A stretch of 64,000 bases of DNA from positions 34,859 to 98,858 of IMG/VR virus record IMGVR_UViG_3300009194_000008; one strand, given 5' to 3'. A program made the translations under genes and the position numbers. This document shows, piece by piece, positions 1 through 64,000 of this stretch. How positions within the stretch are numbered: the stretch's first letter is position 1; each line of letters starts with the position of its first letter. A model generated the notes under the pieces. That model saw only the letters and a list, made by a program, of their open reading frames with translations. It was not told the origin of the DNA and did no database searches. Origin of the DNA: a virus.

Positions 1-1
1 T

Positions 2-1906
2 CTGTTAGGGCGTCACAACGTGTCAATGGAAGCCGCAGCCAAGGGCATGACCCCCGAGCAGATCGATGCGTTGTATGATCGTCCTAAACAGCAGGCGCAA
101 ACCACCCACACGGTGATCCCTCAGGGATACATGGATCGTCCCTCCGTCGGCCATCCGATGGTCATGAAACTGCCCATCGAGTCAGTGATTCCGGTCCACG
201 TACCGGGACAGCCAGAAGAACACATTGGCTACTTCGTGATGATCGACCAGAACGGTCGTCCGGTGGTGCGTGATGAGAACCGGGATTACTACGGAGAACT
301 GCGGACCAGCTTTAGCTCCAATACCCAGGACAACACCTCGGAACTGGTGCGTCAGACCAAGGAAGCCATGGGCGGTGTCCAACCTGATAACAGCCAGGAT
401 ATCGACCAGATCCATCAGGCGTATGCGGCGATCATCGAGAACGATCTGATCAACCGACTACGTAACGGTATCTACCAGGAAGAGTTTGAGGTAGGCACCA
501 GCGATGAGATCTATCGGATCATGCTGCATCGCTCCCTCAAGGCCCAACAGACGCAACTGTTGTATATCCCGGCCGAGTTGATGACCTACATCGCCTTCGA
601 CTATAACGACCGGGGGATTGGTCAGACGTTGTTGACCCAGTCCAAGATCCTGTCGTCGATGCGCAGTGTGTTGTTGTTTGCTGAGACCATGTCTGGGGTG
701 CGTAATGCCGTGGGACGTAAGCGGGCCAATATCAACGTCGATCCGGATGACCCTGATCCGCAGAAGACCATCAGTGATATCCAGGCGGCTGTTCTGGAAT
801 CTGCTCACCGCGGGTTCCCGTTGGGGTCTCCTGACCCGGGTCAGACCCTGGACTACCTGAACCGGGCCGGGTTTGATTTCTCGATCAACGTGGAGTCGGA
901 TAACTACCCCACCACCAAGGTGGAGTTTGACGATTACAACACCCAGCAGCAGGCGGGTAACCCGGAACTGCAAGACCGGCTACGTCGCATGCATATCTCA
1001 GGGATGGGGATTAACCCGGAGTTGGTTGACCCGAGCCAGTCCCCGGAGTTTGCCACCAGTGTGGTCAACAACAACTTGATCATGACCCGTCGTGTGATGC
1101 GTTATCAGAAACGCTTTACCCGTCAACTGACCAAGTTCATTCAGACGTTCACGACCCACTCGTCCACACTGAAGGCAAAACTGCTGGAGGAGGTCAAAAG
1201 CAACCACAGGAAGCTGAACAAGGAGCATAAGAAACTCTCGCATGAAGAAGTGGTTGACGAGTTTATTGCCTCCCTGTCGGCCTCTCTCCCGGCACCAGAC
1301 ACCACCCGCATCGATCAGCAGCTCCAGGCGTTTGAGCAATACACCAACCTACTGGATCGGTCGCTGGAATCCTACATCACCGCTGATCTGTTCCCGTCGG
1401 AGATGCTCCAGCGCGAACCTGATGTGGTAAACCACGTCATTTCGGTGGTGCGGGCGTACTACCAGCGGTTGTGGCTGGAACGCAACAATGTCCTGCCGGA
1501 ACTGGACCAACTGACCCAGATGGATGGTAAGAAGTCCGGCTTTAACCTGCTGGATATTCAGGAGGGTCAGTTCAATAGTCTGGGTGAGGCCATCCAGTCC
1601 TATCTGGAGGGTATCAACAAGACCAAGGAGAAGTGGTCCGAGAAGTATCAGGAACAGATGGACGAAGAAGACGGGGCTGGTGGGTTTGGTGATACCACCG
1701 AAACCGACGATTTTGGTGGGTCCACGGATGACTTCTCAACAGACGACACCGGTGGTGATCTGAACGAGGAAGAAGACTTCGGAGAAGAGGAAACGGAGGA
1801 GGAGGTGGAAGAAGAAACCCCCGAATCCGAAGAAGAAACGGAAGAGGAGGAATCCGAAGAGGAAGAAGGCGAAGGTGAAAAGGACGACGCGTCCAAAAAG
1901 AAATAA
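2..1906 (+). CDS. Portal-like head protein, 5' end cut by window
   Basis: The frame is open to the left edge, so the GTG at 20 may be internal and the protein is at least 628 aa. The middle part (around residues 180-260) reads like a T4 gp20-type portal: a 'YIPAELMTYIAFDY' stretch followed by a segment on reactivating and querying a long helical domain (LLTQSKILSSMRSVLLF). The C-terminal 80 residues are almost all Asp/Glu/Gly/Thr and probably disordered. If it is a portal, it forms the dodecameric DNA gate at the head-tail vertex. It is followed by a 12-bp hairpin shared with a convergent gene. The assignment rests on remembered family pattern only; another large virion protein is possible. 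Confidence 0.5.
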   Translation: MLGRHNVSMEAAAKGMTPEQIDALYDRPKQQAQTTHTVIPQGYMDRPSVGHPMVMKLPIESVIPVHVPGQPEEHIGYFVMIDQNGRPVVRDENRDYYGELRTSFSSNTQDNTSELVRQTKEAMGGVQPDNSQDIDQIHQAYAAIIENDLINRLRNGIYQEEFEVGTSDEIYRIMLHRSLKAQQTQLLYIPAELMTYIAFDYNDRGIGQTLLTQSKILSSMRSVLLFAETMSGVRNAVGRKRANINVDPDDPDPQKTISDIQAAVLESAHRGFPLGSPDPGQTLDYLNRAGFDFSINVESDNYPTTKVEFDDYNTQQQAGNPELQDRLRRMHISGMGINPELVDPSQSPEFATSVVNNNLIMTRRVMRYQKRFTRQLTKFIQTFTTHSSTLKAKLLEEVKSNHRKLNKEHKKLSHEEVVDEFIASLSASLPAPDTTRIDQQLQAFEQYTNLLDRSLESYITADLFPSEMLQREPDVVNHVISVVRAYYQRLWLERNNVLPELDQLTQMDGKKSGFNLLDIQEGQFNSLGEAIQSYLEGINKTKEKWSEKYQEQMDEEDGAGGFGDTTETDDFGGSTDDFSTDDTGGDLNEEEDFGEEETEEEVEEETPESEEETEEEESEEEEGEGEKDDASKKK

Positions 1907-1916
1907 GCGATGACAT

Positions 1917-1946
1917 ACACCACCGGACTTGAGGGTCCGGTGGTGT
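1917..1946. terminator. Bidirectional hairpin terminator
   Basis: A perfect 12-bp inverted repeat (ACACCACCGGAC / GTCCGGTGGTGT) with a 6-nt loop separates two convergent genes, the portal-like gene (+) and the subtilase (-). It is followed by TTATGCCG, the flank seen at most other operon ends in this window. Confidence 0.75.
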
Positions 1947-1953
1947 TATGCCG

Positions 1954-3222
1954 TTAACTGCTGGGTGTCAGACCGGGGATCTCTTCAAAGGCGATCGTGG
2001 GATCCAGATAAAGAATATGATCGGCCATGCGGTGGATCTCGTTATCAGGATCACTGGGATCGGGAACCACCGACCCTGGGGCGTAACCGCGTTGTAACTC
2101 ACCGCGGGTGGCATTGGCTTTTAGCTTGTCCTTCAATGCTCGAACTTCAGCCCGGGTCGACAGTCGGTCATAGCCTTCCAACATACACGCCAACACGCCG
2201 ACCACATATGGCGTCGAGTAGCTGGTCCCGCTACCAATGGATGCATAGTAACCGCCATCCTCGGGACGCATCGCCACCACGACATCCTGTCCAGGGGAGA
2301 CCACGTCAATGGGTGACCCAAAGCTAGTGCCCCAACCATCAAAGGTGTAATAGGGTCGGTCACGAACATTAAGACCACCACAGATAATCGCATCGGGATC
2401 GCCCTCGGCTGGAAACATCTGCACCTGATCCAGATCGAGGATACTGTTACCCGCAGGGAAACAACACGGCAAGCCGACATCAATGCAATCCGTGATCGCG
2501 GCATTGATAGTGCTGCCAAACCCACCCCAGGAACAGAACAACACACCGGGTCGATTACTGGCAGCGTTTTGTTCGTAGTCGTCCTTGATGGCCCCCATGG
2601 CGGTAATAAAGGCGACCGAACTTACCCCCTCACCCGAGCCATGGAATTTGTAGGAGTACATCTGGACTTCGCGGGCAACCCCGAAGGTTCGACCCCCGAC
2701 TGCCGAGAGACATGCTGTGCCATGACCCGTCCCATCCAGCGGTGTGTCGAGTACCCCGTCATACATCCAGGGTTGTTGAGCCCGACCCTCAAACTGATCA
2801 TGGCTCACATAGCACCCAGAATCGATCATGAAGACGTCGACGCCAACCCCGGTACGTAGGCAGGGGAACGTCGCTTCGGCCGCTGTGGTGTGGTTAGGGG
2901 CCCGCCACGGCGACTTACGACGGATAATACGAGCAGGTGCCCAGCCCCCGTGTTCGATGGTGTTGTAACCCCCCGCCATTTGTTCGGTCATCGGGGTGGC
3001 TTGCGGTTGATTGGCTTCGGGATGCAGGGGCGTATCTCCCGACTCAATGGTTTCGATCCCCACATAGTCCCGCAATGGAAAAGCGTCAGGGGTCATATCT
3101 GCGAACACAAAGAACCGGGGGAGTCCTTTGATTCGAGATGCCACCAAACCCTGCTCGTCCAGTAGCGTTTCAAATTCAGTAACCAGGTCACGTGATTTCA
3201 GCACTACAATGGTTTCACTCAT
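1954..3222 (-). CDS. Subtilisin-family (S8) serine protease
   Basis: A 422-aa subtilase with its catalytic triad visible: Asp134 in 'MIDSG', His167 in 'GTGHGTA' and Ser334 in 'GSGTSYSTP'. The oxyanion Asn is Asn259 in 'PAGNS'. About 110 N-terminal residues precede the catalytic core and may be a propeptide or a virion-docking domain; no signal peptide is evident. Its ATG overlaps the stop of the upstream fibre gene (ATGA), so the two are probably co-translated. Its place at the end of a tail-fibre operon suggests a virion-borne protease that cuts host surface proteins or processes fibres. Family assignment is firm; the role is inferred. Confidence 0.92.
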   Translation of the reverse strand: MSETIVVLKSRDLVTEFETLLDEQGLVASRIKGLPRFFVFADMTPDAFPLRDYVGIETIESGDTPLHPEANQPQATPMTEQMAGGYNTIEHGGWAPARIIRRKSPWRAPNHTTAAEATFPCLRTGVGVDVFMIDSGCYVSHDQFEGRAQQPWMYDGVLDTPLDGTGHGTACLSAVGGRTFGVAREVQMYSYKFHGSGEGVSSVAFITAMGAIKDDYEQNAASNRPGVLFCSWGGFGSTINAAITDCIDVGLPCCFPAGNSILDLDQVQMFPAEGDPDAIICGGLNVRDRPYYTFDGWGTSFGSPIDVVSPGQDVVVAMRPEDGGYYASIGSGTSYSTPYVVGVLACMLEGYDRLSTRAEVRALKDKLKANATRGELQRGYAPGSVVPDPSDPDNEIHRMADHILYLDPTIAFEEIPGLTPSS

Positions 3223-3821
3223 ACGGCGACATACTCCACCACTTCAATGGCCATATAGCTGTACGGGGAGGCAAGAATATCGTTCACTACGGTACTACCG
3301 CTGACATTGACACGCAGTTCGATCACATCCCCATATTCAACGGCGATTGGAGGACCCGCCAAGGAGTGTAGGTTACTGGACCAACCATCAGTGCTCTGAC
3401 GAACGTTACTGACCGGACAACCATGAAACTCGGCATTATTCTTACGGAAACTGATATGGGCACTATGCGTATCCGTACTCGCAGTCAAACTCAGGCCAGC
3501 ATACAGACGCACCTTAGTAACCCCTTGGGGAATGACCAGTTGGGTCGGTAAGCTTAAGGTAAAAAAGCCATCGGTGTCATACTCGGCAGCGTCCCACTCC
3601 ACTACGTAGGGGAAGTCCACGTTTGACTTGATAGCATTTAGTCGTAGCATTGCCCCACGGAACGGCGTCTCGATGGTTTCGGCATTGACCAGTCCCGCCA
3701 AGGCGGTGGCGATTTTCCCAATCGTGGTTCGACGACTGTTGCCGTTTTTGACGAGGTAGATTTCTTCAGCGCCGGTAATAGGACCGACGAGATCTAAGCC
3801 ATCCAAAGATGAATCGGGCAT
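3219..3821 (-). CDS. C1q/TNF-like jelly-roll tail fibre protein
   Basis: A 200-aa protein. Residues 1-45 look like a short docking segment (LVKNGNSRRTTIGKIA). Residues 50-200 have the alternating hydrophobic pattern and landmarks of a C1q/TNF-like jelly roll: 'GAMLRLN' at the start, a 'GVTKVRLYAGLSL' strand, 'GDVIELRV', and a final 'YMAIEVVEY' strand. Such trimeric heads are common receptor-binding tips. It lies directly upstream of the subtilase (4-nt overlap) and downstream of small fibre-associated proteins. The fold call is by eye. Confidence 0.65.
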   Translation of the reverse strand: MPDSSLDGLDLVGPITGAEEIYLVKNGNSRRTTIGKIATALAGLVNAETIETPFRGAMLRLNAIKSNVDFPYVVEWDAAEYDTDGFFTLSLPTQLVIPQGVTKVRLYAGLSLTASTDTHSAHISFRKNNAEFHGCPVSNVRQSTDGWSSNLHSLAGPPIAVEYGDVIELRVNVSGSTVVNDILASPYSYMAIEVVEYVAV

Positions 3822-3832
3822 AATTACGTTCC

Positions 3833-4051
3833 TTAAATCAGCAGTGCGTCGTTACCGGTCTGCTGGGCATCGCCCGAGAGCAGTAGACGACTTTGGTTGT
3901 CAGGGTGGAGTTCATCGAAGTTGGATAACAACATGGCACCCTGAGGTGTCAGGTTATAGGTAGGTGCTTCCCAAACCACATTACCGTTCAGGGTCATCCG
4001 GACGGCAGTTTTGCCGTTTAAGGTAACACGTTCAATATCGTTTAGGTTCAT
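3833..4051 (-). CDS. Small virion-associated protein
   Basis: A 72-aa protein with an N-terminal 'VTLNGKTAVRMTLNGNVVW' beta hairpin, a pattern often seen in short phage tail or baseplate decoration proteins. The rest is polar, with no membrane segment. It overlaps the next upstream gene by 4 nt (ATGA), so it belongs to the fibre operon. I do not recognise a named family. Confidence 0.5.
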   Translation of the reverse strand: MNLNDIERVTLNGKTAVRMTLNGNVVWEAPTYNLTPQGAMLLSNFDELHPDNQSRLLLSGDAQQTGNDALLI

Positions 4052-4332
4052 TGATTCACCTCGATATATAACGTATCGGGATCAGCCGGTACGGGTATGC
4101 CACCGACTGGAACCACCGCAATATGTTTAAACCCACTGGCTTGGGCATACTGGGGGTGGGGATCACTCTCACCAACGTGACGGTTGACAGATTTCATCGT
4201 GTGTCCGCCCGGTGTTGCGCCGTCATGAACACGTAGTTCACGAGCTTCATGGTCGATAGTGATTTCACCACCTTCACCAGTATAAGCGTCGTTGGCTTGG
4301 GTATCCCCTCGCGAGTGTAAAAACTTTTTCAT
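4048..4332 (-). CDS. Short fibre protein with Mtd-N-like module
   Basis: About 94 aa starting at the ATG preceded by GAGA; an ATG 12 nt further up is possible. Residues 1-45 carry the module 'SRGDTQANDAYTG...GEITID...LRVHDGATPGG', matching the N-terminal domain of phage major tropism determinant-like fibre proteins (a short beta fold that attaches the fibre to the tail). The remainder ('GESDPHPQYA') resembles the 'HPQY' linkers of tail fibres. One of six copies of this module in the window. Confidence 0.7.
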   Translation of the reverse strand: MKKFLHSRGDTQANDAYTGEGGEITIDHEARELRVHDGATPGGHTMKSVNRHVGESDPHPQYAQASGFKHIAVVPVGGIPVPADPDTLYIEVNQ

Positions 4333-4399
4333 AGGGTATCTCATTTAACGAAGTGAATGCCATATGATCCATCCGCAACCCCATGGAAAGACGACATAA

Positions 4400-4421
4400 A
4401 CGCCGAGCCTCAGCCCGGCGT
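4400..4421 (-). terminator. Hairpin between fibre genes
   Basis: ACGCCG (4400-4405) pairs with CGGCGT (4416-4421), with inner GC/GC pairs. It is preceded by GACATAA on the + strand, the flank common to other hairpins here. It sits just after the stop of the 130-aa fibre gene. Confidence 0.5.
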
Positions 4422-4428
4422 CATTTGG

Positions 4429-4821
4429 TTAGCCGATACTACCCTGATCCAGCGTCCAACTACCGCTGGCATCACTGAAACCCATGGCTTCGAGCGTCTC
4501 GCGAACCGCAGTCTGTGCTCGGGTGTCGGTGAAGTAGAGGTTGGTGGCGCCTTCCGCCAATTCATCGGTCGTTTCAGGACCACTGCCGCTACCACCAGCC
4601 CCAGACAGGTTGATGTACGTGCTGCCTGACCAGCGGTAGAGCTGGTTGGTATCCAGAGCGACATAGATGATACCGGCATCCCCTTCAGCGGGGAAGGACG
4701 CTTGGTCCGCGAACTCCCGTACGTCATCCACATATGCCGGTAGCTGGGTATTGGGAACTTGCCCAGTGTCATCCAGTTGAGACAGGGTATAAACCTTATC
4801 CCGAATATGAAGCTTTAACAT
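4429..4821 (-). CDS. Tail fibre segment, paralogue of 272-aa fibre
   Basis: A 130-aa protein nearly matching residues ~110-190 plus the extreme C-terminus of the 272-aa fibre at 14116-14934: shared 'QLPAYVDDVxEFADxASFPA', 'ALDTNxxYRWSGS', 'ATNLYFTDTRA' and a terminal 'W-x-L-DQGSI' motif. It lacks the Mtd-N module and starts with 'MLKLHIRDKVYTLSQLDD'. The good Shine-Dalgarno AGGAGAG overlaps the T-run of the preceding terminator. It is probably an intersubunit or adapter part of the fibre network. Confidence 0.65.
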   Translation of the reverse strand: MLKLHIRDKVYTLSQLDDTGQVPNTQLPAYVDDVREFADQASFPAEGDAGIIYVALDTNQLYRWSGSTYINLSGAGGSGSGPETTDELAEGATNLYFTDTRAQTAVRETLEAMGFSDASGSWTLDQGSIG

Positions 4822-4832
4822 GAAACTCTCCT

Positions 4833-4856
4833 AAAAAAGGGTCCCCGAAGGGACCC
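4833..4856 (-). terminator. Intrinsic terminator with T-run
   Basis: GGGTCCC (4839-4845), a 4-nt loop and GGGACCC (4850-4856), followed on the minus strand by TTTTTT. It lies between the 340-aa fibre gene and the 130-aa gene; the T-run runs directly into the AGGAGAG ribosome site of the latter. Confidence 0.8.
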
Positions 4857-4879
4857 TAGCTTTATTGCTTAACTGCCTA

Positions 4880-5902
4880 TTAGTCAATCAATTCCAACAC
4901 AGGTCGCCACGCAGATTCTGAATTACCTGCGGTATTCTCAGTTTCGTTGTTAGAATACCCGACACGACGACCAATACGGTAATCAAGGCCATTTTCTGTA
5001 CGGCCTGCTTTTTCCTGCACCCACGCCTCGCCCGATCCAATGTCACCGCTTTCCAGTGACGCCCACTTGGGTTCGGTTTCATTGGGGTTCGGTCTTGCAT
5101 CGACCTTGATCATCAGACGGTCCCATTCCGAACCGACCTGACTTGCGTGGTCTTCCAGACCACGCCATGAGTCGGCATCCACGACCGGATCCTCGGTAGA
5201 ACCACTCATCAGACGTACCCGATAGTTGTGACCCCAGAGGTGGACCACACGGTTTTGGTTAACCGGATCACCATACGGGTGGGTACCGGGCCCATCGACA
5301 CCATAGACCAGGCCTTTCTGGTACAGTTCCTTATAGGTAACATCCTGAAGGACGGGTTTCATGGACATGAACAATGTCTTGCCATCCAATGAAAACTTCA
5401 ACCAACCACCATCCGGACTCGGGTTCCTCCCCTTAACACCTAACATATCGGTTAAGAGTCGATAGTCAATCAGTTGTGATTGTTCCACCTGCCCATAGTA
5501 ACCTGCTGTGGTGTCGCCTGCTACGACGGCTGAAGCTCCCGGTATGAAAACATGTTCCGGGATATCCAGAGCGACCCATCGTCCGTTCTTACGACCAAGT
5601 ACCATGTCGTTGTGTGGGTCCCGTAAGTAAGAATCATGACGCATGTATTCTTCGGGAAGGATACCATTGTCGTTGAGACCGGGTACTACCGAACCAACAT
5701 CGGCCTTATCGAACTTATAGGTCAGTTTTTGGTTGATTAATCCCGTGGTAGGTGCCTCATTGGGGAGCACCACACCACCAGGGGTCTGACCATTGTGGAC
5801 ACGCACCGTTTGGAATGTGGTGTCAAATACCATCTCTCCGGGTTCGCCCACATACGCGCCACTCTCGGGGTATGCCATGTGAGGCATGATCAACTTATTC
5901 AT
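4880..5902 (-). CDS. Tail fibre, Mtd-N-like plus lectin-like C-domain
   Basis: A 340-aa protein. Residues ~10-45 are a divergent Mtd-N-like module (GEPGEMVFD...VRVHNGQTPGG). Residues ~165-340 form a domain shared with the C-termini of the proteins at 5913-8162 and 17017-17769. Its landmarks are 'WLKFSLDGKTLF', 'VTYKEL', 'YRVRLMSG', 'GSEWDRLM', 'AWVQE' and a closing 'WRPVLELID'. The spaced Trp/Gly pattern ending in 'WRPxLEL' recalls C-type-lectin-like receptor-binding heads, but this is an inference. Co-directional with the neighbouring fibres. Confidence 0.7.
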   Translation of the reverse strand: MNKLIMPHMAYPESGAYVGEPGEMVFDTTFQTVRVHNGQTPGGVVLPNEAPTTGLINQKLTYKFDKADVGSVVPGLNDNGILPEEYMRHDSYLRDPHNDMVLGRKNGRWVALDIPEHVFIPGASAVVAGDTTAGYYGQVEQSQLIDYRLLTDMLGVKGRNPSPDGGWLKFSLDGKTLFMSMKPVLQDVTYKELYQKGLVYGVDGPGTHPYGDPVNQNRVVHLWGHNYRVRLMSGSTEDPVVDADSWRGLEDHASQVGSEWDRLMIKVDARPNPNETEPKWASLESGDIGSGEAWVQEKAGRTENGLDYRIGRRVGYSNNETENTAGNSESAWRPVLELID

Positions 5903-5912
5903 TGATTACTCC

Positions 5913-8162
5913 TTATGCGTAAACATGGATGCTCGGCATGCGTTCTGCTTCGGGGAGATCAACCAGTTCAAGTACTGGCCGATAACCGATATCTCCGGCG
6001 ATGGTATCAACCGAAATGGTTTCAATGGCAAGCGGATCCCCTGTGTTACCACGCAGAACGGCTTCTCCAGCGGTAGAACCTAATTCCTGAACCCACTGGC
6101 GGCGCCCATCAACGCTAGTATCGAACCCGAGTTCCTCAGCCGTAAATGACCCCCAACGATCTGCTTCAGGTACATCACTACCTGACCATAAGTGACGCAT
6201 GACCATGTCCCATTCTGACCCTGCAGTTGACGCCCCATCGGTATAGGGGTCTTCATTAGTCCCAGATAAAAGACGGAACTGATATTGGTAGATCGCATCA
6301 CTCTGGTAATGAACTGCCGGATCTGTGACAACAATCTCCTTTGCCAGGATTTCATTATAGGTCACGTTTCGAGTGACTTGTCGAAGTGGCATGTAGCAAA
6401 TCTTACCTTGATAAGAATACTTTACCCACGCTACCTCTCGGGGTGGTTGATCAACACGGTCACTGTAGGACTTACGGAGATCGTAAATATCACCTAATGA
6501 AAAAAGACTAATGACCGCCTGTGTATCCAAGAAACCGTAGAACCCAAACTCCGCGTCGCCTTTCTGTAACACTGCAGGACCAACACCTGTTGCCGGTACC
6601 GGGAAATACGAGTGAGGATCAAAGGGTCGAGAAACCGGCGCGGCATTAAATGTCTGTTCAGGAACCCCGATACAACCTGACCAATTTTTCCCCCACGTCC
6701 GTATTTCGCCGTTCATTAGCATGGCGATGGTACTATAGTGGTCATTACGCACCCAACGTACTCCCGACATAATAAACGTCGGTGAACCTGTACCACTAAT
6801 GTTATCATCTTCGGTGTAGGTGTCCGTGGTCGGGTCATACCCCCAAGAACCATCACCAACTTCAGCCCAGTAGTTGTGTCCCCAGCCATAGAGGTCGCCG
6901 TTCTTGGTGATGGCGAAGTACGCGCCCTCAAAACCCGTTACAACATCAACGACGTTCTTACCCATGAGGAAAGGGGTGGGGTTGTGGAAATACTGTGCCC
7001 TGTCCCATCCATCAGTATCGGCCGTCTCATCGCCTGGGATGGTCCCAAAAATATAGGCGTCACCGTTGGTTTTTACGGCAACAAATCCGGTCCAATCACC
7101 TATACCGGACAAGAAGTCCCAGTCATTGTCATTTCCCAGGCGCTCCCAAGTCATACTGAGGCGGAATTCCGTGACCGTGTCCTGCTCCCAACCGGTATCT
7201 GTCTCACCGGCATAATACAGATAGCCTTGCTCGTCAATCAGTAGACCGACGTAACTACCGAAAGCCATGCGGCGTTTAGGAGTTGCTTTTGGAGCACTAC
7301 TCACCAGAACCGGGGTGTAGGCATCTTCTTCGTGTCCTTCGCCGGTGGCAGACCCATAGTAGTTATACCCCCAACTATAAATGTTACCCGTGTTGGATAC
7401 AGCATACCCACGCCAATAGAGGCTATCCACATAAACGACGGGTTCGGGAATGGGTAGGAGGGTAGGAATTGGATCGTTCCCGGTTTCTGTTTCACGCCCA
7501 ATTGCACCCATCGAATCATCACCCCACGACCATAAAGTGCCGTCAGCTTTGATACCGAAGGATGCGCCATATTCTCCAGCATGGACGAAGGTCCAGTCAT
7601 CGCCAGGGATTACCGTTTCAGGCGGCCAGATAATTTCTCCCGCACGGTCGCTAGGGATGCCGTACTCGCCTTCGTATTCTTCTTCACCTGCAGTCCAGAT
7701 ATGTCCTTCCGTATCGAGCGCCATCAGTCCAGATGACCATGGGTCTGAGGTCACCATTTTGAACCGCTTTTCGGGCATGATTTCGACATACCCGTTAAAC
7801 GCTACGTCCCAGAACGAACCGGTAACGAAGAGGCGACCGTCATCGTCAATATAAGCGCTGTGGTATTCAGCTACTGCTGCTTGATGATGGTGGAGGTGGT
7901 AGGAAGGCTGTGAAAGTGATACGGGGGTAACGGCTTCACCACCTTCTACTTGAACCCACTCCCCGTCTTTACGTACATAGGCCACCCCATCCTTGGGTGC
8001 TTCACTGGGGATGGACGTTCCACCGGGCGTATTACCGTCATGAAGACGGAGCTCACCCACGTCGGTGTCAATACTCAATGTCCCGTCTTCCCCCGTGTAG
8101 AACTGGTGTTCAATACCAGTACCACGAGGGAACTTGGGTGTGTTGGGTTTATCGTTTGCCAT
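5913..8162 (-). CDS. Tail fibre with RCC1-like beta-propeller
   Basis: A 749-aa protein with AGGAGAAC upstream of the ATG. Residues 1-50 are an Mtd-N-like module (GTLSID...LRLHDGNTPGG). From ~90 to ~520 run RCC1-type propeller repeats: 'GIKADGTLWSWGDD', 'AVSNTGNIYSWGYN', 'AITKNGDLYGWGHN', 'AMLMNGEIRTWGKN'. Residues ~580-749 are the same lectin-like domain as in the 340-aa fibre ('GSEWDMVM', 'QWVQE', 'GYRPVLELVD'). The propeller probably acts as an adhesion platform between the tail-proximal module and the receptor-binding tip. Confidence 0.8.
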   Translation of the reverse strand: MANDKPNTPKFPRGTGIEHQFYTGEDGTLSIDTDVGELRLHDGNTPGGTSIPSEAPKDGVAYVRKDGEWVQVEGGEAVTPVSLSQPSYHLHHHQAAVAEYHSAYIDDDGRLFVTGSFWDVAFNGYVEIMPEKRFKMVTSDPWSSGLMALDTEGHIWTAGEEEYEGEYGIPSDRAGEIIWPPETVIPGDDWTFVHAGEYGASFGIKADGTLWSWGDDSMGAIGRETETGNDPIPTLLPIPEPVVYVDSLYWRGYAVSNTGNIYSWGYNYYGSATGEGHEEDAYTPVLVSSAPKATPKRRMAFGSYVGLLIDEQGYLYYAGETDTGWEQDTVTEFRLSMTWERLGNDNDWDFLSGIGDWTGFVAVKTNGDAYIFGTIPGDETADTDGWDRAQYFHNPTPFLMGKNVVDVVTGFEGAYFAITKNGDLYGWGHNYWAEVGDGSWGYDPTTDTYTEDDNISGTGSPTFIMSGVRWVRNDHYSTIAMLMNGEIRTWGKNWSGCIGVPEQTFNAAPVSRPFDPHSYFPVPATGVGPAVLQKGDAEFGFYGFLDTQAVISLFSLGDIYDLRKSYSDRVDQPPREVAWVKYSYQGKICYMPLRQVTRNVTYNEILAKEIVVTDPAVHYQSDAIYQYQFRLLSGTNEDPYTDGASTAGSEWDMVMRHLWSGSDVPEADRWGSFTAEELGFDTSVDGRRQWVQELGSTAGEAVLRGNTGDPLAIETISVDTIAGDIGYRPVLELVDLPEAERMPSIHVYA

Positions 8163-8179
8163 CTCTGTTCTCCTAAAGA

Positions 8180-8201
8180 AGAGCGCCCCTAAAGGCGCTC
8201 T
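8180..8201 (-). terminator. Intrinsic hairpin between fibre genes
   Basis: AGAGCGCC (8180-8187) pairs with GGCGCTCT (8194-8201) around a 6-nt loop and is followed by TCTTT on the minus strand, just before the AGGAGAAC site of the propeller fibre. Confidence 0.7.
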
Positions 8202-8210
8202 TTATTGACA

Positions 8211-10220
8211 TCAAGCTTGTGTAACAAAACCATGAAGAACAACACGGACCTTATGGTCAGTACCAGTACTTGCGGCTGCAACAGATACTTCAAGTGAGGT
8301 GGTTCCGTCGAGGAGCAATGGTTCATGTGTTTCGCGACCACCCGCCACCGTGCTAGTGACGAGTGTATTTCCCAGGTAATTACCCGGAGTGGTGTTGTCA
8401 GCACCAATCTGGATCGCAGGATCACCAGCCACATCACTGGCGGATACTACTACAACATCAAAACGGTCCACATACAGCGTTTTCCCATCACTTACCGGGA
8501 ATGTCGCTACCGCCGCGGAATCCGCTAAGTCAACGACATCACTCAACATTACCACCGGTTCAACAGCAGGCTCGGGCTCTGCAGGCGGAACCGGGTGCTT
8601 GAGGACACCCACTTGTTGTTGCGGAACCGACAACTTCTGCTTTCTCGGGTCGTAGGGTAACTGCTGAATACCATCCCCAACGCTACCGTAGTAAGACTGG
8701 TCCTTGTGGGAGAAGACACCAAATTTCCACGGGGAAAGACCGTTGATATCAGAAACTTTTGTGTTGCTCAAGAGGGTTCGGGAGTCGAGGTCGTAGGTTA
8801 GGACATGAGAATTTGTAAAGAAAGTAACTGTCCCATTGTCTTCGTCAATTGCAGCGGTGTCCTTGACTTTACCCAGATCCATCTCCTGAGTACCGTCTGC
8901 TGGGTACCAAACAGTTTCCTCAACCAGATCAATGATCCGGAACAAGTGGACACCAGTACCACAGTCGGCAATAGTGACTACCCACGCATACCGGTCATCC
9001 CGAACAAATACCGCACCACTTTGTACATCGCCAGTGGAGTTGTCAAGGTCCTCCTGAGCTGAATCGATGTTTTTATTAAGGGTGTATGTTCCGGTTAGGG
9101 TATCGTAGTCAAATACCAGTGCGGGGTTAACAATACCCGACCAAATGTGAGTGGCCACCAACTTATTCAGCGACGGCACAACCGCAAGGTTACGCGTCAC
9201 TATGGTTTCCCCAGTTGCGGCGTAATGTTCAGCCGTGTAAGGTATTTCTGGAAGACTGATGGACCAATCCGACGTGTCCAACACAGTGAAACCGTGAACG
9301 TGTTCACGTCCGTCGTTAGTTTCATTCCATGCGTTGTTTTCTGACGTGATTACGATTTTCGTGGTACCGTCAATAAAGGCGAGGTCACGAGGGCCCCAGC
9401 AGTACATTAAGTCGAGGAACTGTTGTTCATCGGCGCGGACCTCTCGCTCCAGCGTCCAATCCGCGGTGCTGTAACACCGAATTACCCCGGAACCTTCCCA
9501 TTTATCGTCGGGATTAACATTAGTTGAATAGTACCCTAAGACGATAAACAACCGACTGCCGTCCGGGGAAAACACAGCGGAGTACGGATCTACACTAGTA
9601 TCAGCTGGAACACCGGGGAGTTCAGCAGTGAGTGAATTGGTGTCCGTGTCATAGACCCGAGCGGTCGGTTTCGTGTTGTCGTCGTACGTCGAGTCCAGGA
9701 CAACCAAGTATTTTTCGTCGGGGGAAAGTGTCACCCGTCGGGAAGTGGACCCAATAGCGGTTGCCCATTCGAGAGTTTCAGCGCTACCCATCACGGGTAG
9801 TTTCTTGAATCCGTCATCTAGGGCGATACTCGTTGCCGTGCCATCACCGTGGACTTCCACCAGACCTGAGTCGTCAAATGCCGACCAAGTCCCCGCCCCG
9901 GTGGCGAGCAGTTCCGCGGTGAAGCGCAGTTCGACCTTGGTGCCAACCTCCCAGCCTTCGGCCGGACGGGTGGTACCTTCCAGCCCACCCACAATCGTCA
10001 GGGTATTACCACTAACACCAGTGACGTCGATGACCTCACGGGCGGTTTCAACGTATTGGGAATCGATCACTTCGGTCTTGAACAGAGTCAGACGATACCG
10101 GTAATCTTCACTTGCCCCCACCAGACGATCACCACCATCGGCGAGTTCCAGTGTAGTGGCATCTACGGCCAGCGGCTGTGCGAGTGCCGCCTTAAAAGCA
10201 TTTAAAAATCCATAACGCAT
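8211..10220 (-). CDS. Tail fibre with YncE/WD-like beta-propeller
   Basis: A 669-aa protein with AGGAGTAA upstream. Residues ~1-110 look like a tail-attachment domain ('ALAQPLAVDATTLEL... EGTTRPAEGWEVGT'), a form common in phage tail proteins. From ~150 to ~520 there are propeller-like strands: 'SPDEKYLVVLDS... ARVYDTDTNSLTAELPG', 'FSPDGSRLFIVLG', 'VRDDRYAWVVT'. The C-terminal ~110 residues are a separate beta-rich domain rich in Val, Asp and Ala. It is a different propeller type from its RCC1-like neighbour. Confidence 0.65.
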   Translation of the reverse strand: MRYGFLNAFKAALAQPLAVDATTLELADGGDRLVGASEDYRYRLTLFKTEVIDSQYVETAREVIDVTGVSGNTLTIVGGLEGTTRPAEGWEVGTKVELRFTAELLATGAGTWSAFDDSGLVEVHGDGTATSIALDDGFKKLPVMGSAETLEWATAIGSTSRRVTLSPDEKYLVVLDSTYDDNTKPTARVYDTDTNSLTAELPGVPADTSVDPYSAVFSPDGSRLFIVLGYYSTNVNPDDKWEGSGVIRCYSTADWTLEREVRADEQQFLDLMYCWGPRDLAFIDGTTKIVITSENNAWNETNDGREHVHGFTVLDTSDWSISLPEIPYTAEHYAATGETIVTRNLAVVPSLNKLVATHIWSGIVNPALVFDYDTLTGTYTLNKNIDSAQEDLDNSTGDVQSGAVFVRDDRYAWVVTIADCGTGVHLFRIIDLVEETVWYPADGTQEMDLGKVKDTAAIDEDNGTVTFFTNSHVLTYDLDSRTLLSNTKVSDINGLSPWKFGVFSHKDQSYYGSVGDGIQQLPYDPRKQKLSVPQQQVGVLKHPVPPAEPEPAVEPVVMLSDVVDLADSAAVATFPVSDGKTLYVDRFDVVVVSASDVAGDPAIQIGADNTTPGNYLGNTLVTSTVAGGRETHEPLLLDGTTSLEVSVAAASTGTDHKVRVVLHGFVTQA

Positions 10221-10243
10221 GTCGTGTTACTCCTAAATCGATT

Positions 10244-10498
10244 TTACCCGAGCGTGGTGGTGCCTAACGCGTAACCACCCACTGTTTTAGACTGCCCCAT
10301 CATTGGGATGTCCACATAATCTGCCAAGAAACCCCCATCCATTGATCCCGAACTGGAAACCAATGAACCACCGGGGGTGATACCGTCATGGATGCGCAGT
10401 TCCCCACGCTCACTATCGATAGTAATTTCGCCGTCACCACCCACGTACAGGTCGTTCTTTTGCGTAGTACCCCGACGGTGTAAGTACTGCTTCGTCAT
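10244..10498 (-). CDS. Short fibre protein with Mtd-N-like module
   Basis: An 84-aa protein: 'LHRRGTTQKNDLYVGGDGEITID...LRIHDGITPGG' fills the N-terminal half and is very close to the module of the 94-aa protein at 4048-4332. The short C-terminal tail (GGFLADYVDIPMMGQ) has no recognised domain. Probably a standalone adapter or cap of the fibre assembly. Confidence 0.7.
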   Translation of the reverse strand: MTKQYLHRRGTTQKNDLYVGGDGEITIDSERGELRIHDGITPGGSLVSSSGSMDGGFLADYVDIPMMGQSKTVGGYALGTTTLG

Positions 10499-10525
10499 TG
10501 TATCTTACCCCTTTTCAATATAATG

Positions 10526-10563
10526 CCACCCTCACTCTACACATTTAATTGGAGTGAGGGTGG
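10526..10563. terminator. Hairpin terminator
   Basis: A perfect 12-bp inverted repeat CCACCCTCACTC / GAGTGAGGGTGG with a 14-nt AT-rich loop, downstream of the 150-aa virion gene. There is no strong T-run on either side, so its efficiency is uncertain. Confidence 0.6.
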
Positions 10564-10581
10564 GATCATATCCTTTATTTG

Positions 10582-11034
10582 TTAGGCCAGTTCACCGGCA
10601 TCCACGGTGTTCTGCCAAACACTGTCGGGCAGATCCGTTTCAGCGTTCTGTACGGTGTAGATGGAGGCGATACGAGCAACGGAAGCCGCTACCATACTGG
10701 AGTCCCAGTACGCTGCCAGCATGCCATTACGCGGAGTGGCAATACCACCACGCGTCACCAGACCAAACCCAGGAGTGTCGGCATCGGTAGTCGGACGGTC
10801 GTTGAGGGCGATGGAGAGACTGAACTCACCGCTGCCTTCATCGGACACCGCCAGGACGTTCCATACCGCACCACCTGGCTCGATCATGACGTCGCCCACG
10901 GTGATGGGGTTATCGACAGGGTTCTGGCCCTGCGGATAGTTGACCCGAACCCCAATGTTGTCCCACTGACCATTGACATCGTCAAAGGACTGCAGGCCAT
11001 TGAAGCCCAGGATTTCGATACCTGCTAAAATCAT
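10582..11034 (-). CDS. Virion/tail protein of unknown family
   Basis: About 150 aa, taken from the ATG preceded by GGTGACC; a GTG lies 9 nt further up. It is beta-rich, with Asn, Gly and Asp turns ('GVRVNYPQGQNPVDNPITVGDVMIEPGG') and no membrane segment. It lies 12 nt downstream of the collagen-like fibre and is surely co-transcribed with it. Context suggests a fibre chaperone, cap or baseplate accessory. I do not recognise a family. Confidence 0.5.
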   Translation of the reverse strand: MILAGIEILGFNGLQSFDDVNGQWDNIGVRVNYPQGQNPVDNPITVGDVMIEPGGAVWNVLAVSDEGSGEFSLSIALNDRPTTDADTPGFGLVTRGGIATPRNGMLAAYWDSSMVAASVARIASIYTVQNAETDLPDSVWQNTVDAGELA

Positions 11035-11046
11035 AGTGGTCACCGT

Positions 11047-11898
11047 TTAGAAGTGGATGATAAGGTTCAGCGCATCGTTGCTGGACAGCTGGGTGATGAT
11101 CACGGTGTTCTCATCCAAAATCTGCATGTTGCGCACACCGGTGGGGTACAGGGCGGTGATCGGAGACACTTCGGTCACATAGCCGAACCAGTTAACCGGA
11201 TACTTGCCCTGGTTGTGGGTGATCTTCAGGGAGGTACCATCGTACTCCTTGGCCACAGTCACGCCATCGGGAACCACGAAGTCATCAGCCGCCCAGCTGA
11301 TAACGTCGATACGGATCGGCACGGTGCCAGCAGGACCCTGCGGGCCTTGAGCACCCTGATCGCCTTTATCACCCTTGAGGGAGGCCAGCCAGTCGGTAAC
11401 ACTACCGGTATAGCCTTCGTTGACCGCGACTTCATAGGCCGACATGCCATCGGGACCGACCGGGCCCTGGGGACCTTCTTCGCCTTGAATCCCCTGGATG
11501 CCTTGTTCACCCTGGACACCCTGCTCACCTTGGTCGCCTTTTTCGCCTTGGACACCCTGCTCACCCTGCTCGCCCTTCAGGGAATCCAGCCATTCTTGCA
11601 GAGTACCGGTAAAGCCTTCACCGACAGCGGCCACATAAGCGGACTCACCGGCCGGACCTTCCGGACCCACGAGGGAATCCAGCCATTCCTGGCGGGTACC
11701 ATTGAAGCCTTCGATTTGGGCCAGCTCGTAGGCGGACTTACCTTCAGCGCCTTGCTGACCGATCAGCAGGTCGGTACTGATACGACCATTGATGAACGGG
11801 CCAGAGTCGCCATCACGGTGGATAACTTCGACGAACTTCTGACCGGACAGATCAGGAAGTACCGTCAGTTCCGAGAGCTTTAAACCATTTGCATTCAT
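11047..11898 (-). CDS. Collagen-like tail fibre
   Basis: About 283 aa from an ATG preceded by AGAGGAAAG. After a docking segment (LKLSELTVLPDLSG) come modules of the form 'SAYELA-x-x-x-GF-x-GT-x-x-EWLDSL', each followed by Gly-x-y triplets. The central run has more than a dozen collagen-like triplets rich in GEQ, GVQ, GEK and GDQ. A third module precedes a ~95-aa C-terminal beta domain with many Val, Thr and Ile. Trimeric collagen-like fibres act as rigid shafts. The SAYE...WLxSL module also occurs in the 189-aa protein at 14979-15548. Confidence 0.85.
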   Translation of the reverse strand: MNANGLKLSELTVLPDLSGQKFVEVIHRDGDSGPFINGRISTDLLIGQQGAEGKSAYELAQIEGFNGTRQEWLDSLVGPEGPAGESAYVAAVGEGFTGTLQEWLDSLKGEQGEQGVQGEKGDQGEQGVQGEQGIQGIQGEEGPQGPVGPDGMSAYEVAVNEGYTGSVTDWLASLKGDKGDQGAQGPQGPAGTVPIRIDVISWAADDFVVPDGVTVAKEYDGTSLKITHNQGKYPVNWFGYVTEVSPITALYPTGVRNMQILDENTVIITQLSSNDALNLIIHF

Positions 11899-11978
11899 CG
11901 TTACTTTCCTCTTTCTAAAAGACAATTGGCATTGTTGCCAGTCCTACACACCTTAAAAGACCCTAGCCTTTTAAACGA

Positions 11979-12527
11979 TTAGGCGGATTCCAGCATACGG
12001 AAATGACCATCTTCCATAAGGCGGCCAATACCGGTACCATCTTCCATCAGACGCACATCATCAACCGAATCCAGCGACACCAGGCTGACTTCCACCGTGA
12101 CTTCACCGTACCAGACATAGGACGTCGGCTTGGCCTTCAGGGTAAACTGGAACGGGTTTTGGCGGGAATGGACCTTGATGCGGTCGAAATCCACGTCACG
12201 GGAATTGAGGTTGAACCCCAGCTGACGGTTGATCTCTTCCGCGATCGAACGATGCGTGGGAGTCCGATCGTCGCGATGGGTAATACTCACCACCGGACCC
12301 ATGGCAACTGCCATGTCCAGACGCCGATAATACAGAGACTCTTTACGGCCTCGATCCTGGAGGTACATTTCGATGTAGGTACGACCCGGATCGGTATCGG
12401 TAGGAACCGGGATGGGGTCTTCGAAGGACACATTGTAGTCCATCACCCCCAACCGCGGATGGGTCTCTTGGATGAGATCTACGAGCGCATCCCGACCCCG
12501 CTTTGTGTAACTGTAAATCACTGACAT
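11979..12527 (-). CDS. Conserved virion protein, unknown function
   Basis: A 182-aa protein with a GGAG site 8 nt upstream of ATG. Content is mixed alpha/beta with no membrane segment; notable parts are 'RPRLGVMDYNVSFEDP'-like strands, 'NRQLGFNLNSRDVDFD' and a C-terminal repeat 'RLMEDGTGIGRLMEDGHFRML' (RLMEDG twice). It heads the fibre operon downstream of a promoter-like site at 12591-12605. Possibly a fibre-attachment or baseplate protein. Confidence 0.5.
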   Translation of the reverse strand: MSVIYSYTKRGRDALVDLIQETHPRLGVMDYNVSFEDPIPVPTDTDPGRTYIEMYLQDRGRKESLYYRRLDMAVAMGPVVSITHRDDRTPTHRSIAEEINRQLGFNLNSRDVDFDRIKVHSRQNPFQFTLKAKPTSYVWYGEVTVEVSLVSLDSVDDVRLMEDGTGIGRLMEDGHFRMLESA

Positions 12528-12590
12528 ACGTGTGACTCCATGAACATTTCTCGGTGTTGGCGGACATCTGACTTAGATAAACGTTCGCTG

Positions 12591-12605
12591 CCATACCATT
12601 GTCAA
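12591..12605 (-). promoter_or_regulatory. Promoter-like TGGTATG motif
   Basis: On the minus strand TTGACAATGGTATGG lies about 65 nt upstream of the 182-aa gene. The same ACAATGGTATG core recurs upstream of other minus-strand operons. A TATG core is known for phiKZ late (non-virion RNA polymerase) promoters; assignment here is inference. Confidence 0.35.
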
Positions 12606-12622
12606 TCCCGCCGCGTGTCGCC

Positions 12623-13060
12623 TCAGTAGTTCTCTCGTTTGATAAATCCCTGTTCGATCATGATGATTGCATAGTTGCGCCCATCCGGCAGAATGATGTC
12701 GGCTTCAACGCGGTTGTAAACTGCCCAGCCATATGAACGTACGATAAAACGCTCAGGCAACAGGTCCTGAGCATAGACCGTGGCTTCCTCACCATGGAGC
12801 TTTTCTTCCTCGGTCCCTGGACGCCAGGTTTCCGGTGCGTCGTAGTCACGGATGCGAACCCGGACATCCATCAATACCCCCAACCCCATGCTCAGTCGAA
12901 CATCGAAGGTGTCGGCATCCACGACATTTATCAACTCACCGATGTAATACTGCGTTTCCTCCACATGGTTAAACAGGGGGGTTTCGTCAACATAGGCCTG
13001 CGCGGCGAACGACATCACCCAGCACAGTAGCCCGAGAATAAAACAACGTAACGTTTTCAT
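12623..13060 (-). CDS. Secreted SNase-like (thermonuclease-fold) protein
   Basis: 145 aa from the ATG preceded by GGTGGTAGGTAAA. Residues 1-22 are a signal peptide (KTLRCFILGLLCWVMSFAAQA, with an AQA cleavage site). The rest follows the staphylococcal nuclease pattern: 'VVDADTFDVRL', 'VRVRIRDYDAPE' (carrying the usual Arg, Asp and Glu region), then 'FIVRSYGWAVYNRVEADIIL' and a final 'IMIEQGFIKR'. Export would place it in the periplasm or outside the cell, where it could degrade host or competitor DNA, act in superinfection exclusion, or belong to the virion. Confidence 0.75.
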   Translation of the reverse strand: MKTLRCFILGLLCWVMSFAAQAYVDETPLFNHVEETQYYIGELINVVDADTFDVRLSMGLGVLMDVRVRIRDYDAPETWRPGTEEEKLHGEEATVYAQDLLPERFIVRSYGWAVYNRVEADIILPDGRNYAIIMIEQGFIKRENY

Positions 13061-13090
13061 TTTACCTACCACCTTCAGTTCGTAAACCCT

Positions 13091-13106
13091 ATAACATATC
13101 ATTCCA
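13091..13106 (-). promoter_or_regulatory. Promoter-like GATATG motif
   Basis: Minus-strand TGGAATGATATGTTAT, about 35 nt upstream of the SNase-like start and after the hairpin that ends the endolysin gene. It resembles the other TATG-centred sites. Weak evidence. Confidence 0.3.
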
Positions 13107-13125
13107 CGGATTGACGGCATAAAGC

Positions 13126-13145
13126 GGGTGGGGACAACCCCACCC
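13126..13145. terminator. Hairpin terminator
   Basis: GGGTGGGG-acaa-CCCCACCC, preceded by GACGGCATAA, just downstream of the first endolysin stop. Confidence 0.7.
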
Positions 13146-13153
13146 TAGCTTAC

Positions 13154-14011
13154 TTATGTCACACAGGGCCGACTGAAAGCAGCGAAGTGTGCCAAGAGTT
13201 TTTCACTCACCGCATGCTTGTGGCCGGCGGGCCCGTTGTAGCGTCGACTAAAGGCGGTCCACTCGCGGTTTCGTAACGCCTCGTGGAGTACCGGGTCAGC
13301 TTTTATAAAACGACTAATGGTCAGTAATTGATGACGTTCACCTCGCTTCATTTCCGTTACCAGGTCATGAACCGATGCAAACCCGAGGCGTTGCCAATGA
13401 TACCCCATCAATTGAAACAACCCCCAACCGGTTGATTCCAGAGCTGCTTCTTCATTGATCGCTGCGGCACGTACCAAGTGGTCGTAGCCTGCCTGGTCCA
13501 CATGACCGCCGTCGGGATGGCGACCGATGAGGTCAGGGTACTTACTCAGGTAGTGGGTGGGATCAATCCCTTTGTCTGCCAGCCGCTGGCGCATGATGTG
13601 GCGTTCATAGACCACCGTTGGTCGTTCACTGTCAAGAAACCCAAGTCCTCGCGATTCCACCGCATTGAAAGTCATGACTGTAGCGACGGAAACACCAAGA
13701 ATTACAGCAGCGTTTTCAACATCCGTTTGCGACAACCAGTGTGGATCACGTGGATGGCCAGTTAAACACGCCTGCGTCTTAGGGCCCACACGTCCATCTT
13801 CTACAAGTTGGTGTTTACGTTGAAACGCTTTTACCGTACGCAATAAGGCGTCGTCGAAATGTTCAGTTACGGCAATGGAATGGCCCTGTTCCTGTAGTTG
13901 ACGTTGTATCCGTGTCACGTTATCGCCGCTATCACCGAAAACCGTATGGGGTACCACACAAGGAATAAAGTTGACACTGTTCCACCAGTCAATATCTTGG
14001 TAGCTCGACAT
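13154..14011 (-). CDS. Endolysin: PG-binding plus DUF3380-type muramidase
   Basis: A 285-aa protein. Residues ~28-84 are a type 1 peptidoglycan-binding domain (GDNVTRIQRQL ... VKAFQRKH ... DGRVGPKTQACL). Residues ~95-280 are an N-acetylmuramidase domain of the DUF3380 type ('FNAVESRGLGFL', 'RPTVVYERHIM', 'ESTGWGLFQLMGYHW', 'FSRRYNGP'), with Glu119 the probable catalytic acid. There is no signal peptide, so it needs a holin for release. A paralogue of the same architecture lies at 15560-16426. Confidence 0.9.
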   Translation of the reverse strand: MSSYQDIDWWNSVNFIPCVVPHTVFGDSGDNVTRIQRQLQEQGHSIAVTEHFDDALLRTVKAFQRKHQLVEDGRVGPKTQACLTGHPRDPHWLSQTDVENAAVILGVSVATVMTFNAVESRGLGFLDSERPTVVYERHIMRQRLADKGIDPTHYLSKYPDLIGRHPDGGHVDQAGYDHLVRAAAINEEAALESTGWGLFQLMGYHWQRLGFASVHDLVTEMKRGERHQLLTISRFIKADPVLHEALRNREWTAFSRRYNGPAGHKHAVSEKLLAHFAAFSRPCVT

Positions 14012-14050
14012 CTGACCACCTCATCGTGCGCATTATCGCTGTTGTTGGCA

Positions 14051-14071
14051 GGTTGACCATATGATAGTTTT
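14051..14071 (-). promoter_or_regulatory. Promoter-like CATATGG motif
   Basis: Minus-strand ACTATCATATGGTCAACC, about 45 nt upstream of the first endolysin and just after the hairpin at 14085-14110. It shares the T/AATATGG-type core with the other candidate late promoters. Confidence 0.3.
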
Positions 14072-14084
14072 GTTACGGCATAAA

Positions 14085-14110
14085 ACCCCTTCCCTTTGGT
14101 GGGAAGGGGT
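14085..14110. terminator. Hairpin terminator
   Basis: ACCCCTTCCC-tttggt-GGGAAGGGGT, preceded by ACGGCATAA. It follows the stop of the 272-aa fibre on the minus strand. Confidence 0.75.
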
Positions 14111-14115
14111 GTCTA

Positions 14116-14934
14116 TTACGCGATGCTACCTTGGTCCAGCACCCAGTCGCCACCGGCATCGCTAAAGCCCATGGACTCGAGCAACCAACGAGTGGCTTGC
14201 GGGGTCATGTTGGCGGTCTCCACCGCCGCGGCTTCGGCTTCGGCTTGGGTAGCGTTGCCTTGGTTCTCCACGCTATCCAGACCCACGTCGGCTTTCACCA
14301 GGGTCACTGCACCGGATTTACCCGCAACGGTGGTGACAGACTCGGAGAAGCTGATCACACCGGTGCCACCGTCGTAGGACAGATCACCGCTGACACTGAT
14401 GGCGTTACGAGCACGGGTATCAGTGAAGTAGAGGTTGGTAGAGCCTTCGGCCAGCCCATCGGTGGTGGCCGGACCTGCGTTGGCCTCGGTCATGTTGATG
14501 TAGGCACTGCCGGACCAACGGTAGATGTCGTTGGTGTCCAGGGCGATGTAGATGACGCTGGTCTCACCAGTGGCGGGGAAGGACGCCTCATCGGCAAACT
14601 CCAGCACATCATCCACGTAGGCGGGCAGCTGGGAAGACGGGATCTTGCCGGAGCTGTTCAGGGTGGCGATACCATCGGCCACACCCACCTGGTCCACGGC
14701 AACCTTGGCTGCCAGGGCGGTTTCCAGACCACTTACTCCGGAGATACCCAGTTCGTCCAGCTGTTGCTGAATGGCCTGGATGTCACCCGGGACCGGCACC
14801 AGGAAGCCACCTTGAGTTGCCCCGTCATGAATGCGAAGCTGGTTGAGTTCGGTATCCAGGGAGAGGGAACCCGCTGCCCCGGTGAAACCATCATTCTGAA
14901 CCGTTGTGCCGCGCCGAAACTGAATCTTTAACAT
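14116..14934 (-). CDS. Tail fibre with Mtd-N-like module
   Basis: A 272-aa protein with TTAGGAGAAC upstream. Residues 1-45 are an Mtd-N-like module (FRRGTTVQNDGFTG...LRIHDGATQGG). Residues ~95-175 repeat the whole sequence pattern of the 130-aa protein at 4429-4821 (QLPAYVDDV, ALDTNDIYRWSGS, NLYFTDTRA). A 'VTTVAGKSGAVTLVKADVGL' repeat, typical of phage fibre shafts, follows. The extreme C-terminus 'DWVLDQGSIA' is shared with two other proteins in the window. Confidence 0.75.
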   Translation of the reverse strand: MLKIQFRRGTTVQNDGFTGAAGSLSLDTELNQLRIHDGATQGGFLVPVPGDIQAIQQQLDELGISGVSGLETALAAKVAVDQVGVADGIATLNSSGKIPSSQLPAYVDDVLEFADEASFPATGETSVIYIALDTNDIYRWSGSAYINMTEANAGPATTDGLAEGSTNLYFTDTRARNAISVSGDLSYDGGTGVISFSESVTTVAGKSGAVTLVKADVGLDSVENQGNATQAEAEAAAVETANMTPQATRWLLESMGFSDAGGDWVLDQGSIA

Positions 14935-14978
14935 GTTAGTTCTCCTAACGTATTGGTTGGTACTTCGTAAACATTGCC

Positions 14979-15548
14979 TTAATTAGGCAAGGACCCCTGG
15001 TCATGTACCCAGGTATCGTCGTCGGGATCGTGAACAATCCCTACTTCACCCATTTTACCGGTGAAATATTGACCGAACTCCTCGGTATTAAGCTTAGCAT
15101 CCAGTGCTTGCTGTGTGGCGGTGGAAACCGGTTTGTCCATGTCCGATGTGTTGTCGACTTGGTCCAGTCCCAGGTGGGCTGGGGTCAAGACCATCCACCC
15201 TAGGTTTTGACCGTCATTGGTCATCACCTTGCCTGCATCCTGCGGTTCCAATTGGTAGAGGGCTTCCATGGTCCGAATCCAATCGTCTCGGGTGCCCTGG
15301 AATCCATTCTCCACTGCCGCATCAAAGGCGGATTTGCCTTTTAGTGAACTTAGCCACTGGATTTCCGTTCCAGGAAATCCATACTCGACCGCGATCTCAT
15401 AAGCGGACTTGCCTTTAAGACCCGTGCGGAGTGTCTCGACACTGATTCGGCGGTTCACCCATTTCAATCCCGAGCGGGAGATGATTTCTAGCCAACCTTC
15501 CGTCGGGATCTGCGTAAGTGGATCGAAATCCGAAATACGATATCCCAT
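14979..15548 (-). CDS. Fibre protein with SAYE/WLxSL modules
   Basis: A 189-aa protein with AAAGGGG upstream. It starts 'MGYRISDFDPLTQIPTEGWLEII', a docking segment close in style to the collagen-like fibre. Two SAYE/SAFD...GF-x-GT...W modules then run without collagen triplets. An 'AHLGLDQVDNTSDMDKPVSTATQQALDAKL' shaft-type repeat follows, and the C-terminus is 'TWVHDQGSLPN', a variant of the W-x-x-DQGS tag. It lies directly before endolysin 2 in the same transcript. Confidence 0.65.
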   Translation of the reverse strand: MGYRISDFDPLTQIPTEGWLEIISRSGLKWVNRRISVETLRTGLKGKSAYEIAVEYGFPGTEIQWLSSLKGKSAFDAAVENGFQGTRDDWIRTMEALYQLEPQDAGKVMTNDGQNLGWMVLTPAHLGLDQVDNTSDMDKPVSTATQQALDAKLNTEEFGQYFTGKMGEVGIVHDPDDDTWVHDQGSLPN

Positions 15549-15559
15549 TTGTAACCCCT

Positions 15560-16426
15560 TTAAGTCGGTCGCGTCTCACTGTACCGGGTGAATGCCGCGG
15601 CGAGCTTTTCATCGTAGCGGTTTTTCTCGTACGCAGGACCGTTATATCGACGGGCATAACGCGCCCAATGTTGCGTCCTCAGTGCATCAAGCAAAACCGG
15701 ATCACGTTGGTTGAATTTAACAAACGCCATCAGATGATCACGTTCGCTACGTTTCATCGCACTCACGTAGGTTTGAGCTGAAGTGTACCCCAGGTGTTCC
15801 CAGTGGTACCCCATGATCTGGAAAAGTCCCCAGGAAGCAGACTCCAGTGCCGATACCTCGTGCAGTTGCTGTGCTGCATTCAGACGCTGGTGTTCGTCAA
15901 GACCGCCCTTATAGCCACCCGGGCTTGAATTAACCAGATGCGGATACTGATCCACATAGTCGTCAACCGCAATACCGTGGTGCTTCATACGACGGCGCAT
16001 GATGTGACGCTCGAACAGGATCGCTGGGGTATCAGGAGCGAAGAAACCGCTACCGCGTGACTCAACGGCGTTCACGGCCATGATCGCTGCCACGGGAACA
16101 TCCAGCATCCTCGCCGCGTCTTCCAGGTCTTCCTGAGAGAGAACCGTGGGGTCCTTGGGGTGTTTCTCCAGACAGGCGAACGTCTTGGGACCGACTCGAC
16201 CATCCTGTACCAGCCCGACGTCTTTCTGGAAACGACGAACCACACGTTCGGTGCCAGGACCAAAGTCCCCGTCCACCGAGATGGCGTAACCCGCTTCCTT
16301 CAATAGCCGTTGGATGCTCTGAACCTCGGGGCCGTTATCCCCCAGATCGATCATGACAACTTGCTGTGGGACCACATCGACCTGCTCCCACCAATGGGGG
16401 GCACTGTCATCGAAAGTGTTTGACAT
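15560..16426 (-). CDS. Second endolysin: PG-binding plus muramidase
   Basis: 288 aa with the same architecture as the first endolysin: peptidoglycan-binding domain ~28-88 (GPEVQSIQRLL ... VDGDFGPGTE ... DGRVGPKTFACL) and DUF3380-type muramidase ~100-285 ('AVNAVESRGSGFF', 'LFERHIM', 'ESASWGLFQIMGYHW', 'YARRYNGP'). Glu122 is the probable catalytic residue. Both enzymes keep all visible motifs. One might be a cytoplasmic endolysin and the other a tail-borne lysin used on entry, but the sequence does not settle this. Confidence 0.9.
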   Translation of the reverse strand: MSNTFDDSAPHWWEQVDVVPQQVVMIDLGDNGPEVQSIQRLLKEAGYAISVDGDFGPGTERVVRRFQKDVGLVQDGRVGPKTFACLEKHPKDPTVLSQEDLEDAARMLDVPVAAIMAVNAVESRGSGFFAPDTPAILFERHIMRRRMKHHGIAVDDYVDQYPHLVNSSPGGYKGGLDEHQRLNAAQQLHEVSALESASWGLFQIMGYHWEHLGYTSAQTYVSAMKRSERDHLMAFVKFNQRDPVLLDALRTQHWARYARRYNGPAYEKNRYDEKLAAAFTRYSETRPT

Positions 16427-16427
16427 A

Positions 16428-16649
16428 TTACATTACCTCGGGTCGCTGATTCTGCGCACACCGTTCGAGCTTGTCCAGTGTTGCGTCATCACAGGCGCCA
16501 GTGGGGGATAGCTGAAGGTCGCGTTGAAAAGCCTTCAGTGACCGGAAGGTCTGGGCATCGACTTCCCCATGAATCGGGGACGAGTACCCAACACGCCGGA
16601 GGAGGGACTGTACATAACGACAATCGCTATCTAGATGATCAATCGCCAC
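16428..16649 (-). CDS. Orphan peptidoglycan-binding domain protein
   Basis: About 73 aa from a GTG preceded by GGGAG at 7 nt. The protein is a lone type 1 peptidoglycan-binding fold: 'DSDCRYVQSLLRRVGY', 'HGEVDAQTFRSLKAFQRDLQL', 'GACDDATLDKL'. Its start overlaps the DUF1353 stop by 11 nt and its stop abuts endolysin 2, so the three are co-translated. It may target or regulate the muramidase. Longer upstream starts would run deep into the DUF1353 gene and are unlikely. Confidence 0.7.
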   Translation of the reverse strand: MAIDHLDSDCRYVQSLLRRVGYSSPIHGEVDAQTFRSLKAFQRDLQLSPTGACDDATLDKLERCAQNQRPEVM

Positions 16650-16998
16650 GAAAGGTCTCCCGATAAAAACCGTAAACCCCCACGGCTGCCGACATCGTTT
16701 TACGCCGCCATTTCGATACCCCGGACGACAATAACGCTTCACGAAACTTTCGATTGGCTACCCGCCAACCCACACCTGATTTCAACAGGTAATCGTGTAC
16801 CACAGCCGCTGGGAAATACCGACACACCGGGGGGAAGAACAACCAGAAAATACGCGGAATGGTTGCGCCATCGGTAATGAAAAGCCGGGGTACTTCTTCA
16901 CCAACCACCCGCATGACTTCGTGCAGACGATATCGAACCGGTTTCCACCACCGATCTGGTAATAAGATGTCTACCGGAAAACACGTTTTTTGGGTCAT
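16639..16998 (-). CDS. DUF1353 family protein
   Basis: A 119-aa protein with the DUF1353 signature: 'FITDGATIPRIFWLFFPP', 'YFPAAVVHDYLL' and a closing 'MSAAVGVYGF'. Members are frequent in phage lysis and tail regions; their function is not established. A GGGGAT site precedes the ATG. It is the first gene of the DUF1353, PG-binding, endolysin 2 run. Confidence 0.85.
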   Translation of the reverse strand: MTQKTCFPVDILLPDRWWKPVRYRLHEVMRVVGEEVPRLFITDGATIPRIFWLFFPPVCRYFPAAVVHDYLLKSGVGWRVANRKFREALLSSGVSKWRRKTMSAAVGVYGFYRETFRGD

Positions 16999-17016
16999 GT
17001 CACATCCCCGCTATAA

Positions 17017-17769
17017 TTACACCAACCGCAGGCACGGACGCCACCCATAGGCAAGGTCGGTTGCCGATGAGACATCAGCGTTGAAGTCAGTCACATCCGT
17101 CGTCCCACCACGCAGAATCCGCTGGCCGGCATCCAGGTCAGAGACTTCTTGGGTCCAGGACGCACTACCGTCACCTGATCCGACAATCAAATCGGCGTTG
17201 GTATAACCAACACCCCAACCCAGGCCGGTGGGATCATCCACGTGCACCGGGTACATCAGTCGGTTCCACTCACCACCTGAGGCGGCTGCAGGATCACCAT
17301 CACCACCCGTCAACAGGGTGACTCGGAATTGATAACCGTCAATAGTGATGATCGGTGCGCCACCATCATTGAGTACGACGCCTGCAGCGCTGAGGGCATC
17401 CCAGGACACACTGTTGTGAATCGGCTTCTTAGCGACAAAGAGGATCTCACCATCTTTGACAAACTTCAGCCAGGCGGATTCTGCATCGTGCCGCAGAGTC
17501 CCTTCGGTAACACCCACCTCGGTGGCCAAAGCACCATAAGTGATCATATCGGCTCCGGCGACCTCGCCGAAGAATCCGGTAGTGCCGTCACCGTTAGCCA
17601 ATGCTGCCGGACCAGGCGCCAGCGACCGGGTGCTCACCTCAACACCCCCTAAGGTAACACCGTCATGGAGACGCAGGGTGTTGCGCTCCGTATCCACTGA
17701 CAACTCACCTGGACTTAATACCAGTTGGTTGTTCTTGGCGGTGTTACCGCGCAATAACTGTATCCTCAT
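17017..17769 (-). CDS. Tail fibre, Mtd-N-like plus lectin-like C-domain
   Basis: 250 aa with AAGGAG upstream. Residues 1-45 are an Mtd-N-like module (LLRGNTAKNNQL...GELSVD...LRLHDGVTLGG). Residues ~85-250 are the third copy of the domain ending in 'GWRPCLRLV': 'WLKFVKDGEILF', 'YQFRVTLLTGG', 'GGEWNRLMYP', 'SWTQE', 'RILRGGTTD'. It is compact compared with the 340-aa and 749-aa paralogues and may be the minimal version. Confidence 0.7.
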   Translation of the reverse strand: MRIQLLRGNTAKNNQLVLSPGELSVDTERNTLRLHDGVTLGGVEVSTRSLAPGPAALANGDGTTGFFGEVAGADMITYGALATEVGVTEGTLRHDAESAWLKFVKDGEILFVAKKPIHNSVSWDALSAAGVVLNDGGAPIITIDGYQFRVTLLTGGDGDPAAASGGEWNRLMYPVHVDDPTGLGWGVGYTNADLIVGSGDGSASWTQEVSDLDAGQRILRGGTTDVTDFNADVSSATDLAYGWRPCLRLV

Positions 17770-17850
17770 GGATCACTCCTTATGCACCCATTTCATTGGA
17801 AACGGAAGAAGCTCCCGTTATCCGTCGGTTGACTGTTGACCAAAATCACA

Positions 17851-17870
17851 TCTCTGTCATACCATCGGTG
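17851..17870 (-). promoter_or_regulatory. Promoter-like TGGTATG motif
   Basis: Minus-strand CACCGATGGTATGACAGAGA, about 85 nt upstream of the 250-aa fibre and after the hairpin at 17887-17906. It shares ATGGTATG with the sites at 12591 and 30431. Confidence 0.35.
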
Positions 17871-17886
17871 TTTTTCGGCATAAACA

Positions 17887-17906
17887 GGACCCCACTTAAG
17901 GGGTCC
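17887..17906. terminator. Hairpin terminator
   Basis: GGACCCC-acttaa-GGGGTCC, preceded by CGGCATAAACA and followed by GGTGTTATG. It ends the transcript carrying the spanins and the holin-like gene. Confidence 0.75.
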
Positions 17907-17920
17907 GGTGTTATGTTACT

Positions 17921-18304
17921 TCACAGAAAAAACTTGAAAACGGCAAGAGTATTTCCGATTATGCCATTAATCAGTTCACTCACTCCAGTACTTTTCGGTG
18001 TAACGATTTCGGCCACCGCCAACGCAACCCCGAAAATACCCATCAGCCCCGAGACCGCTAGTAACACGGTTCGGTAGCTGTCCCGACCTCGCACCTGTCC
18101 AACTTCGCGTTCCAGTAGTCGTTCCTGTAACGATGTGTCCGGTAGCTGATAGACCAATGATAAGACTTCTTGACCAGTCGTTTCCCGAGACACGCTATTA
18201 TTGCCAGGGAGGTAGGCATTGAGAACCAGTAACAAGGTACTGGAGTAAGGACTACGTCGCAGGGGTTTATCACCCAATTCGATTAGGGCGGCTTCGACAT
18301 TCAT
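17921..18304 (-). CDS. Membrane protein, holin candidate
   Basis: 127 aa. Residues ~1-75 are polar. A clear transmembrane helix follows (~77-100, 'TVLLAVSGLMGIFGVALAVAEIV') and a second weaker hydrophobic stretch reaches the C-terminus (LINGIIGNTLAVFKFFL). Its ATG overlaps the stop of the o-spanin (ATGA), so it belongs to the lysis unit. The position and membrane helices fit a holin or antiholin, but no family signature is recognised. Confidence 0.5.
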   Translation of the reverse strand: MNVEAALIELGDKPLRRSPYSSTLLLVLNAYLPGNNSVSRETTGQEVLSLVYQLPDTSLQERLLEREVGQVRGRDSYRTVLLAVSGLMGIFGVALAVAEIVTPKSTGVSELINGIIGNTLAVFKFFL

Positions 18305-18672
18305 TCGCTCGCCTCCATGTCCTGTTGTAAATCATACCACCCCCGAAGACCTTCCAGTTGATTATTGCAATTACCCAATTCCTGGGTTTGTTCATTCCAG
18401 TGGTCTGTCATTAACAGGAAACGGGCTTCCCACACATTTTCGGCTTGTGGGTAATAGCTGTCCGCGGTTACTAACATCTCACGGCTTGGAGGTGACGCTA
18501 CATAACATGGCTTAGTCAGACTGATTGGCGGTACAATCAGCTGAGGTTCCTCCGGCACGGCAGTATGTGTCGCGCATCCCGCGAGCCAAACGGTCAAAGT
18601 GGTCAGTAGTAACAGCCCGATCAGGTTCGGGGGTGGGACTCTGGGCTTCAGGCACTCGGGGAGGCGTCTCAT
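18301..18672 (-). CDS. o-spanin (Rz1-like outer-membrane lipoprotein)
   Basis: About 123 aa from an in-frame ATG (Met-Arg-Arg) shortly before the signal sequence; a start at 18777 is possible. Signal sequence 'LIGLLLLTTLTVW' runs into the lipobox 'LAGC', after which the mature chain is Pro-rich at first (PEEPQLIVPPISL). Much of its 5' half is embedded out of frame in the i-spanin gene, the classic Rz/Rz1 arrangement. With the i-spanin it would fuse inner and outer membranes at lysis. Confidence 0.8.
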   Translation of the reverse strand: MRRLPECLKPRVPPPNLIGLLLLTTLTVWLAGCATHTAVPEEPQLIVPPISLTKPCYVASPPSREMLVTADSYYPQAENVWEARFLLMTDHWNEQTQELGNCNNQLEGLRGWYDLQQDMEASE

Positions 18673-19057
18673 TAACTGCTGGAGCCGCTTCAGCCACTTC
18701 GGTAGGGGTAGGGTCTGGGGTCGGAGTGACAGGCACTGAGGTGTCTTCTGCTGCGTTTTTAAAGATAAGGTAGTCACGAATCAGTTCCTCGCGATCCAGG
18801 CGTTGTTGATGGCGGTTTTCTACCAAGTCTTGAGTGACTGTGGCGACCACGGTCTGATCTATTTTTTGGCGTTCTTGGGCGTTAGCATGAAGTGCCACCG
18901 CCTGTTGGACGGCTTCTTCACTGACATGCAGGTCCCCTGCCAGTGACTCGACCCGTTGGGTTTGAAGGTACAGCGCCAGCCCAAGTAACAGGAGAGCCCC
19001 TAGGAAAACACCTTCGTACCACTTTGGACGTATCTTGGTCAATAACCCGCGTAGCAT
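18512..19057 (-). CDS. i-spanin (Rz-like inner-membrane protein)
   Basis: About 181 aa from an ATG preceded by AAGGA at 8 nt. One N-terminal transmembrane helix (~14-35, 'YEGVFLGALLLLGLALYL') is followed by a long helical, coiled-coil-prone stretch (SEEAVQQAVALHANAQERQK ...), then a Pro/Thr/Glu linker and a short C-terminal domain. Its 3' half overlaps the o-spanin in another frame. Topology and overlap define it better than sequence does. Confidence 0.8.
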   Translation of the reverse strand: MLRGLLTKIRPKWYEGVFLGALLLLGLALYLQTQRVESLAGDLHVSEEAVQQAVALHANAQERQKIDQTVVATVTQDLVENRHQQRLDREELIRDYLIFKNAAEDTSVPVTPTPDPTPTEVAEAAPAVNETPPRVPEAQSPTPEPDRAVTTDHFDRLARGMRDTYCRAGGTSADCTANQSD

Positions 19058-19080
19058 AGTTGGTTCCTTGAGCAGCACAC

Positions 19081-19656
19081 TCAAATCATGAAACGTAAGT
19101 AGTGTAGCCCGACGGCTGTTGCATCAACAGCATGTTCGTCCAGTGTGTCAAGGCCCACTCCCCACTCTAGATCACGTCGCAACGCCAGAGCGTCACGTAC
19201 GATGCTTTTCTTATCTTTCATTTTGCGCATTGCTGACAGATCCACCCCTGCTGCCATCTTGGCCACATTGGGTTCTACCTGATACAGCGGTAGATACGCA
19301 TCATACGCCATAAGCGCTTGACGAACAACCGCCAAGCATTCAGTTAGGGCCGCAAAAGTTTGCACAAAGCGACCCTGATAAGGCGATTCGGCAATCACCG
19401 CTTGTGGTCGGATGCAATGAAGTAAGTAGAGCAGCTCGTCATGGTGTTGTTGCAGTCGTGCTGTTCGTCCACCATGGAGTTCTTCAATTGCACCGTACCC
19501 ATTGGTGTTGTTGGTCGCCTTTAACGTAAAACCGTCTTCCACTCGATACTTCGGTGACTCAAGGTCCCAGCTAAGAATGGACACCCCCAAGGTGGAGGTG
19601 CCCGGATCTATGCCCATGACCGTGAAGGGTCGAGTGGAGGTGGGCATTACCAGCAC
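19081..19656 (-). CDS. RuvC-like Holliday junction resolvase
   Basis: A 191-aa RNase H-fold resolvase. Visible acidic sites are Asp17 in 'GIDPGTSTLGVS', Glu90 in 'VIAESPYQ' and the C-terminal 'DEHAVDATAVG' (Asp178). It would resolve branched DNA during replication and packaging, using two metal ions. The start is a GTG just after the upstream stop; an ATG three codons further in is equally likely. It lies between virion and lysis genes, as resolvases often do in large phages. Confidence 0.88.
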   Translation of the reverse strand: MLVMPTSTRPFTVMGIDPGTSTLGVSILSWDLESPKYRVEDGFTLKATNNTNGYGAIEELHGGRTARLQQHHDELLYLLHCIRPQAVIAESPYQGRFVQTFAALTECLAVVRQALMAYDAYLPLYQVEPNVAKMAAGVDLSAMRKMKDKKSIVRDALALRRDLEWGVGLDTLDEHAVDATAVGLHYLRFMI

Positions 19657-19658
19657 GG

Positions 19659-20546
19659 TTACAGGAAGGTCGCGTTGTTGACGTCCTGCTCACCCAGCAT
19701 CGGTTCAACCCCACCCACGTCCAGCGTGAAGGTTGCCCCGTTGGTGGCGTACCCGATCGCATGATAGGTCGCGACATGCACATTCACCTGACAGGCAATG
19801 CACTCTTGGTAGGTGAACGTCCCGGCACCACCCGAACTGCCCTGGACTTCCTTGTCGACACCGGAACACAGGGCGATCTCGGAGATCACTGGTGAGCGAA
19901 CGGACCCTGTACGGATTTTGTGGGCATTGAGGATTTCGGCGATATCATCCGGACCCAACTCAACGGTCATCACCGCTGAAGCGGACTCAGAACTACTGGA
20001 ACCGAGGACGATACCAGTGTTTGAGATAGCGGGGCGTTCCGGGTTGAGGTTATCGGTAGTCGGGGTAAAAGGCGTGGTGGTTGCCACCCCATCAGTCACC
20101 TCTACACGCTGTAGCTGCGCTACCACATCGTCCATGGTAATACGACGCAGATAGTAGGCCACATAGTTCACCCCATCGTGGGTTTCCAGCACCCGTAAGG
20201 CGTAACGGTCACGAACATGCGCCGGGAGATCATTGGTGACTTCACGTAACACAAAGGGGATCTGTCCATAGAGACCCGCATCAGTAGCGCGATGCGGGAC
20301 CGGTACGGTTTCATCACTACCATCGTCAGCCTTGACGGTAGCGTGGCCCAGGTTACCGATCGCGAAGTAGCGCATGGCTGGGGTCTGTGTCGCAGGCGGA
20401 GTAACACCGGCCTGAACATCGAAACGTTCATTGAGAGTGGTGTTCTCAATCAATTCAAACGGGATGCCCAGGTTTTTGATCGTTTGCAAATACGTCCCGT
20501 AAACAGTCCGCGTGACGCCAATGATTTCTTGGTCCATAGAGGCCAT
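19659..20546 (-). CDS. Virion structural protein, unknown family
   Basis: 295 aa, AGGAATACATC before ATG. It is soluble and beta-rich, with segments such as 'VTRTVYGTYLQTIKNLGIPFELIENTTLNERFD' and a Cys-containing C-terminal half ('ALCSGVDKEV', 'ECIACQVNVHVATYHAIGY'). Its composition is typical of baseplate or tail-sheath initiators of jumbo phages. It is separated by about 70 nt from the modification operon upstream, so the modification genes may share its transcript. Confidence 0.5.
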   Translation of the reverse strand: MASMDQEIIGVTRTVYGTYLQTIKNLGIPFELIENTTLNERFDVQAGVTPPATQTPAMRYFAIGNLGHATVKADDGSDETVPVPHRATDAGLYGQIPFVLREVTNDLPAHVRDRYALRVLETHDGVNYVAYYLRRITMDDVVAQLQRVEVTDGVATTTPFTPTTDNLNPERPAISNTGIVLGSSSSESASAVMTVELGPDDIAEILNAHKIRTGSVRSPVISEIALCSGVDKEVQGSSGGAGTFTYQECIACQVNVHVATYHAIGYATNGATFTLDVGGVEPMLGEQDVNNATFL

Positions 20547-20616
20547 GATGTATTCCTTTCCTTAATTCGTGTGGGACTAATATCGTCAAAGGATTAGTGG
20601 TGTTTTGTTAAAGTAA

Positions 20617-21102
20617 TCAACGTAACCTAAGGTTGATCCCATCAAAATGGAAGCGGTCTTCTACTGTTTCGTTCCACAACAACTCCACAGGATGACTGTA
20701 CGAGTCTTCGATTGACCGTAGTTCACGAATCAACACCCCCCACTGTTTTTGAAAATATCGAACGGAGGAGAACGAATCTCCACGGTCGATGTAGCGAATA
20801 AGATAATCATCCAGTAGGGATGGGTGTGGATACACTCGGTAATGAAAAATTTCCTGATTGATGAGTTGTTGAATGATGGGCATCTCAGTCGCAGCGAAGA
20901 TAATCCTTGCGGTTGATAGATGACACTTTAACATTCTAATGTAGTTTACCGGAAAAGTCGGATCACCGCGGTATCCATTTGTATCGAGGTCTATCACCGT
21001 ATCATCCGGTATGGATTTCGTGTGATATAGTTGGTTTTGTATTGACCGGAACATCCGGGACTTTCCCACGCCCGGAAAACCACAGACGACATGTGGTTGC
21101 AT
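20617..21102 (-). CDS. P-loop NTPase/kinase-like protein
   Basis: 161 aa with a Walker A motif at residues ~8-15 ('GFPGVGKS') and a 'DLDTNGYRGDPTFPVNYIRML' segment. The latter resembles small phage ATP-binding proteins related to nucleotide kinases (GFPGVGKS ... NYI). 'YIDRGDSFSSV' later suggests a lid arginine. It is the last gene of the modification operon, 5 nt after the 2OG oxygenase. Substrate unknown; phosphorylation within the same pathway is a possibility only. Confidence 0.6.
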   Translation of the reverse strand: MQPHVVCGFPGVGKSRMFRSIQNQLYHTKSIPDDTVIDLDTNGYRGDPTFPVNYIRMLKCHLSTARIIFAATEMPIIQQLINQEIFHYRVYPHPSLLDDYLIRYIDRGDSFSSVRYFQKQWGVLIRELRSIEDSYSHPVELLWNETVEDRFHFDGINLRLR

Positions 21103-21107
21103 GAGGG

Positions 21108-21659
21108 TTACCCGAATGTGAAGTCAGTGGTTAATGCTACCCGAAACTCCCCTGGGTGGGGGAGTACATAGTGAGGGATGTAACACGGAAAGATCACCAT
21201 CATACCCGTTGTCGGGGAAATGTGGTGATTCGCGAAATATCCACGTCGAACCGGTGTGGGGTATGATCGACATGCCGCACCACGGGGATCCATCAGGGTG
21301 AGGTCCCCTGGCGCCGCCGCAAGATACAACACCGTGGTCAACAGTGAATGACCGTGGATATGGGGTTCAATCCCGGCGTTGTTATGTCCATGAACCGCCC
21401 AACTGTGATAGGACATTGTTGATTCGTCAATTGGGTAATCCCAGCAGTCTTTTGTGTACTGTAAGACGGCTGGTACGATTACCTCGCGCCGCAAGCGCCA
21501 CAAGTAGGGCGTGTGTTCCTCACTAATGATCTCTTGCTCGTCCGCACCCCACTGGGCCATTTGCGGACTACTAAAGATTTCAGTAATGGCGCGTTCTTCG
21601 TCGATGTCCTTTATAACCTGTTGTCCAATCTGTGTGCGCCACGGTTCATGGTATTCCAT
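21108..21659 (-). CDS. 2OG-Fe(II) oxygenase-like protein
   Basis: 183 aa, following the phage 2OG-Fe(II) oxygenase pattern: 'SYHSWAVHGHNNAGIEPHIHGHS' region (His100/His102/His104), 'LTTVLYLAAAPGDLTLMDPRG', then 'SPTTGMMVIFPCYIPHYVLPH' with distal His163 and Arg173 for 2-oxoglutarate. It would hydroxylate an amino acid or other substrate. Its ATG overlaps the rSAM stop (TAATG), so the two are translationally coupled. The exact iron ligand set needs a structure-based alignment. Confidence 0.75.
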   Translation of the reverse strand: MEYHEPWRTQIGQQVIKDIDEERAITEIFSSPQMAQWGADEQEIISEEHTPYLWRLRREVIVPAVLQYTKDCWDYPIDESTMSYHSWAVHGHNNAGIEPHIHGHSLLTTVLYLAAAPGDLTLMDPRGAACRSYPTPVRRGYFANHHISPTTGMMVIFPCYIPHYVLPHPGEFRVALTTDFTFG

Positions 21660-22753
21660 TACGCCTCCCGGCTAGTGGCAATTAAACCACTCTCATTAAC
21701 GTAGGGGGTAGGTTCCAGCTGACCTGTCATCCCATTAGCTTCGATAATGTCTGGTGCTAGACGTTTCATTTTCTGACAATGGTGTTCGACCAGACCCAAG
21801 GCCTTATGGTCGTGGGTTGTCTTTTTGCAGGAATTACAAATCGAAAACATGGGACACCCATAACAGCTATACTTCATCACGCTGATTTCGGGGTCGTTCT
21901 GTAGTGGTGTGGTCAACTCTCCGGTCATTTCACTATTAAAGTCAATCGCGTATTTTTTATCGTCAGCAAATGCTGGACAGCTATAGTAGTCGCCGGATGG
22001 TTGTAGCGTACGTATCCCTGCATCACACTGTCGCGACAATGGGCAAGTAGTGAGTTCCCCTCTCAACTTACGTACCATCTGCTTTGTATTATATTCCCAC
22101 TCCGTGAGGCCGGCTTTCCATATATCAACGTAGTGTCCATACATGTCAGCAAGTAGGTAAAGGGATCCCTCATTGCCCATTTGTCGGCCTTTGATCTCTA
22201 CCGATGGCCCCGATGACATTGCGTAGTTGGCTTTACATTCAACTTCCATCTCACGGGCCAGACGGACGTGATCCAAAACCCGGTCGGCATTGTCTTCATC
22301 GATAACCGAAATGAAGTCTGGCCGGTAACCACAGATATCCAACATGCAATCGGAGACTTTCCAGAACTCTTCTTCGGTAAAGGGGGTAAAATCCCCCTTC
22401 AGTCGCTTATCGCCGTACTGGAAACTGGTAATTACCGAGAACTTTGGGTGTTGAAAAACCGCCCGCCAACGCTCGGGTTTCTTGTAGAACGGCCACAGGT
22501 TACTGGTGATACTTACAATAACATCAAGGTTCTCATCATCGAGGTAGTCCAGCAGTTCTTGGTAATAGTCAGGGGTCATCATCAGCGGATCGCCACCGTT
22601 GACAATAATTGTCTCTGTCTCCGGGAACCTAACCAGGAAGGCTTTGATTTGATCCAATGACAACTCATCCCCTGCATCATCGGCAATCGACGTACTGGAA
22701 CAGAAGGTGCATTTGAAATTACACCGTTCTGTTGGTTTAATTACGAGATCCAC
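21659..22753 (-). CDS. Radical SAM/SPASM peptide-modifying enzyme 1
   Basis: About 364 aa from a GTG preceded by AAGGAG. The radical SAM cluster motif CxxxCxxC is complete ('RCNFKCTFC', Cys11/15/18), followed by 'IIVNGGDPLM', the GGE-like SAM-binding motif with Asp in place of Glu. The C-terminus is a SPASM-type region: 'CPLSRQC', 'GDYYSCPAF', 'YSCYGCPMFSICNSC' and a final 'HHC'. This domain order is that of RiPP maturases and anSME-type enzymes. It shares an operon with a second rSAM/SPASM enzyme and a Cys-rich candidate substrate. Confidence 0.9.
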   Translation of the reverse strand: MDLVIKPTERCNFKCTFCSSTSIADDAGDELSLDQIKAFLVRFPETETIIVNGGDPLMMTPDYYQELLDYLDDENLDVIVSITSNLWPFYKKPERWRAVFQHPKFSVITSFQYGDKRLKGDFTPFTEEEFWKVSDCMLDICGYRPDFISVIDEDNADRVLDHVRLAREMEVECKANYAMSSGPSVEIKGRQMGNEGSLYLLADMYGHYVDIWKAGLTEWEYNTKQMVRKLRGELTTCPLSRQCDAGIRTLQPSGDYYSCPAFADDKKYAIDFNSEMTGELTTPLQNDPEISVMKYSCYGCPMFSICNSCKKTTHDHKALGLVEHHCQKMKRLAPDIIEANGMTGQLEPTPYVNESGLIATSREA

Positions 22754-22762
22754 ACCCACTCC

Positions 22763-23824
22763 TTAGTCGGCCCACCCGACTTTAACTGGATTGCCTGACG
22801 CACGGTTGGCCAGTGCCCAGAAAACCAGATTCGTGGTAAACATGCGCGATTCCATGGGAGGAACAATGAGCGTCAACCGATCCAACTGCGTATAAGCGTC
22901 AATATACCCGTCCACTATTTCGTCGTCGGGGAGTTCGAGAAGTTCAATCGGCACAGTCATTTCACGCACATTTGTCTCGAGGTACGTGTTGGTGTTGATG
23001 GTGTTAAGGAGTTTGCGGAGATCGTGTTGATATCCTTCCTTAAACGCCACGATTTTCTCAGAAGATGAAAATACATCTTCAAGGTCAACCTCACGCGACA
23101 CTACCTTGAGTCCTTCGATATCACGCAGTGGGGAATTCATAGTCAGTGTAGCGGTGGGGAGCTCCCCTAGCATCTTTTTAATATGTGGCGAGAAATACAG
23201 ATACCCCAACTTACTCCGTTGTGTTTCTATTTGATCATTAATTGCCCGATAAAGGCGATGACGTAGTCGTGTGGGTAAGGTAGTATCCTCTTCACCTGCC
23301 ATATGGCCGAGCAGGCGGTATTCCACCGGGAGGTGTTCGTGGTGGTTGTTCAAAAACTCAAATACTACATCGGAGCGCGACATTTCTGTCATGCACCGTT
23401 TGATAAAGTTAGGTGTTGTCGTTTCACTACCCCAAATGAACGTTGATTCAGAGCGTTCACGGTTAAGGAACAGTAAGAACGCAAGTTCACACAGCGCGCT
23501 ATGGGAAAGCTTTGGGAACAGGTGACGAACCCAGAAACAGAAAAGCTTGACATAGGCCTCGTCGTCACAGAAGATAACCACGGGCCTGTCGCGGTCACAT
23601 AACAGTTCTAACTCATCAGGAAAAACACTCGTAATAAAGTCATCGACGTCCTTGGTATAATAACAGGTCTGTGCGAGTTCTGGAATACCTAACGACTTCG
23701 ACAGTCGATCATCTTCGGATTCTAGAAAATGATCCTCAATACCACTACCAATGATGTATCGTTGGGTGTTACTGTTGAGGTGGTCAATATGGTCAACATA
23801 AACGTCGTCAAATAACAGGTACAT
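22763..23824 (-). CDS. Unknown protein of the rSAM operon (353 aa)
   Basis: Start chosen at the ATG preceded by AGGAGTTGAGA. The protein is soluble, rich in Asp, Glu and Leu, with a likely alpha/beta N-terminal half ('MYLLFDDVYVDHIDHLN', 'DRPVVIFCDDEAYVKLF') and a helical middle. No catalytic motif or membrane segment is recognised. It overlaps the next upstream gene by 17 nt, so expression is coupled. It might be a precursor-recognition (RRE-like or HxsD-like) partner or scaffold, which is inference from context only. Confidence 0.6.
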   Translation of the reverse strand: MYLLFDDVYVDHIDHLNSNTQRYIIGSGIEDHFLESEDDRLSKSLGIPELAQTCYYTKDVDDFITSVFPDELELLCDRDRPVVIFCDDEAYVKLFCFWVRHLFPKLSHSALCELAFLLFLNRERSESTFIWGSETTTPNFIKRCMTEMSRSDVVFEFLNNHHEHLPVEYRLLGHMAGEEDTTLPTRLRHRLYRAINDQIETQRSKLGYLYFSPHIKKMLGELPTATLTMNSPLRDIEGLKVVSREVDLEDVFSSSEKIVAFKEGYQHDLRKLLNTINTNTYLETNVREMTVPIELLELPDDEIVDGYIDAYTQLDRLTLIVPPMESRMFTTNLVFWALANRASGNPVKVGWAD

Positions 23825-24539
23825 TCTCAACTCCTAATTCACTAACCGCTTTATTGAACCGAGCGATAAACTCTTTCTCATCAAACTCGCCCTGCTGTAT
23901 CCCGATGCCGATCAGGAATACCGGATTTTCAGCATTACACCAAAAAAGTTCCAGTGTACTTCCCCGGTAAAGGGGTTTATCGTAAAGATCCTGATAGTAA
24001 CACAACGGAATAATGGGGGTGCCATCCAGGAGTAATGGGAACAGATCGTGGCCGATTAGTTTAATATAGTTAATTCCCGTTAGATCCCGATCGGTTACTA
24101 CCTCGTGTTGTTTGAAAATATAGTCCTCATTGACCCCGGTCCATTTCATGTTGTAGAGACTGAGTGACTCGATAATACTCAGCCAACGGTAAATAATGTC
24201 ACGGTTTTGAGGGTCGATGATAAGATCGTGGTAGTCGATCCCCGACTCACTGGCAAACCCTTTAATTTGTAGTAATACTTCTAGGACGCCACGTTCCAGC
24301 TGAGGTAGGTCATGCACCATAGGAGAGCGCATATACGCCAGCAACAGAGAAAAATAATCATCGGTTGATGTAAAATCTAACGTTACTTCCATTCCGAGGT
24401 TGGTCAAATACGTCAAAAATACTTGCCCTTCAAGTTTCGACTCCGCTACGTCGATAACCACCTCAGGCGTGGGCTTCTCAGCCACCAGTCTTTTGATAAC
24501 ATCGGTGGGGACTGGAACTACCGTATTAATTGCTTGCAT
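23808..24539 (-). CDS. Unknown protein of the rSAM operon (243 aa)
   Basis: AGGACAACCTAG precedes the ATG. It has 'VPVPTDVIKRLVAEKPTPEVVIDVAESKLEGQVFLTYLTNLGMEV' at the N-terminus, strongly helical, then a mixed fold with 'YYQDLYDKPLYRGSTLELFWC'. No recognised motif. It sits directly after the CHxS-tail protein and overlaps the 353-aa unknown. A peptide-binding or chaperone role for the modification enzymes is a guess. Confidence 0.6.
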   Translation of the reverse strand: MQAINTVVPVPTDVIKRLVAEKPTPEVVIDVAESKLEGQVFLTYLTNLGMEVTLDFTSTDDYFSLLLAYMRSPMVHDLPQLERGVLEVLLQIKGFASESGIDYHDLIIDPQNRDIIYRWLSIIESLSLYNMKWTGVNEDYIFKQHEVVTDRDLTGINYIKLIGHDLFPLLLDGTPIIPLCYYQDLYDKPLYRGSTLELFWCNAENPVFLIGIGIQQGEFDEKEFIARFNKAVSELGVENVPVI

Positions 24540-24564
24540 CTAGGTTGTCCTCTATACTTAGTTT

Positions 24565-25137
24565 TTACACACCACCACCGTTACCTGGACCGTCGCCATG
24601 ACAGCTAGAGTGGCAACTATAATGGCAGCTAGAATGACAGAATGTTTCGCTGATGGATACCGTTGAATTCCGTACATTGACCACCTTATTCTTTACCGCC
24701 GTCATGTACGATCTCAGATCGCCATAATCGACCGGATTTCCAGCGGCCGTGCCACTGCCTCCAGGATCACTAATACCTGTCCTATAACCACTATGTAGAT
24801 GACCAATGCGGGTCTCATTAGCAAATACATAATACCTGGAGTTATTGTTGTACCGCATATACACTGAAACACGGCGGATTGCTGTGTACAGCGCGGCATG
24901 TGCGACAATACGACTGCGCATGGTAGACGAGTCAATATTACCGGAGAAGTCACTGGTACTTGGACTATTGTAAAGTCCATTTTTCGACCCAGTGAAGTAC
25001 GACTCGTATGTACTCCGGGCATAGCCGTTGTAATCAGGTGGGTAATTGCCACTTCCCCAACTAATTCCCGAATTCAGAGGATTTCGAATGTAGGCGTTAA
25101 ACAGGTTAACGACGTGCTGTGATGTAACATCGGTCAT
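24565..25137 (-). CDS. Candidate modified protein with C-terminal CHxS repeat
   Basis: 190 aa with AAGGATAATG before ATG. The body (1-160) is rich in Tyr, Ser, Asn, Gly and Arg with no membrane segment ('YARSTYESYFTGSKNGLYNSPSTSDFSG'). The C-terminus is a four-residue repeat, Cys-His-Ser-Ser / Cys-His-Tyr-Ser / Cys-His-Ser-Ser / Cys-His-Gly-Asp (Cys167, 171, 175, 179), closing in a Gly-rich tail. His-x-Ser triplets recall precursors of known bacterial His-Xaa-Ser (Hxs) radical SAM systems, which also use two rSAM enzymes. Here Cys is added and the period is four. It lies 6 nt from the rSAM/SPASM gene upstream. I infer that it is the substrate of the operon. Confidence 0.8.
   Translation of the reverse strand: MTDVTSQHVVNLFNAYIRNPLNSGISWGSGNYPPDYNGYARSTYESYFTGSKNGLYNSPSTSDFSGNIDSSTMRSRIVAHAALYTAIRRVSVYMRYNNNSRYYVFANETRIGHLHSGYRTGISDPGGSGTAAGNPVDYGDLRSYMTAVKNKVVNVRNSTVSISETFCHSSCHYSCHSSCHGDGPGNGGGV
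24598..24639 (-). repeat. (Cys-His-x-Ser)n coding repeat
   Basis: Four 12-nt units, each encoding Cys-His-x-Ser/Asp, with synonymous differences in the Cys, His and Ser codons. Divergence at synonymous positions suggests the repeat is kept at protein level rather than by recent slippage. Four Cys and four His are spaced regularly every four residues. Confidence 0.85.
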
Positions 25138-25143
25138 GTTTCA

Positions 25144-26184
25144 TTATCCTTCAATCATCGTAAGTGGGATGAGGTTGTCGCCGCCTCTCTGGATGTAACG
25201 CAAAAGATTTTTCAAACCACCGCACCGGTCACCCTGCCAGGGAAGTTGATGACAATCACCGCCACATAGATGAAACACATCACACTGTAAACAGTTGGGG
25301 TGAAAATTCAACTCGTGGGTGATTTCAGCAAGTCGCCCATCGCTGGTAAGAAAGGTTTCAACACTGTCGTCAATCGTGGCATGTTTATTACTTGCTGCGG
25401 TGTTGGGACATCCAGCGAGTGACCCATCGGCGTTCATTGTTACTAGATTCTGTTCGCAGTTACGGCAGTTGGTGTCTGTCTTAACCACCTGTGTATCAAG
25501 CTTCTCCTCAATTATATCTAAGGTGCCGATTGAGAAATTCCAATGGTACTGTGGATCCTTGTATAATTTATAGACCTCGACAAACCAATTATCTTGAGCT
25601 TCGTTATCCGGAAAGATCGCCGGGTTGCGCACGGCGTTACCATCCAGCGTCAGGCGTTCCAGTTTGATGTTCTCCGGCGCTACCTGTTGCATCTCATTAA
25701 GGAACTCCATTATCTCCATATTCACCAGTTCGGTGTTGACCGAAACAAAAACACACCGTGGAATCCCTTCGTTCTTCAAGATGGCAACATTCTTTTCCCA
25801 TAGCGCCTTTTGGTTATGGGTTTCAAAACGAATCCCTACATCCCAGCTGGTACCGACAAACCCAATGCGGCGTAAGAGCGCCAGTTTCCGATCATCCAAC
25901 TTCAACACGAGGTTCGTCGTAATTGTAATTGCAACATTTGGTTGTTTTTCATAATAGGCAACGAATCGTTCCAAATCCTCTATGGGGGCAAGAAGTGGCT
26001 CACCTCCATGTAGGATCAGCATCACCTGTTCCCCTTCTGGGTAGTGGGCGATAAATTGATCAATCCAGGCAATGGTGGCGTCTGCATCCCACTTGACTTT
26101 ACTCCCGTTGCGTCCGTTAGTAAAGCAGTGGTCACAATGCAGGTTACAAGTATCGGACGTCTTAACATAAATTGCCTTACTCAT
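25144..26184 (-). CDS. Radical SAM/SPASM peptide-modifying enzyme 2
   Basis: 346 aa, GTGAGGATGT before ATG. CxxxCxxC is intact ('TCNLHCDHC', Cys13/17/20), followed by 'MLILHGGEPLL', the GGE SAM-binding motif. The C-terminal SPASM-type domain carries 'CRNC', 'DGSLAGCPN', 'HPNCLQCDVFHLCGGDCHQLPW' and 'RCGG', close to the anSME/RiPP maturase style. It is closer to canonical maturases than rSAM 1. The gene is separated by 6 nt from both its neighbours, the prolyl-hydroxylase-like gene and the CHxS protein. Confidence 0.92.
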   Translation of the reverse strand: MSKAIYVKTSDTCNLHCDHCFTNGRNGSKVKWDADATIAWIDQFIAHYPEGEQVMLILHGGEPLLAPIEDLERFVAYYEKQPNVAITITTNLVLKLDDRKLALLRRIGFVGTSWDVGIRFETHNQKALWEKNVAILKNEGIPRCVFVSVNTELVNMEIMEFLNEMQQVAPENIKLERLTLDGNAVRNPAIFPDNEAQDNWFVEVYKLYKDPQYHWNFSIGTLDIIEEKLDTQVVKTDTNCRNCEQNLVTMNADGSLAGCPNTAASNKHATIDDSVETFLTSDGRLAEITHELNFHPNCLQCDVFHLCGGDCHQLPWQGDRCGGLKNLLRYIQRGGDNLIPLTMIEG

Positions 26185-26190
26185 ACATCC

Positions 26191-26976
26191 TCACGTCAGC
26201 GGAGGGAGTTTAGTGTCGTCGATCAGATGTTCTCTGAACCACTTGATCACTACGTACTTGGTGTGGGTGACTACAGGTGTAGACAGGTGGTGGGCCTTAT
26301 TGTCGGCTGTCGCAAGGGGGTAGTTAAAAAACAACAACGACCCTTTTTTTGGGTAAACGCAAATACCCAAGTGATCAAAGCAGGTACCGCCATCACCATG
26401 TGTGTCATTTAAATACATGACCATGGTACCGACCCGTTGTCCTCCATTATCAAGTGCCCGAGAACGGTTTTTTCCTTCGCCAAAGAAATCATGGTGTCCA
26501 CGGATACCTTCGTCGTAGTCGTACCGAACAAAACTACTACGTTCCGTTTTAAACCGTGGCCATAATGTAATCGCCTCAAGGCGTTCTTCAAACCTCTTCA
26601 TAATCGGACATGAACTACGTTTTAGAGCTTTCCCATATGCAGTGCGACGCTCGTCAATAACCTCATTACCTTCATGGTCTAAAAGAAAACCCATGCGTTT
26701 GAGACCGGTGTTGTATTTTTCGATGAGGGTATCGCATTCAACATCGGTTAGAAAATGATCGATAACTCTAACATGCGGGTCATCAATGGAGAGACGTACA
26801 CAACAGTCATCTGGAAGTAGGTGACGTGCACTGTTTAGGGAGTGCTCACTGATGGTTGGTGCCACACGGTACGGGGGTATCGGGTATGACATTAATAGGT
26901 ACTCTGGGTGGAGTGATGGTATTTCTATAATATTCCCTAACGGGGTATTCCTCCACCAACCCGGATAGACCCACAT
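26191..26976 (-). CDS. Prolyl 4-hydroxylase-like 2OG-Fe(II) oxygenase
   Basis: 261 aa as called; an inner ATG at 26892 is possible. The P4H-type catalytic core is clear from ~150: 'FVRYDYDEGIRGHHDFF' (iron ligands His161/Asp163), 'TMVMYLNDTHGDGGTCF', 'VYPKKGSLLFFNYPL' and 'NKAHHLSTPVVTHTKYVVIKWF' (distal His230, Lys240 for 2-oxoglutarate). Such enzymes hydroxylate Pro or other side chains. It is the first gene of the modification operon, with TAAGGA inside the loop of the upstream hairpin as its ribosome site. Confidence 0.85.
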   Translation of the reverse strand: MWVYPGWWRNTPLGNIIEIPSLHPEYLLMSYPIPPYRVAPTISEHSLNSARHLLPDDCCVRLSIDDPHVRVIDHFLTDVECDTLIEKYNTGLKRMGFLLDHEGNEVIDERRTAYGKALKRSSCPIMKRFEERLEAITLWPRFKTERSSFVRYDYDEGIRGHHDFFGEGKNRSRALDNGGQRVGTMVMYLNDTHGDGGTCFDHLGICVYPKKGSLLFFNYPLATADNKAHHLSTPVVTHTKYVVIKWFREHLIDDTKLPPLT

Positions 26977-26977
26977 A

Positions 26978-27001
26978 GTGGGCGGTCCTTAGACCGCCCA
27001 C
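26978..27001. terminator. 10-bp hairpin in front of modification operon
   Basis: GTGGGCGGTC-ctta-GACCGCCCAC, a perfect 10-bp stem. It follows the stop of the 428-aa fibre gene (minus strand) and ends right before the ATG of the P4H-like gene. On the minus strand the loop carries the TAAG(GA) ribosome-binding sequence, so it could act as terminator, attenuator or translational switch. Confidence 0.6.
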
Positions 27002-27012
27002 CTTGTGGTGCC

Positions 27013-28299
27013 TTATTGCCACTGTGGCGGCCACACGGTTCGCCATGAACCACTAACCCGTGCCTGGAGCTGTCCATTGTAAACTCTCAGGCTGGTTTCG
27101 TCGCTGGAGTTTTTGATCACGTAACGACTATCGTGTTCATTACCCGCAATGTGGTCATTCAGTGCCTGACGAACACGCTGCGGTGTCATGAAACGGTTGC
27201 CGGCGGTACCATTCACAGCATCACTGTAAGAGGCAGTCGGGTAGTTGTCTACATTACCTAACCCCACCTGAGCTTTCGTAACGTTGTGTGGGTTGTTGGT
27301 GTTAGTGGTATGTTGCTCCAACTGCCGTCCCGCTTGGAAATCAATGGCTTGCGCGGTGCGCAGTGGGGTCATATACCGATCGTTACGATCCCCAACTTCA
27401 GCCTCGCCCTGGGATGAAAGAGTAAAATCCTCCACCCGACCAAGACCCACTTGAGTTTTCGTGACGTTATGGGGGTTGTTATAATCATCACGGTGACTAC
27501 GAAAGTCCCGACCTAGATGAAAATCAACCCCGTGGACCAAACCCTCTACGGTTATAAAGCGGTTATTCGCGGTTCCTGTTTCAACTTCCAGTAACGTTGC
27601 GGTAGGGTAGTTATTCACTGAACCCAAACCCACCTGGGCTTTCGTGACGTTATGGGGGTTCGTTGAGTTGGCTTTGTGGTCCTGGAACCGACCATCGAGA
27701 GCATCGGTATAGTCCTTCCCAACGTCGAGCAGTTCCCGGGCGTACGCCCGTACTTCGTCATGAATTGACTGATCACCCACCACAATCGCTTGGACAACGC
27801 GTTCTAACTGGATGACCAGATACTCAAATCCATACAACTCCCATAGCGCATGTAGATGCCCTCCTGGGGGGTATTCCGATGGCTTACCAATGATCTCGGC
27901 CCATTCAACTGGTCGATCATCATCTTTCAGGGTTTGAAGTACCTGCTCCAGCGCGGCTGTTGAAATTGCAAAGTCACCACCCACCGCCTGGTAGTCGACG
28001 GTGACTTCTGAGGTAACATTGGGGTCAATAACAACCAATGTACCACAAACTTCCAGACCGCTGCGGGTAGTAGCATCCTCGTATAGGTAGGTGGCAATGT
28101 AATGGACATCGGGTTTTAACCGAAGGCCCGAAGAATCCCTAAGGACCAAGGACTCGGTATAAAACGCGCCATTGTTAGGAACAAATACACGCATGCCATC
28201 ACGTGAGTTTTCCACCAGGGTATGGCGTTCCCCAATGACCAGATTGTCTGGATTTCGTCCAGTCAGGTCCAACGGATACTTACGAATTAACGGGGTCAT
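27013..28299 (-). CDS. Long tail fibre with NPHNVTKxQVGLG repeats
   Basis: 428 aa, GTGGAGTAATCG before ATG. Residues 1-115 form a docking domain shared with the 684-aa fibre ('NPDNLVIGERHTL', 'VTVDYQAVGGDF'). From ~215 there are three shaft repeats of the form 'NPHNVTKAQVGLGxVxNYPTA', each followed by 'GTxxNRFMTP', separated by ~50-60 residues. This repeat is common in long fibres of T4-like and jumbo phages. The C-terminal ~40 residues (ESLRVYNGQLQARVSGSW-like) may be the tip. Confidence 0.85.
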   Translation of the reverse strand: MTPLIRKYPLDLTGRNPDNLVIGERHTLVENSRDGMRVFVPNNGAFYTESLVLRDSSGLRLKPDVHYIATYLYEDATTRSGLEVCGTLVVIDPNVTSEVTVDYQAVGGDFAISTAALEQVLQTLKDDDRPVEWAEIIGKPSEYPPGGHLHALWELYGFEYLVIQLERVVQAIVVGDQSIHDEVRAYARELLDVGKDYTDALDGRFQDHKANSTNPHNVTKAQVGLGSVNNYPTATLLEVETGTANNRFITVEGLVHGVDFHLGRDFRSHRDDYNNPHNVTKTQVGLGRVEDFTLSSQGEAEVGDRNDRYMTPLRTAQAIDFQAGRQLEQHTTNTNNPHNVTKAQVGLGNVDNYPTASYSDAVNGTAGNRFMTPQRVRQALNDHIAGNEHDSRYVIKNSSDETSLRVYNGQLQARVSGSWRTVWPPQWQ

Positions 28300-28317
28300 C
28301 GATTACTCCACTTATCA

Positions 28318-30372
28318 TTAGGCCAGTAGTGCTGTTGTTGCATCACCAAATACGGTATCCAGTTCCGATACGACATCGGTCATTTGTTGGTCAATATCGG
28401 AAAACTCGGCATCATACAGTCCAGTCACCGTAACCATAGTTGGTGAGTCCAATGTGTCGGCGGAGACAATCGCTGTAGGGTCTTCGAGCTCAGTATTGTA
28501 CAACTCGGCGATCGGAATGAGGTTAATGTTCTCAATCACACCTGCGGGTTGTATCCAAAGTTCCTGGCCGTTTTCCACATTCATGGTGGTGGCAATATTC
28601 AAATCAAACTCACCGCCATTTAGAATCGTGGCACTTGCAGGAGTTCCTGGCTCACCCATATGGATTTGAAGAATAGCATCTCGACCATTAACGTGTCGAC
28701 CGGTTAACAAGAACGACGCATTACCGGATTCGATTACCGAGTTGTCGTCTGCAAGTTGTTGCGGGCGAGTCAGTAGACGGATATACTGCGTCCCAGTTGC
28801 GTTATTGACATCAAATGAGAGGAAACGGACGAAATTGTCAGTCAATGGTCCGACAATAAGGTCAGGTACTGTTAAGCCACCCACCCTATCACTGTCAAAC
28901 GCAGTTCCAGTAAGGATGTCGGCCGCTAAATCGGGTTTAAGCAAACCAAACACACGACTTGCGTCATAAGCGACACCGTCTGTGGGCAGAAGTCCAGTGG
29001 TTATGGAGTCGATCTCCGCAATGGTGTATGCCCCTACCTGTTCCGCCGATACCTGGTGTGGGTTTTCAAAATCGTTAACATGACTTTCCAGAACCGTCCC
29101 AGTTACCGCTGCGATGGCCTCTTTTGTTGTCATCGGGGTCATGTAAAGGTCATCGCGCTCACCGGCAATTGCTTCGGAGTTGGTCGCGATAGAAAAGTTC
29201 TGTACGTTACCCAACCCGATTTGGAATTTATCCACATCGTGAGGGTTGTTAATGTCAGCAGCGTGCTGACCTAACGGAATGAGTGCTAAAACATCAATCG
29301 CCTCTGCTGTGCGCAGTGGGGTCATATACCGATCATTACGATCCCCGGCGAACGCTTCGCTTTGAACAGCGATGGGGTAGTTTTCTACTTCACCAAGGCC
29401 AATAACTTCTTTGGTCACTCCAGTGGGGTTAGTGGGATCACCACTCAAAACAGGGGCAAGACGGTCGATATAAAACTGATCAAGCGCCTGACCTACCCCA
29501 CGCGGTGACATATACCGAGTCGTCAATGACGCTTCGCGGGCTTCAACATCATCAGCGAAAAGATAGTTTTCAATGTTCCCCAGTCCCACCTGAAACTTAG
29601 TTACGGCGTGGGGATTGCTGGTGTCGGCGAGGTGCGTATTGAGTGGTTGAACCGCGTGCTCGTCTACCGTTGCCCGAACGTTGCTCGGCGACATATAGCG
29701 GTCACTACGTAACCCCGCCCGCGCTTCAGCTTCATCGGCGAAGATGTAGTTATTTACATTATCCAAACCCACTTGGGCTTTTGTGACGTTGTGTGGGTTG
29801 AGTCGATCATCCATATGTTGAGAGAAACGCCCTGACTCACTCTCAGAAATCGCGTCAACAACGTTACCAATCGAATCAACAATGTCTTGGAACCCAATAA
29901 GGTCATCCACCCGCTGTTCATGTGGGATTGGGGGGAACATCTCAGGGATAGTGTCAATCTGAGCCCAACCACGAGTTAACGGGTTAACCACTTTATTAGA
30001 GAGTTCTTCAAGAATCGCTTGATCATCGAACCCCCACTGTCCCCCAACTGTCTGGTATGTTAAGGAAACCACTCCCCCGATGTCGCGGTTCAGGAACCGA
30101 ATCGATCCAGCAATCGAACGTCCAGTTTGGGTCATTGCCTCCACAAACCAGTGGCCAACCACATAATCACGTCCTTCAACGTAAACCTCACCGGTGGTGT
30201 CGTTACGCACCACCATGGACTTAACAAAGAACGGGGCCGCTTTCGGAATCAGAAAATAGAAATCATCACGACCGGGCGTCTGTAGTGCCTGTAGTTCATT
30301 AAGCACCAAACACTCGGGATTGTTGCCGTACGGGTCAAAGGGGTAAAGACCGGTGGTGCTATGAGTAGCCAT
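28318..30372 (-). CDS. Long tail fibre with NPHxVTKxQVGLG repeats
   Basis: 684 aa, AGGACAAAAAGCC before ATG. The N-terminal ~115 residues match the docking domain of the 428-aa fibre ('GNNPECLVLNELQAL', 'VSLTYQTVGGQWG'). About five shaft repeats ('NPHNVTKAQVGLDNVNNYIFA', 'NPHAVTKFQVGLGNIENY', 'NPTGVTKEVIGLGEV', 'NPHDVDKFQIGLGNV') follow to residue ~430. The last ~250 residues differ from the paralogue and are probably the distal receptor-facing part. The two fibres are separated by 18 nt. Confidence 0.85.
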   Translation of the reverse strand: MATHSTTGLYPFDPYGNNPECLVLNELQALQTPGRDDFYFLIPKAAPFFVKSMVVRNDTTGEVYVEGRDYVVGHWFVEAMTQTGRSIAGSIRFLNRDIGGVVSLTYQTVGGQWGFDDQAILEELSNKVVNPLTRGWAQIDTIPEMFPPIPHEQRVDDLIGFQDIVDSIGNVVDAISESESGRFSQHMDDRLNPHNVTKAQVGLDNVNNYIFADEAEARAGLRSDRYMSPSNVRATVDEHAVQPLNTHLADTSNPHAVTKFQVGLGNIENYLFADDVEAREASLTTRYMSPRGVGQALDQFYIDRLAPVLSGDPTNPTGVTKEVIGLGEVENYPIAVQSEAFAGDRNDRYMTPLRTAEAIDVLALIPLGQHAADINNPHDVDKFQIGLGNVQNFSIATNSEAIAGERDDLYMTPMTTKEAIAAVTGTVLESHVNDFENPHQVSAEQVGAYTIAEIDSITTGLLPTDGVAYDASRVFGLLKPDLAADILTGTAFDSDRVGGLTVPDLIVGPLTDNFVRFLSFDVNNATGTQYIRLLTRPQQLADDNSVIESGNASFLLTGRHVNGRDAILQIHMGEPGTPASATILNGGEFDLNIATTMNVENGQELWIQPAGVIENINLIPIAELYNTELEDPTAIVSADTLDSPTMVTVTGLYDAEFSDIDQQMTDVVSELDTVFGDATTALLA

Positions 30373-30430
30373 GGCTTTTTGTCCTCATTTGGATGAACAA
30401 ACGGCGAAAGGCCGCATCATCATGTGAATC

Positions 30431-30446
30431 ATCATACCATTGTCAG
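30431..30446 (-). promoter_or_regulatory. Promoter-like TGGTATG motif
   Basis: Minus-strand CTGACAATGGTATGAT, about 60-75 nt upstream of the 684-aa fibre, in the divergent gap with the + strand virion gene. It shares TGACAATGGTATG with the site at 12591-12605. Confidence 0.4.
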
Positions 30447-30467
30447 ATTTTTCTTCGGGGAGGTAGC

Positions 30468-31715
30468 ATGTACGAACTGATTACTGCGTACTCACGTAAA
30501 GACCGGCGTAATGGCCGTTGGGTGGAAGTGGATGTCACTGACGAACCCGTCAAATTCCTGTATCAGACCTTTGGTGATGTTTGGTTCATCATCACCTATC
30601 CATCACTGGACGGTGTTAAGGGGTTACGTCTTGACGATGTCCAGAACCTACTCAACCCACTTGGTCCACTTACATCAGTTAGTGAATGGCTCATTTCGGT
30701 TGGAAATACCACGTTACCATTCACTGACGACTTTCCAGAATTTACCACAGGTTATGTGAAATACGCAAATGCTTGGCATGCGGGGTACCAACTTGAACCG
30801 ATATCCCGCATTGGTACAGTGGAGCAGGGTGGTAGTAAATGGGATAAGGAGGACCTGTTAATTAGTCGCTCGGATATTGACCCCGAGTATTTGGTACGGA
30901 ATGTCTTGTTTAGTGTCAACGGTTTGTTTCATGTTGCTGAATACGGTCCTGAAGGAGTCCATATCCATAATGGAAACCGGAGCCTGAGAAAGGCCAATGA
31001 TAACCAGGTCGGTATTCATTCATTTGCTGAAGTCGGGACAGTTAGTTATATCCCAATTACCGATGACATGATCACAGCACAGCATACTGGAGCACCGCTC
31101 AACAAAGGCGTCTACGTCACACTGCCGGAAAATACCGACATGGATGGGAAAACGTTCCTGGTTGTACTTGGGGGCTACCTGCAAGTGTTGGGAAAAACGT
31201 ACACTCGTGTGGGTGAGCGTACTTATCGGATTGAGTTACCGAACCTAATGTTGCTCGAGCGGTTTTACGACAGCTGGGACGATATGGACCTTGATACCGA
31301 GTTAGGCCTTACAAAATATGAGGTCAATAACTCAATGGTTAGCGTCTTTGAATTTTTCAAAGATGAAACTATTCGACGTTATCTAACCCTTTCACAATCG
31401 TTCTTCGTTGCGGTTGATGCTGATACGTTCTTTCATGAATTAGTCGCGTTAGAAACAACTAAACTCCCATCCCGTTATTACGATAGTGAAGTAACCCAAT
31501 ACCCACTTATTGGGGCATATGGACGGATGTTGGAATACCACCCGATTGTTGAAGACGGCGTTACGGTGTTATGTACCACACGCAACGTCCGACACCGGTA
31601 TGATTTCCACCGCCGCAAATGGAGGGATTCTACAGCGGTAGACGATGGTCGTTATCCAGCCCACTCTTTTGATCACACTAATGCATACTACCGTATCATG
31701 GGAACTCAGCATTGA
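30468..31715 (+). CDS. Virion/baseplate protein, unknown family
   Basis: About 415 aa from the ATG preceded by GGGGAGGTAGC; the upstream in-frame ATG at 30393 has no ribosome site. It opens 'MYELITAYSRKDRRNGRWVEVDVTDEP', is beta-rich through ~280, and has a helical C-terminal third ('SQSFFVAVDADTFFHELVALETTKLP'). No membrane segment. Its divergent position next to the long fibres suggests a baseplate or fibre-connector role. I do not recognise a family. Confidence 0.6.
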   Translation: MYELITAYSRKDRRNGRWVEVDVTDEPVKFLYQTFGDVWFIITYPSLDGVKGLRLDDVQNLLNPLGPLTSVSEWLISVGNTTLPFTDDFPEFTTGYVKYANAWHAGYQLEPISRIGTVEQGGSKWDKEDLLISRSDIDPEYLVRNVLFSVNGLFHVAEYGPEGVHIHNGNRSLRKANDNQVGIHSFAEVGTVSYIPITDDMITAQHTGAPLNKGVYVTLPENTDMDGKTFLVVLGGYLQVLGKTYTRVGERTYRIELPNLMLLERFYDSWDDMDLDTELGLTKYEVNNSMVSVFEFFKDETIRRYLTLSQSFFVAVDADTFFHELVALETTKLPSRYYDSEVTQYPLIGAYGRMLEYHPIVEDGVTVLCTTRNVRHRYDFHRRKWRDSTAVDDGRYPAHSFDHTNAYYRIMGTQH

Positions 31716-31725
31716 GCGCATAAAA

Positions 31726-31746
31726 CCCTCCCCGTGTTGGGGAGGG
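31726..31746. terminator. Bidirectional hairpin terminator
   Basis: CCCTCCCC-gtgtt-GGGGAGGG, flanked by GCATAAAA and ATTTATG, between convergent genes. Confidence 0.75.
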
Positions 31747-31758
31747 ACATTTATGTCA

Positions 31759-31926
31759 TCAATAGTAAAACATCCACCATAACACGCCGCAGGAGGTAAC
31801 TAGCGGGAACGCTATCATGACCCGCAAGATCCGCCGTTCAATCCGACGGAGATCACGGTTACGGTGCTGCATTTCTCGGTGTATTGCTAACCATTCATTA
31901 TCGTCTACCGAAGTACCCGTTACCAT
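31759..31926 (-). CDS. Small membrane protein (55 aa)
   Basis: A 55-residue frame starting at an ATG that overlaps the dUTPase stop (ATGGTAA). The first 35 residues are polar and basic (EMQHRNRDLRRIERRILR), then comes one hydrophobic segment to the end (VMIAFPLVTSCGVLWWMFYY). Single C-terminal transmembrane helix, cytoplasmic basic part. Tight coupling with dUTPase supports a real gene. No known family. Confidence 0.5.
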   Translation of the reverse strand: MVTGTSVDDNEWLAIHREMQHRNRDLRRIERRILRVMIAFPLVTSCGVLWWMFYY

Positions 31927-32852
31927 TTACCACTACTCCCAAAACCGTTAAGGCCGCGTTCAGTTTCTTCGTCAAACTCATCCACCATGACCAACTTAAG
32001 CGGGAGTCGCTCAATGGCAAAATACTGCGCTACCCGCTCACCGGGTTCAATATCAATAGGATTATTCCCCCGGTTCCACATGCAGAGTTTGATCTCGTTC
32101 TGGTAGTCTGAGTCAATGATACCGACAAGGTTACCCAGGACCAATCCTTCCATGCCCCGCCCACTACGCGGTACAGCAATCCCCACAAAGTTTGGCTGGC
32201 GTAACCAAATGGCTAGTCCGGTCGACACCATGGCTTGATCGCCAGGATACAGCGTAAGGGTTGTCCCGCCCACGTAGCGAAGATCGATACCCGCAGAACC
32301 CGACGTTGCCGCCTTCAGATAACGGTGTTGTATAGCATCGATAAAGGCGTCACCCAGTCCTTCCCACACCTCAGGAACAAAGCGTGATTGAACCGGACAG
32401 CTGATCTCGTTCACCACATGCCCGACATTGCGGGCTTCGCCATCAGTTGCATTAATGATAGATTGTGCATCTTCCATGGTGAATTCACCTTCAGTGGGAG
32501 TAGTCTCGGACATGACGGGTTCCTCTTTCTCTGGTGGGGTTGGGTAGTAAATGACAGGGCGGTTGGTTGATAGATTGATCACATAACGTTTGCTGTCGTG
32601 ACAAGCCCCCGGAGGAAGCTCGACCACATCGTTCTTTTCAATAATGAAATGGATGCGATCCTGTTTCTCTTCGGGGAGACTGTCGGTAAAGTAGCGATGG
32701 ACTCGATCCCGCATTGCTTCAGTGTCCACTTGGATGTATACCTCGACATCCTCGTTTTTCACCAACACGGCTGTCTCAAATAACACCTGGGCAGTCTTTC
32801 CTACCCGACGACCCGTGGTGTAGGTCACCGGAGATTTCGATAACGGTTCCAT
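31920..32852 (-). CDS. dut: dUTPase with ~170-aa N-terminal extension
   Basis: 310 aa. The trimeric dUTPase domain fills the C-terminal ~145 residues: motif 1 'SAGIDLRY', motif 2 'VPRSGRGME', motif 3 'GIIDSDYQNEI', motif 4 'EPGERVAQYFA', motif 5 'ERGLNGFGSSG'. It hydrolyses dUTP to dUMP and keeps uracil out of phage DNA. The N-terminal extension has 'TTGRRVGKTAQVLFETAVLV' (one residue short of a Walker A) and no recognised fold. An internal ATG at about residue 115 could yield a shorter form. It follows the Rad50-like gene by 9 nt. Confidence 0.9.
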   Translation of the reverse strand: MEPLSKSPVTYTTGRRVGKTAQVLFETAVLVKNEDVEVYIQVDTEAMRDRVHRYFTDSLPEEKQDRIHFIIEKNDVVELPPGACHDSKRYVINLSTNRPVIYYPTPPEKEEPVMSETTPTEGEFTMEDAQSIINATDGEARNVGHVVNEISCPVQSRFVPEVWEGLGDAFIDAIQHRYLKAATSGSAGIDLRYVGGTTLTLYPGDQAMVSTGLAIWLRQPNFVGIAVPRSGRGMEGLVLGNLVGIIDSDYQNEIKLCMWNRGNNPIDIEPGERVAQYFAIERLPLKLVMVDEFDEETERGLNGFGSSGKW

Positions 32853-32861
32853 AGGTGCCTC

Positions 32862-35354
32862 TTAGCTGAGTTTGACGTGTTGGTTGTAGTCTTGTGGGAC
32901 CGATACGTTGCGTGGGTCGAGCACCATCACTTCGGCTTGGTTGAACGCCCCATGTGTGGTCACGTAGTGGCTGATGAAAAACACTTGGTCGATCTGGTTC
33001 AATTCCAACATCTGGTTGATGAACGGAATCAGATTCTGCCGGTGTTGTTCATCAAAGGTACTGCCGAACTCATCTAGGTATAACGGCATGTCTTCCAGAC
33101 CCATGAACTTCATGACCAGGAGCTTGAAGGCGAAGTCCACAATGTCCCGCTGGGAGGCTGAACCACGTGAGATGTCGGGAGCGGTCACCGCACCATTATT
33201 GACATCCAGTGGGAACTTGTAGTCCAACTCATCTTTCTCGACCTGTGAGGGCAGAACCTCCATGGGGTAGGTCCAGATTTCAGCGATGACGGCGTTGACC
33301 ATCTTGACCACGTTTTGCATGAACCCCATCAGGTAACGACCGATCAGGCCGTCAGTGGGAGCCAAGGCTTTGACCAGAATCCCATAGTCCTTGTGGGCTT
33401 GGGTGGCTTCATCGTGCTGTTGTTGCAGGTCGTTCAGTACCCCTTCACGCAATTCGATCTTGGACAAGGTCTCCTGTGTCTGCGCCAGCTGCATCTGGGT
33501 GGCTTGAGTTTCATCGACCACGGCCTTTTGGAACAGATAGTCACGCTGCTTGTCCAGATCAGCAAAGAACGCCTCCAGCTCCCCACTGGCTTCCCGAAGC
33601 AGGCGCTCATAGTCGTAGAGGGTTTGTTGTGCCTGTTCCATTGACTTGATCCGCCGGTGGCGATGACGCAGTTCTTGGGTCTCCTTATCAATTTCGGTTT
33701 CCAAGTTCTTACGCCGTTGGTCCTGTTGCGTCAGTGCTTGCTTGTCAATTGCTTCGACATACCGCAAACGATGCGCTAAGGTATCGCGATCCTGCACCGC
33801 GTGTTGCCAGGCCACCTGTGTTTGCATGGCCTCATACCACGCGATGGCCGCACTGGTGTAGTTTCGTGGCTGACGAAACATCACCTTCTCTTCAACACAG
33901 ACATCCCACAGTGGCTTGAACAGAACCGATTCATTCACCAACCGCCGGAAGCGGCGTACGTAACCAACGTAGTCCTCATAATCATCCAAATACTGCTTGT
34001 CTTCCGCGATCTGTTTGTCCAGTTGTTCGATCGCCGCGGTCATCTTTTCCTTGGTGGCCTCCAAGCCTTTGATGTCTCGCTCGGAAACACCCGGTTGGAA
34101 CTCATGATCGCATTTCGGGCACTGGACGCTCTCACAGCCCTTTAAGCGCGCCAGGCGGGTCAGTAGTCCATTTAGCTGCCCATCGAGCTTCTGGCGCTCC
34201 CCTGTGGCCTTCTGATAGCGTTCCTGTGTCGCTTTACCTTTGTCTTGGGTAAAATACCCTTCCGTGTTCTCCGGGAAGGTCTGCAACAGGGTTTGCCATT
34301 CATCGAACACTGACGTTAAGAGTTTTGTTGGTTGACGATCCAACGGTAATTCGATTAACGGGAAATGACCTTGATACCGACGAAGGTCCTGGGCCAGCGA
34401 TTCCACGTCGCGGTTCTTTTGCTCGACCTCTTGACGTAGACGGGCAATGTCCTCTTCGCTGAGGCTGTCGTCACGGGACGGTGCTTGTTGCAAAAGCTGT
34501 TGATGTTCTTCCTGCATGCGTTCCAATACGGCATGGCGGCGCTGGTATTCCGTATTGGCGTCATGAATCGCCTGTGTCAGTCCCTCAGCGGACGATACAC
34601 CCCACTCCGGGGGTAGGGTCGGTTGCTTGGCTAACAGGCGTTTAGCACGGTCTGTGCGCGTCCTCAGCTGCTCTTCCAGGTCCCGCTGGCCCGTGAAGGG
34701 TGAATGAGCATCCGACTTACGATGCGTGTAAAGCTCATCCAGTTTATCGGTAAGCTGTTTGACATGTTGGCGGTACCGTGATACCTCGCCATCGTCAGGT
34801 AGGTCTTGGTTTTCACGCCCCATGCGTTTGGTGATGTGCTTGATGACCCCCAGCTGGTCACGATGGAGGCTACGGACCTTGTTATACATGTTAAAGGCAT
34901 AGCGCATATCCACCGGGGTAAGCTTGGTGAGCCACTCACGCCGTTTGGCCGTGGACAAGCCAGTGAACGGAGTCAACCCAATCAGCAACTCATGGATCTC
35001 ACGGGTCAGACCAAAATGCTCTTCCACCAGGTCCTTCTGAACGGCCATGGTGCCGCCTTCGTTCAACTCTACTCCATCACGGATGAACGAATGATGACCA
35101 CTACCGCGTTGGTAATGTGAATCCAGGTTATAAGTGACGCCGCGGTGAACCGCAGCAAAGGTCTTACGTCCCCCTTTGGCGAAATTGCTATGGTGGGCCG
35201 GTAGGGGTGTCATCTCTTCCAGCACCGACGACTTACCTGAGCCGTTACTGCCGATAATCAACTGCATGTTGTTGCGGGGGTTGTACTCAAACCGCTGGAT
35301 ATCCGACAACATCAACCGTTTGTACTTCTCTAACACTAGCTGGGTGATGCGCAT
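32862..35354 (-). CDS. Rad50/SbcC-like recombination ATPase
   Basis: 830 aa with Walker A 'GSNGSGKSS' (residues ~35-43). Long coiled-coil arms flank a central zinc hook 'CPKC' (within CESVQCPKCDHEF). The C-terminal half-ATPase has an ABC-signature-like 'SRGSASQRDIVDFA', Walker B 'MPLYLDEFG' and 'VFFISHY'. T4 gp46-type proteins pair with a gp47/SbcD nuclease in end resection; no such nuclease is seen in this window. The start has AAGGA 10 nt upstream. Confidence 0.9.
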   Translation of the reverse strand: MRITQLVLEKYKRLMLSDIQRFEYNPRNNMQLIIGSNGSGKSSVLEEMTPLPAHHSNFAKGGRKTFAAVHRGVTYNLDSHYQRGSGHHSFIRDGVELNEGGTMAVQKDLVEEHFGLTREIHELLIGLTPFTGLSTAKRREWLTKLTPVDMRYAFNMYNKVRSLHRDQLGVIKHITKRMGRENQDLPDDGEVSRYRQHVKQLTDKLDELYTHRKSDAHSPFTGQRDLEEQLRTRTDRAKRLLAKQPTLPPEWGVSSAEGLTQAIHDANTEYQRRHAVLERMQEEHQQLLQQAPSRDDSLSEEDIARLRQEVEQKNRDVESLAQDLRRYQGHFPLIELPLDRQPTKLLTSVFDEWQTLLQTFPENTEGYFTQDKGKATQERYQKATGERQKLDGQLNGLLTRLARLKGCESVQCPKCDHEFQPGVSERDIKGLEATKEKMTAAIEQLDKQIAEDKQYLDDYEDYVGYVRRFRRLVNESVLFKPLWDVCVEEKVMFRQPRNYTSAAIAWYEAMQTQVAWQHAVQDRDTLAHRLRYVEAIDKQALTQQDQRRKNLETEIDKETQELRHRHRRIKSMEQAQQTLYDYERLLREASGELEAFFADLDKQRDYLFQKAVVDETQATQMQLAQTQETLSKIELREGVLNDLQQQHDEATQAHKDYGILVKALAPTDGLIGRYLMGFMQNVVKMVNAVIAEIWTYPMEVLPSQVEKDELDYKFPLDVNNGAVTAPDISRGSASQRDIVDFAFKLLVMKFMGLEDMPLYLDEFGSTFDEQHRQNLIPFINQMLELNQIDQVFFISHYVTTHGAFNQAEVMVLDPRNVSVPQDYNQHVKLS

Positions 35355-35429
35355 GAGGGAAAAATCCTTTTATCGAAGGTAACTATCTCTATAGGAAAAA
35401 CACACCCAGTGATCTTTTCGGAGAACGTG

Positions 35430-36440
35430 ATGAATGTCTCGCAATTACACCTCTACAGTATCGGCATTGCGGCGGAGAATAAGCCGCTGTCGACGCGGAA
35501 GTTAAACGTCACCCCTGTCGAGATCTTATCGGCTCTCGATGGGGAGCTTAACTTTGCCCCGCAGGACGATGTCCATGTTGGTCAAGACAGTGACGGTAAC
35601 CGTTATGAGGTGAAATCCACCACCGACATGACTCTGACGGCGGAATGGTACCCCAATGGCACCAACCGCGTTACTCCCCCTGACATCCGTCGTGGTGAGT
35701 TGATCGAGATCTACCGCGTGGCCGACAGTGACCAGTTCCTGTGGCGGTGTATGGGGCTACGGGACGACCTGCGTCGGTTGGAGACCGTGATCTTTGCCTT
35801 TAACGCCTCGCCAAAGGAAGGCACTAAGGGTATCGATCCGGCTACCTGTTACTTTATGGAAGTATCGACCCACAAGAAGACGGTGACCTTCAGTACCTCC
35901 CAAGCCAATGGCGAACCCTTTGGCTATCAGTTCCAGGTTAACGCCAATGATGGACAAATGGTCTTTGAAGACACCATTGGTAATAGCCTGTTCCTGGACT
36001 CCGGTCGGGTGTTCTGGGAGTTGATCAACAGCAACGGCACTGTACTACAATTGGACCACACCAATATCTACGGCAAGGCGGATAACAACATCGACATGCG
36101 GGCTGGCAACGACATGATACTGAAAGCTGGCAATAACATGAAGTTAACGGCCGGTAATCAAATTTACCAAGAAGCTCCGAACCACGCCATTAAATCTTCT
36201 ACTATGACCGTAGAAGCATCCACCCATGACATTACGTGTCCTGCCAGTAGTTACAGCGGGAATGTCAACATCGGCGGTAACTTAGGTCTCGGGGGGAGTA
36301 TCTCTACCGGGACCTCTGGCGGTGGTGGCGATGCTAATATCAACGGTAACATGGATGTCCAGGGGAAGATGGATATTACCGGTACCATTCGGTGTGACCG
36401 ACTGATCGCCAGTACCAGTGTGAGTGCCCCCAACTTGTAA
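35430..36440 (+). CDS. Baseplate spike/hub-like protein
   Basis: About 336 aa from an ATG with GGAGAACGTG upstream. The first ~90 residues fit an OB-like or docking domain, residues ~90-200 a beta-rich domain. From ~215 a repetitive 'KADNNIDMRAGNDMILKAGNNMKLTAGNQIYQEA' pattern marks a triple-stranded beta-helix as in gp5/VgrG-type membrane-piercing spikes. The C-terminus is Gly-rich ('IGGNLGLGGSISTG', 'INGNMDVQGKMDI'). Likely the central tail spike. Confidence 0.75.
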   Translation: MNVSQLHLYSIGIAAENKPLSTRKLNVTPVEILSALDGELNFAPQDDVHVGQDSDGNRYEVKSTTDMTLTAEWYPNGTNRVTPPDIRRGELIEIYRVADSDQFLWRCMGLRDDLRRLETVIFAFNASPKEGTKGIDPATCYFMEVSTHKKTVTFSTSQANGEPFGYQFQVNANDGQMVFEDTIGNSLFLDSGRVFWELINSNGTVLQLDHTNIYGKADNNIDMRAGNDMILKAGNNMKLTAGNQIYQEAPNHAIKSSTMTVEASTHDITCPASSYSGNVNIGGNLGLGGSISTGTSGGGGDANINGNMDVQGKMDITGTIRCDRLIASTSVSAPNL

Positions 36441-36450
36441 GACGACATAA

Positions 36451-36473
36451 GCCCTCCCCACGATGGGGAGGGC
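36451..36473. terminator. Bidirectional hairpin terminator
   Basis: GCCCTCCCC-acgat-GGGGAGGGC, preceded by GACATAA and followed by GTTATGCGTC, between convergent genes. Confidence 0.75.
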
Positions 36474-36489
36474 GTTATGCGTCATGCGA

Positions 36490-38802
36490 TCAGGCCAGTT
36501 GTGCTTGACCTTGGGCGCCGCGGTCTTCCGCTTTACCTTTCACGTCCTTACCGGACTTGGTACCCACTTCCTTGGCCAGGACACTAATGTTGTGTTCCAG
36601 CACCGAGAGGTAGGCGTTGAGGGTACTTACCACGTAGCCGTTGAAGGCACCCGACGGCTGAGTCAGCGTACGGGCAATGCTATTCAGTGACTGAATCATC
36701 GGATTACCGATGCGCGGCATCTTCACCTTCTGGTTAATGGTGTCAGCAACACCATCCAGGCGCTGCTTGGCTTTCTTGTAAACCTCCTTATTGGCATCGC
36801 CCTTTTCGACCTGTTCCAACACTGCCAGCGTGCGCTTAGTGATGTCGTTCATCTCACGCACTGATGGGACGCGGTAGGTCTCGGTCTTTTGGGCACCGGA
36901 AGCACCTTCCAGCTGCACAAACGCCACATTGAAGACATCGCCAAACCGCAGCAGTGAGGTAGCATCCTCGCCGCGGAAAGATCCGTCCTTCGTCATGTTC
37001 CGACGGTCCAGCTGATTGACGTATTGCACCATGGCGTAGTTGCCCGGCAGACGGTGGCTGCGCTGAACACCCGGTACCTTACGCAGTTTGGCTGACAGTT
37101 CGGACTGTTCGGCCTGCGTCTGGTTGGGGAGCTTCTTCAGGTGGCGCTTGGGTACCTGAGCGAAATCACTCAGCGCATCGGCAAATGCCGCTTCCAGCTG
37201 AGTCTGTTCACGTCCAAGGGTACTATCGCGGTGGAACGACAGCTTCTCGATAATACGGGCGGTATCATCAGCGATCCCAGTCGCAATACGCGGGTAATCG
37301 TGATAGATGTATTCCGCGACATCTTCGATGGCAGCCAGACCGCGCGGGTCGTTACCCATGAACTGAGAACCGATGGTCAGACGGGCACTACCGGCAACCT
37401 GGGTCTGAATGCTGGAATCACCCTTCAGGTCGTCCAGACGCTCAGCCAGCTTCTTCGCCCGAGTACGAGTACGGGAAGCCCCACCAGTAACCTTGGTCCA
37501 CATTTCGTAGAGCAGCTCGAAGAGTTTGGCAATGGCGCGTTTGGTCGCCTCAGCCACGGTCTTCATCTTGCTGCCAACCGACTCCATGGAGATGTAGGTC
37601 GCAGTATGACGCGAAGAGATCTGACCGAAAGCTTCCATGGCCGGGATGATCTCGGCATCCTGGAACATCGGGTCCAGACGCTCGATACCCAGACGGATCG
37701 CTTCAGCGGTATCAGCATGCACACCATCGTACTCTTCCATCCCACGATGCAGGATCTCGTAGTAAGCTTCCAGGGACTCGGAAACCTGCTGGAAGTGATC
37801 GATGTCGCTTTCGACCTTGGCAATCTGCTGAGTCTCTTCTTCGAAGTGATCCTCATCACCATCCGCTTCGTCCACGGCGGGGGTCACGTCGGTCTCATCA
37901 CCCACGACATGCTCTTCTGAGGAGACTTCTTCGGTCTGAGCACCCTTGGGGTCAGGATCGACTTGCTCGTCAGACTCCGGGGTCTTCTGCTCGTCACCGG
38001 CTTCGTTTTCATCCAGCTTGGCAACCACCGGCTTCTCGACGTTGGCGTCGGTCTGCTCGTCAGGCTCGATGACCTCATCCTCGGTCGGCGCTTTCGGAGC
38101 CGTCTCGGTGTCCTCAGCGTCGATGTCGTCGTCCTTCTTCTCGGACTCCTCGGTCACGTTCTCTTCCTGAGACACGGTCTCAGTAGCAGCTTCTTCAGCG
38201 GGCTCTTCACGCTCTTCCGTGGCCGGGGTTTCTTCCGCAGTTTCGGTAGCAGCTTCTTCAGCATGCTCTTCGGTAGCGGGCGTCTCTTCCTCACCTTCGT
38301 CGCTGTGTTCCTCGACAGCGGGTTCTTCCTTGCCGGTATCTTCCGCGTCGGTGGTTTCAGCGTGGTCCTCGACGGCCGGTTCCTCAGTAGCAGGCTCTTC
38401 TGCCGCCGGTTCTTCGGCATGTTCCTCGGTGGCCGGGGTTTCCTCGGTAGAAGTTGCTTCTTCAGCAGCCGGGGCTTCTTCAGTGTGGTCTTCTACCGCA
38501 GGCTCTTCAGCAGAAGCGGCTTCTTCGGTAGCGTCTTCGTTGGATACCTTGCCATCGTTATCGGGGACGTGAACTTCTTGATGGCCCTGGTCGATATCCT
38601 TGCCTTCTTCATAGTCGTCAGAGGCAGCATCGATCTCGGCGGTAGCCGGCTTGTCGGTATCGACCTCACCGCTGTCTTCGTTGGTCGCAGTGGAGAAGTC
38701 CTCTTTGGGAGTATCCCCATCTTGGACGATCACCGGAGCGTCGTCGTCACCCTTGCGTTCTTCCATTGAGGCGGCGAGCCATTCACGAATGTTCGTTGAC
38801 AT
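36490..38802 (-). CDS. Large acidic-repeat head/inner-body protein
   Basis: 770 aa with CTAGGAGTTTGACATG at the start. Residues ~10-340 are Glu/Ala/Thr/Asp-rich imperfect repeats (EEPATEEPAVEDHAE-like units), strongly acidic. From ~350 the protein becomes folded and mostly helical ('ISMESVGSKMKTVAEATKRAIAKLFELLYEMW'), with basic stretches. phiKZ-type phages carry several head inner-body proteins whose propeptides are cut by the head protease; the acidic part may be such a propeptide. 'ISMESVG' would be a candidate cleavage site, an inference from that family. Confidence 0.6.
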   Translation of the reverse strand: MSTNIREWLAASMEERKGDDDAPVIVQDGDTPKEDFSTATNEDSGEVDTDKPATAEIDAASDDYEEGKDIDQGHQEVHVPDNDGKVSNEDATEEAASAEEPAVEDHTEEAPAAEEATSTEETPATEEHAEEPAAEEPATEEPAVEDHAETTDAEDTGKEEPAVEEHSDEGEEETPATEEHAEEAATETAEETPATEEREEPAEEAATETVSQEENVTEESEKKDDDIDAEDTETAPKAPTEDEVIEPDEQTDANVEKPVVAKLDENEAGDEQKTPESDEQVDPDPKGAQTEEVSSEEHVVGDETDVTPAVDEADGDEDHFEEETQQIAKVESDIDHFQQVSESLEAYYEILHRGMEEYDGVHADTAEAIRLGIERLDPMFQDAEIIPAMEAFGQISSRHTATYISMESVGSKMKTVAEATKRAIAKLFELLYEMWTKVTGGASRTRTRAKKLAERLDDLKGDSSIQTQVAGSARLTIGSQFMGNDPRGLAAIEDVAEYIYHDYPRIATGIADDTARIIEKLSFHRDSTLGREQTQLEAAFADALSDFAQVPKRHLKKLPNQTQAEQSELSAKLRKVPGVQRSHRLPGNYAMVQYVNQLDRRNMTKDGSFRGEDATSLLRFGDVFNVAFVQLEGASGAQKTETYRVPSVREMNDITKRTLAVLEQVEKGDANKEVYKKAKQRLDGVADTINQKVKMPRIGNPMIQSLNSIARTLTQPSGAFNGYVVSTLNAYLSVLEHNISVLAKEVGTKSGKDVKGKAEDRGAQGQAQLA

Positions 38803-38840
38803 GTCAAACTCCTAGGGTTGTGTGGTCGAAACCACGTCAG

Positions 38841-38856
38841 CTATCCGGCCGGATAG
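38841..38856. promoter_or_regulatory. 16-nt perfect palindrome
   Basis: CTATCCGG/CCGGATAG is fully self-complementary and lies just after the stop of the 205-aa gene. It could be the end hairpin of that gene (6-bp stem, GGCC loop) or a dyad protein-binding site. Confidence 0.4.
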
Positions 38857-38858
38857 AG

Positions 38859-39476
38859 TTATTCAGGGATGAGTCCGTTTTCTTTCAACAGGGTTTCGGC
38901 AATCGCCAAACGCTGATTGAGTTGGGTCACTTGTTGTTCCAACTCTAAGCGTCGAGCGTAGTCCGTTGTGCGGTTGGTGATGGAAGCCTGACGGGCAGCC
39001 TCATTGACTTCATGTTGCTCGGGACTCACTGTCCCTTTCATGGGGGCCACACTTAATTGCACAGTTGCTTCTTGACCCACCACCTCCGAAACGGCAGTTG
39101 CCACCTGATCACGGACAAACGTCAGGTCTATATAATCGGGTAGAGGGCCTAAAGAGGCACTCAACACCACATGATGGTAATTGCGGTAACTTTGGTCGGG
39201 GAACGAGGCGATGTAACTACTAGGGACATAGATCGGTGCGGTTGTCTCGGAGATTAACGTGACAATCGCTTCATCGTTCTGTCGATCCCGGTCGTAGTCG
39301 CTTTGGGTTAAACCCGACGGCGCGTAGTATGTCTCATATACATCCGTACCTAGGTTGGCTAAGTCAACAAAGCGTCGAATCGCCGCACAGGTATAGACCA
39401 CCCCAGGGGAGGCGGTCCACGGGGCGTTGAGACTATAGACCCCGCGCGTCCCAATCGGCGGAATGGGTGAGGCCAT
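38859..39476 (-). CDS. Virion/tail protein, unknown family (205 aa)
   Basis: AGGAACTCTC precedes ATG. The N-terminal two thirds are beta-rich ('GTRGVYSLNAPWTASPGVVYTCAAIRRFVDL'; this is a common start for jumbo-phage tail proteins). The C-terminal ~45 residues form a coiled coil ('LELEQQVTQLNQRLAIAETLLKENG'). It sits with the 437-aa protein in a structural run. No named family recognised. Confidence 0.55.
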   Translation of the reverse strand: MASPIPPIGTRGVYSLNAPWTASPGVVYTCAAIRRFVDLANLGTDVYETYYAPSGLTQSDYDRDRQNDEAIVTLISETTAPIYVPSSYIASFPDQSYRNYHHVVLSASLGPLPDYIDLTFVRDQVATAVSEVVGQEATVQLSVAPMKGTVSPEQHEVNEAARQASITNRTTDYARRLELEQQVTQLNQRLAIAETLLKENGLIPE

Positions 39477-39522
39477 GAGAGTTCCTTAATTGAAGTTGAC
39501 GTAAGAAAAAGAATGAGGGTAA

Positions 39523-40836
39523 TTAACCCATCAGTTCTTCCAGATTGGGCTTGCCGACCATCAGGTACGTGACGTTCTCATAAAGCGCCGCCACATACTG
39601 CACCCCATCGCGCGTCAGTCGGGACATGCCCACCGGAATATCACTCACATCAGTTAAGTTCTCCGCCACCCGTGTCATCTCGCCCAACAGGACATAAAAT
39701 TCCTGGGTACGTAACGACATCCGGTTAAAATCGGATGAATCGTTGGTGACGATCATGTAGTCGTCGAATTTCTCTTGGAAGCTGGTAATGCCATCCCGGT
39801 TCTGGGGATTACCCACGACACCGAAAGCCAGGGACTTATAAAGGAGGTTAGACACCTCGTAGTTATCAGCAATCCACTCAGGTGTGTATTTCGGTCCTCG
39901 GGTGGTTTGTTGCAACACGTCGAGGGCGTACTGAGGACGAACTGTCGGACTATACATACCTGCCTGAAGTTCCCGATTAGGTACCGAGTACGTCGTCCAG
40001 AACGGCGTCAGGATAAACTCCGTGGTCAAAAAAAGCTCAGGGAGGATGTTCGTCCACTCTTCCCGAGTATGGGTCGAGTTATCCAGGACGTACTGGATTA
40101 TCGTGTTGCGGATAATATCCGGGTTGACACCCGCTTGACCGTAAACAATTACCATCCAGTGGGTCGGAACCTGAAACGTCTCGTCGAAGGGATTGACATA
40201 ATTGTAACGACGAGCCAGCAGTTGGGTATATGGGTATTCACCCCGATTAGCCTGTACGTCGTTGATCTTCTCAACCAGGTCGTAATCTTCCAACAGAATC
40301 TTAACAGCGATCGGGTCTTTAAAGAAATCGTCCAGCGGTACGACCGGCGGCACCACTTCAATTGAATACCCACCGTACTGGTTCTGAAAGCTCTCGTCCG
40401 ATAACCAAACGGTGATCTCATTATCGTCGGTATGGCCGACAACACTGAAGCGGACCCACTCGGGCATCCGGATGCCATCGACCTCATTGATCTCCCCGGA
40501 AGAGACATCGGAGATGAGGGTTGAGAACTCGGCCTGGAGATTGGTGCGGAACAAGTTCGGGTCACTGACGATGGTTCCCGACACCCCACGGTCCAGCAGG
40601 TACTGACCCACCATCAACACCGTTTCTGCCAGCGGGATAGGCACCGGTGCGTGGTCCCCGTCCTGTTGACTTTCAAATGTAATCAGTGTAGTCTGGGGGG
40701 CAACACCATTGGTATGATAGGTTTTATCCTTGGCAAAGGTTAGGCTGTCACTGGAGATCTCACCAAACGGAGCAACCTGGTCTAACCCGTTGTCGATTAG
40801 AGAAGAAAAATTGAAGAAACCTTTGAGCTGATACAT
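39523..40836 (-). CDS. Virion/tail protein, unknown family (437 aa)
   Basis: AAGGAAATGACAG before ATG. Soluble, mixed fold, opening 'MYQLKGFFNFSSLIDNGLDQVAPFG'; no membrane segment or catalytic motif. Features such as 'LDRGVSGTIVSDPNLFRTNLQAEFSTLISD' and 'RYNYVNPFDETFQVPTHWMVIVYGQAGVNPD' are typical of large tail or baseplate proteins. Co-directional with the 205-aa and 770-aa structural genes. Confidence 0.55.
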   Translation of the reverse strand: MYQLKGFFNFSSLIDNGLDQVAPFGEISSDSLTFAKDKTYHTNGVAPQTTLITFESQQDGDHAPVPIPLAETVLMVGQYLLDRGVSGTIVSDPNLFRTNLQAEFSTLISDVSSGEINEVDGIRMPEWVRFSVVGHTDDNEITVWLSDESFQNQYGGYSIEVVPPVVPLDDFFKDPIAVKILLEDYDLVEKINDVQANRGEYPYTQLLARRYNYVNPFDETFQVPTHWMVIVYGQAGVNPDIIRNTIIQYVLDNSTHTREEWTNILPELFLTTEFILTPFWTTYSVPNRELQAGMYSPTVRPQYALDVLQQTTRGPKYTPEWIADNYEVSNLLYKSLAFGVVGNPQNRDGITSFQEKFDDYMIVTNDSSDFNRMSLRTQEFYVLLGEMTRVAENLTDVSDIPVGMSRLTRDGVQYVAALYENVTYLMVGKPNLEELMG

Positions 40837-41039
40837 CTGTCATTTCCTTTTATGTGGGCTCACATACAACACGTCTATAAAATCAGACGCCTAGACATAA
40901 GTAGCGATGTCAGAAATAACCAATACATTGGGGTAGTCATGCGTATCACACCCCAAACAGGGGACTTGCCTAGGCAATAACAAGTACTATAAGGGTGAGG
41001 TATGACACCAAGGAGAGGGTCATAAAGAACGAGGCATCG

Positions 41040-41384
41040 ATGTTAGTAAACTTTTTTAAGCTGTTGGGGTTTTTTTGGCCGTTTTTCAAGAGTGTAATTT
41101 TCAAAGACCGTCCCGTCAAAGAAGTCCTTCGTGCTAACCGTCAGTTTACCTGGCTGTTCGTCATTCTCATGGGGATTTCGATGACGTTGTTTGTTACGGT
41201 AAGTGCGTTATCGGAAGCAAAGCGCACCTTGGTGGCTACACACCGGGATGTGACCAAGCTCACCCAGACACTCTCTGAAAAAGAACGTCGCCTGGAAACG
41301 CTGCAGCGTCAAATCAAAAACGAGGAACTGTGTACGCCTGATCCTTACGATAAACGCCACCTACTGGAGTTATTAGGAGAGTAA
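41040..41384 (+). CDS. Inner-membrane protein, i-spanin-like candidate
   Basis: About 114 aa from the ATG with GAGGCATCG upstream. A hydrophobic aromatic N-terminus (FFKLLGFFWPFF) and one clear transmembrane helix (~38-60, 'WLFVILMGISMTLFVTVSAL') precede a helical coiled-coil-prone tail ('LTQTLSEKERRLETLQRQIKNEE'). A lipoprotein gene starts 2 nt after its stop. The pair resembles a second spanin pair without the nested arrangement. Confidence 0.6.
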   Translation: MLVNFFKLLGFFWPFFKSVIFKDRPVKEVLRANRQFTWLFVILMGISMTLFVTVSALSEAKRTLVATHRDVTKLTQTLSEKERRLETLQRQIKNEELCTPDPYDKRHLLELLGE

Positions 41385-41385
41385 T

Positions 41386-41793
41386 ATGTTAAGACCCAGC
41401 TCGTTAGGGCTGGTTTGTCTTCTTCTAACGGGCTGTGTCGTGACCCTCGAAGATCCTCGTCAAACAGGGTCTTCTTCACAACACGTAAGTATTTCTTTAA
41501 TAAACCCCAACGGAACGGAGACAACCGAAAGCCCGCCCCCGGTCGTGGTACACCACACCGAACCTGCTGAACCACCCAAACCAACCACACCTCAATCATC
41601 CTGTCCCATCTTTCAACTCCCCCCGACACGAACGATTCCTAAGATGATGGACCTTAGTGATCCCAACATCTCCACCCGGGAAGATATCGAGATTGCGTTA
41701 GCGACGTATATCAATGACTTAAAAGGCTACATCTCCGATGAACGCGAGCGGTTAGTGCGGCGTCACGAGACTTACCTGGATGCGTGTGGATAA
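41386..41793 (+). CDS. Outer-membrane lipoprotein, o-spanin-like candidate
   Basis: 135 aa. The signal sequence 'SLGLVCLLL' leads to the lipobox 'LTGC' at about residue 17, then a Pro/Thr-rich stretch (PPPVVVHHTEPAEPPKPTT) and a helical C-terminal half. A lipidated Cys would anchor it in the outer membrane. Adjacent to a transmembrane/coiled-coil protein. Alternatives are a superinfection-exclusion lipoprotein. Confidence 0.65.
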   Translation: MLRPSSLGLVCLLLTGCVVTLEDPRQTGSSSQHVSISLINPNGTETTESPPPVVVHHTEPAEPPKPTTPQSSCPIFQLPPTRTIPKMMDLSDPNISTREDIEIALATYINDLKGYISDERERLVRRHETYLDACG

Positions 41794-41859
41794 TAGAATT
41801 TCACCCACCCAGGCTATCTTGTAGACGACCCAACTTGTCAGCAAAAAGGATGTTTTACC

Positions 41860-43338
41860 GTGAGCGATGTTACAACGTTAGATGGACTCGTGCTTTATGG
41901 AGATGGTAGCTTTCGTCGGGGTCGTGCCGGCTGGGGATTACACGGGTATACTTTTACCAACACCCCGTTAACCCGTGGTATCGGGATCAAGCAACTACCG
42001 ACCACCAAGGGCTATGCACCAATGGCCCTCGAAGATACCGTAACACCGGTGGAATATCTCGACGCGTTCGGTTCAGTGACCGATACCCCCACCAATAACA
42101 CAGGTGAGCTTCAGGCGGCGATTGAGGCGTTCCGTCTGGCGGAAACGCTGGATGTCACCACTATCTACCTGCTGTTGGATAGCGAGTATGTGCGTAAAGG
42201 TCTGACGCAGTGGGTGAAGAAATGGGTCAAGAATGATTGGCTCACCAAGGATGGCAATCCCGTCGCCAACCGGGGTTATTGGGAAACCTTACTCGGACTG
42301 GAAACCGCCTGGAAAGAAAAAGGCAACAAGGTTGAGTTGGTCTGGATCAAGGGCCATAGTGGTGACGTGGGTAACGACCTAGCGGACCTGAATGCCCGCA
42401 CGGGGTCGGGACAGATTGTCGAGCCCCAGGTACACCGGACAGCACCTGAAGGATATCACAATCCCAAGGTAGAAACCAACCCACTGTTCATGAAGACCCG
42501 GATGTTGTTCAATCTGGGTGGACCGGAGCATCGGACCGAATCTGGTTGTTATTATTACCAATACCAGTTAGGACGCATGCAGACCTACGGTCATAAGCAA
42601 CACGACACTCAAAAAGATCGCCATAATAAAACCGACCTACTGTTGGGTCGACGGATCGCTGATGCCACGTTCTGTGTGATCAAGCTACCAGAGCCGGATG
42701 ACTATCTGGAAACCTTGATTGAGTACCACACCCACCACCACCAGCGTGACATCATCGAACTGGCCATTGCGCGGTTGGATAATGCCTATCGTCCGGCAAC
42801 CTACCAGCGCATTCAACAGTTAGGGAAACCAGCAGTGATCCCCGTGATGGACAACGGCTCATTGCTGACACCCAACGCCGATCTGATCACGAAGACGTTA
42901 GATCCGCCCCGTCTTGCACGGGAAGCGGTTGATAAGTTCGGTATTCTAGAACGTCGACTTAATCAACACCTTGATGGAACGCTCGGGAAAGGTGTCCATG
43001 TGATCGACATCACCGAGTCGTTGTATGGCAAGGAACTGAAGGGCAAAGCGAAAACCAAGGAAGTGGTAGGGTTACACAAGCATATTACCAATAACACCCC
43101 GACTCTGGATGTACCGACGACGTTTAAAGGTCACGACGTGACCCTGAAGCTCGTCTTGGGGGTGGACCTACCGCAACGGAATCCCCTGGCGCGACTCGCC
43201 AGTACCGATACGAAAGTGGAGGTACTTGTTATGGCGGACGGCCCGCTTTGTTACTCCTTCGCCACGGTGTTCAGCACCAGCGAAGGACATGCCATCTACC
43301 AATCACCATACACCCAGTTTGTTCTCCCTAAATCGTGA
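41860..43338 (+). CDS. RNase H with C-terminal extension
   Basis: 492 aa from a GTG with AAAAGGATG upstream. The RNase HI core spans ~10-180: Asp15 ('LYGDGSF'), Glu83 ('NNTGELQAA'), Asp107 ('LLLDSEYV'), His166/Asp173 ('IKGHSGDVGNDLAD'). It would cut RNA in RNA/DNA hybrids such as primers. The C-terminal ~300 residues have no family I recognise and are unusual for RNase H. Confidence 0.9.
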   Translation: MSDVTTLDGLVLYGDGSFRRGRAGWGLHGYTFTNTPLTRGIGIKQLPTTKGYAPMALEDTVTPVEYLDAFGSVTDTPTNNTGELQAAIEAFRLAETLDVTTIYLLLDSEYVRKGLTQWVKKWVKNDWLTKDGNPVANRGYWETLLGLETAWKEKGNKVELVWIKGHSGDVGNDLADLNARTGSGQIVEPQVHRTAPEGYHNPKVETNPLFMKTRMLFNLGGPEHRTESGCYYYQYQLGRMQTYGHKQHDTQKDRHNKTDLLLGRRIADATFCVIKLPEPDDYLETLIEYHTHHHQRDIIELAIARLDNAYRPATYQRIQQLGKPAVIPVMDNGSLLTPNADLITKTLDPPRLAREAVDKFGILERRLNQHLDGTLGKGVHVIDITESLYGKELKGKAKTKEVVGLHKHITNNTPTLDVPTTFKGHDVTLKLVLGVDLPQRNPLARLASTDTKVEVLVMADGPLCYSFATVFSTSEGHAIYQSPYTQFVLPKS

Positions 43339-43365
43339 CCACACCTTAGTGAAAGGTTTTAATCC

Positions 43366-43794
43366 ATGCGCTTTATCCACAACTACCACTTAGTGAGCAA
43401 AAACCCATTAATGTTCTTATGGTTCATGCTTTGGTACCGAACCCCCGACCAGAGCAAACGAATGTGCGTACTGGCTTCGTTGTACGCCCGACTAATGGAG
43501 TGCCAACCCGACGATCGAGAATGCCTGGAACGCGTCAATCAGGAAATGGGCTTGAGTCGTGATACCAATGCCCTGAAATTTCCAGCGGCGATCAGTCGGT
43601 GGATTTGGAAGAACATCCTACCCATCAAACGGATCGACCTGGAACATGAGGAGCACTACGTAGCCCGCCTGGTGAAGAAGACGCCCTGCTGGTTATGGTA
43701 TGCCGACGCCGAAACCAGATACCAAGACATTCAACGTCTGGTAGAACTGTGTACGGGACGTCAGGAACCCGACCATCTACAAGCTGCGGCTTGA
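43366..43794 (+). CDS. Hypothetical protein (142 aa)
   Basis: GTGAAAGG before ATG. It starts with an aromatic, partly hydrophobic stretch ('LMFLWFMLWYRTPDQ'), not clearly a membrane helix, then a helical, charged body ('CVLASLYARLMECQPDDRECLERVNQEMG') with four Cys. It lies 27 nt after RNase H and is probably co-transcribed. Function unknown. Confidence 0.5.
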   Translation: MRFIHNYHLVSKNPLMFLWFMLWYRTPDQSKRMCVLASLYARLMECQPDDRECLERVNQEMGLSRDTNALKFPAAISRWIWKNILPIKRIDLEHEEHYVARLVKKTPCWLWYADAETRYQDIQRLVELCTGRQEPDHLQAAA

Positions 43795-43804
43795 CGGAAG
43801 AAAC

Positions 43805-43826
43805 GTCCCCTCCTTCGGGAGGGGAC
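43805..43826. terminator. Bidirectional hairpin terminator
   Basis: GTCCCCTCC-ttcg-GGAGGGGAC, a UUCG-loop hairpin, followed by TATGTCGG, between convergent genes. Confidence 0.8.
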
Positions 43827-43840
43827 TATGTCGGCGGTGG

Positions 43841-44686
43841 TTACAGCGCGCGGAGCAATGTACGTTCGGTATGTTTCAATGCCGTGGTGGTATCGATGAC
43901 CCGTGTCTGCATGACTGAGAACCATTCCACCCAGCGAGCCGCGTGTTGCAGGTTGTTGGCGATCTCTGCCATTACCTGTTTACTCGGGGTGGTCTCTTGG
44001 CGATGGATGGCGTCCAGCAACGCCGTAGCGGTCTGCTGCAGGCGTTGCACCTCTTTCACAATCTCCTTGGGATTGGCTTCAGCCCAACGGCGCCGGTTGA
44101 GTTTGTTGACAACGTCCATGGCAGTGACGCAACCATTGTTGTTAACAAAGAGATCCCCAAAGGCCGCTTCGCTGGAACGATTCCCTTCGACCGTCCACCG
44201 TGCTTCCTTCTCGATCAGCGATGCGCGGATCTCGTCACTGTACTCCTTGGACGGCGTTTCCACCCGACGCTCGGACAGGCGTTCCAGGTCATTGAGGTAG
44301 TAGGCCATCAGACGGCTGGTCTTCATCAACACGGAAGGACGGATCCCCGCCATGTATGGGAGGTGTTGTACATAGAGCTCCTGAACATAATCTTCCAGGT
44401 TACCCAGAAATCCTACCGGCTTAGCAACCACGATATCCGCCACATCGGTATAACGCGATTGACGCAATTTGGCACGAACCGAATTGGTATTGATCACTTC
44501 AGGACGCGAGTAGTCCCAGGTGGTGATAAACCGAAATACATCATTCAGACCCGCCTTGAGTTTCGCCATGCGGTTCTGCACCAACGAATGCAGTTCAGAT
44601 ATAGTGTAAGCTTCAGTAGAAACCGTCTGACACGTCTCGATGAACCGGTCGGTCTCGGGGCGTGAGGTAAAGAGTTCGTGCGTCAT
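43841..44686 (-). CDS. Hypothetical helical protein (281 aa)
   Basis: GGAGGGATC before ATG. Mostly helical, polar and basic ('SELHSLVQNRMAKLKAGLNDVFRFI', 'EIVKEVQRLQQTATALLDAIHRQE'). No membrane segment or motif. It is the only minus-strand gene between RNase H and the recombinase; the style fits a virion or core protein of jumbo phages. Function unknown. Confidence 0.5.
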   Translation of the reverse strand: MTHELFTSRPETDRFIETCQTVSTEAYTISELHSLVQNRMAKLKAGLNDVFRFITTWDYSRPEVINTNSVRAKLRQSRYTDVADIVVAKPVGFLGNLEDYVQELYVQHLPYMAGIRPSVLMKTSRLMAYYLNDLERLSERRVETPSKEYSDEIRASLIEKEARWTVEGNRSSEAAFGDLFVNNNGCVTAMDVVNKLNRRRWAEANPKEIVKEVQRLQQTATALLDAIHRQETTPSKQVMAEIANNLQHAARWVEWFSVMQTRVIDTTTALKHTERTLLRAL

Positions 44687-44821
44687 GATCCCTCCACGGG
44701 TAATGGGACACCAGAGTGTATGTCATTCATATCAATACGGAGTCTACACCGGGAAAATCCACCTAGCTGCGTTATTGAATGACCGTAACCTTCACGTAGT
44801 ACAGCGACAGGATAGTCACAC

Positions 44822-46273
44822 ATGTTTCAGAAAGCATTCTCACGTCCGCGGTTTCGTCCGGCCATTAACATGGGCGCTCTGTTAGATATCCCCACCGGCA
44901 AGTACGAGTATGGTCAACACGGAGAAGCCATTCTCAATGGTGGTCTGTCATCCATGACAGGTATCTGCGCACGACCGAACAACTTCAAGACCGCGCTGGC
45001 GGTGTATATGCTCGCTCAGCTTCGTCGGGTATGTCACCATACCCACACCATCACTTACGACACCGAAGGTACGCTCTACCCCACGTCACGTTTCGATGCG
45101 GTGTCCAAGAACGATCCCTATCTGTCAGGGATCGATTACGACAACGACGAACAGTTCGCCTTTACTGACCTGTCACAGTACATGGGCGATCAGTGGTTCG
45201 ACGAATTCCGTAAAATCGTCAATCAGAAAACCAAGGATGAGAAGGACTGGCTGGCCACTACGCCGTTCCTTGACGGTAATGGCAAACCCAAGGATGCGCT
45301 CTATCCGAGTGGGGGTCTGATCGACAGCTTCAGTAAGTTCCAGGTATCTGCCGTTGAAGACATCTACAATAAGAACAAGATCGGTGACTCTGGGGCCAAC
45401 ACCGATGCCATGATGAATGGTAAGGCCAAGAACCAGATGTTCAACCAGATGCCGCAGATCTGTGCACGTACGGGGTCCTACCTGATCCTGACGGCGCACC
45501 TGGGCGATATCATCAACATGGAGATGTTCCCCACCGATAAGCGTAACCTGTCCTACATGAAGAAGGACACGGTGCTTAAGGGGGTCTCCAGTGGTTTCTA
45601 TTCCCTACCCAATAACGTGTGGATGATCACCCACAACAAGCCGCTGCAGAACAAGGATAAGATGCCGGAATACCCGTGGGACAACGCCACGGCCATGCAG
45701 GGCGATACCGACCTGACCATCATTACCATGATGAACCTGCGCGGTAAGAACGGCATGTCGGGCCTGCCGGTGCCGCTGGTGGTCTCACAGAGTGAAGGCA
45801 TTCTGGCCAGTCTGTCCGAATTCCATTACGTCAAGGAAAACAACCGCTTCGGGATTGGTGGTAACATGCAGAACTACTACATGGAACTGCTGCCCGACGT
45901 GACCCTGTCACGGACCAAGATCCGCAAACGGTTGGATGAGAATGCCAAACTGCGTCGTGCGGTGCAGATCACCGCTGAGATTCTGCAGATGCAGCAATTC
46001 CACCGGGGTCACGAAGCCGATCTGATCTGTGAGCCCAAGGTTCTGTATGAGGACCTCAAGGCCATGGGTTACGACTGGGATCAGCTGCTGGGTGAAACCC
46101 GCAGCTACTGGGTCTTCTCTAAAGAGGAGACTGAACATGACCAGAAGTATCTGTCCACCATGGATCTACTCAACATCCGGCTCGGAAAGTACACCCCGTT
46201 CTGGATGACCAAGGAAGAGAAAGCGAAGCTCAAGCCCAACCCGAATCTGGGTAAGGCTGAGAAGACCGCCTAA
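44822..46273 (+). CDS. UvsX/RecA-like recombinase
   Basis: 483 aa with AGGATAGTCACAC before ATG. A degenerate Walker A lies at residues 47-57 ('GICARPNNFKTAL'). Further core segments include 'THTITYDTEGTLYPTSRF', 'LIDSFSKFQVSAVEDI' and 'GSYLILTAHLGD', in the Walker B/L1 region. The order fits the RecA/UvsX fold of phiKZ-like phages, which would drive strand exchange in recombination-dependent replication. Sequence is divergent from bacterial RecA. It begins a + strand run of small genes. Confidence 0.75.
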   Translation: MFQKAFSRPRFRPAINMGALLDIPTGKYEYGQHGEAILNGGLSSMTGICARPNNFKTALAVYMLAQLRRVCHHTHTITYDTEGTLYPTSRFDAVSKNDPYLSGIDYDNDEQFAFTDLSQYMGDQWFDEFRKIVNQKTKDEKDWLATTPFLDGNGKPKDALYPSGGLIDSFSKFQVSAVEDIYNKNKIGDSGANTDAMMNGKAKNQMFNQMPQICARTGSYLILTAHLGDIINMEMFPTDKRNLSYMKKDTVLKGVSSGFYSLPNNVWMITHNKPLQNKDKMPEYPWDNATAMQGDTDLTIITMMNLRGKNGMSGLPVPLVVSQSEGILASLSEFHYVKENNRFGIGGNMQNYYMELLPDVTLSRTKIRKRLDENAKLRRAVQITAEILQMQQFHRGHEADLICEPKVLYEDLKAMGYDWDQLLGETRSYWVFSKEETEHDQKYLSTMDLLNIRLGKYTPFWMTKEEKAKLKPNPNLGKAEKTA

Positions 46274-46303
46274 CAACACCTCTCTCACCATTTGGAGAAT
46301 ATC

Positions 46304-46489
46304 GTGGAACTCATTCCGTTTGATCACACCTCTGTGGGTTTTCGTCGTGCCAAGCGTTGGTTAAAGCACAACCGCTTTCGTGAACTGCTGGAAACCTATG
46401 GCAGTGATGCCAACGCGGTGGTTAACCTCGCCAACGAGATCCGCAACCAACAGCGTCACGATCACTCCGAGCCCGACTATAAGGAATGA
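46304..46489 (+). CDS. Small hypothetical protein (61 aa)
   Basis: Starts at a GTG preceded by GGAGAATATC. Basic and helical ('RRAKRWLKHNRFRELLETYG'), then polar. It overlaps the next gene by 4 nt (ATGA), indicating translational coupling. Unknown function. Confidence 0.55.
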   Translation: MELIPFDHTSVGFRRAKRWLKHNRFRELLETYGSDANAVVNLANEIRNQQRHDHSEPDYKE

Positions 46490-46842
46490 AGCTCTACACG
46501 TACCAGATTCCTCACTGGCGCAAACTGCAAGGCTGTGGTGTTCCCTTGGTGGACACCACAGTGAAATCAGGTGATCCCCGCATGGCCCCGACGTGGGCCA
46601 TGGTTATGGGTGTGAAGCGCGGGACCCTAAGTGAGGAAGAATATACGCGCGCCTATAATGAAATGCTGGACTATTCGTGGTTCGCTGATCCCGCTTTCTG
46701 GGATGACCTATTGCGTCAACCCAGTATAGCCCTTGGCCGCTACTGTCCAGCTAACACATTCTGTCACCGCTACCTGTTGGTGGACTTCCTTGTTCGCCAC
46801 ACACGCCGCCTACCTAGGCGAGCTGACACCTCAAAACGTTAG
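46486..46842 (+). CDS. DUF488-like protein
   Basis: 118 aa. 'APTWAMVMGVKRGTLSEEEYTRAYNEML' and 'IALGRYCPANTFCHRYLLVDFLV' match the DUF488-type pattern, whose hallmark is the FCHR motif near the C-terminus. Members occur in bacteria and phages and lack an agreed function. It overlaps the 61-aa gene by 4 nt. Confidence 0.7.
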   Translation: MKLYTYQIPHWRKLQGCGVPLVDTTVKSGDPRMAPTWAMVMGVKRGTLSEEEYTRAYNEMLDYSWFADPAFWDDLLRQPSIALGRYCPANTFCHRYLLVDFLVRHTRRLPRRADTSKR

Positions 46843-46852
46843 TCGTATAGAC
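46841..46852 (+). promoter_or_regulatory. Promoter-like TCGTATAGAC motif
   Basis: AGTCGTATAGAC, 50-60 nt upstream of the 109-aa gene. TCGTATAGAC recurs upstream of the 326-aa virion gene (52672-52681), and a related ATCTTGTAGAC precedes RNase H. Confidence 0.35.
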
Positions 46853-46901
46853 TAGCTTAAGGAAGCCGAATGTCATGTTATCATTTCTCTCTGGAGCTAC
46901 C

Positions 46902-47231
46902 ATGCCTAACCAAATCTCCCTTCGTGCCCGTGTTTTCTACTTAATCCGTCACCACGACATCGAGCTGGCCGAAACCTTTGCCCGTCGGTGTCCGGAAGTG
47001 CGTGACCTCGTGGAACTCAACACGTTCTTCCATCGGATCTTCTCCCAAATAGAAGGCTTCCCGGTCGACGCTCGGGCGTGTCTCAACGACACCATGAACG
47101 AGCAAGACTGGTTCCGTCATTTTGAAGCCACTGCGCTGCCGGCTCTGCTGCGGCTGCGATTCCCCCCGTTCACGGCCAAGGAGGTGCCGAGCTTCTATGA
47201 CATCCTCAACCCCGGACTTGCTCCTGCATGA
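46902..47231 (+). CDS. Hypothetical protein (109 aa)
   Basis: Starts at the ATG with CTGGAGCTACC upstream. Helical, with 'RARVFYLIRHHDIELAETFARRCPEVRDL' and a C-terminal 'LRFPPFTAKEVPSFYDILNPGL'. No motif. The next gene starts inside its 3' end. Confidence 0.5.
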   Translation: MPNQISLRARVFYLIRHHDIELAETFARRCPEVRDLVELNTFFHRIFSQIEGFPVDARACLNDTMNEQDWFRHFEATALPALLRLRFPPFTAKEVPSFYDILNPGLAPA

Positions 47232-47580
47232 ACCACGACTAGCCATTCTCCACCCTCCCCACTTCACGAATGGCGAGCTTGTCCAGTCGATTCTGGAGCA
47301 GCCCACCTGGATACAACGCGATCCTGAGATCGTGCTATTCCGGCCCCAGTTGCTCCAGCCTCACTTCCTTGACCAGTGGCTTGCAGAGTACTATTGGTTC
47401 AACACCTCATTCAGTCCTGTCGACCAAGAAAAGGAGTCTTGGTTTGCGGGGTTGGATGAGGTGCTTTCTTATGCCACCCACCTCATGGTGTTCTGGGATG
47501 GTGCACCACACACAGTCGTGAACCAGTACCTCCGGCGCAAAGAGCGCCCCATGCCACCCACCAAGGTGGTGACTGTCTAG
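47197..47580 (+). CDS. Hypothetical, possible SLOG/Rossmann-like protein
   Basis: About 127 aa from an ATG 12 nt after GGAGG, overlapping the previous gene by 35 nt. 'ILHPPHFTNGELVQSIL', 'RDPEIVLFRPQL' and a C-terminal 'ATHLMVFWDGAPHTVVNQYLRR...TKVVTV' loosely resemble small Rossmann-like nucleotide-binding proteins of the SLOG/DUF2493 kind. The resemblance is weak. Confidence 0.4.
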   Translation: MTSSTPDLLLHEPRLAILHPPHFTNGELVQSILEQPTWIQRDPEIVLFRPQLLQPHFLDQWLAEYYWFNTSFSPVDQEKESWFAGLDEVLSYATHLMVFWDGAPHTVVNQYLRRKERPMPPTKVVTV

Positions 47581-47615
47581 GAGGATGATATGTAACCCAT
47601 ACACGGAGTGTCTCC

Positions 47616-48290
47616 ATGTCCCCACGTCAACGTGCGACCAACGAACTATTGTACTTCATCGACCAGTTTGCTCCGGGGTCAGATAACCGGGATATTTACG
47701 AACGCCGTCTAAACCAGATGACCAACCAAGAGTTTACCGACTTCATGTCACGGTTGGAATCTGGGGAAGATGTGTTGGCGCTGTTTATCCCCAACCTCTC
47801 CAAGCATTCCCTATCGTTGAAGCGTAACTTCCAGATTGCCAAGAAGCTGGATTACCCCCTGTTCCAGCATCTGCATCTGACCGATCCCAAAACCGGACAG
47901 GTGTACAAGACGCCCATCAAGCACCTGGTCATTGACTTGCCGTTACGGCGTCAGGCCCAGATGCTGTATAAGAAAATGAGCATCCCCGAGAATAACCAAG
48001 CGGTGGATGAACGCAGTGGTCAGCCTACCGGGCCCAGTAAAGGGGCCAGGGTCTCCTATCCCGAATTGCAGGTCAATGCCGCCAAGGGGCTGGACAACAT
48101 GGTCTTGGAGCTCATCAAGTTCCGGGGCGGTGATGTTAAAGCCTTTAACGCCATGAACCGCAGCATTCAGGAAACTGGTGATGCCTCCTTGGAGGAGATC
48201 AATGCCCGGGAACCGACCAACGTTAAGGCCTCCCAGACGCTCAGCGTGTTCTTGAAGGCCATGCATTTGCAGAATAACGTGGATCAATAA
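47616..48290 (+). CDS. Possible RNA polymerase beta C-terminal segment
   Basis: 224 aa, ACGGAGTGTCTCC before ATG. Residues ~85-175 contain 'KTGQVYKTPIKHLVIDLPLR', 'RSGQPTGPSKGARVSYPELQVNAAKGL' and 'LELIKFRGGDVKAFNAMNRSI'. These line up loosely with the beta C-terminal landmarks 'YMLKLHHMVDDK', 'STGPYSLVTQQPLGG' and 'GEMEVWALEAYGA'. The beta gene at 57048-62906 ends before this region, so a separate C-terminal subunit is plausible, as phiKZ polymerases are split. Tentative. Confidence 0.4.
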   Translation: MSPRQRATNELLYFIDQFAPGSDNRDIYERRLNQMTNQEFTDFMSRLESGEDVLALFIPNLSKHSLSLKRNFQIAKKLDYPLFQHLHLTDPKTGQVYKTPIKHLVIDLPLRRQAQMLYKKMSIPENNQAVDERSGQPTGPSKGARVSYPELQVNAAKGLDNMVLELIKFRGGDVKAFNAMNRSIQETGDASLEEINAREPTNVKASQTLSVFLKAMHLQNNVDQ

Positions 48291-48310
48291 CCAGTTACTA
48301 AGGACGTCAC

Positions 48311-48826
48311 ATGTCAGGTCTCCACCAGATCGCCTCAGAAGCCGCCCTGGAGGCGACACGTGAGGAACTCTACCTCACCCCCAGGGAAACCCACACCGAA
48401 CTGTACAGGTGGCTTCTTGAGCTGAGAATCAATACCCGCATGTATTACCTCAGTCAAGAAATGGTGGTAGCGGAGCTGTGGCCCAAATTACGCCGCAATG
48501 AAGCCCTGTTGGACCTTGTCATGCGTGGTGCCATTGGTTTCTACTCGCGGATGGAGGGTCACGAGACCGGGGCACGGTATCGCGACTACTGTGGTACGAT
48601 CGGTCACGCCATTGGTGAACTCACCGGTCGAGGTCGTAACCAGTCTCAACAGGTCTCCGACCCAGAGTTCCATGAGAAGATTCCTCCGGGAACCAAACTG
48701 CGAGAACTGTTTATCCAAGAACAGTGGCTGACGTATCTGGTGGCGTTGGAACGTAGTGCCTCAAAACTTCTTCCAACCTCCATGCTGATTCACATTGACC
48801 CCACTCAGGGAACTGGCAATGCGTAA
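48311..48826 (+). CDS. Hypothetical protein (171 aa)
   Basis: AAGGACGTCAC before ATG. Helical, rich in Arg, Glu and Leu ('THTELYRWLLELRINTRMYYLSQEMVVAELWPKLRRNE'), with no membrane helix or motif. Its 3' end overlaps the next gene by 8 nt. Unknown function. Confidence 0.5.
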   Translation: MSGLHQIASEAALEATREELYLTPRETHTELYRWLLELRINTRMYYLSQEMVVAELWPKLRRNEALLDLVMRGAIGFYSRMEGHETGARYRDYCGTIGHAIGELTGRGRNQSQQVSDPEFHEKIPPGTKLRELFIQEQWLTYLVALERSASKLLPTSMLIHIDPTQGTGNA

Positions 48827-49529
48827 AGTATTGATCGATATGGATAGCCTGTTGGATACCCGTCTCGGGGTCTTGGCTGGGCTTAGTGAAGAGGCCGTGC
48901 GTAAAGTGATCGCTACTCCCACCTACTGGCAACGGGAACACACCGATTGGTCTGTTCTGACTAGTGGGTTGGTCGATAACGCAACCTTTCAAGACGCCTG
49001 GAAGAATCGGGGTAATGGGGACCTTCGTCGGTCAGTGATGACCGGGATTATCCTACCCTTGAGTCGAGTGCTCGCCGAATACAATCGTAACGTACAGGAC
49101 GGGATTGTTGACGACGACATCTGTCTGGAGGTCAACCTTCATCCCTATACGCTGGACTTTGACGAAACCGAGGAGTTGGAAGGGGTCTTGCATGAACTCC
49201 TTTATCCCGAGCTACAGATCAGCTTCTGTTCCCGTCCCATGGAAGAGCTGACCCCCAAGGTCATGAACGAACACTACGCCGCGGTGTTTTTGTTTGACTT
49301 CCCACCATGGATCAAGCACCACTGCTTTAACCTGGGCAAACAGCGTTGTCGTGGGTTGAACGTGATCGTTCCCAAGCTCTTTGAAAAGGACCCTCGAAAC
49401 TTAACCAAAGAACAGAAGCAAGAAGAGGTCTTTGGGTTTCGCCTGTGGTTGATGGAATATATCGACTTCGAGTTTGTGGATGTAGAGTGGTTCTCCATGC
49501 TTCGCCCCAGCAAAGAAAAAAGTGCATAG
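48819..49529 (+). CDS. Possible HAD-like protein (236 aa)
   Basis: Starts at the ATG overlapping the previous stop. The N-terminus 'KVLIDMDSLLDTRLG' has the 'hhhDxDxhhxxR' form of HAD-family nucleophile loops (Asp in 'IDMDS'). The later 'AAVFLFDFPPWIKHHCFNLGKQRC' does not clearly supply motifs II-IV. It may be a HAD-related nucleotidase or an unrelated structural protein. Confidence 0.45.
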   Translation: MRKVLIDMDSLLDTRLGVLAGLSEEAVRKVIATPTYWQREHTDWSVLTSGLVDNATFQDAWKNRGNGDLRRSVMTGIILPLSRVLAEYNRNVQDGIVDDDICLEVNLHPYTLDFDETEELEGVLHELLYPELQISFCSRPMEELTPKVMNEHYAAVFLFDFPPWIKHHCFNLGKQRCRGLNVIVPKLFEKDPRNLTKEQKQEEVFGFRLWLMEYIDFEFVDVEWFSMLRPSKEKSA

Positions 49530-49532
49530 AGT

Positions 49533-49555
49533 CCCCTCCCCGTGCTGGGGAGGGG
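49533..49555. terminator. Bidirectional hairpin terminator
   Basis: CCCCTCCCC-gtgct-GGGGAGGGG, followed by TTATGCCGTC, between convergent genes. Confidence 0.8.
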
Positions 49556-49563
49556 TTATGCCG

Positions 49564-50031
49564 TCAATCCTCATCCTCGTCAGGGCCGGGGACCATGTTG
49601 CGTTCCCGTTCCATGCGTTTCATGAAATCAGTGGAGGTCTCGGAAACCACCCCAATCTCATGCTCGCCATCTACCAAGTCATGGTCGCCCAGTTTCTCAG
49701 GACTGGCCTGGGGAGTGGGGATCTCTTTGGCACTGCCATCAGGTTCCCGTTCGAAGGGGTTACGGTTCTGCTGCATCATGACCATGTCACGCAGCGCAGA
49801 GGCCACCTCTTTCGAGCTATCGGCGGCATTCTGCTCGATGCTGTTCTTACGGTCGTTGATGGCGGTACTGTCCATATCCTTCAATGCTTTCAAGACAGTA
49901 TCGATGTCCTTGGGGTCTTCAGGGACCCCTTTCTTCATGTAGTGGTCGACGACCGTACGCCGGATTCCCTGGGAGTAGGCAAGGGTTTCCTCGTAGTTTG
50001 GGACGCTGGGGGCTTCGGTTTCTTCGCTCAT
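49564..50031 (-). CDS. Hypothetical, terminase-small/scaffold-style protein
   Basis: About 155 aa from the ATG with GAGGAAGCC upstream. 'YEETLAYSQGIRRTVVDHYMKKGVPEDPKDIDTVLKALKDMDSTAINDRKNSIEQNA' is helical and resembles small phage packaging or scaffold-type proteins with the 'DxxTVLKALxDMD' pattern. The C-terminus is acidic (GPDEDED). The assignment is a guess from style. Confidence 0.4.
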   Translation of the reverse strand: MSEETEAPSVPNYEETLAYSQGIRRTVVDHYMKKGVPEDPKDIDTVLKALKDMDSTAINDRKNSIEQNAADSSKEVASALRDMVMMQQNRNPFEREPDGSAKEIPTPQASPEKLGDHDLVDGEHEIGVVSETSTDFMKRMERERNMVPGPDEDED

Positions 50032-50176
50032 GTCAGGCTTCCTCGGGAAAAAGTACAATACGGGTTAACATTATGGTAGTCATAGGGACTTGACGGCAAT
50101 TGACATCTATATCATTCAGTTGACCAACCCTATGCTATCATGTGTCTCCACTAATCATTCCATAAGGAGTCCACCC

Positions 50177-50692
50177 GTGTTTGGACGTACCATGCGCCTT
50201 CGTCGCTACGCCCGACGCCTGGCCACCCTCCGCCCCAACAGCACTGACAGTGCCGTGATTGCCAACCAACTGGCGGATTTGTGGCGTGGGTTTCGCGTCA
50301 AGGACCTCGTCTATCATCCACCCACTAAGAGAGCAACTACGCACCTGACTGTATGGTGGCCAACACTCCCTGAACTGGTACGCGATCTTCAACACCACAA
50401 CCACTTGATTGCCGAGCAGGCCGATCGGCGATTGGAGATGGACGCCCATCAGCGCGGGCGTACGCAAACCCACACGGTGTTGGATTTCTACCTGGCGGAC
50501 GAGAACCGCTTTCCAGTCGATGAGATCCACCTACTGCGCCGTCTACAAGGCCTATTACAGGAGCATGCCTATCTGGTGGACCAACATACCAGTCACTTCT
50601 ACCAACGGCTCTCTGAGCCCTTCTACGAGGATATCATCGTCCTTACGCAAACCCTTATCGACCTCAGCCTACCGGAGGCGCCTATCAGCTAA
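50177..50692 (+). CDS. Hypothetical protein (171 aa)
   Basis: Starts at a GTG preceded by AAGGAG (7 nt spacing); frames further upstream lack a ribosome site. Basic N-terminus (RTMRLRRYARRLATLRP), then helical with many His, Arg and Leu ('DLQHHNHLIAEQADRRLEMDAHQRGRTQ'). No membrane segment. Upstream gap 50032-50176 holds a promoter-like 'TGCTATCATGTGTC' and nothing else visible. Confidence 0.5.
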   Translation: MFGRTMRLRRYARRLATLRPNSTDSAVIANQLADLWRGFRVKDLVYHPPTKRATTHLTVWWPTLPELVRDLQHHNHLIAEQADRRLEMDAHQRGRTQTHTVLDFYLADENRFPVDEIHLLRRLQGLLQEHAYLVDQHTSHFYQRLSEPFYEDIIVLTQTLIDLSLPEAPIS

Positions 50693-50778
50693 TCAATAAC
50701 TGACCAAACGATGTGCGAGAATAACGCACCGGGAACGTACTCCCAACTCACCGTTGGTGAAGCAGCGAGAGAATAACC

Positions 50779-51537
50779 ATGTCAAAAACCGTAAAAGAGC
50801 TATTAAGCGATCCCCTGAAGGGGACGAACCGCGCTAAGGGGATACTCTGTTATCTCTTTCGCCACGTACTGCTCTGGCGTAAAGTCAATCAGTTTGCGTG
50901 GGACAAGCGTGCACGGCTTTATTTCCAAAAGGAGCATAATAAGCACTCGAAAGACAAAGGGAATCTCAACAAGGCCCTCGTCCACGACGAGTTCACCTGG
51001 GGCGCCTTTAAAAGCGCCATTGATTTCCTCAATCCCGTTGGGGCTACGTTAACCATCCAGTTGACCTGGAAGAGCAACAAGGTCTCGCGGTATTCCATCA
51101 TCATCGATCCCGCAGAGGATGAGTCCGATCCTGTGTTGAACCTGTTCGATGTCGATACACCTAGCGATGTGTTTAAAACACACAAGGACAAGAAGCCGCC
51201 GAATACGCTGGCGCGCTTGTTTCGCAAGATTGTCTCGGAGGAAGGCATTACCGCTACTCAATGGGCGGCGCTACTGGTGGCCTACGTGCGCAATCCTATG
51301 AATGGCGTCCCGCAGAACTCCCGTGACGAGAACTCCGCCATCGGGACCTTACAGCGGGAATTATTAAAACCTCGGATGTCGTGGGCAGTCTTCCGTAAGG
51401 GGTTGAATCTGTTGAACCCCAAACAGGTTGATTATGTCTTGGAAATGCGCTGGTCGAACAACCCCGGCGATGTAACCACCCATGTGGTCACCATGCGTGA
51501 CCCCCTTTCCATGATACCCCCGTCTACCGAAAAATAA
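50779..51537 (+). CDS. Internally duplicated protein (252 aa)
   Basis: GAGAGAATAACC before ATG. Residues ~30-115 and ~160-245 are diverged copies: 'NKALVHDEFTWGAFKSAIDFLNPVGATLTIQLTWKSN...YSIIIDP' versus 'QRELLKPRMSWAVFRKGLNLLNPKQVDYVLEMRWSNN...HVVTMRDP'. The shared 'W-x-x-F-[RK]-x-x-[IL]-[DN]-[FL]-LNP' helix plus strands suggests a tandem DNA- or protein-binding domain. Function unknown. Confidence 0.65.
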   Translation: MSKTVKELLSDPLKGTNRAKGILCYLFRHVLLWRKVNQFAWDKRARLYFQKEHNKHSKDKGNLNKALVHDEFTWGAFKSAIDFLNPVGATLTIQLTWKSNKVSRYSIIIDPAEDESDPVLNLFDVDTPSDVFKTHKDKKPPNTLARLFRKIVSEEGITATQWAALLVAYVRNPMNGVPQNSRDENSAIGTLQRELLKPRMSWAVFRKGLNLLNPKQVDYVLEMRWSNNPGDVTTHVVTMRDPLSMIPPSTEK

Positions 51538-51551
51538 CCTAAGGATGATTC

Positions 51552-52010
51552 ATGTCGCAGGTAGCTTACATGGACACCACGTTGGGTGATGGACACACTC
51601 ATATTAACGTGGGAAGTTTAGCAAACACCGCTCTGGGTCGGATGCTACATTATTACGACCCGACTCCCAAACAGACCCATGAAGGAATGTCCTTCCACAT
51701 GTACGCAGGGTTCTATTTCTACCTGATCACGTCAGGAGATAATGGACGCTTCCTGAGGGCCCAAACACATCGTGAGTTGGATGCCAAACGCAAGTACACA
51801 TGGGAAAACGTGCCAGGTCTGGAAACCCACCTCGAGGCTGTGTTGAGCTACAACCTTCGCAAGTCGCCCTTGGCGATACCGCTGTTGGTTCAACATGACC
51901 TACCCATCGAGTGGAGTGAACCGGACCGGGCATTGCGTAATGCCGAGCGGCGCTGGCTGCGGGTGGTGCAACGTACGGTTGCCCGGCTGCGGAATGAATA
52001 CACATCCTGA
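51552..52010 (+). CDS. Hypothetical protein (152 aa)
   Basis: AAGGATGATTC before ATG. Mixed fold, 'ALGRMLHYYDPTPKQTHEGMSFHMYAGFYFYLITSGDNGRFL', then helical and basic ('NAERRWLRVVQRTVARLRNEYTS'). No recognised motif. It ends a + strand run closed by a hairpin. Confidence 0.5.
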   Translation: MSQVAYMDTTLGDGHTHINVGSLANTALGRMLHYYDPTPKQTHEGMSFHMYAGFYFYLITSGDNGRFLRAQTHRELDAKRKYTWENVPGLETHLEAVLSYNLRKSPLAIPLLVQHDLPIEWSEPDRALRNAERRWLRVVQRTVARLRNEYTS

Positions 52011-52020
52011 CGGTTCACCG

Positions 52021-52048
52021 TAACCCTCTCCCTCCGGGGAGGGGGTTA
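52021..52048 (+). terminator. Hairpin terminator
   Basis: TAACCCTCTCCC-tccg-GGGAGGGGGTTA, a 12-bp stem with one G-T wobble, enclosed by GACGG...CCGTC. Confidence 0.75.
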
Positions 52049-52074
52049 TTCCGTCATGCCCAAGAGAGAACACC

Positions 52075-52614
52075 ATGAGTGAACGGACGCTGGTTTTTGA
52101 TCCCCACTACCCTGGCCGGTGGGGAAAGCAGACACTGGATATCCTCAGTGATGTGGTTAATTACGACCACATTGCCTTCCCTTATACCTACAACTGGTTA
52201 CGCGTTACCCAGGAAGACCAGTTCATCAACAAACTTCTTCATATGTCAGGGATTACCCTAGGCGCTAACCGGGTGGGAATAAAAGGACCCCAATACTGGT
52301 CCGATGATCCCGGTAATGTCGACTGGGAGTCCATGCTCCTTGTTGAACTGGGGCGGCCCTTAAGTGCGCGTGCTTGGTCGTATTTGTCGGGTAGTGGTTC
52401 GTTTGACACACTGACCGAAGAAGATCATCAGGACTTTCTAACCCTCGCCACACAACTCATTCCTTCACGTGTGGCTGTCTTGGGTGAGACATGGCAAACA
52501 ACCATCACTTTCATTATCGGTGGACAACCTTACGAACGAGTCAAGACATTCCTCGATTACGTTTTAGATGGTAACGCTCCCGATTCGGGTTTGGTTGTCT
52601 TTCTAGATCTGTGA
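52075..52614 (+). CDS. Hypothetical protein (179 aa)
   Basis: AAGAGAGAACACC before ATG. Alpha/beta, with 'LSDVVNYDHIAFPYTYNWLRVTQEDQFINKLLHMSG' and a C-terminal 'FLDYVLDGNAPDSGLVVFLDL' ending in hydrophobic strands. No membrane segment or known motif. Followed by a canonical intrinsic terminator. Confidence 0.5.
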   Translation: MSERTLVFDPHYPGRWGKQTLDILSDVVNYDHIAFPYTYNWLRVTQEDQFINKLLHMSGITLGANRVGIKGPQYWSDDPGNVDWESMLLVELGRPLSARAWSYLSGSGSFDTLTEEDHQDFLTLATQLIPSRVAVLGETWQTTITFIIGGQPYERVKTFLDYVLDGNAPDSGLVVFLDL

Positions 52615-52619
52615 AACAC

Positions 52620-52651
52620 AGGCGTCCTGCTGGGACGCCTTCTTTTTTTTT
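52620..52651 (+). terminator. Canonical rho-independent terminator
   Basis: AGGCGTCC-loop-GGACGCCT followed by TCTTTTTTTTT, the only window terminator with the full bacterial form (stem plus long T-run). Confidence 0.92.
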
Positions 52652-52660
52652 GTTCCTCAC

Positions 52661-52683
52661 CAGTCAGGTTATCGTATAGACCC
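52661..52683 (+). promoter_or_regulatory. Promoter-like TCGTATAGAC motif
   Basis: CAGTCAGGTTATCGTATAGACCC, about 20-40 nt upstream of the 326-aa gene and right after a terminator, which makes a promoter here likely. It shares TCGTATAGAC with the site at 46841. Confidence 0.4.
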
Positions 52684-52703
52684 TTATCACTGGAGTTACC
52701 CCC

Positions 52704-53684
52704 ATGTCACGTATTGCCCGTCCGGCCTTTAATGGGAGTCCTACCGATTCCTTACAGGCCGTGGATGTCTACGGTGAAGTCTCCGATAGCGTCCGGAATA
52801 AATTTACCACTCAGTTCTCGGCCTTTGGTCAATCACTACAAGAGAGTCTGGGGCGCGTACAGAACCAGTTGATCGGTGTAGGTAACCAACTTAATGCCGG
52901 TACCGTGGATTATGCCACCGCCACACAGCGGGTTAAGAGTATTCTACGTGGGGCCCGGGGGGATCTGGACACCATTGGTGATGACCTCAAGGATTCCATC
53001 CTGGAGGGTGTCGGGATAGACCCCACCAAAGCCAAACAACTCAAGGTCAATCTCGAGTCCGGGGTACAACGTATTCGGGATGCTGACCTTAACAACGCCC
53101 AAGGGGTGATGGCACTGTTGCGGGATGTGACTGGCAACGATGTCTTTAGCGTCCTAGACTTGGATGCCGAAGTCGGTGTCCTTCGCGGAGTGTTGGAAGA
53201 GGTCTCCGCTTGGGGTGTTCCCGAACTGGTCGATAGTGTCCTGTCGGAAATCGACGACCCAGAAGTTCGCCGACAAGTGGTTCAAGCCAGTACCGATCGC
53301 TTGAGCCAGGATTCCGACATCGATGGCATTGAAGCCATCCTTAACCAGGTGGATGCTTCGGCCTTAACGGCTAACCGTCCCGACTTTCCGAAAAAGGTAC
53401 TCGAACGCTACAAGTTCACGTCTGGCGTGACGCCAGACCAATACCCCGATAAACTTGCTCAATTAGTCGGGGTGATGGATAAGCTTCATCCGGATTGGTT
53501 CTGGACACGGCGCGGTGGTGAAGATGTCTGGAACCTGAGCATCATTCGCACGGCCAGTGACGATGCCAAACAGTTGTTCTACTCAGACCCCGACTACCGC
53601 ACACCGGCGTTGATTGCCCCGCTCTATCCCGAGAAGGAATTCACCGCCCTTGCCCGAAAACTCTATCCCGGCATTGCTTTTTAA
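52704..53684 (+). CDS. Virion-associated protein, helical (326 aa)
   Basis: CTGGAGTTACCCCC before ATG. Long helical first half with coiled-coil character ('FGQSLQESLGRVQNQLIGVGNQLNAG', 'LRGARGDLDTIGDDLKDSILEGVG'), then 'DPEVRRQVVQASTDRLSQDSDIDGIEAIL' and a beta-containing end ('HPDWFWTRRGGEDVWNLSIIRT'). No membrane segment. Its shape fits a tape-measure-like or tail/baseplate protein of jumbo phages, but no family is recognised. Confidence 0.5.
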   Translation: MSRIARPAFNGSPTDSLQAVDVYGEVSDSVRNKFTTQFSAFGQSLQESLGRVQNQLIGVGNQLNAGTVDYATATQRVKSILRGARGDLDTIGDDLKDSILEGVGIDPTKAKQLKVNLESGVQRIRDADLNNAQGVMALLRDVTGNDVFSVLDLDAEVGVLRGVLEEVSAWGVPELVDSVLSEIDDPEVRRQVVQASTDRLSQDSDIDGIEAILNQVDASALTANRPDFPKKVLERYKFTSGVTPDQYPDKLAQLVGVMDKLHPDWFWTRRGGEDVWNLSIIRTASDDAKQLFYSDPDYRTPALIAPLYPEKEFTALARKLYPGIAF

Positions 53685-53699
53685 GTCACGGCATAAACC

Positions 53700-53721
53700 G
53701 AGCCCCCAGTCACGGGGGCTC
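53700..53721. terminator. Bidirectional hairpin terminator
   Basis: GAGCCCCC-agtcac-GGGGGCTC, preceded by CACGGCATAAACC and followed by AATTATGCG, between convergent genes. Confidence 0.8.
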
Positions 53722-53734
53722 AATTATGCGTCGA

Positions 53735-54499
53735 TCACCAATCCAGGTAGGAGGGCGTCGAGGGTTTACTAACCCCCTTGCTCCATCCCAGATCCGCGGC
53801 CAAGGATTCATAGTCCACGGCGTTGGATTCCATACCCGAGGCTTTCTGCTGGCGCTGTTCTTCGGCCAGGCCCCACAGCATGGTCGGGGTAACTTCTACT
53901 TGAGAGAACGACTCGAGGGCCGGGGAGTAGTATTTGTTGGCGTTGTAGATACCGCCCTCATTAACAAAGTCCCAGGTCACGATGTCACGGGTGTATTTCA
54001 CCCCACGCATCATGTCGTCCACGGTCAGACTACGGACGGAGAAGTAGACGTTCTCATGGGGGTTGTCCAGCGCGTCCTTGAGAACCTGACCATAGGGACC
54101 GGAGGGACGCACTTCACCAATGACCACAGTGACCGGACGCCCTTTCTCGTCTTTCTGACCCGGCTCCAGACGCAGGTTGCGAATATGGAACGCGACACGG
54201 TCGGAATCAATCTGGCGAATACGACCGATGAAGGCTTGATCGGATTGACCGCCCTGTTTCTCGGGGTGCTTGTACTCGCCGCGCAGCACACCTTTCTCCA
54301 GCATCCGCATCAGCGGGGAGCCTTGTTGGAAGAAGGGGACGGCCGATTGCAGGTCATAGAACATTCCGGCGCTGTTATACGCCCCATAGGCACCCAGCAC
54401 AACGGTGTAGTAGCCGTCGTGGTCGGGCTTTAACACCCCTTTCTTTTGCGTGCCCATGAGCATGGTACAGCCCATGGAGACACTGCGGTTCATTTGCAT
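53735..54499 (-). CDS. Prohead protease
   Basis: 254 aa, GAGGACGTAATC before ATG. 'LRGEYKHPE' (His78) and 'NVYFSVRSL' (Ser154) match the His/Ser catalytic positions of the T4 gp21/phiKZ gp175-type head maturation proteases (S77-like). 'IDSDRVAFHIRNLRLE', 'GEVRPSGPYGQVL' and 'DIVTWDFVNEGG' are further family landmarks. It would cut scaffold and head-protein propeptides during capsid maturation. Position ahead of the RNA polymerase genes parallels phiKZ. Confidence 0.8.
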   Translation of the reverse strand: MQMNRSVSMGCTMLMGTQKKGVLKPDHDGYYTVVLGAYGAYNSAGMFYDLQSAVPFFQQGSPLMRMLEKGVLRGEYKHPEKQGGQSDQAFIGRIRQIDSDRVAFHIRNLRLEPGQKDEKGRPVTVVIGEVRPSGPYGQVLKDALDNPHENVYFSVRSLTVDDMMRGVKYTRDIVTWDFVNEGGIYNANKYYSPALESFSQVEVTPTMLWGLAEEQRQQKASGMESNAVDYESLAADLGWSKGVSKPSTPSYLDW

Positions 54500-54501
54500 G
54501 A

Positions 54502-55221
54502 TTACGTCCTCAACAATGATTCAATACGTTCCACCCGCTCACTGGGGTTGACCAGGGCTGACGAGATACTATCCCCAAAATACGCCCCGATGAGCTTACT
54601 GGTGGTGTCAGAAGTGTTATAAATCACACTACGGAACGGCACGACTTTCGGTGGGATCTTCTCCACGTCGGCCGGTTTAAAGATCACATGACGGTAGAGT
54701 CGCATGATGTCTTGTGGGTCACGGGCAATCGTGGACATGATCAGGTCCAGTACCGCGCGGTTACCCAAGTTGATTCCGGCATGGAGCTCAGCGGTTTCAA
54801 ACAACCGTGCCAGATCGAAATAGTTCAGGTACCAAGGAATACGTCCCTTGGCAATGAACTCATCGTAGATGTAGTAGGTGATCGTGTCGTTCTTCACCAG
54901 ATCGGTAGAATAGAAGACTTGATCACCTGCGGCAAAGTGGAATTCCAAATACGTCGTGCCGTCAATCTCCACGGTTTCGGTACTGGCTGGAAGAATCCGC
55001 ATCATCGCATTGGTCAGTGATACCGCGTACACACTGTCGTCCATGATGATGGCAAAGATGCCGAGGATATGCACCTCGGCACCAATGCTGGCCAGATGAC
55101 GTCCCAGGTACCGCTCGGGTACCTGGATTTTGCACGCCTTGGTCGTGAAGAGCCCACCATCTTCCTGCTCTTTCAGGTGGGTATTGACAGCCGCCGCATC
55201 ACGCCGATACGGTTGCGTCAT
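54502..55221 (-). CDS. Conserved unknown of jumbo-phage head block
   Basis: About 239 aa from the ATG with GGAGGCAGTTGAGG upstream. Soluble, mixed fold: 'HLASIGAEVHILGIFAIIMDDSVYAVSLTNAMMRIL', 'LARLFETAELHAGINLGNRAVLDLIMSTI', then 'VIYNTSDTTSKLIGAYFGDSISSALVNP'. No catalytic motif. It lies 3 nt from the protease and overlaps the 552-aa gene, matching the position of an unknown between head protease and polymerase genes in phiKZ-type genomes. Confidence 0.6.
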   Translation of the reverse strand: MTQPYRRDAAAVNTHLKEQEDGGLFTTKACKIQVPERYLGRHLASIGAEVHILGIFAIIMDDSVYAVSLTNAMMRILPASTETVEIDGTTYLEFHFAAGDQVFYSTDLVKNDTITYYIYDEFIAKGRIPWYLNYFDLARLFETAELHAGINLGNRAVLDLIMSTIARDPQDIMRLYRHVIFKPADVEKIPPKVVPFRSVIYNTSDTTSKLIGAYFGDSISSALVNPSERVERIESLLRT

Positions 55222-56857
55222 CCTCAACTGCCTCCTGCTTGGCCTCGTCAGCCTCTTCAGACTCGACGATGTCCTCTTCTTCAGTGGTCACGTCCGAGGC
55301 TTCTTCCGCCACCGGAGACTCGGGCTCAACTTCAGCGGCCGGATTCTCCTCCGGGACCACTTCGCTGCCCTCATCGTGGTTACGGATGTCTTCCACGAAG
55401 CTCTCGCTACGGATCTGCTTGACCAGCCACTGGGCGGTCATCTCGACAGTCGCCAGCGTGGCCAGTTCACGTGCCGGCATGTCAGGATGAGTCTTGGTGA
55501 TCCGATCCATGGACAGCAGGAACTCCCGATACGGCGTGTTCGGGTAGTAGACGTTACACACCAGCGCGGTGATGGTGCGCCACGGATCGTCCAGGTCATC
55601 CTCACGGAGGGCCTTGACTTCGCGGGTTACTCGAGTGACGAGTTCGTTGTAACCGATTTCCGGAAGACTGCCCGCGGCTTCGTCCTCGGCATCGTCCCCA
55701 GTAGGACGATGAATAAGTAGAGTGCGCAGAGTGTCACGGCGTTTACTGAGGTAGCGATCCAGTGCGGCTTGACGCAGCAAATAGTGTTTACGATCCCATT
55801 GGGTCTCAAGGTCTTCCTTGACCGCATCCAGATCCTTGGCCGCGAGGCGGGTCGGGGCCATGACTGCCGCACCCAACAGTTGCTTGACACTACCACCGGC
55901 TTCCAGCCAGTCAGCGTAGACGTCACCGTTGGCCCACACCGTCACGGACTGACCTTCGTTCTGCTTCTCCACATCGTAGCGGAACACCACACGCTTTTGC
56001 TGGCGGGCGCGAGCACGGAACTGATAGGCCTGACACAGCAGGGAACCGAACAGGGTATGCAGCTGTCCCAGGGCACCTTCCCACTCGTCGATCGAGACGG
56101 ACTCACCCGCGACATCCTGCGGCTCATGACACAGGTAGGCAGTCAGGAAGTAAGCCACCAGCAGACGGTCAGTGGTAAACGGCAGCTTACCGCGGTTGGC
56201 CATGGGTAGATCAGACGGGTGGAGTTCGCGACGATCCCCAAACAGCTCGTACCAGGTAATCCGCAGTTCTTCCTCTTGGTCCTGAAGGCTGGCCAGCCAC
56301 TCGGCAGTCTCTTGACCGTCAACGTGCTTGTTGGCCGTGATCCACTCGATCAGGGTTTCCATGGACGGGCAGTCCATGATGAACGTGCGATAGCTATCCC
56401 GCTGACGAACGTTACAGTACTGCTCCAGGATGTGGGTCGACAGTGATGCATCTTCATGGATCGAATGAAAGACGAACGGCTTGACTTCCAGTTTCGGGAC
56501 ACGGCTGTGCTCACCGATCTGATCGTACGCCGCCTTGATGGTCTTGCAGAACGGGACCACGACACCGCGTACGGTCTTGAGCATGCGACCCAGGCCTTGG
56601 GCCATCAGCGTGGTGAGTTCGTCGAACTCTTCCGCTTCACGCTCACCGACAACTTCATTGGAACGACGGACCAGGTCATTGAGAGCCATGGCCCGGTCAT
56701 TGGTCAGTTGCTTGTAATCCGGATCGACCGCGGCACGGATGTGACCCGCCATGATACCCACCGGGTAATGATCGGACTTGGGTGCCAGGACCAGGTTGTA
56801 CTCGGTCAGGGCACGGGCTACCGGGGCTGCCACCGACAGCGTAGGACGCTTCAACAT
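55199..56857 (-). CDS. Large conserved unknown with acidic tail
   Basis: 552 aa, AGGAGAGATTATC before ATG. Mostly helical ('MLKRPTLSVAAPVARALTEYNLVLAPKSDHYPVGIMAGHIRAAVDPDY' start), with a basic middle ('FRARARQQKRVVFRYDVEKQNEG') and a Glu/Asp/Pro/Val-rich last ~60 residues ('EEENPAAEVEPESPVAEEASDV'-type). No membrane segment. Probably virion-associated, as its neighbours are. Acidic tails of this type also end the portal-like protein. Confidence 0.55.
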   Translation of the reverse strand: MLKRPTLSVAAPVARALTEYNLVLAPKSDHYPVGIMAGHIRAAVDPDYKQLTNDRAMALNDLVRRSNEVVGEREAEEFDELTTLMAQGLGRMLKTVRGVVVPFCKTIKAAYDQIGEHSRVPKLEVKPFVFHSIHEDASLSTHILEQYCNVRQRDSYRTFIMDCPSMETLIEWITANKHVDGQETAEWLASLQDQEEELRITWYELFGDRRELHPSDLPMANRGKLPFTTDRLLVAYFLTAYLCHEPQDVAGESVSIDEWEGALGQLHTLFGSLLCQAYQFRARARQQKRVVFRYDVEKQNEGQSVTVWANGDVYADWLEAGGSVKQLLGAAVMAPTRLAAKDLDAVKEDLETQWDRKHYLLRQAALDRYLSKRRDTLRTLLIHRPTGDDAEDEAAGSLPEIGYNELVTRVTREVKALREDDLDDPWRTITALVCNVYYPNTPYREFLLSMDRITKTHPDMPARELATLATVEMTAQWLVKQIRSESFVEDIRNHDEGSEVVPEENPAAEVEPESPVAEEASDVTTEEEDIVESEEADEAKQEAVEDDATVSA

Positions 56858-56869
56858 GATAATCTCTCC

Positions 56870-57070
56870 TTAGGCGCCGAGGGCTTTAGCCATCCGAGAA
56901 GCCAGCAGCTCCTGGACGTCACGGGTATTTTGTTGCTCACCTTGCAGATGAGTGGAGATTTCCTCCCCACCCATGACTTTCTGCAGGGCCTGTTCACCTA
57001 GGGCGAGGGCACCTGACAACACGGCCAGGTTCTCGGCGTAGGCAGTATTAGGACTCTGGGGCTTTGACAT
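56870..57070 (-). CDS. Small helical protein (66 aa)
   Basis: AGGAGAGAAAG before ATG. One amphipathic helical chain rich in Ala, Gln and Glu ('TAYAENLAVLSGALALGEQALQKVMGGEE'). Its start overlaps the 3' end of the beta gene by 23 nt, so it is translated in the same message. Possibly a small virion or polymerase-associated protein; function unknown. Confidence 0.5.
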   Translation of the reverse strand: MSKPQSPNTAYAENLAVLSGALALGEQALQKVMGGEEISTHLQGEQQNTRDVQELLASRMAKALGA

Positions 57071-59633
57071 CTTTCTCTCCTCGATATACAGCGGCTACGT
57101 GTTGGGATAGTACCCGGAGCAGGGTGTTGGTGGTGCCCATCAGTTTCGGGGACAGCACCATCCGGTCTTCGATACTGGTGTTGCCAAAGATCGCATCCAA
57201 CGGCTCACCGGTGTCGGTGGTATTCTCGCCGACCATGACCCGTGAGAACACGGTTTTCATCTGGTTGGCAAAGACCCCCTTGTCACCGGTACCGGCTGCC
57301 ACATCATGGTCGATGTAGACCTGAATGGCTAGGGTGTCGGGAGCGAGGGCGTTACCACGGATACGGAAGCTGGTATCCACCTGTCCTGTAAAGGCAGGAC
57401 GACCTAAGGCTTTAGCGTGGCGTTTGCGTTCACGGTCCGATTGGGCTGCCAATTCCTGTAAAGAGGGGGACAGTTCCTCGAATTCACCGTGATAGAAACA
57501 TTCCACACGACTTACGGTTCCGGTCAATTTCGCCCGGGGTGTCATGGCAGACAGACGCCGTAGGGTATCCATGGCAGCATCGTCGAATAGCGGATTGTCG
57601 GCCGTCTCCGGATCTTCAATCGTACATAGGATTGTCTCCAGGTCGACGTGATCGCCTTCCTTGACCAGTCCACTGACACTTTGATCGAAGCGCACTTCAA
57701 TCGTGCGTACCTCGGTCGTCTGGGTGGTCATCTTTTCTGCGGTCTCTTGTGAGATCGCCGAGCCATCTTCCAGCGTGTCGATATTGTCGATCAATGCAGT
57801 TCGACACATGACCCCGGCTTTCCATACCACCTGACCGGGATTGAACGTATCGGGCGTAAAGAACTTCTTGTTGTACGCCAACACATCCCCGGTCTTGACC
57901 TTATCCCCTTTCGAGAAATCGGTCACCACCTCATGGGGGTAGGTGACACCTGCGGCATTACCAAACCGCTTGCCCAGTGCCACTCGGGTCTCCGACCCGT
58001 CCTTATGACGGATCACCAGAGAACGCTTGGTGACCTCGACCACTTCCCCATCGGCTTCTGCAGTCGCGGCAAACAGATCGGTGGTGCGGTGGGCTAGTAC
58101 CTGCTCGTAACCGGTCCGCAGCGGGGTCGGTTCGTAGCCGTTGGCAAACACACCCTGAGACTGCTGGATCGCGATAAAGTTGATACGTTTGGCATCATCG
58201 TGATCGGCACAGGGGGCATTCAACGTACTGGACGACAGCAGGCGCGTCGGTCCATCACGCTCCTTATCGAACGGACGGGTGATTCCCCGCAGGTTGGTGA
58301 AGTTGGCATCGGGTGACATGTACGCCACTACCCCGACGTCACCGGAGTCCACGGTAGACTCACTGACCACCCCTACATCAGACGGATGGTATTTACGCGT
58401 CCGCTCCACCATCGACTTACCACCACGACCCCCATCACCCCGGTAGGTCATGACTTCCTGCTCCCGCACATTGGCAAAGGGATTGGATTCCTCCACTGGG
58501 GCCACTGCCGGGTCCTGAACCACCTTCTGCCAGACAGCGTGGGGATTTAACTCTACGGCGTTGTCGCCCATGCCCGCTTTGGCATTGAAGGTCTTCGCCG
58601 CCCGTGAGAGCTCCCCATACACCATCCCGGCAAACCGCTCATAGCCACGATAGCGCATGTACGCCCCATCCACCTCTTCAGGGGAGAAGTCAGTCTGCAG
58701 CAGCTCCACCGACCGAATGAGCAGCGGGAAGAACTCAGTGGGTTCACCCATCTCATCCAGCAGACCCCGGGTAATCGGATCGACCCAGGCCTGGAACAGG
58801 GTATCGATCTCACGCAGGTACCGTACCCCCAGACCACTGTCTTCCAACAGCCGGTAGTAGACGTCCTTTTGATCGAAGTCCCAGACACTGAACTCCTTGA
58901 GTGCCCGGTGATACCGATTAAGCCCGGCGAGGATCATGGTCGCCCGACGATCCAGACGCGAACACACCAGCACCTCATCCTGGAACACCAGACGATATTC
59001 ATCCGACTGTAGGGGAACACGCTCGCCCCGCTTGAGACGGGTAACATCCGCCCCCAGTCGCCGCAACAGTTCCGACAGACCCAGGTGGTAAGCCATGACA
59101 AACCCGACCGGTAAGGTCTTGTTAGCCACCGACATTTCTGCCACTTCAATCGGGGCTTTGCTGGGGTCAATGCCCAGCAGGTCATGGATGGTACCCGCGA
59201 CTTCGGTTCCTTCATCCGTCACCACGTAGAAGGTGTCGTTGTAATCCACCAGTAGCGGTTGATTACGATAGCGACCAATCACCACCAGTGACTCAGTTTC
59301 ATGGTCGGCCACATCGAAGCCCGCGGTGGTCTGGAAATGTTCCTGACGTTGCGGGTGGTCCAGATAGAAGTGATAGTTGCCGGCAGTGAACGAGCGCATC
59401 CGAGTGGACAGCAGCGAGTACATCCGCGGTAACCGACGGGTTTGCTCGAACACGTTGGACAAACGCAGATTGGTGATCTGTTCGTTCTCGTTGTCCAGGC
59501 CCCGCTCCACAATCTCCCCGGTCAACCAGCGACCGTAGTCGTTGGCGACTCGATCACTGCGATCCACAAACGTCTTGTTGTAGTACGACGTCAGGGCCAC
59601 CCGAGTGGGCTTGACCTTACGAATCGGTTGCAT
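57048..59633 (-). CDS. RNA polymerase beta-like subunit, exon 2
   Basis: 861 codons. It begins 'QPIRKVKPTRVALTSYYNKTFVDRSD', following on from exon 1, whose end 'NGVTYRMRLQR' matches the beta 'INGTERVIVSQLHR' region. Later landmarks are 'CADHDDAKRINFIAIQQSQGVFANGYE', 'GDKVKTGDVLAYNKKFFTPD', 'IQVYIDHDVAAGTGDKGVFANQ' (the conserved Lys-bearing GDK motif) and 'LDAIFGNTSIEDRMVLSPKLMG'. The ATG used as a start is probably not initiated in vivo; splicing of the intron upstream would continue exon 1 in frame. The beta C-terminal clamp region is absent and may be encoded at 47616-48290. Confidence 0.85.
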   Translation of the reverse strand: MQPIRKVKPTRVALTSYYNKTFVDRSDRVANDYGRWLTGEIVERGLDNENEQITNLRLSNVFEQTRRLPRMYSLLSTRMRSFTAGNYHFYLDHPQRQEHFQTTAGFDVADHETESLVVIGRYRNQPLLVDYNDTFYVVTDEGTEVAGTIHDLLGIDPSKAPIEVAEMSVANKTLPVGFVMAYHLGLSELLRRLGADVTRLKRGERVPLQSDEYRLVFQDEVLVCSRLDRRATMILAGLNRYHRALKEFSVWDFDQKDVYYRLLEDSGLGVRYLREIDTLFQAWVDPITRGLLDEMGEPTEFFPLLIRSVELLQTDFSPEEVDGAYMRYRGYERFAGMVYGELSRAAKTFNAKAGMGDNAVELNPHAVWQKVVQDPAVAPVEESNPFANVREQEVMTYRGDGGRGGKSMVERTRKYHPSDVGVVSESTVDSGDVGVVAYMSPDANFTNLRGITRPFDKERDGPTRLLSSSTLNAPCADHDDAKRINFIAIQQSQGVFANGYEPTPLRTGYEQVLAHRTTDLFAATAEADGEVVEVTKRSLVIRHKDGSETRVALGKRFGNAAGVTYPHEVVTDFSKGDKVKTGDVLAYNKKFFTPDTFNPGQVVWKAGVMCRTALIDNIDTLEDGSAISQETAEKMTTQTTEVRTIEVRFDQSVSGLVKEGDHVDLETILCTIEDPETADNPLFDDAAMDTLRRLSAMTPRAKLTGTVSRVECFYHGEFEELSPSLQELAAQSDRERKRHAKALGRPAFTGQVDTSFRIRGNALAPDTLAIQVYIDHDVAAGTGDKGVFANQMKTVFSRVMVGENTTDTGEPLDAIFGNTSIEDRMVLSPKLMGTTNTLLRVLSQHVAAVYRGEKDVKAPES

Positions 59634-61193
59634 CCCGATTCAAAAATGGACCATATCTTCATCCGCCGACCTGAATCGGGTAGGATGCCTGCCGTTTCGG
59701 TATCCTAGGATACCTACTCTACTCGCTTTAATTACCCGGAAGGTAACCACCCGACTTTATACGGGTGTCATTAACCGTGCGTGTGTATACACGGTGTAGC
59801 TTTCGATGGCCTCTGAACACATCCCATAGCTAACGCCTTAGGGACTTCGCTGCGCCGGTTGTGTCTCTCAGTGACGTTTTTACCATGCCCACCACTTCCA
59901 TTACTGGGGTGGGTGTTACAATCAGTTTCCTGTTGTAAGTGGTAGTCACTGACATTAATGACAGTTTCCCGCATTTAGACAGGTTTTCTTGTAGAACATT
60001 TCTGTCCTACGCGGACCATTTATTAGTAATGGTCAGGTTCTCATCGAAGACATGTCCAATCACCCGTAGTACATTTTCGAGCACGATTTCTATGCCATCA
60101 CCCGCCGCTAACCAGTAACCTATTGTTAAAAGCGGGTAGCCGTGCTTTTGTGCAAGGGTTTTCTTGACGATGTCGTTCCTGTAAGTTTCCTTAAAATACT
60201 TTTTGCCTCCAAAGAGTTCTACTGGCATGAAATGCTGTTGTCCCTGGTATTCAATAAGAATTCCATGATCAACGAGGAAGAAATCATAGCGGTATCGATG
60301 GGTGGGTAGTTTATACTCTTGGACATAGTTAATTCCATGTTTTTCCAAGAATACCCGCACTCGAGTCTCGCCTTTTGATTCTTTGCAACGTGGACACCCA
60401 GCATTTGACGAAGTATGGCCGTTCGGTGTTACCCAGAACACGCCGTGTTCGTCACAAAGTATCTCTACTTTGTCTTTGTTCGTATGGTAGACCACTTTCC
60501 GGTAATCGTACCGGTCACCGTGGACTTCCCGGGCCTGCTTAATGAACTCTTCTTTATTTGACCGGTTTCGGTCAAGGTAGCACTGTTTACACCCACTACC
60601 GCCGGAATGGACTCTTGGTTTCTGGCGAAAAGAACCGTGAGTCGGACAAACGATAGTGATCAAGGAATCGGCGGTTTTATATTCCACCTGAGAGTAGTCG
60701 TAAAAGTCCCCATGTATCTCACGCGCTTGACGCACAAAATCTTCAGTACTTAAACGATCATTATCTCGAAAGCAGTAACCACATCCCACTTGCTTACTGT
60801 AGTGTTCATATGGCTTAACCATGAATTCGCCATGGGTCGGGCAGATAACACCAACTTTAGTTGTCGAATTAACAAAATCGACATTGCTGTAATCATACCG
60901 ATCGCCATGAACTGCTTTTGCTTTTTCGAGAAACTCTTCCTTGGTTAGAATGTTACCACATCGTTTGCATCCGTTTACGGAACGCAGGAAGTGTTGTGGA
61001 CAAACCTCAAAATCACCATGTTTTGGGCAGGTGATAATCACTTTATTGCGTTTCGTTGTGTAAACAGTTTTGTCGTATCGGAACTTGGAACCGTGCCGCC
61101 GTCGGGCACGTTCAATATAATTGCTCGATGAGATCCTTTTATTTGCCATTACTAACCCCACAATGGAAGAACTATACCATTGTAGGACTTTTA
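59634..61193 (-). other. Group I intron in the beta gene
   Basis: Read on the minus strand: P1 is exon GGAT (61194-61197) with IGS GTCC (61185-61188), placing a U-G pair at the splice site. P2 is GTCCTAC (61182-61188) with GTAGGAC (60004-60010). P3 is CCTGTC (59978-59983) with GGCAGG (59688-59693). P4 is TGCGGG (59968-59973) with CCGGCGCA (59851-59858). P7 is GGCCAT (59806-59811) with ATGGTC (59649-59654). P8 is CATCC...GGATG (59683-59687, 59660-59664) plus CCGA/TCGG. The P-element 'AATGCGGGAAAC' and S-element 'GAAGATATGGTCC' match the classic conserved strings. A terminal G at 59634 would make exon 2 start in phase. The 373 nt at 59634-60006 hold this core and no gene. Confidence 0.8.
60007..61149 (-). 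CDS. Intron homing endonuclease, zinc-ribbon plus PD-(D/E)XK-like
   Basis: About 380 aa from the ATG at 61149; a GTG 12 nt upstream is possible. Four ~70-residue repeats of the form 'HGDxYDYSxVxY ... ICPTHGxF ... GCxxC' form zinc-binding DNA-recognition modules. The C-terminal ~100 residues carry 'YRYDFFLVDHGILIEYQGQQHF', with Asp and Glu-x-Gln sites of a PD-(D/E)XK-like nuclease. It lies inside the predicted P2 loop of the group I intron and its TAG stop is part of the P2 3' strand. It would cut intron-less polymerase genes and spread the intron by homing. Confidence 0.85.
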   Translation of the reverse strand: MANKRISSSNYIERARRRHGSKFRYDKTVYTTKRNKVIITCPKHGDFEVCPQHFLRSVNGCKRCGNILTKEEFLEKAKAVHGDRYDYSNVDFVNSTTKVGVICPTHGEFMVKPYEHYSKQVGCGYCFRDNDRLSTEDFVRQAREIHGDFYDYSQVEYKTADSLITIVCPTHGSFRQKPRVHSGGSGCKQCYLDRNRSNKEEFIKQAREVHGDRYDYRKVVYHTNKDKVEILCDEHGVFWVTPNGHTSSNAGCPRCKESKGETRVRVFLEKHGINYVQEYKLPTHRYRYDFFLVDHGILIEYQGQQHFMPVELFGGKKYFKETYRNDIVKKTLAQKHGYPLLTIGYWLAAGDGIEIVLENVLRVIGHVFDENLTITNKWSA

Positions 61194-62906
61194 ATCCGCC
61201 CGTTGCAGACGCATGCGGTAGGTCACGCCGTTGGAGACAAAACGTCCATCATCGTCTACTACTGGCAAACGGAAGCGCACGGTTGATTGACGACCGCGTA
61301 CCGGCTTCAGTGTCACCGTGTGGACTTCATAGTGGTTCATTGCATCATGAACCGTTTCGACGCTGTAGTCCTTGACCGATACCCCTTGTTGCTGGACCGA
61401 CATCACTGACGACACGATGTCCTTGTGCAGGACGTTACGCACGTAGCTGCGCTGAATGGTCTTCAGCTTGGATTGCAGCATGGACTTGTCAGGGATCGTA
61501 TCACGGTCCGGGAAAGACGGAACATCCGGAATCGCCAGATCCTCGGAGGTCAAGGTCAACATCTCTTCCATCGACTGACCTGAGCCATACGGATCCTTCA
61601 GTGACTTGTAGGTCTCAGCCTCGTCCACGGCCCGCAGGTAGGCCTTACCTGACATCAGTCCGACATCGTGCAATTCCCAAGCACGGGCTGCCACCCCAGC
61701 GGTCAACCGTTCATCCAGTCCGATGGGTTCTTCTTCGGTTAAATCCGATCCCGTTTCTTCGTTGGGTAAGGTAACGCCTTCTTCGGGTTCCTCATCCACT
61801 GTGACATTGGTGGTGAACGACGGCGGGGTCGTCAGTGACGGAGAGACCGGTTCGGGAAGCTCCAGACTGTCTTCCTCGAACATGGCCAGCAGGTCCAGGC
61901 CATCGTCGTTTACGTCTTCGTCTTTTGGTGTCTCCGGTAATCGCTCTTCCGGTTGACGGTCTGCCGGCTTTGGCGCGGCAGCGGGTGCTTTCTTACTGTC
62001 CGCGGCCGGTGACGTCCCGGTAGCCGATGTGGGTTGGTCGAGCTGCGTGGCACCTGATAACAGATCACGGAGTCCGTGAAGCAGCTTGAGGAAATGGCGT
62101 TGGAGTACGCTACCGCTAACACCGGTGTCCTGTTCGTCGTCCTGATCCTTCCGCCATTCATTGAGTTTCCCCAAGTTAATAACGAAGAAATACCCCTTCA
62201 GGCGTACCATGAAGTTCACGCTATCCAGGGTAGTGTCGGCGAGCTGGGCCAGAGAGGAGCGCTGACGGTCATCGGAGAGCCACAGCCAGAGATCCATCAG
62301 GTTCAGTTCCGCAGGCCCTGAGAAGGCTTGTAGGGTCTTCTGGTTGATGGTAGACTCGATCCGCTTGAACTCTTCGTACGTCGGAATCCGCTCCGGTAGG
62401 TGAAGATCCAGGTACTGGTTCCACTTGAACCGCTCGTGGGTACGTTCGACGTTAGCCCACACGGTCATGGCCACGTTCTTCCACCGAAAGTATTCCGCCT
62501 TGTATGACGGAATGTACCGGTAGAGGTGCGAGAGCATGGCATAGTTCTCGACCAGCACGTTACGGTTGTTGATGATCAGCGCTTGCTCTTTACGCAGGGG
62601 CTTGAACAGTCGGTTCTTACGGCGGTATTCGTTCTCCATCATGGTGGGGTTGAACACCGTGCGCCGTGGGGCACCTTCCAGATGGGTCAGTTCCTTGATA
62701 TGCTCAACAAACACCCGACCGTTAATATTGGCAAATAACGGGTCCTGGGGATTGGGGCCGTAACTGACCGTGTCGTCCGGCCAGTAATGGTAAATGGATT
62801 CAAAGGGAAGGACCAGTTTATCTACCGTGATCAACCGTGGCTTCATCAACTGCTGACGCTGACGAACCCCGGTCTGCCGGTAGAACATAGGTTGCTTCAA
62901 ACGCAT
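61191..62906 (-). CDS. RNA polymerase beta-like subunit, exon 1
   Basis: 571 codons (61194-62906). The TAA at 61191-61193 is the first three intron bases. AGGATACCGCATC precedes the ATG. The N-terminal ~240 residues are the beta lobe/protrusion region ('PLFANINGRVFVEHIKELTHLEGAPRRTVFNPTMMENEYRRKNRLFKPLRKEQ'). An acidic Ser/Pro/Glu-rich linker spans ~285-420, and the last part ('VTYRMRLQRAD') lies at the beta 'INGTERVIVSQLHR' position. Joined to exon 2 it gives a ~1,432-aa beta. It abuts beta' upstream. The acidic linker is an unusual insertion. Confidence 0.85.
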   Translation of the reverse strand: MRLKQPMFYRQTGVRQRQQLMKPRLITVDKLVLPFESIYHYWPDDTVSYGPNPQDPLFANINGRVFVEHIKELTHLEGAPRRTVFNPTMMENEYRRKNRLFKPLRKEQALIINNRNVLVENYAMLSHLYRYIPSYKAEYFRWKNVAMTVWANVERTHERFKWNQYLDLHLPERIPTYEEFKRIESTINQKTLQAFSGPAELNLMDLWLWLSDDRQRSSLAQLADTTLDSVNFMVRLKGYFFVINLGKLNEWRKDQDDEQDTGVSGSVLQRHFLKLLHGLRDLLSGATQLDQPTSATGTSPAADSKKAPAAAPKPADRQPEERLPETPKDEDVNDDGLDLLAMFEEDSLELPEPVSPSLTTPPSFTTNVTVDEEPEEGVTLPNEETGSDLTEEEPIGLDERLTAGVAARAWELHDVGLMSGKAYLRAVDEAETYKSLKDPYGSGQSMEEMLTLTSEDLAIPDVPSFPDRDTIPDKSMLQSKLKTIQRSYVRNVLHKDIVSSVMSVQQQGVSVKDYSVETVHDAMNHYEVHTVTLKPVRGRQSTVRFRLPVVDDDGRFVSNGVTYRMRLQRAD

Positions 62907-62927
62907 GATGCGGTATCCTATCGTGGA

Positions 62928-64000
62928 TTACATCGGCTCACCGGTCATGAACCGGAGCGACAGTTTCAAAGTATGGATATCGACACTAAACGCCAGACCA
63001 CCACCCGCCTTGATGTACGCCTTACGGGTTTTGAAATACCGCTCAGCTTCTTCACTGGCTTCGCGGGAGTAGACTGCGTTGTAGCTGATCGTATCGCCAT
63101 CAAAGTCAGCCCCTAAGGGTTCCAGGAAGGGGGATGGCACGGAGGTAGAGTCGTGATACTGGGGTGTCTCCCCTTCAATGAACCGGGGGTACTCCAACGC
63201 GATGGGGGCGTTAGGATCACGTTCAAAGGCGGCATCGAGGGGATAACGCATCTCCCCCACTACCGTGGTCTTGACGTAACTACGGGTGGGAATAGAGCTA
63301 AAAGCGTTCTCGACCGGATACCGGGTCACAAACGCATTGGTCGAGTACCAACTGCCCAGACCGACCAGATAGATCAGTTCCACGTACGTGATGGGCCGTA
63401 CCCATTTGGTATCAAACCCCTCGGGGACTTCATCGATACCCCGCAGTATCCGGTAGTTCTGTTGATCATCAACATACACCAGCGCCAGGTAGTGGTTCGC
63501 CACCATGATCGGCCGTGCCCGTTTCTCCGGTACCGACAATTCGTTAACCACCTTCTCCAGACCTTCGTCCGTTGCCCAGAGGTCCATGTCGTCGTTGGCG
63601 ATTTCGACCCAGGTCCGCTGTAACGTTTTGGGTTCTACCAACTCGACCATATTGGACGAGGACGAGAAGATGTCACCAACCACTGACGTCTTGAGGGCGT
63701 AGATCGTTTTGGGCAGGATTGACTTGGAGGCCTGATACAGTCCGATGACCGTGTCATTGAACCCAGGGCGGTTCGGCGCGTCCAGATCATCCGTGGTGTT
63801 ATCCAACGAGGACAGCACATTACGGGTACCGTTGAACACCCGACGCGATGCCCAGCGACTCTGGATAAACCCGCCTTTTCCCGAGATCAGGTTTTCGATG
63901 TACTCATAGATCGCCAGAATCCGCAGGGTCAGTGTGAAGCGGGTTCGGTCATAGATCGGGTAGTCCTGTTCGGTGATGCGGTCAGGAAAGTTACGCACCA
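62928..64000 (-). CDS. RNA polymerase beta'-like subunit, 5' part cut by window
   Basis: At least 357 aa; the frame is open to the right edge, so the GTG at 63998 is probably internal. 'LISGKGGFIQSRWASRRVFNGTRNVLSS' matches the beta' '[25 protein letters not shown]' region, and 'LGADFDGDTISYNAVYSREASEEAERYF' is the catalytic NADFDGD loop with all three metal-binding Asp kept. The gene ends ~60 residues later, so the remaining beta' (trigger loop, clamp) must lie in another gene, as in phiKZ-type split polymerases. Ends 21 nt before beta exon 1. Confidence 0.9.
   Translation of the reverse strand, partial: VRNFPDRITEQDYPIYDRTRFTLTLRILAIYEYIENLISGKGGFIQSRWASRRVFNGTRNVLSSLDNTTDDLDAPNRPGFNDTVIGLYQASKSILPKTIYALKTSVVGDIFSSSSNMVELVEPKTLQRTWVEIANDDMDLWATDEGLEKVVNELSVPEKRARPIMVANHYLALVYVDDQQNYRILRGIDEVPEGFDTKWVRPITYVELIYLVGLGSWYSTNAFVTRYPVENAFSSIPTRSYVKTTVVGEMRYPLDAAFERDPNAPIALEYPRFIEGETPQYHDSTSVPSPFLEPLGADFDGDTISYNAVYSREASEEAERYFKTRKAYIKAGGGLAFSVDIHTLKLSLRFMTGEPM

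Follow-up and report, generated by a model that had tools for sequence, protein, structure and literature searches.

Gene content and setting of the cassette

The window, by which we mean the whole 64,000-nucleotide stretch of DNA analysed from a virus of bacteria, contains a cassette of eight minus-strand genes (Table 1). An ORF check recovered all eight where the preliminary description had placed them, in a tight run at 20617-26976 with intergenic gaps of 5, -1, 3, -23, 25, 6 and 6 nt, that is, gaps and overlaps from -23 to 25 nt. The two 2OG oxygenases and two radical SAM (rSAM) enzymes that it had named are borne out by above-cut-off matches to PF13640 and PF13759 and by two matches to PF04055, and the cassette is indeed richer in A+T than its flanks, with a GC content of 0.470 against 0.532 elsewhere in the window, the second lowest value among 289 sliding windows. 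The claim that virion genes lie on both sides held in part: a fibre/tail pair (phrog_2163, phrog_13857) is found upstream, the nearer gene 36 nt away on the same strand, whereas the label of virion protein for the ORF on the other flank (19659-20546) is unsupported, since its sole match, phrog_3315, is of unknown function. A homologue of the nearer fibre gene likewise neighbours the cassette in DT01, S13, L010, L016, L030 and L280.

Table 1. Cassette genes, C-terminal tail and upstream neighbours (positions in the window)
Feature	Position	Strand	Basis or remark
P-loop protein, 161 aa, accessory	20617..21102	-	Walker-A-like GFPGVGKS; phrog_4182
2OG-Fe(II) oxygenase (2OG-FeII_Oxy_5)	21108..21659	-	PF13759 42.9 bits (cut-off 27); phrog_81
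rSAM_B, second radical SAM/SPASM-like enzyme	21659..22759	-	PF04055 40.3 bits
U2, 355 aa, conserved, function unknown	22763..23830	-	U2 HMM matches in phage and predator loci
U1 (phrog_20767), 243 aa, core protein of unknown function	23808..24539	-	adjoins tailed protein across loci
Putative target protein, 190 aa, folded body and C-terminal tail, fibre-tip-type	24565..25137	-	weak match phrog_35144
Putative modification tail CHSSCHYSCHSSCHGDGPGNGGGV, C167-V190 and stop, four H-x-[S/D] units	24565..24639	-	
rSAM_A, radical SAM/SPASM, precursor-adjacent, core of the system	25144..26184	-	PF04055
P4H-like 2OG-Fe(II) oxygenase	26191..26976	-	PF13640 39.6 bits (cut-off 27)
Fibre/virion protein	27013..28299	-	phrog_2163 virion structural, phrog_13857 tail protein
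Second fibre/tail protein	28318..30372	-	phrog_13857 tail protein, 600 bits

U1 and U2 are core families of the cassette; U1 is modelled with an AF2 pLDDT of 92, and a Foldseek search of its fold against the PDB gave no match (best E 0.62). A profile search of the window's cassette proteins found no match to the PqqD/RRE leader-recognition family, and U1 and U2 might stand in place of such a domain. rSAM_B shares 51-60% identity with its counterparts in DT01, S13, FLC6, Phosso and Atu_ph07. Most relatives have a Cupin_2/JmjC_2-type protein instead of the P4H-like oxygenase, and homologues of the P-loop protein are found in close relatives only, L010 among them.

rSAM_A carries the features of SPASM peptide- or protein-modifying enzymes, namely CxxxCxxC and a complete set of seven SPASM cysteines (C243-x10-G254-x4-C259; C298-x2-C301-x5-C307-x3-C311; C321), which are invariant across six phages, and it matches TIGR04085 with 29 bits (cut-off 27); its identity to the DT01 enzyme is 49%. 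The comparison with maturase profiles that had been proposed for the rSAM enzymes gave a mixed outcome, in that the best curated NCBIfam families for rSAM_A (YhhB, anSME, FxsB and PapB, with DynA also among them) include peptide crosslinkers, but all lie far under cut-off, as exemplified by YhhB (NF041707; 59.5 bits, cut-off 445) and FxsB (TIGR04269; 54.6 bits, cut-off 370), and they are not HxsB or HxsC. Because every curated family scores so far under its cut-off, rSAM_A is, on profile evidence, a new family and not HxsB/HxsC, and its chemistry must therefore be inferred from motif and distant similarity.

The tailed protein and its partners in phages and predators

In the AF2 model of the 190-aa protein the body is confidently predicted (mean pLDDT 87) and the tail is not (pLDDT <50). 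Foldseek found no match to the body in the PDB (best E 0.37), profile searches against PDB sequences gave nothing beyond chance matches, and a viral structure library yielded, for this protein and U1, just likely family members and three long ctijX18 phage proteins. The body is homologous in 160 of 171 tailed proteins among the matches listed, and across loci these are proteins of 106-407 aa with a folded body rather than short leader-core peptides.

The window has a single copy of the four-unit DNA pattern of the tail, and 100 shuffles have none. In IMG/VR loci the usual tail is CHxSCHxSCHxSRGRR-COOH, of the general form CH-x-[S/N], and a 50-row alignment shows C,H,C,H,C,H to be invariant; the tail of the window differs in having H-G-D as its last unit and no RxRR end. 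The motif is conserved at the protein level, as follows from the codon variety of 160 distinct DNA tails among the matches listed (Cys 275 TGT and 221 TGC, His 248 CAT and 238 CAC). Among the matches listed, the residue at +2 after 232 phage-tail His is S in 172 cases, N in 39, A in 16, D in 3 and Q in 2, and thus 230 of 232 agree with the substrate rule of rSAM enzymes that form three-residue cyclophanes, the constant unit being H-x-[S/N/A/D]. It should also be mentioned that Cys directly precedes all 232 of these His among the matches listed, which a pure His-cyclophane model does not require. Haem attachment (CxxCH) was ruled out, the spacing being CxxxCH and some tails being nearly Cys-free, and formylglycine formation at CHxSR fits the last unit only, the R of which is absent from the tail of the window.

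The family is large across phages. The preliminary description had staked its proposal on the co-occurrence of rSAM genes with CHxS-tailed proteins, and among the matches listed such a protein is encoded at all 77 evaluable rSAM_A loci of IMG/VR. Conversely, when DNA was scanned for the tail pattern irrespective of context, 120 loci were obtained among the matches listed, 114 of them in frame with the tail exactly C-terminal, and 108 of these 114 have rSAM genes alongside. At 71 of 80 loci among the matches listed the tailed gene has rSAM_A as its direct neighbour, and the number of rSAM genes per locus ranges from 2 to 7. A four-unit CH pattern scan of viral contigs gave mostly low-complexity chance matches and was left out of the evidence, and of 88 matches to the tail pattern in genome contigs, mostly due to simple-repeat chance, the exactly C-terminal ones alone were retained. 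The gene order, consisting of oxygenase or cupin, rSAM_A, tailed protein, U1/U2 and further rSAM and 2OG enzymes, recurs beside fibre genes in named jumbo phages, which answers the question raised earlier about its conservation. As in RiPP clusters, an encoded precursor with a conserved core thus lies beside tailoring enzymes.

Unexpectedly, the cassette is also found on the chromosomes of predatory Bdellovibrionota. An S74 fibre-chaperone gene lies within 13 kb of it in 12 of 15 predator genomes, and several of these S74 genes are pilin-S74 chimeras, i.e. prepilin fusions, which suggests a common solution for touching or breaching the Gram-negative envelope. The predator tail variants CHSSHSSHSSHSSRGRR and CHSNHCSHSNHGSRGRR keep H-x-[S/N] but have lost most Cys.

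The idea that the product is mounted on the virion gains from the adjacent fibre genes and from two further observations. In the closest relative, L010, the only one with S74, a Peptidase_S74 fibre chaperone is fused behind the tail (44.8 bits, cut-off 22). Furthermore, the virion gene cluster of Atu_ph07, defined by mass spectrometry, comprises CDS 170-215 (PMC6102473), and its first gene, CDS 170, encodes the tailed-protein homologue (gene numbers verified at gp181, gp198, gp204 and gp215). From this cluster boundary we infer that gp170 is in the virion, and the cluster suggests that the tail is retained and not released. Together with the pairing of enzymes and tail, these findings largely support the original notion that the operon resembles a RiPP system and that its substrate is a virion protein with a Cys/His tail.

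Proposed modification and alternative readings

We consider it reasonably probable, judging from sequence, that the cassette is dedicated to post-translational modification of a virion fibre-tip protein with a His-cyclophane tail. The change made would very probably consist of new links from one side chain to another. The 190-aa body would dock on or near the tail fibre encoded upstream, the product of 27013-28299 being the likely carrier of the tip, and leave exposed its flexible C-terminal tail, which is built of H-x-[S/N/A/D] units with a Cys before nearly every one. rSAM_A would then take a hydrogen from residue i+2 and bond this residue to His i, so that three-residue His-X-Ser/Asn cyclophanes would follow one another along the tail. 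Additional cross-links or hydroxyl groups, for which Cys, His and Arg are candidate sites, may come from rSAM_B and the two 2OG oxygenases. U1 and U2 may offer the folded substrate to the enzymes, replacing a leader and recognition domain, and the unreleased tail would form a rigid tip contacting the host envelope. Where the tip needs trimer folding, the S74 chaperone fused behind the tail, as in one relative, would presumably cleave itself off. A wider reading, which we hold tentatively and would call plausible rather than probable, is that of an unrecognised system making cross-linked His-cyclophane "hard tips" on the fibres of many tailed phages and on predator fibres or pili for attack on bacteria. 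An outer-membrane target is possible; darobactin and dynobactin are rSAM-made and engage a conserved outer-membrane target.

A rather unlikely alternative retains target and virion location and moves the chemistry to Cys, as thioether rings of the ranthipeptide or sactipeptide kind or as oxidation of Cys/Ser in the manner of anSME; His and Ser would then serve recognition. In its favour are the Cys before every phage-tail His among the matches listed and the relationships of the enzyme: for rSAM_A the anSME and PapB profiles score nearly equal to YhhB, for predator rSAM_A the anSME profile scores above YhhB, and among solved structures rSAM_A comes closest to anSME 4k37 and to 5wgg, the latter of which we take to be CteB, a thioether-forming SCIFF maturase. 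The predator tails CHSSHSSHSSHSS and CHSNHCSHSNHGS however hold H-x-[S/N] with one or two Cys only, and the nearly constant S/N/A/D at His +2 among the matches listed likewise speaks for the cyclophane.

It seems improbable that the tip binds metal or haem through the Cys/His tail and that the enzymes act elsewhere, for instance on the neighbouring fibre. The density of Cys and His would suit such a tip, known phage spikes bind iron via His motifs and P4H-like oxygenases are known beside fibre genes, but rSAM_A is the direct neighbour of the tailed gene at most loci among the matches listed while the fibre families next to the cassette vary between phages, and period-3 HSS repeats nearly without Cys misfit the same metal or haem site. 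Of the two products envisaged in the preliminary description, a cross-linked tip appears likelier from sequence than a metal-binding one, because variant tails retain H-x-[S/N] but lose Cys. Very improbable is a classical RiPP, in which cleavage of the tail, with RGRR as processing site, would yield a diffusible bacteriocin or superinfection factor for export; this would be in line with the organisation of precursor and maturase and with the basic RxRR end, but the gene tables of the named-phage cassettes hold no protease or transporter, the precursor is a sizeable protein with a folded body, and the virion cluster boundary and S74 fusion speak against release. Hardly any credence can be given to auxiliary metabolism, in which the radical SAM and 2OG enzymes would serve the synthesis of a cofactor or modified nucleotide, the tailed protein being incidental, for although two DHFR-like genes occur within Burkholderia phage versions, SPASM cysteines and universal tail pairing in phages and predators argue against it.

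Relation to known systems

The cyclophane reading has its closest parallel in the triceptides (YhhB, HaaB, FxsB, XncB), where a SPASM rSAM enzyme is likewise encoded beside aromatic-x-[S/N/D/A] repeats with His allowed first; the bond that these enzymes form runs from aromatic residue i to the Cbeta of an Asn, Asp, Ser, Ala or Arg at i+2, and HaaB and YhhB use His (PMC11002830). The present system differs by the distance of rSAM_A from the YhhB family, the folded-body target, U1 and U2, and the 2-7 rSAMs. HxsABCD shares the His-x-Ser repeats, and the HxsA profile (TIGR03979) picks up a trace of similarity, at 16 bits, in the predator tail CHSSHSSHSSHSS. Membership of HxsABCD was rejected, since rSAM_B scores 29.3 bits against an HxsC cut-off of 267.9 and no Hxs member reaches cut-off. 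Phage P4H/2OG oxygenases (phrog_81, phrog_61) are similar in that their genes adjoin a fibre gene, but here they belong to a radical-SAM cassette whose putative substrate is a conserved Cys/His tail. S74 tailspikes and the MAT fibres of Bdellovibrio (PMC10769870) share the S74 autoproteolytic chaperone, trimeric adhesive fibres and occurrence in phages and predators, whereas the S74 partners here include prepilin fusions and are accompanied by a CH-tailed protein and maturases; the terms "radical SAM" and "cysteine" are absent from the text of the MAT paper.

The literature searched, which did not extend to preprints and most subscription papers, contained no description of the system. In the jumbo phage 332-Vera, a relative of DT01, the structural cluster includes eight radical SAM genes, an abundance called "highly unusual" (PMC12390700), and the available part of that paper proposes no substrate, tail motif or function for them. 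If our reading is true, it would account for the up to eight radical SAM genes reported there among some phages' virion genes. Radical-SAM peptide chemistry would then reach beyond small secreted natural products into virus-particle structure. On the wider, tentative reading, no earlier radical-SAM pathway would have been dedicated to a component of virus particles, and the cassette would represent an attack device common to phage and predator. Carriers are found among cultured phages of Pseudomonas, Burkholderia, Agrobacterium and Sinorhizobium, and the system is therefore open to immediate testing; the C-terminal tryptic peptide of FLC6 gp72 is DDLQVELTVCHSSCHTSCHGSR.

Occurrence of the tail with rSAM_A

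The pairing of rSAM_A, the precursor-adjacent radical SAM/SPASM enzyme, with a Cys/His tail is universal among evaluable loci, and the tail lies exactly at the C-terminus and follows an H-x-[S/N] rule. IMG/VR was searched with rSAM_A alone, and among the best 80 loci retained a CHxxCHxxCH protein was found in 76, directly downstream in 71, while three of the four exceptions are truncated by the contig end and the fourth, L030, has a two-unit tail, CHSNCHINRSRR. All 77 evaluable rSAM_A loci hence carry the tail, and the lack of co-occurrence between rSAM genes and CHxS-tailed proteins that the preliminary description had named as damaging to its reading was not encountered. A reverse search with a DNA pattern of three CH units plus RxRR, using no context and requiring no stop codon, gave at least 120 stretches, where, assuming a uniform base model, we estimate fewer than one chance match in that collection. 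Of the stretches, 114 have the tail in frame, and among the matches listed it forms the exact C-terminus in 114 of 114 and is accompanied by rSAM genes in 108, counting families A-D and a divergent CxxxCxxC family E constructed in this analysis; the six loci lacking rSAM genes are mostly short or have the tailed gene close to the end. Furthermore, 160 of 171 tailed-protein bodies join a single homologous family, and the 160 distinct DNA tails use both Cys and both His codons freely; conservation of the tail acts on the protein, not on the DNA.

With either rSAM_A or the second radical SAM/SPASM-like enzyme, rSAM_B, as query, tblastn retrieved the identical set of seven records, namely Pseudomonas phage DT01, Burkholderia phages FLC6, FLC8 and SURPRISE13, Agrobacterium phage Atu_ph07 (two records) and Sinorhizobium phage Phosso. 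The gene order, whose conservation in relatives had been proposed as a check, is kept in the five loci opened: oxygenase or cupin, rSAM_A, small protein, one of the core conserved proteins U1 (phrog_20767) or U2, further rSAM and often 2OG genes. The small proteins of the named phages are only 23-28% identical to the tailed protein of the window, and their C-termini are nearly alike (CHTSCHTSCHSARGRR, CHSSCHTSCHGSRGRR, CHSSCHASCHNSRSRR and CHTSCHASCHSSRSRR), that of the window protein being CHSSCHYSCHSSCHGDGPGNGGGV. The Burkholderia phage cassettes hold two DHFR-like genes (table). The rSAM, 2OG or cupin genes of these phages have been reported one by one (PMC8066314, PMC11898562, PMC5468394), and eight rSAM genes are termed 'highly unusual' in one paper (PMC12390700); in the literature covered, which leaves aside preprints and most subscription papers, we found no link among the cassette genes and no name or function for the tail.

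Predicted chemistry of the tail

Three-residue-cyclophane enzymes join an aromatic residue to the beta-carbon of the residue two positions on. A review (PMC11002830) names Asn, Asp, Ser, Ala and Arg as acceptors, with His serving as the aromatic residue for HaaB and YhhB. This substrate rule is also that of the H-x-[S/N] tails, since residue +2 of the 232 His in phage tails picked by rSAM is S in 172, N in 39, A in 16, D in 3 and Q in 2. The best curated families for rSAM_A are YhhB, anSME, FxsB and PapB, every score being far under cut-off, and among solved structures anSME and 5wgg come closest. The unit rule and the distant family matches together favour His-x-Ser cyclophanes, and modification of the tail into these is the most likely reading of the sequences, as regards both the modification and its chemistry. 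The main rival is cysteine chemistry on the tail: Cys directly precedes His in 232 of 232 cases in the same phage tails. Against this rival, Bdellovibrionota tails, including CHSSHSSHSSHSSRGRR, CHSNHCSHSNHGSRGRR and CHGNFPPPCHGSRGRR, retain H-x-[S/N] with the Cys lost or shifted.

Besides the favoured cyclophanes, hydroxylation may be considered. The gene preceding rSAM_A usually encodes a Cupin_2/JmjC_2 protein, and a P4H-like one in the window and its closest relative, L010. Hydroxylation of ribosomal proteins at His or Arg is known for the JmjC_2 members NO66, MINA53 and YcfD, and by analogy such activity of a JmjC_2-type protein would match the His and Arg content of the tail. Two loci have lengthened tails with CHSSCHSNVPV-type repeat arrays of 13-14 CH units (table).

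The window cassette and a candidate fibre tip

All eight minus-strand ORFs lie where the preliminary description had placed them, in a run as tight as claimed (intergenic distances of -23 to 25 nt), with a fibre gene 36 nt upstream. Pfam likewise assigns two of the products to the 2OG-Fe(II) oxygenases and two to the radical SAM proteins, and a Pfam search with the remaining four proteins gave zero families above cut-off. The A+T-richness noted by eye holds as well, the cassette GC of 0.470 against 0.532 in the rest of the window ranking second lowest among 289 sliding windows of equal size. The 98,858-bp IMG/VR source record, of which the window forms part, also codes for internal head proteins and for pieces of RNA polymerase beta, and the phage is therefore probably a phiKZ-like jumbo phage.

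The fibre flank was likewise correctly described: the gene next upstream encodes a fibre or tail protein both in the window and in its jumbo relatives. Among the fibre-like neighbours scanned at ten further loci, eight hit a tail-fibre PHROG and the remaining pair hit phrog_22593, a C-terminal profile accompanying it. Fibre-like genes preceding the cassette share a C-terminal region (phrog_22593 / 6427 / 19602) across unrelated phages (L036, L041, L099, L140, L164, L177, L346 and L002), a possible docking site for the putative modified tip. In L010, with gene order as in the window, the tail is fused to a following Peptidase_S74 (44.8 bits, cut-off 22), a self-cleaving fibre chaperone; a cut at SDERLK would leave ...CHGDSPGTGDGTD, near the natural end ...CHGDGPGNGGGV in the window. 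Virion proteomics of Atu_ph07 gave a virion gene cluster 'CDS 170-215' (PMC6102473), and gp170 is the tailed protein (numbering verified on gp181, gp198, gp204 and gp215); because CDS 170 bounds this cluster, gp170 is presumably present in virions. In the AF2 model of the tailed protein the body is confident and the tail disordered. We infer that the tailed product is a fibre tip.

Predatory bacteria and variant loci

Run over 84,980 prokaryote genomes, the tail pattern identified a true C-terminal tail at twelve loci, of which six belong to Bdellovibrionota. Within the class of a Bacteriovorax (G002) the U1 profile hits 12 of 129 genomes, and within that of a Bdellovibrionaceae MAG (G003) 3 of 144. 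One predator cassette sits within a 4,153,408-bp contig and others are flanked by ribosomal protein S20 and a FixG-type gene, and the predator cassettes are therefore chromosomal. They are linked to S74, a gene for which lies at most 13 kb from U1 on the same contig in 12 of 15 genomes, even though a genome holds no more than 0-19 S74 genes; of the remaining three, two carry S74 genes solely on different contigs and one lacks them altogether. S74 is present in 5 of 5 partner genes scanned and the prepilin methylation motif also in 4 of 5. Beside the cassettes of L436, L437, L438 and L439 the motif (PF07963) is N-terminal and Peptidase_S74 C-terminal, and the L440 partner scores for the S74 part only. 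Judged by their motifs, partners with both are pilin/tailspike-chaperone (tail-fibre) chimeras. Prey recognition by Bdellovibrio uses S74-chaperoned fibres (PMC10769870). Nine bacterial rSAM_A form one clade among phage sequences (support 0.977, midpoint-rooted tree), consistent with a single transfer event.

U1 belongs to a conserved family; its structure model is confident (pLDDT 92), and a fold search with it against PDB gave zero matches. In L084, L085 and L088 a paralogue sharing the body N-terminus adjoins the tailed copy and has a glycine-rich C-terminus in place of the CH tail; it may be an alternative tip. In L280 the tailed protein continues into proline/threonine repeats, GGGGGG and a region resembling a Hint/intein-type self-processing domain, for which Pfam and NCBIfam gave no confirmation. 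Small tailed proteins (125-140 aa) occur in tandem pairs in L090, L143, L164, L168, L177 and L386, several directly following very long fibre-like genes, and these phages carry the divergent CxxxCxxC radical SAM family. Finally, three proteins of 504-660 aa from phage ctijX18 (BFVD A0A8S5USJ7, A0A8S5USV2 and A0A8S5USJ8) match the fold of the tailed-protein body.

Coordinates of individual features in the window and in related loci
Feature	Locus	Position
U1	window	23808-24539
DHFR-like	L004	14001-15178
DHFR-like	L005	14216-15429
Lengthened tail	L016	11036-11740
Lengthened tail	L031	11034-11717
Glycine-rich paralogue	L084	11016-11942
Glycine-rich paralogue	L085	
Glycine-rich paralogue	L088	
Tailed protein with Hint/intein-like region	L280	1642-2865
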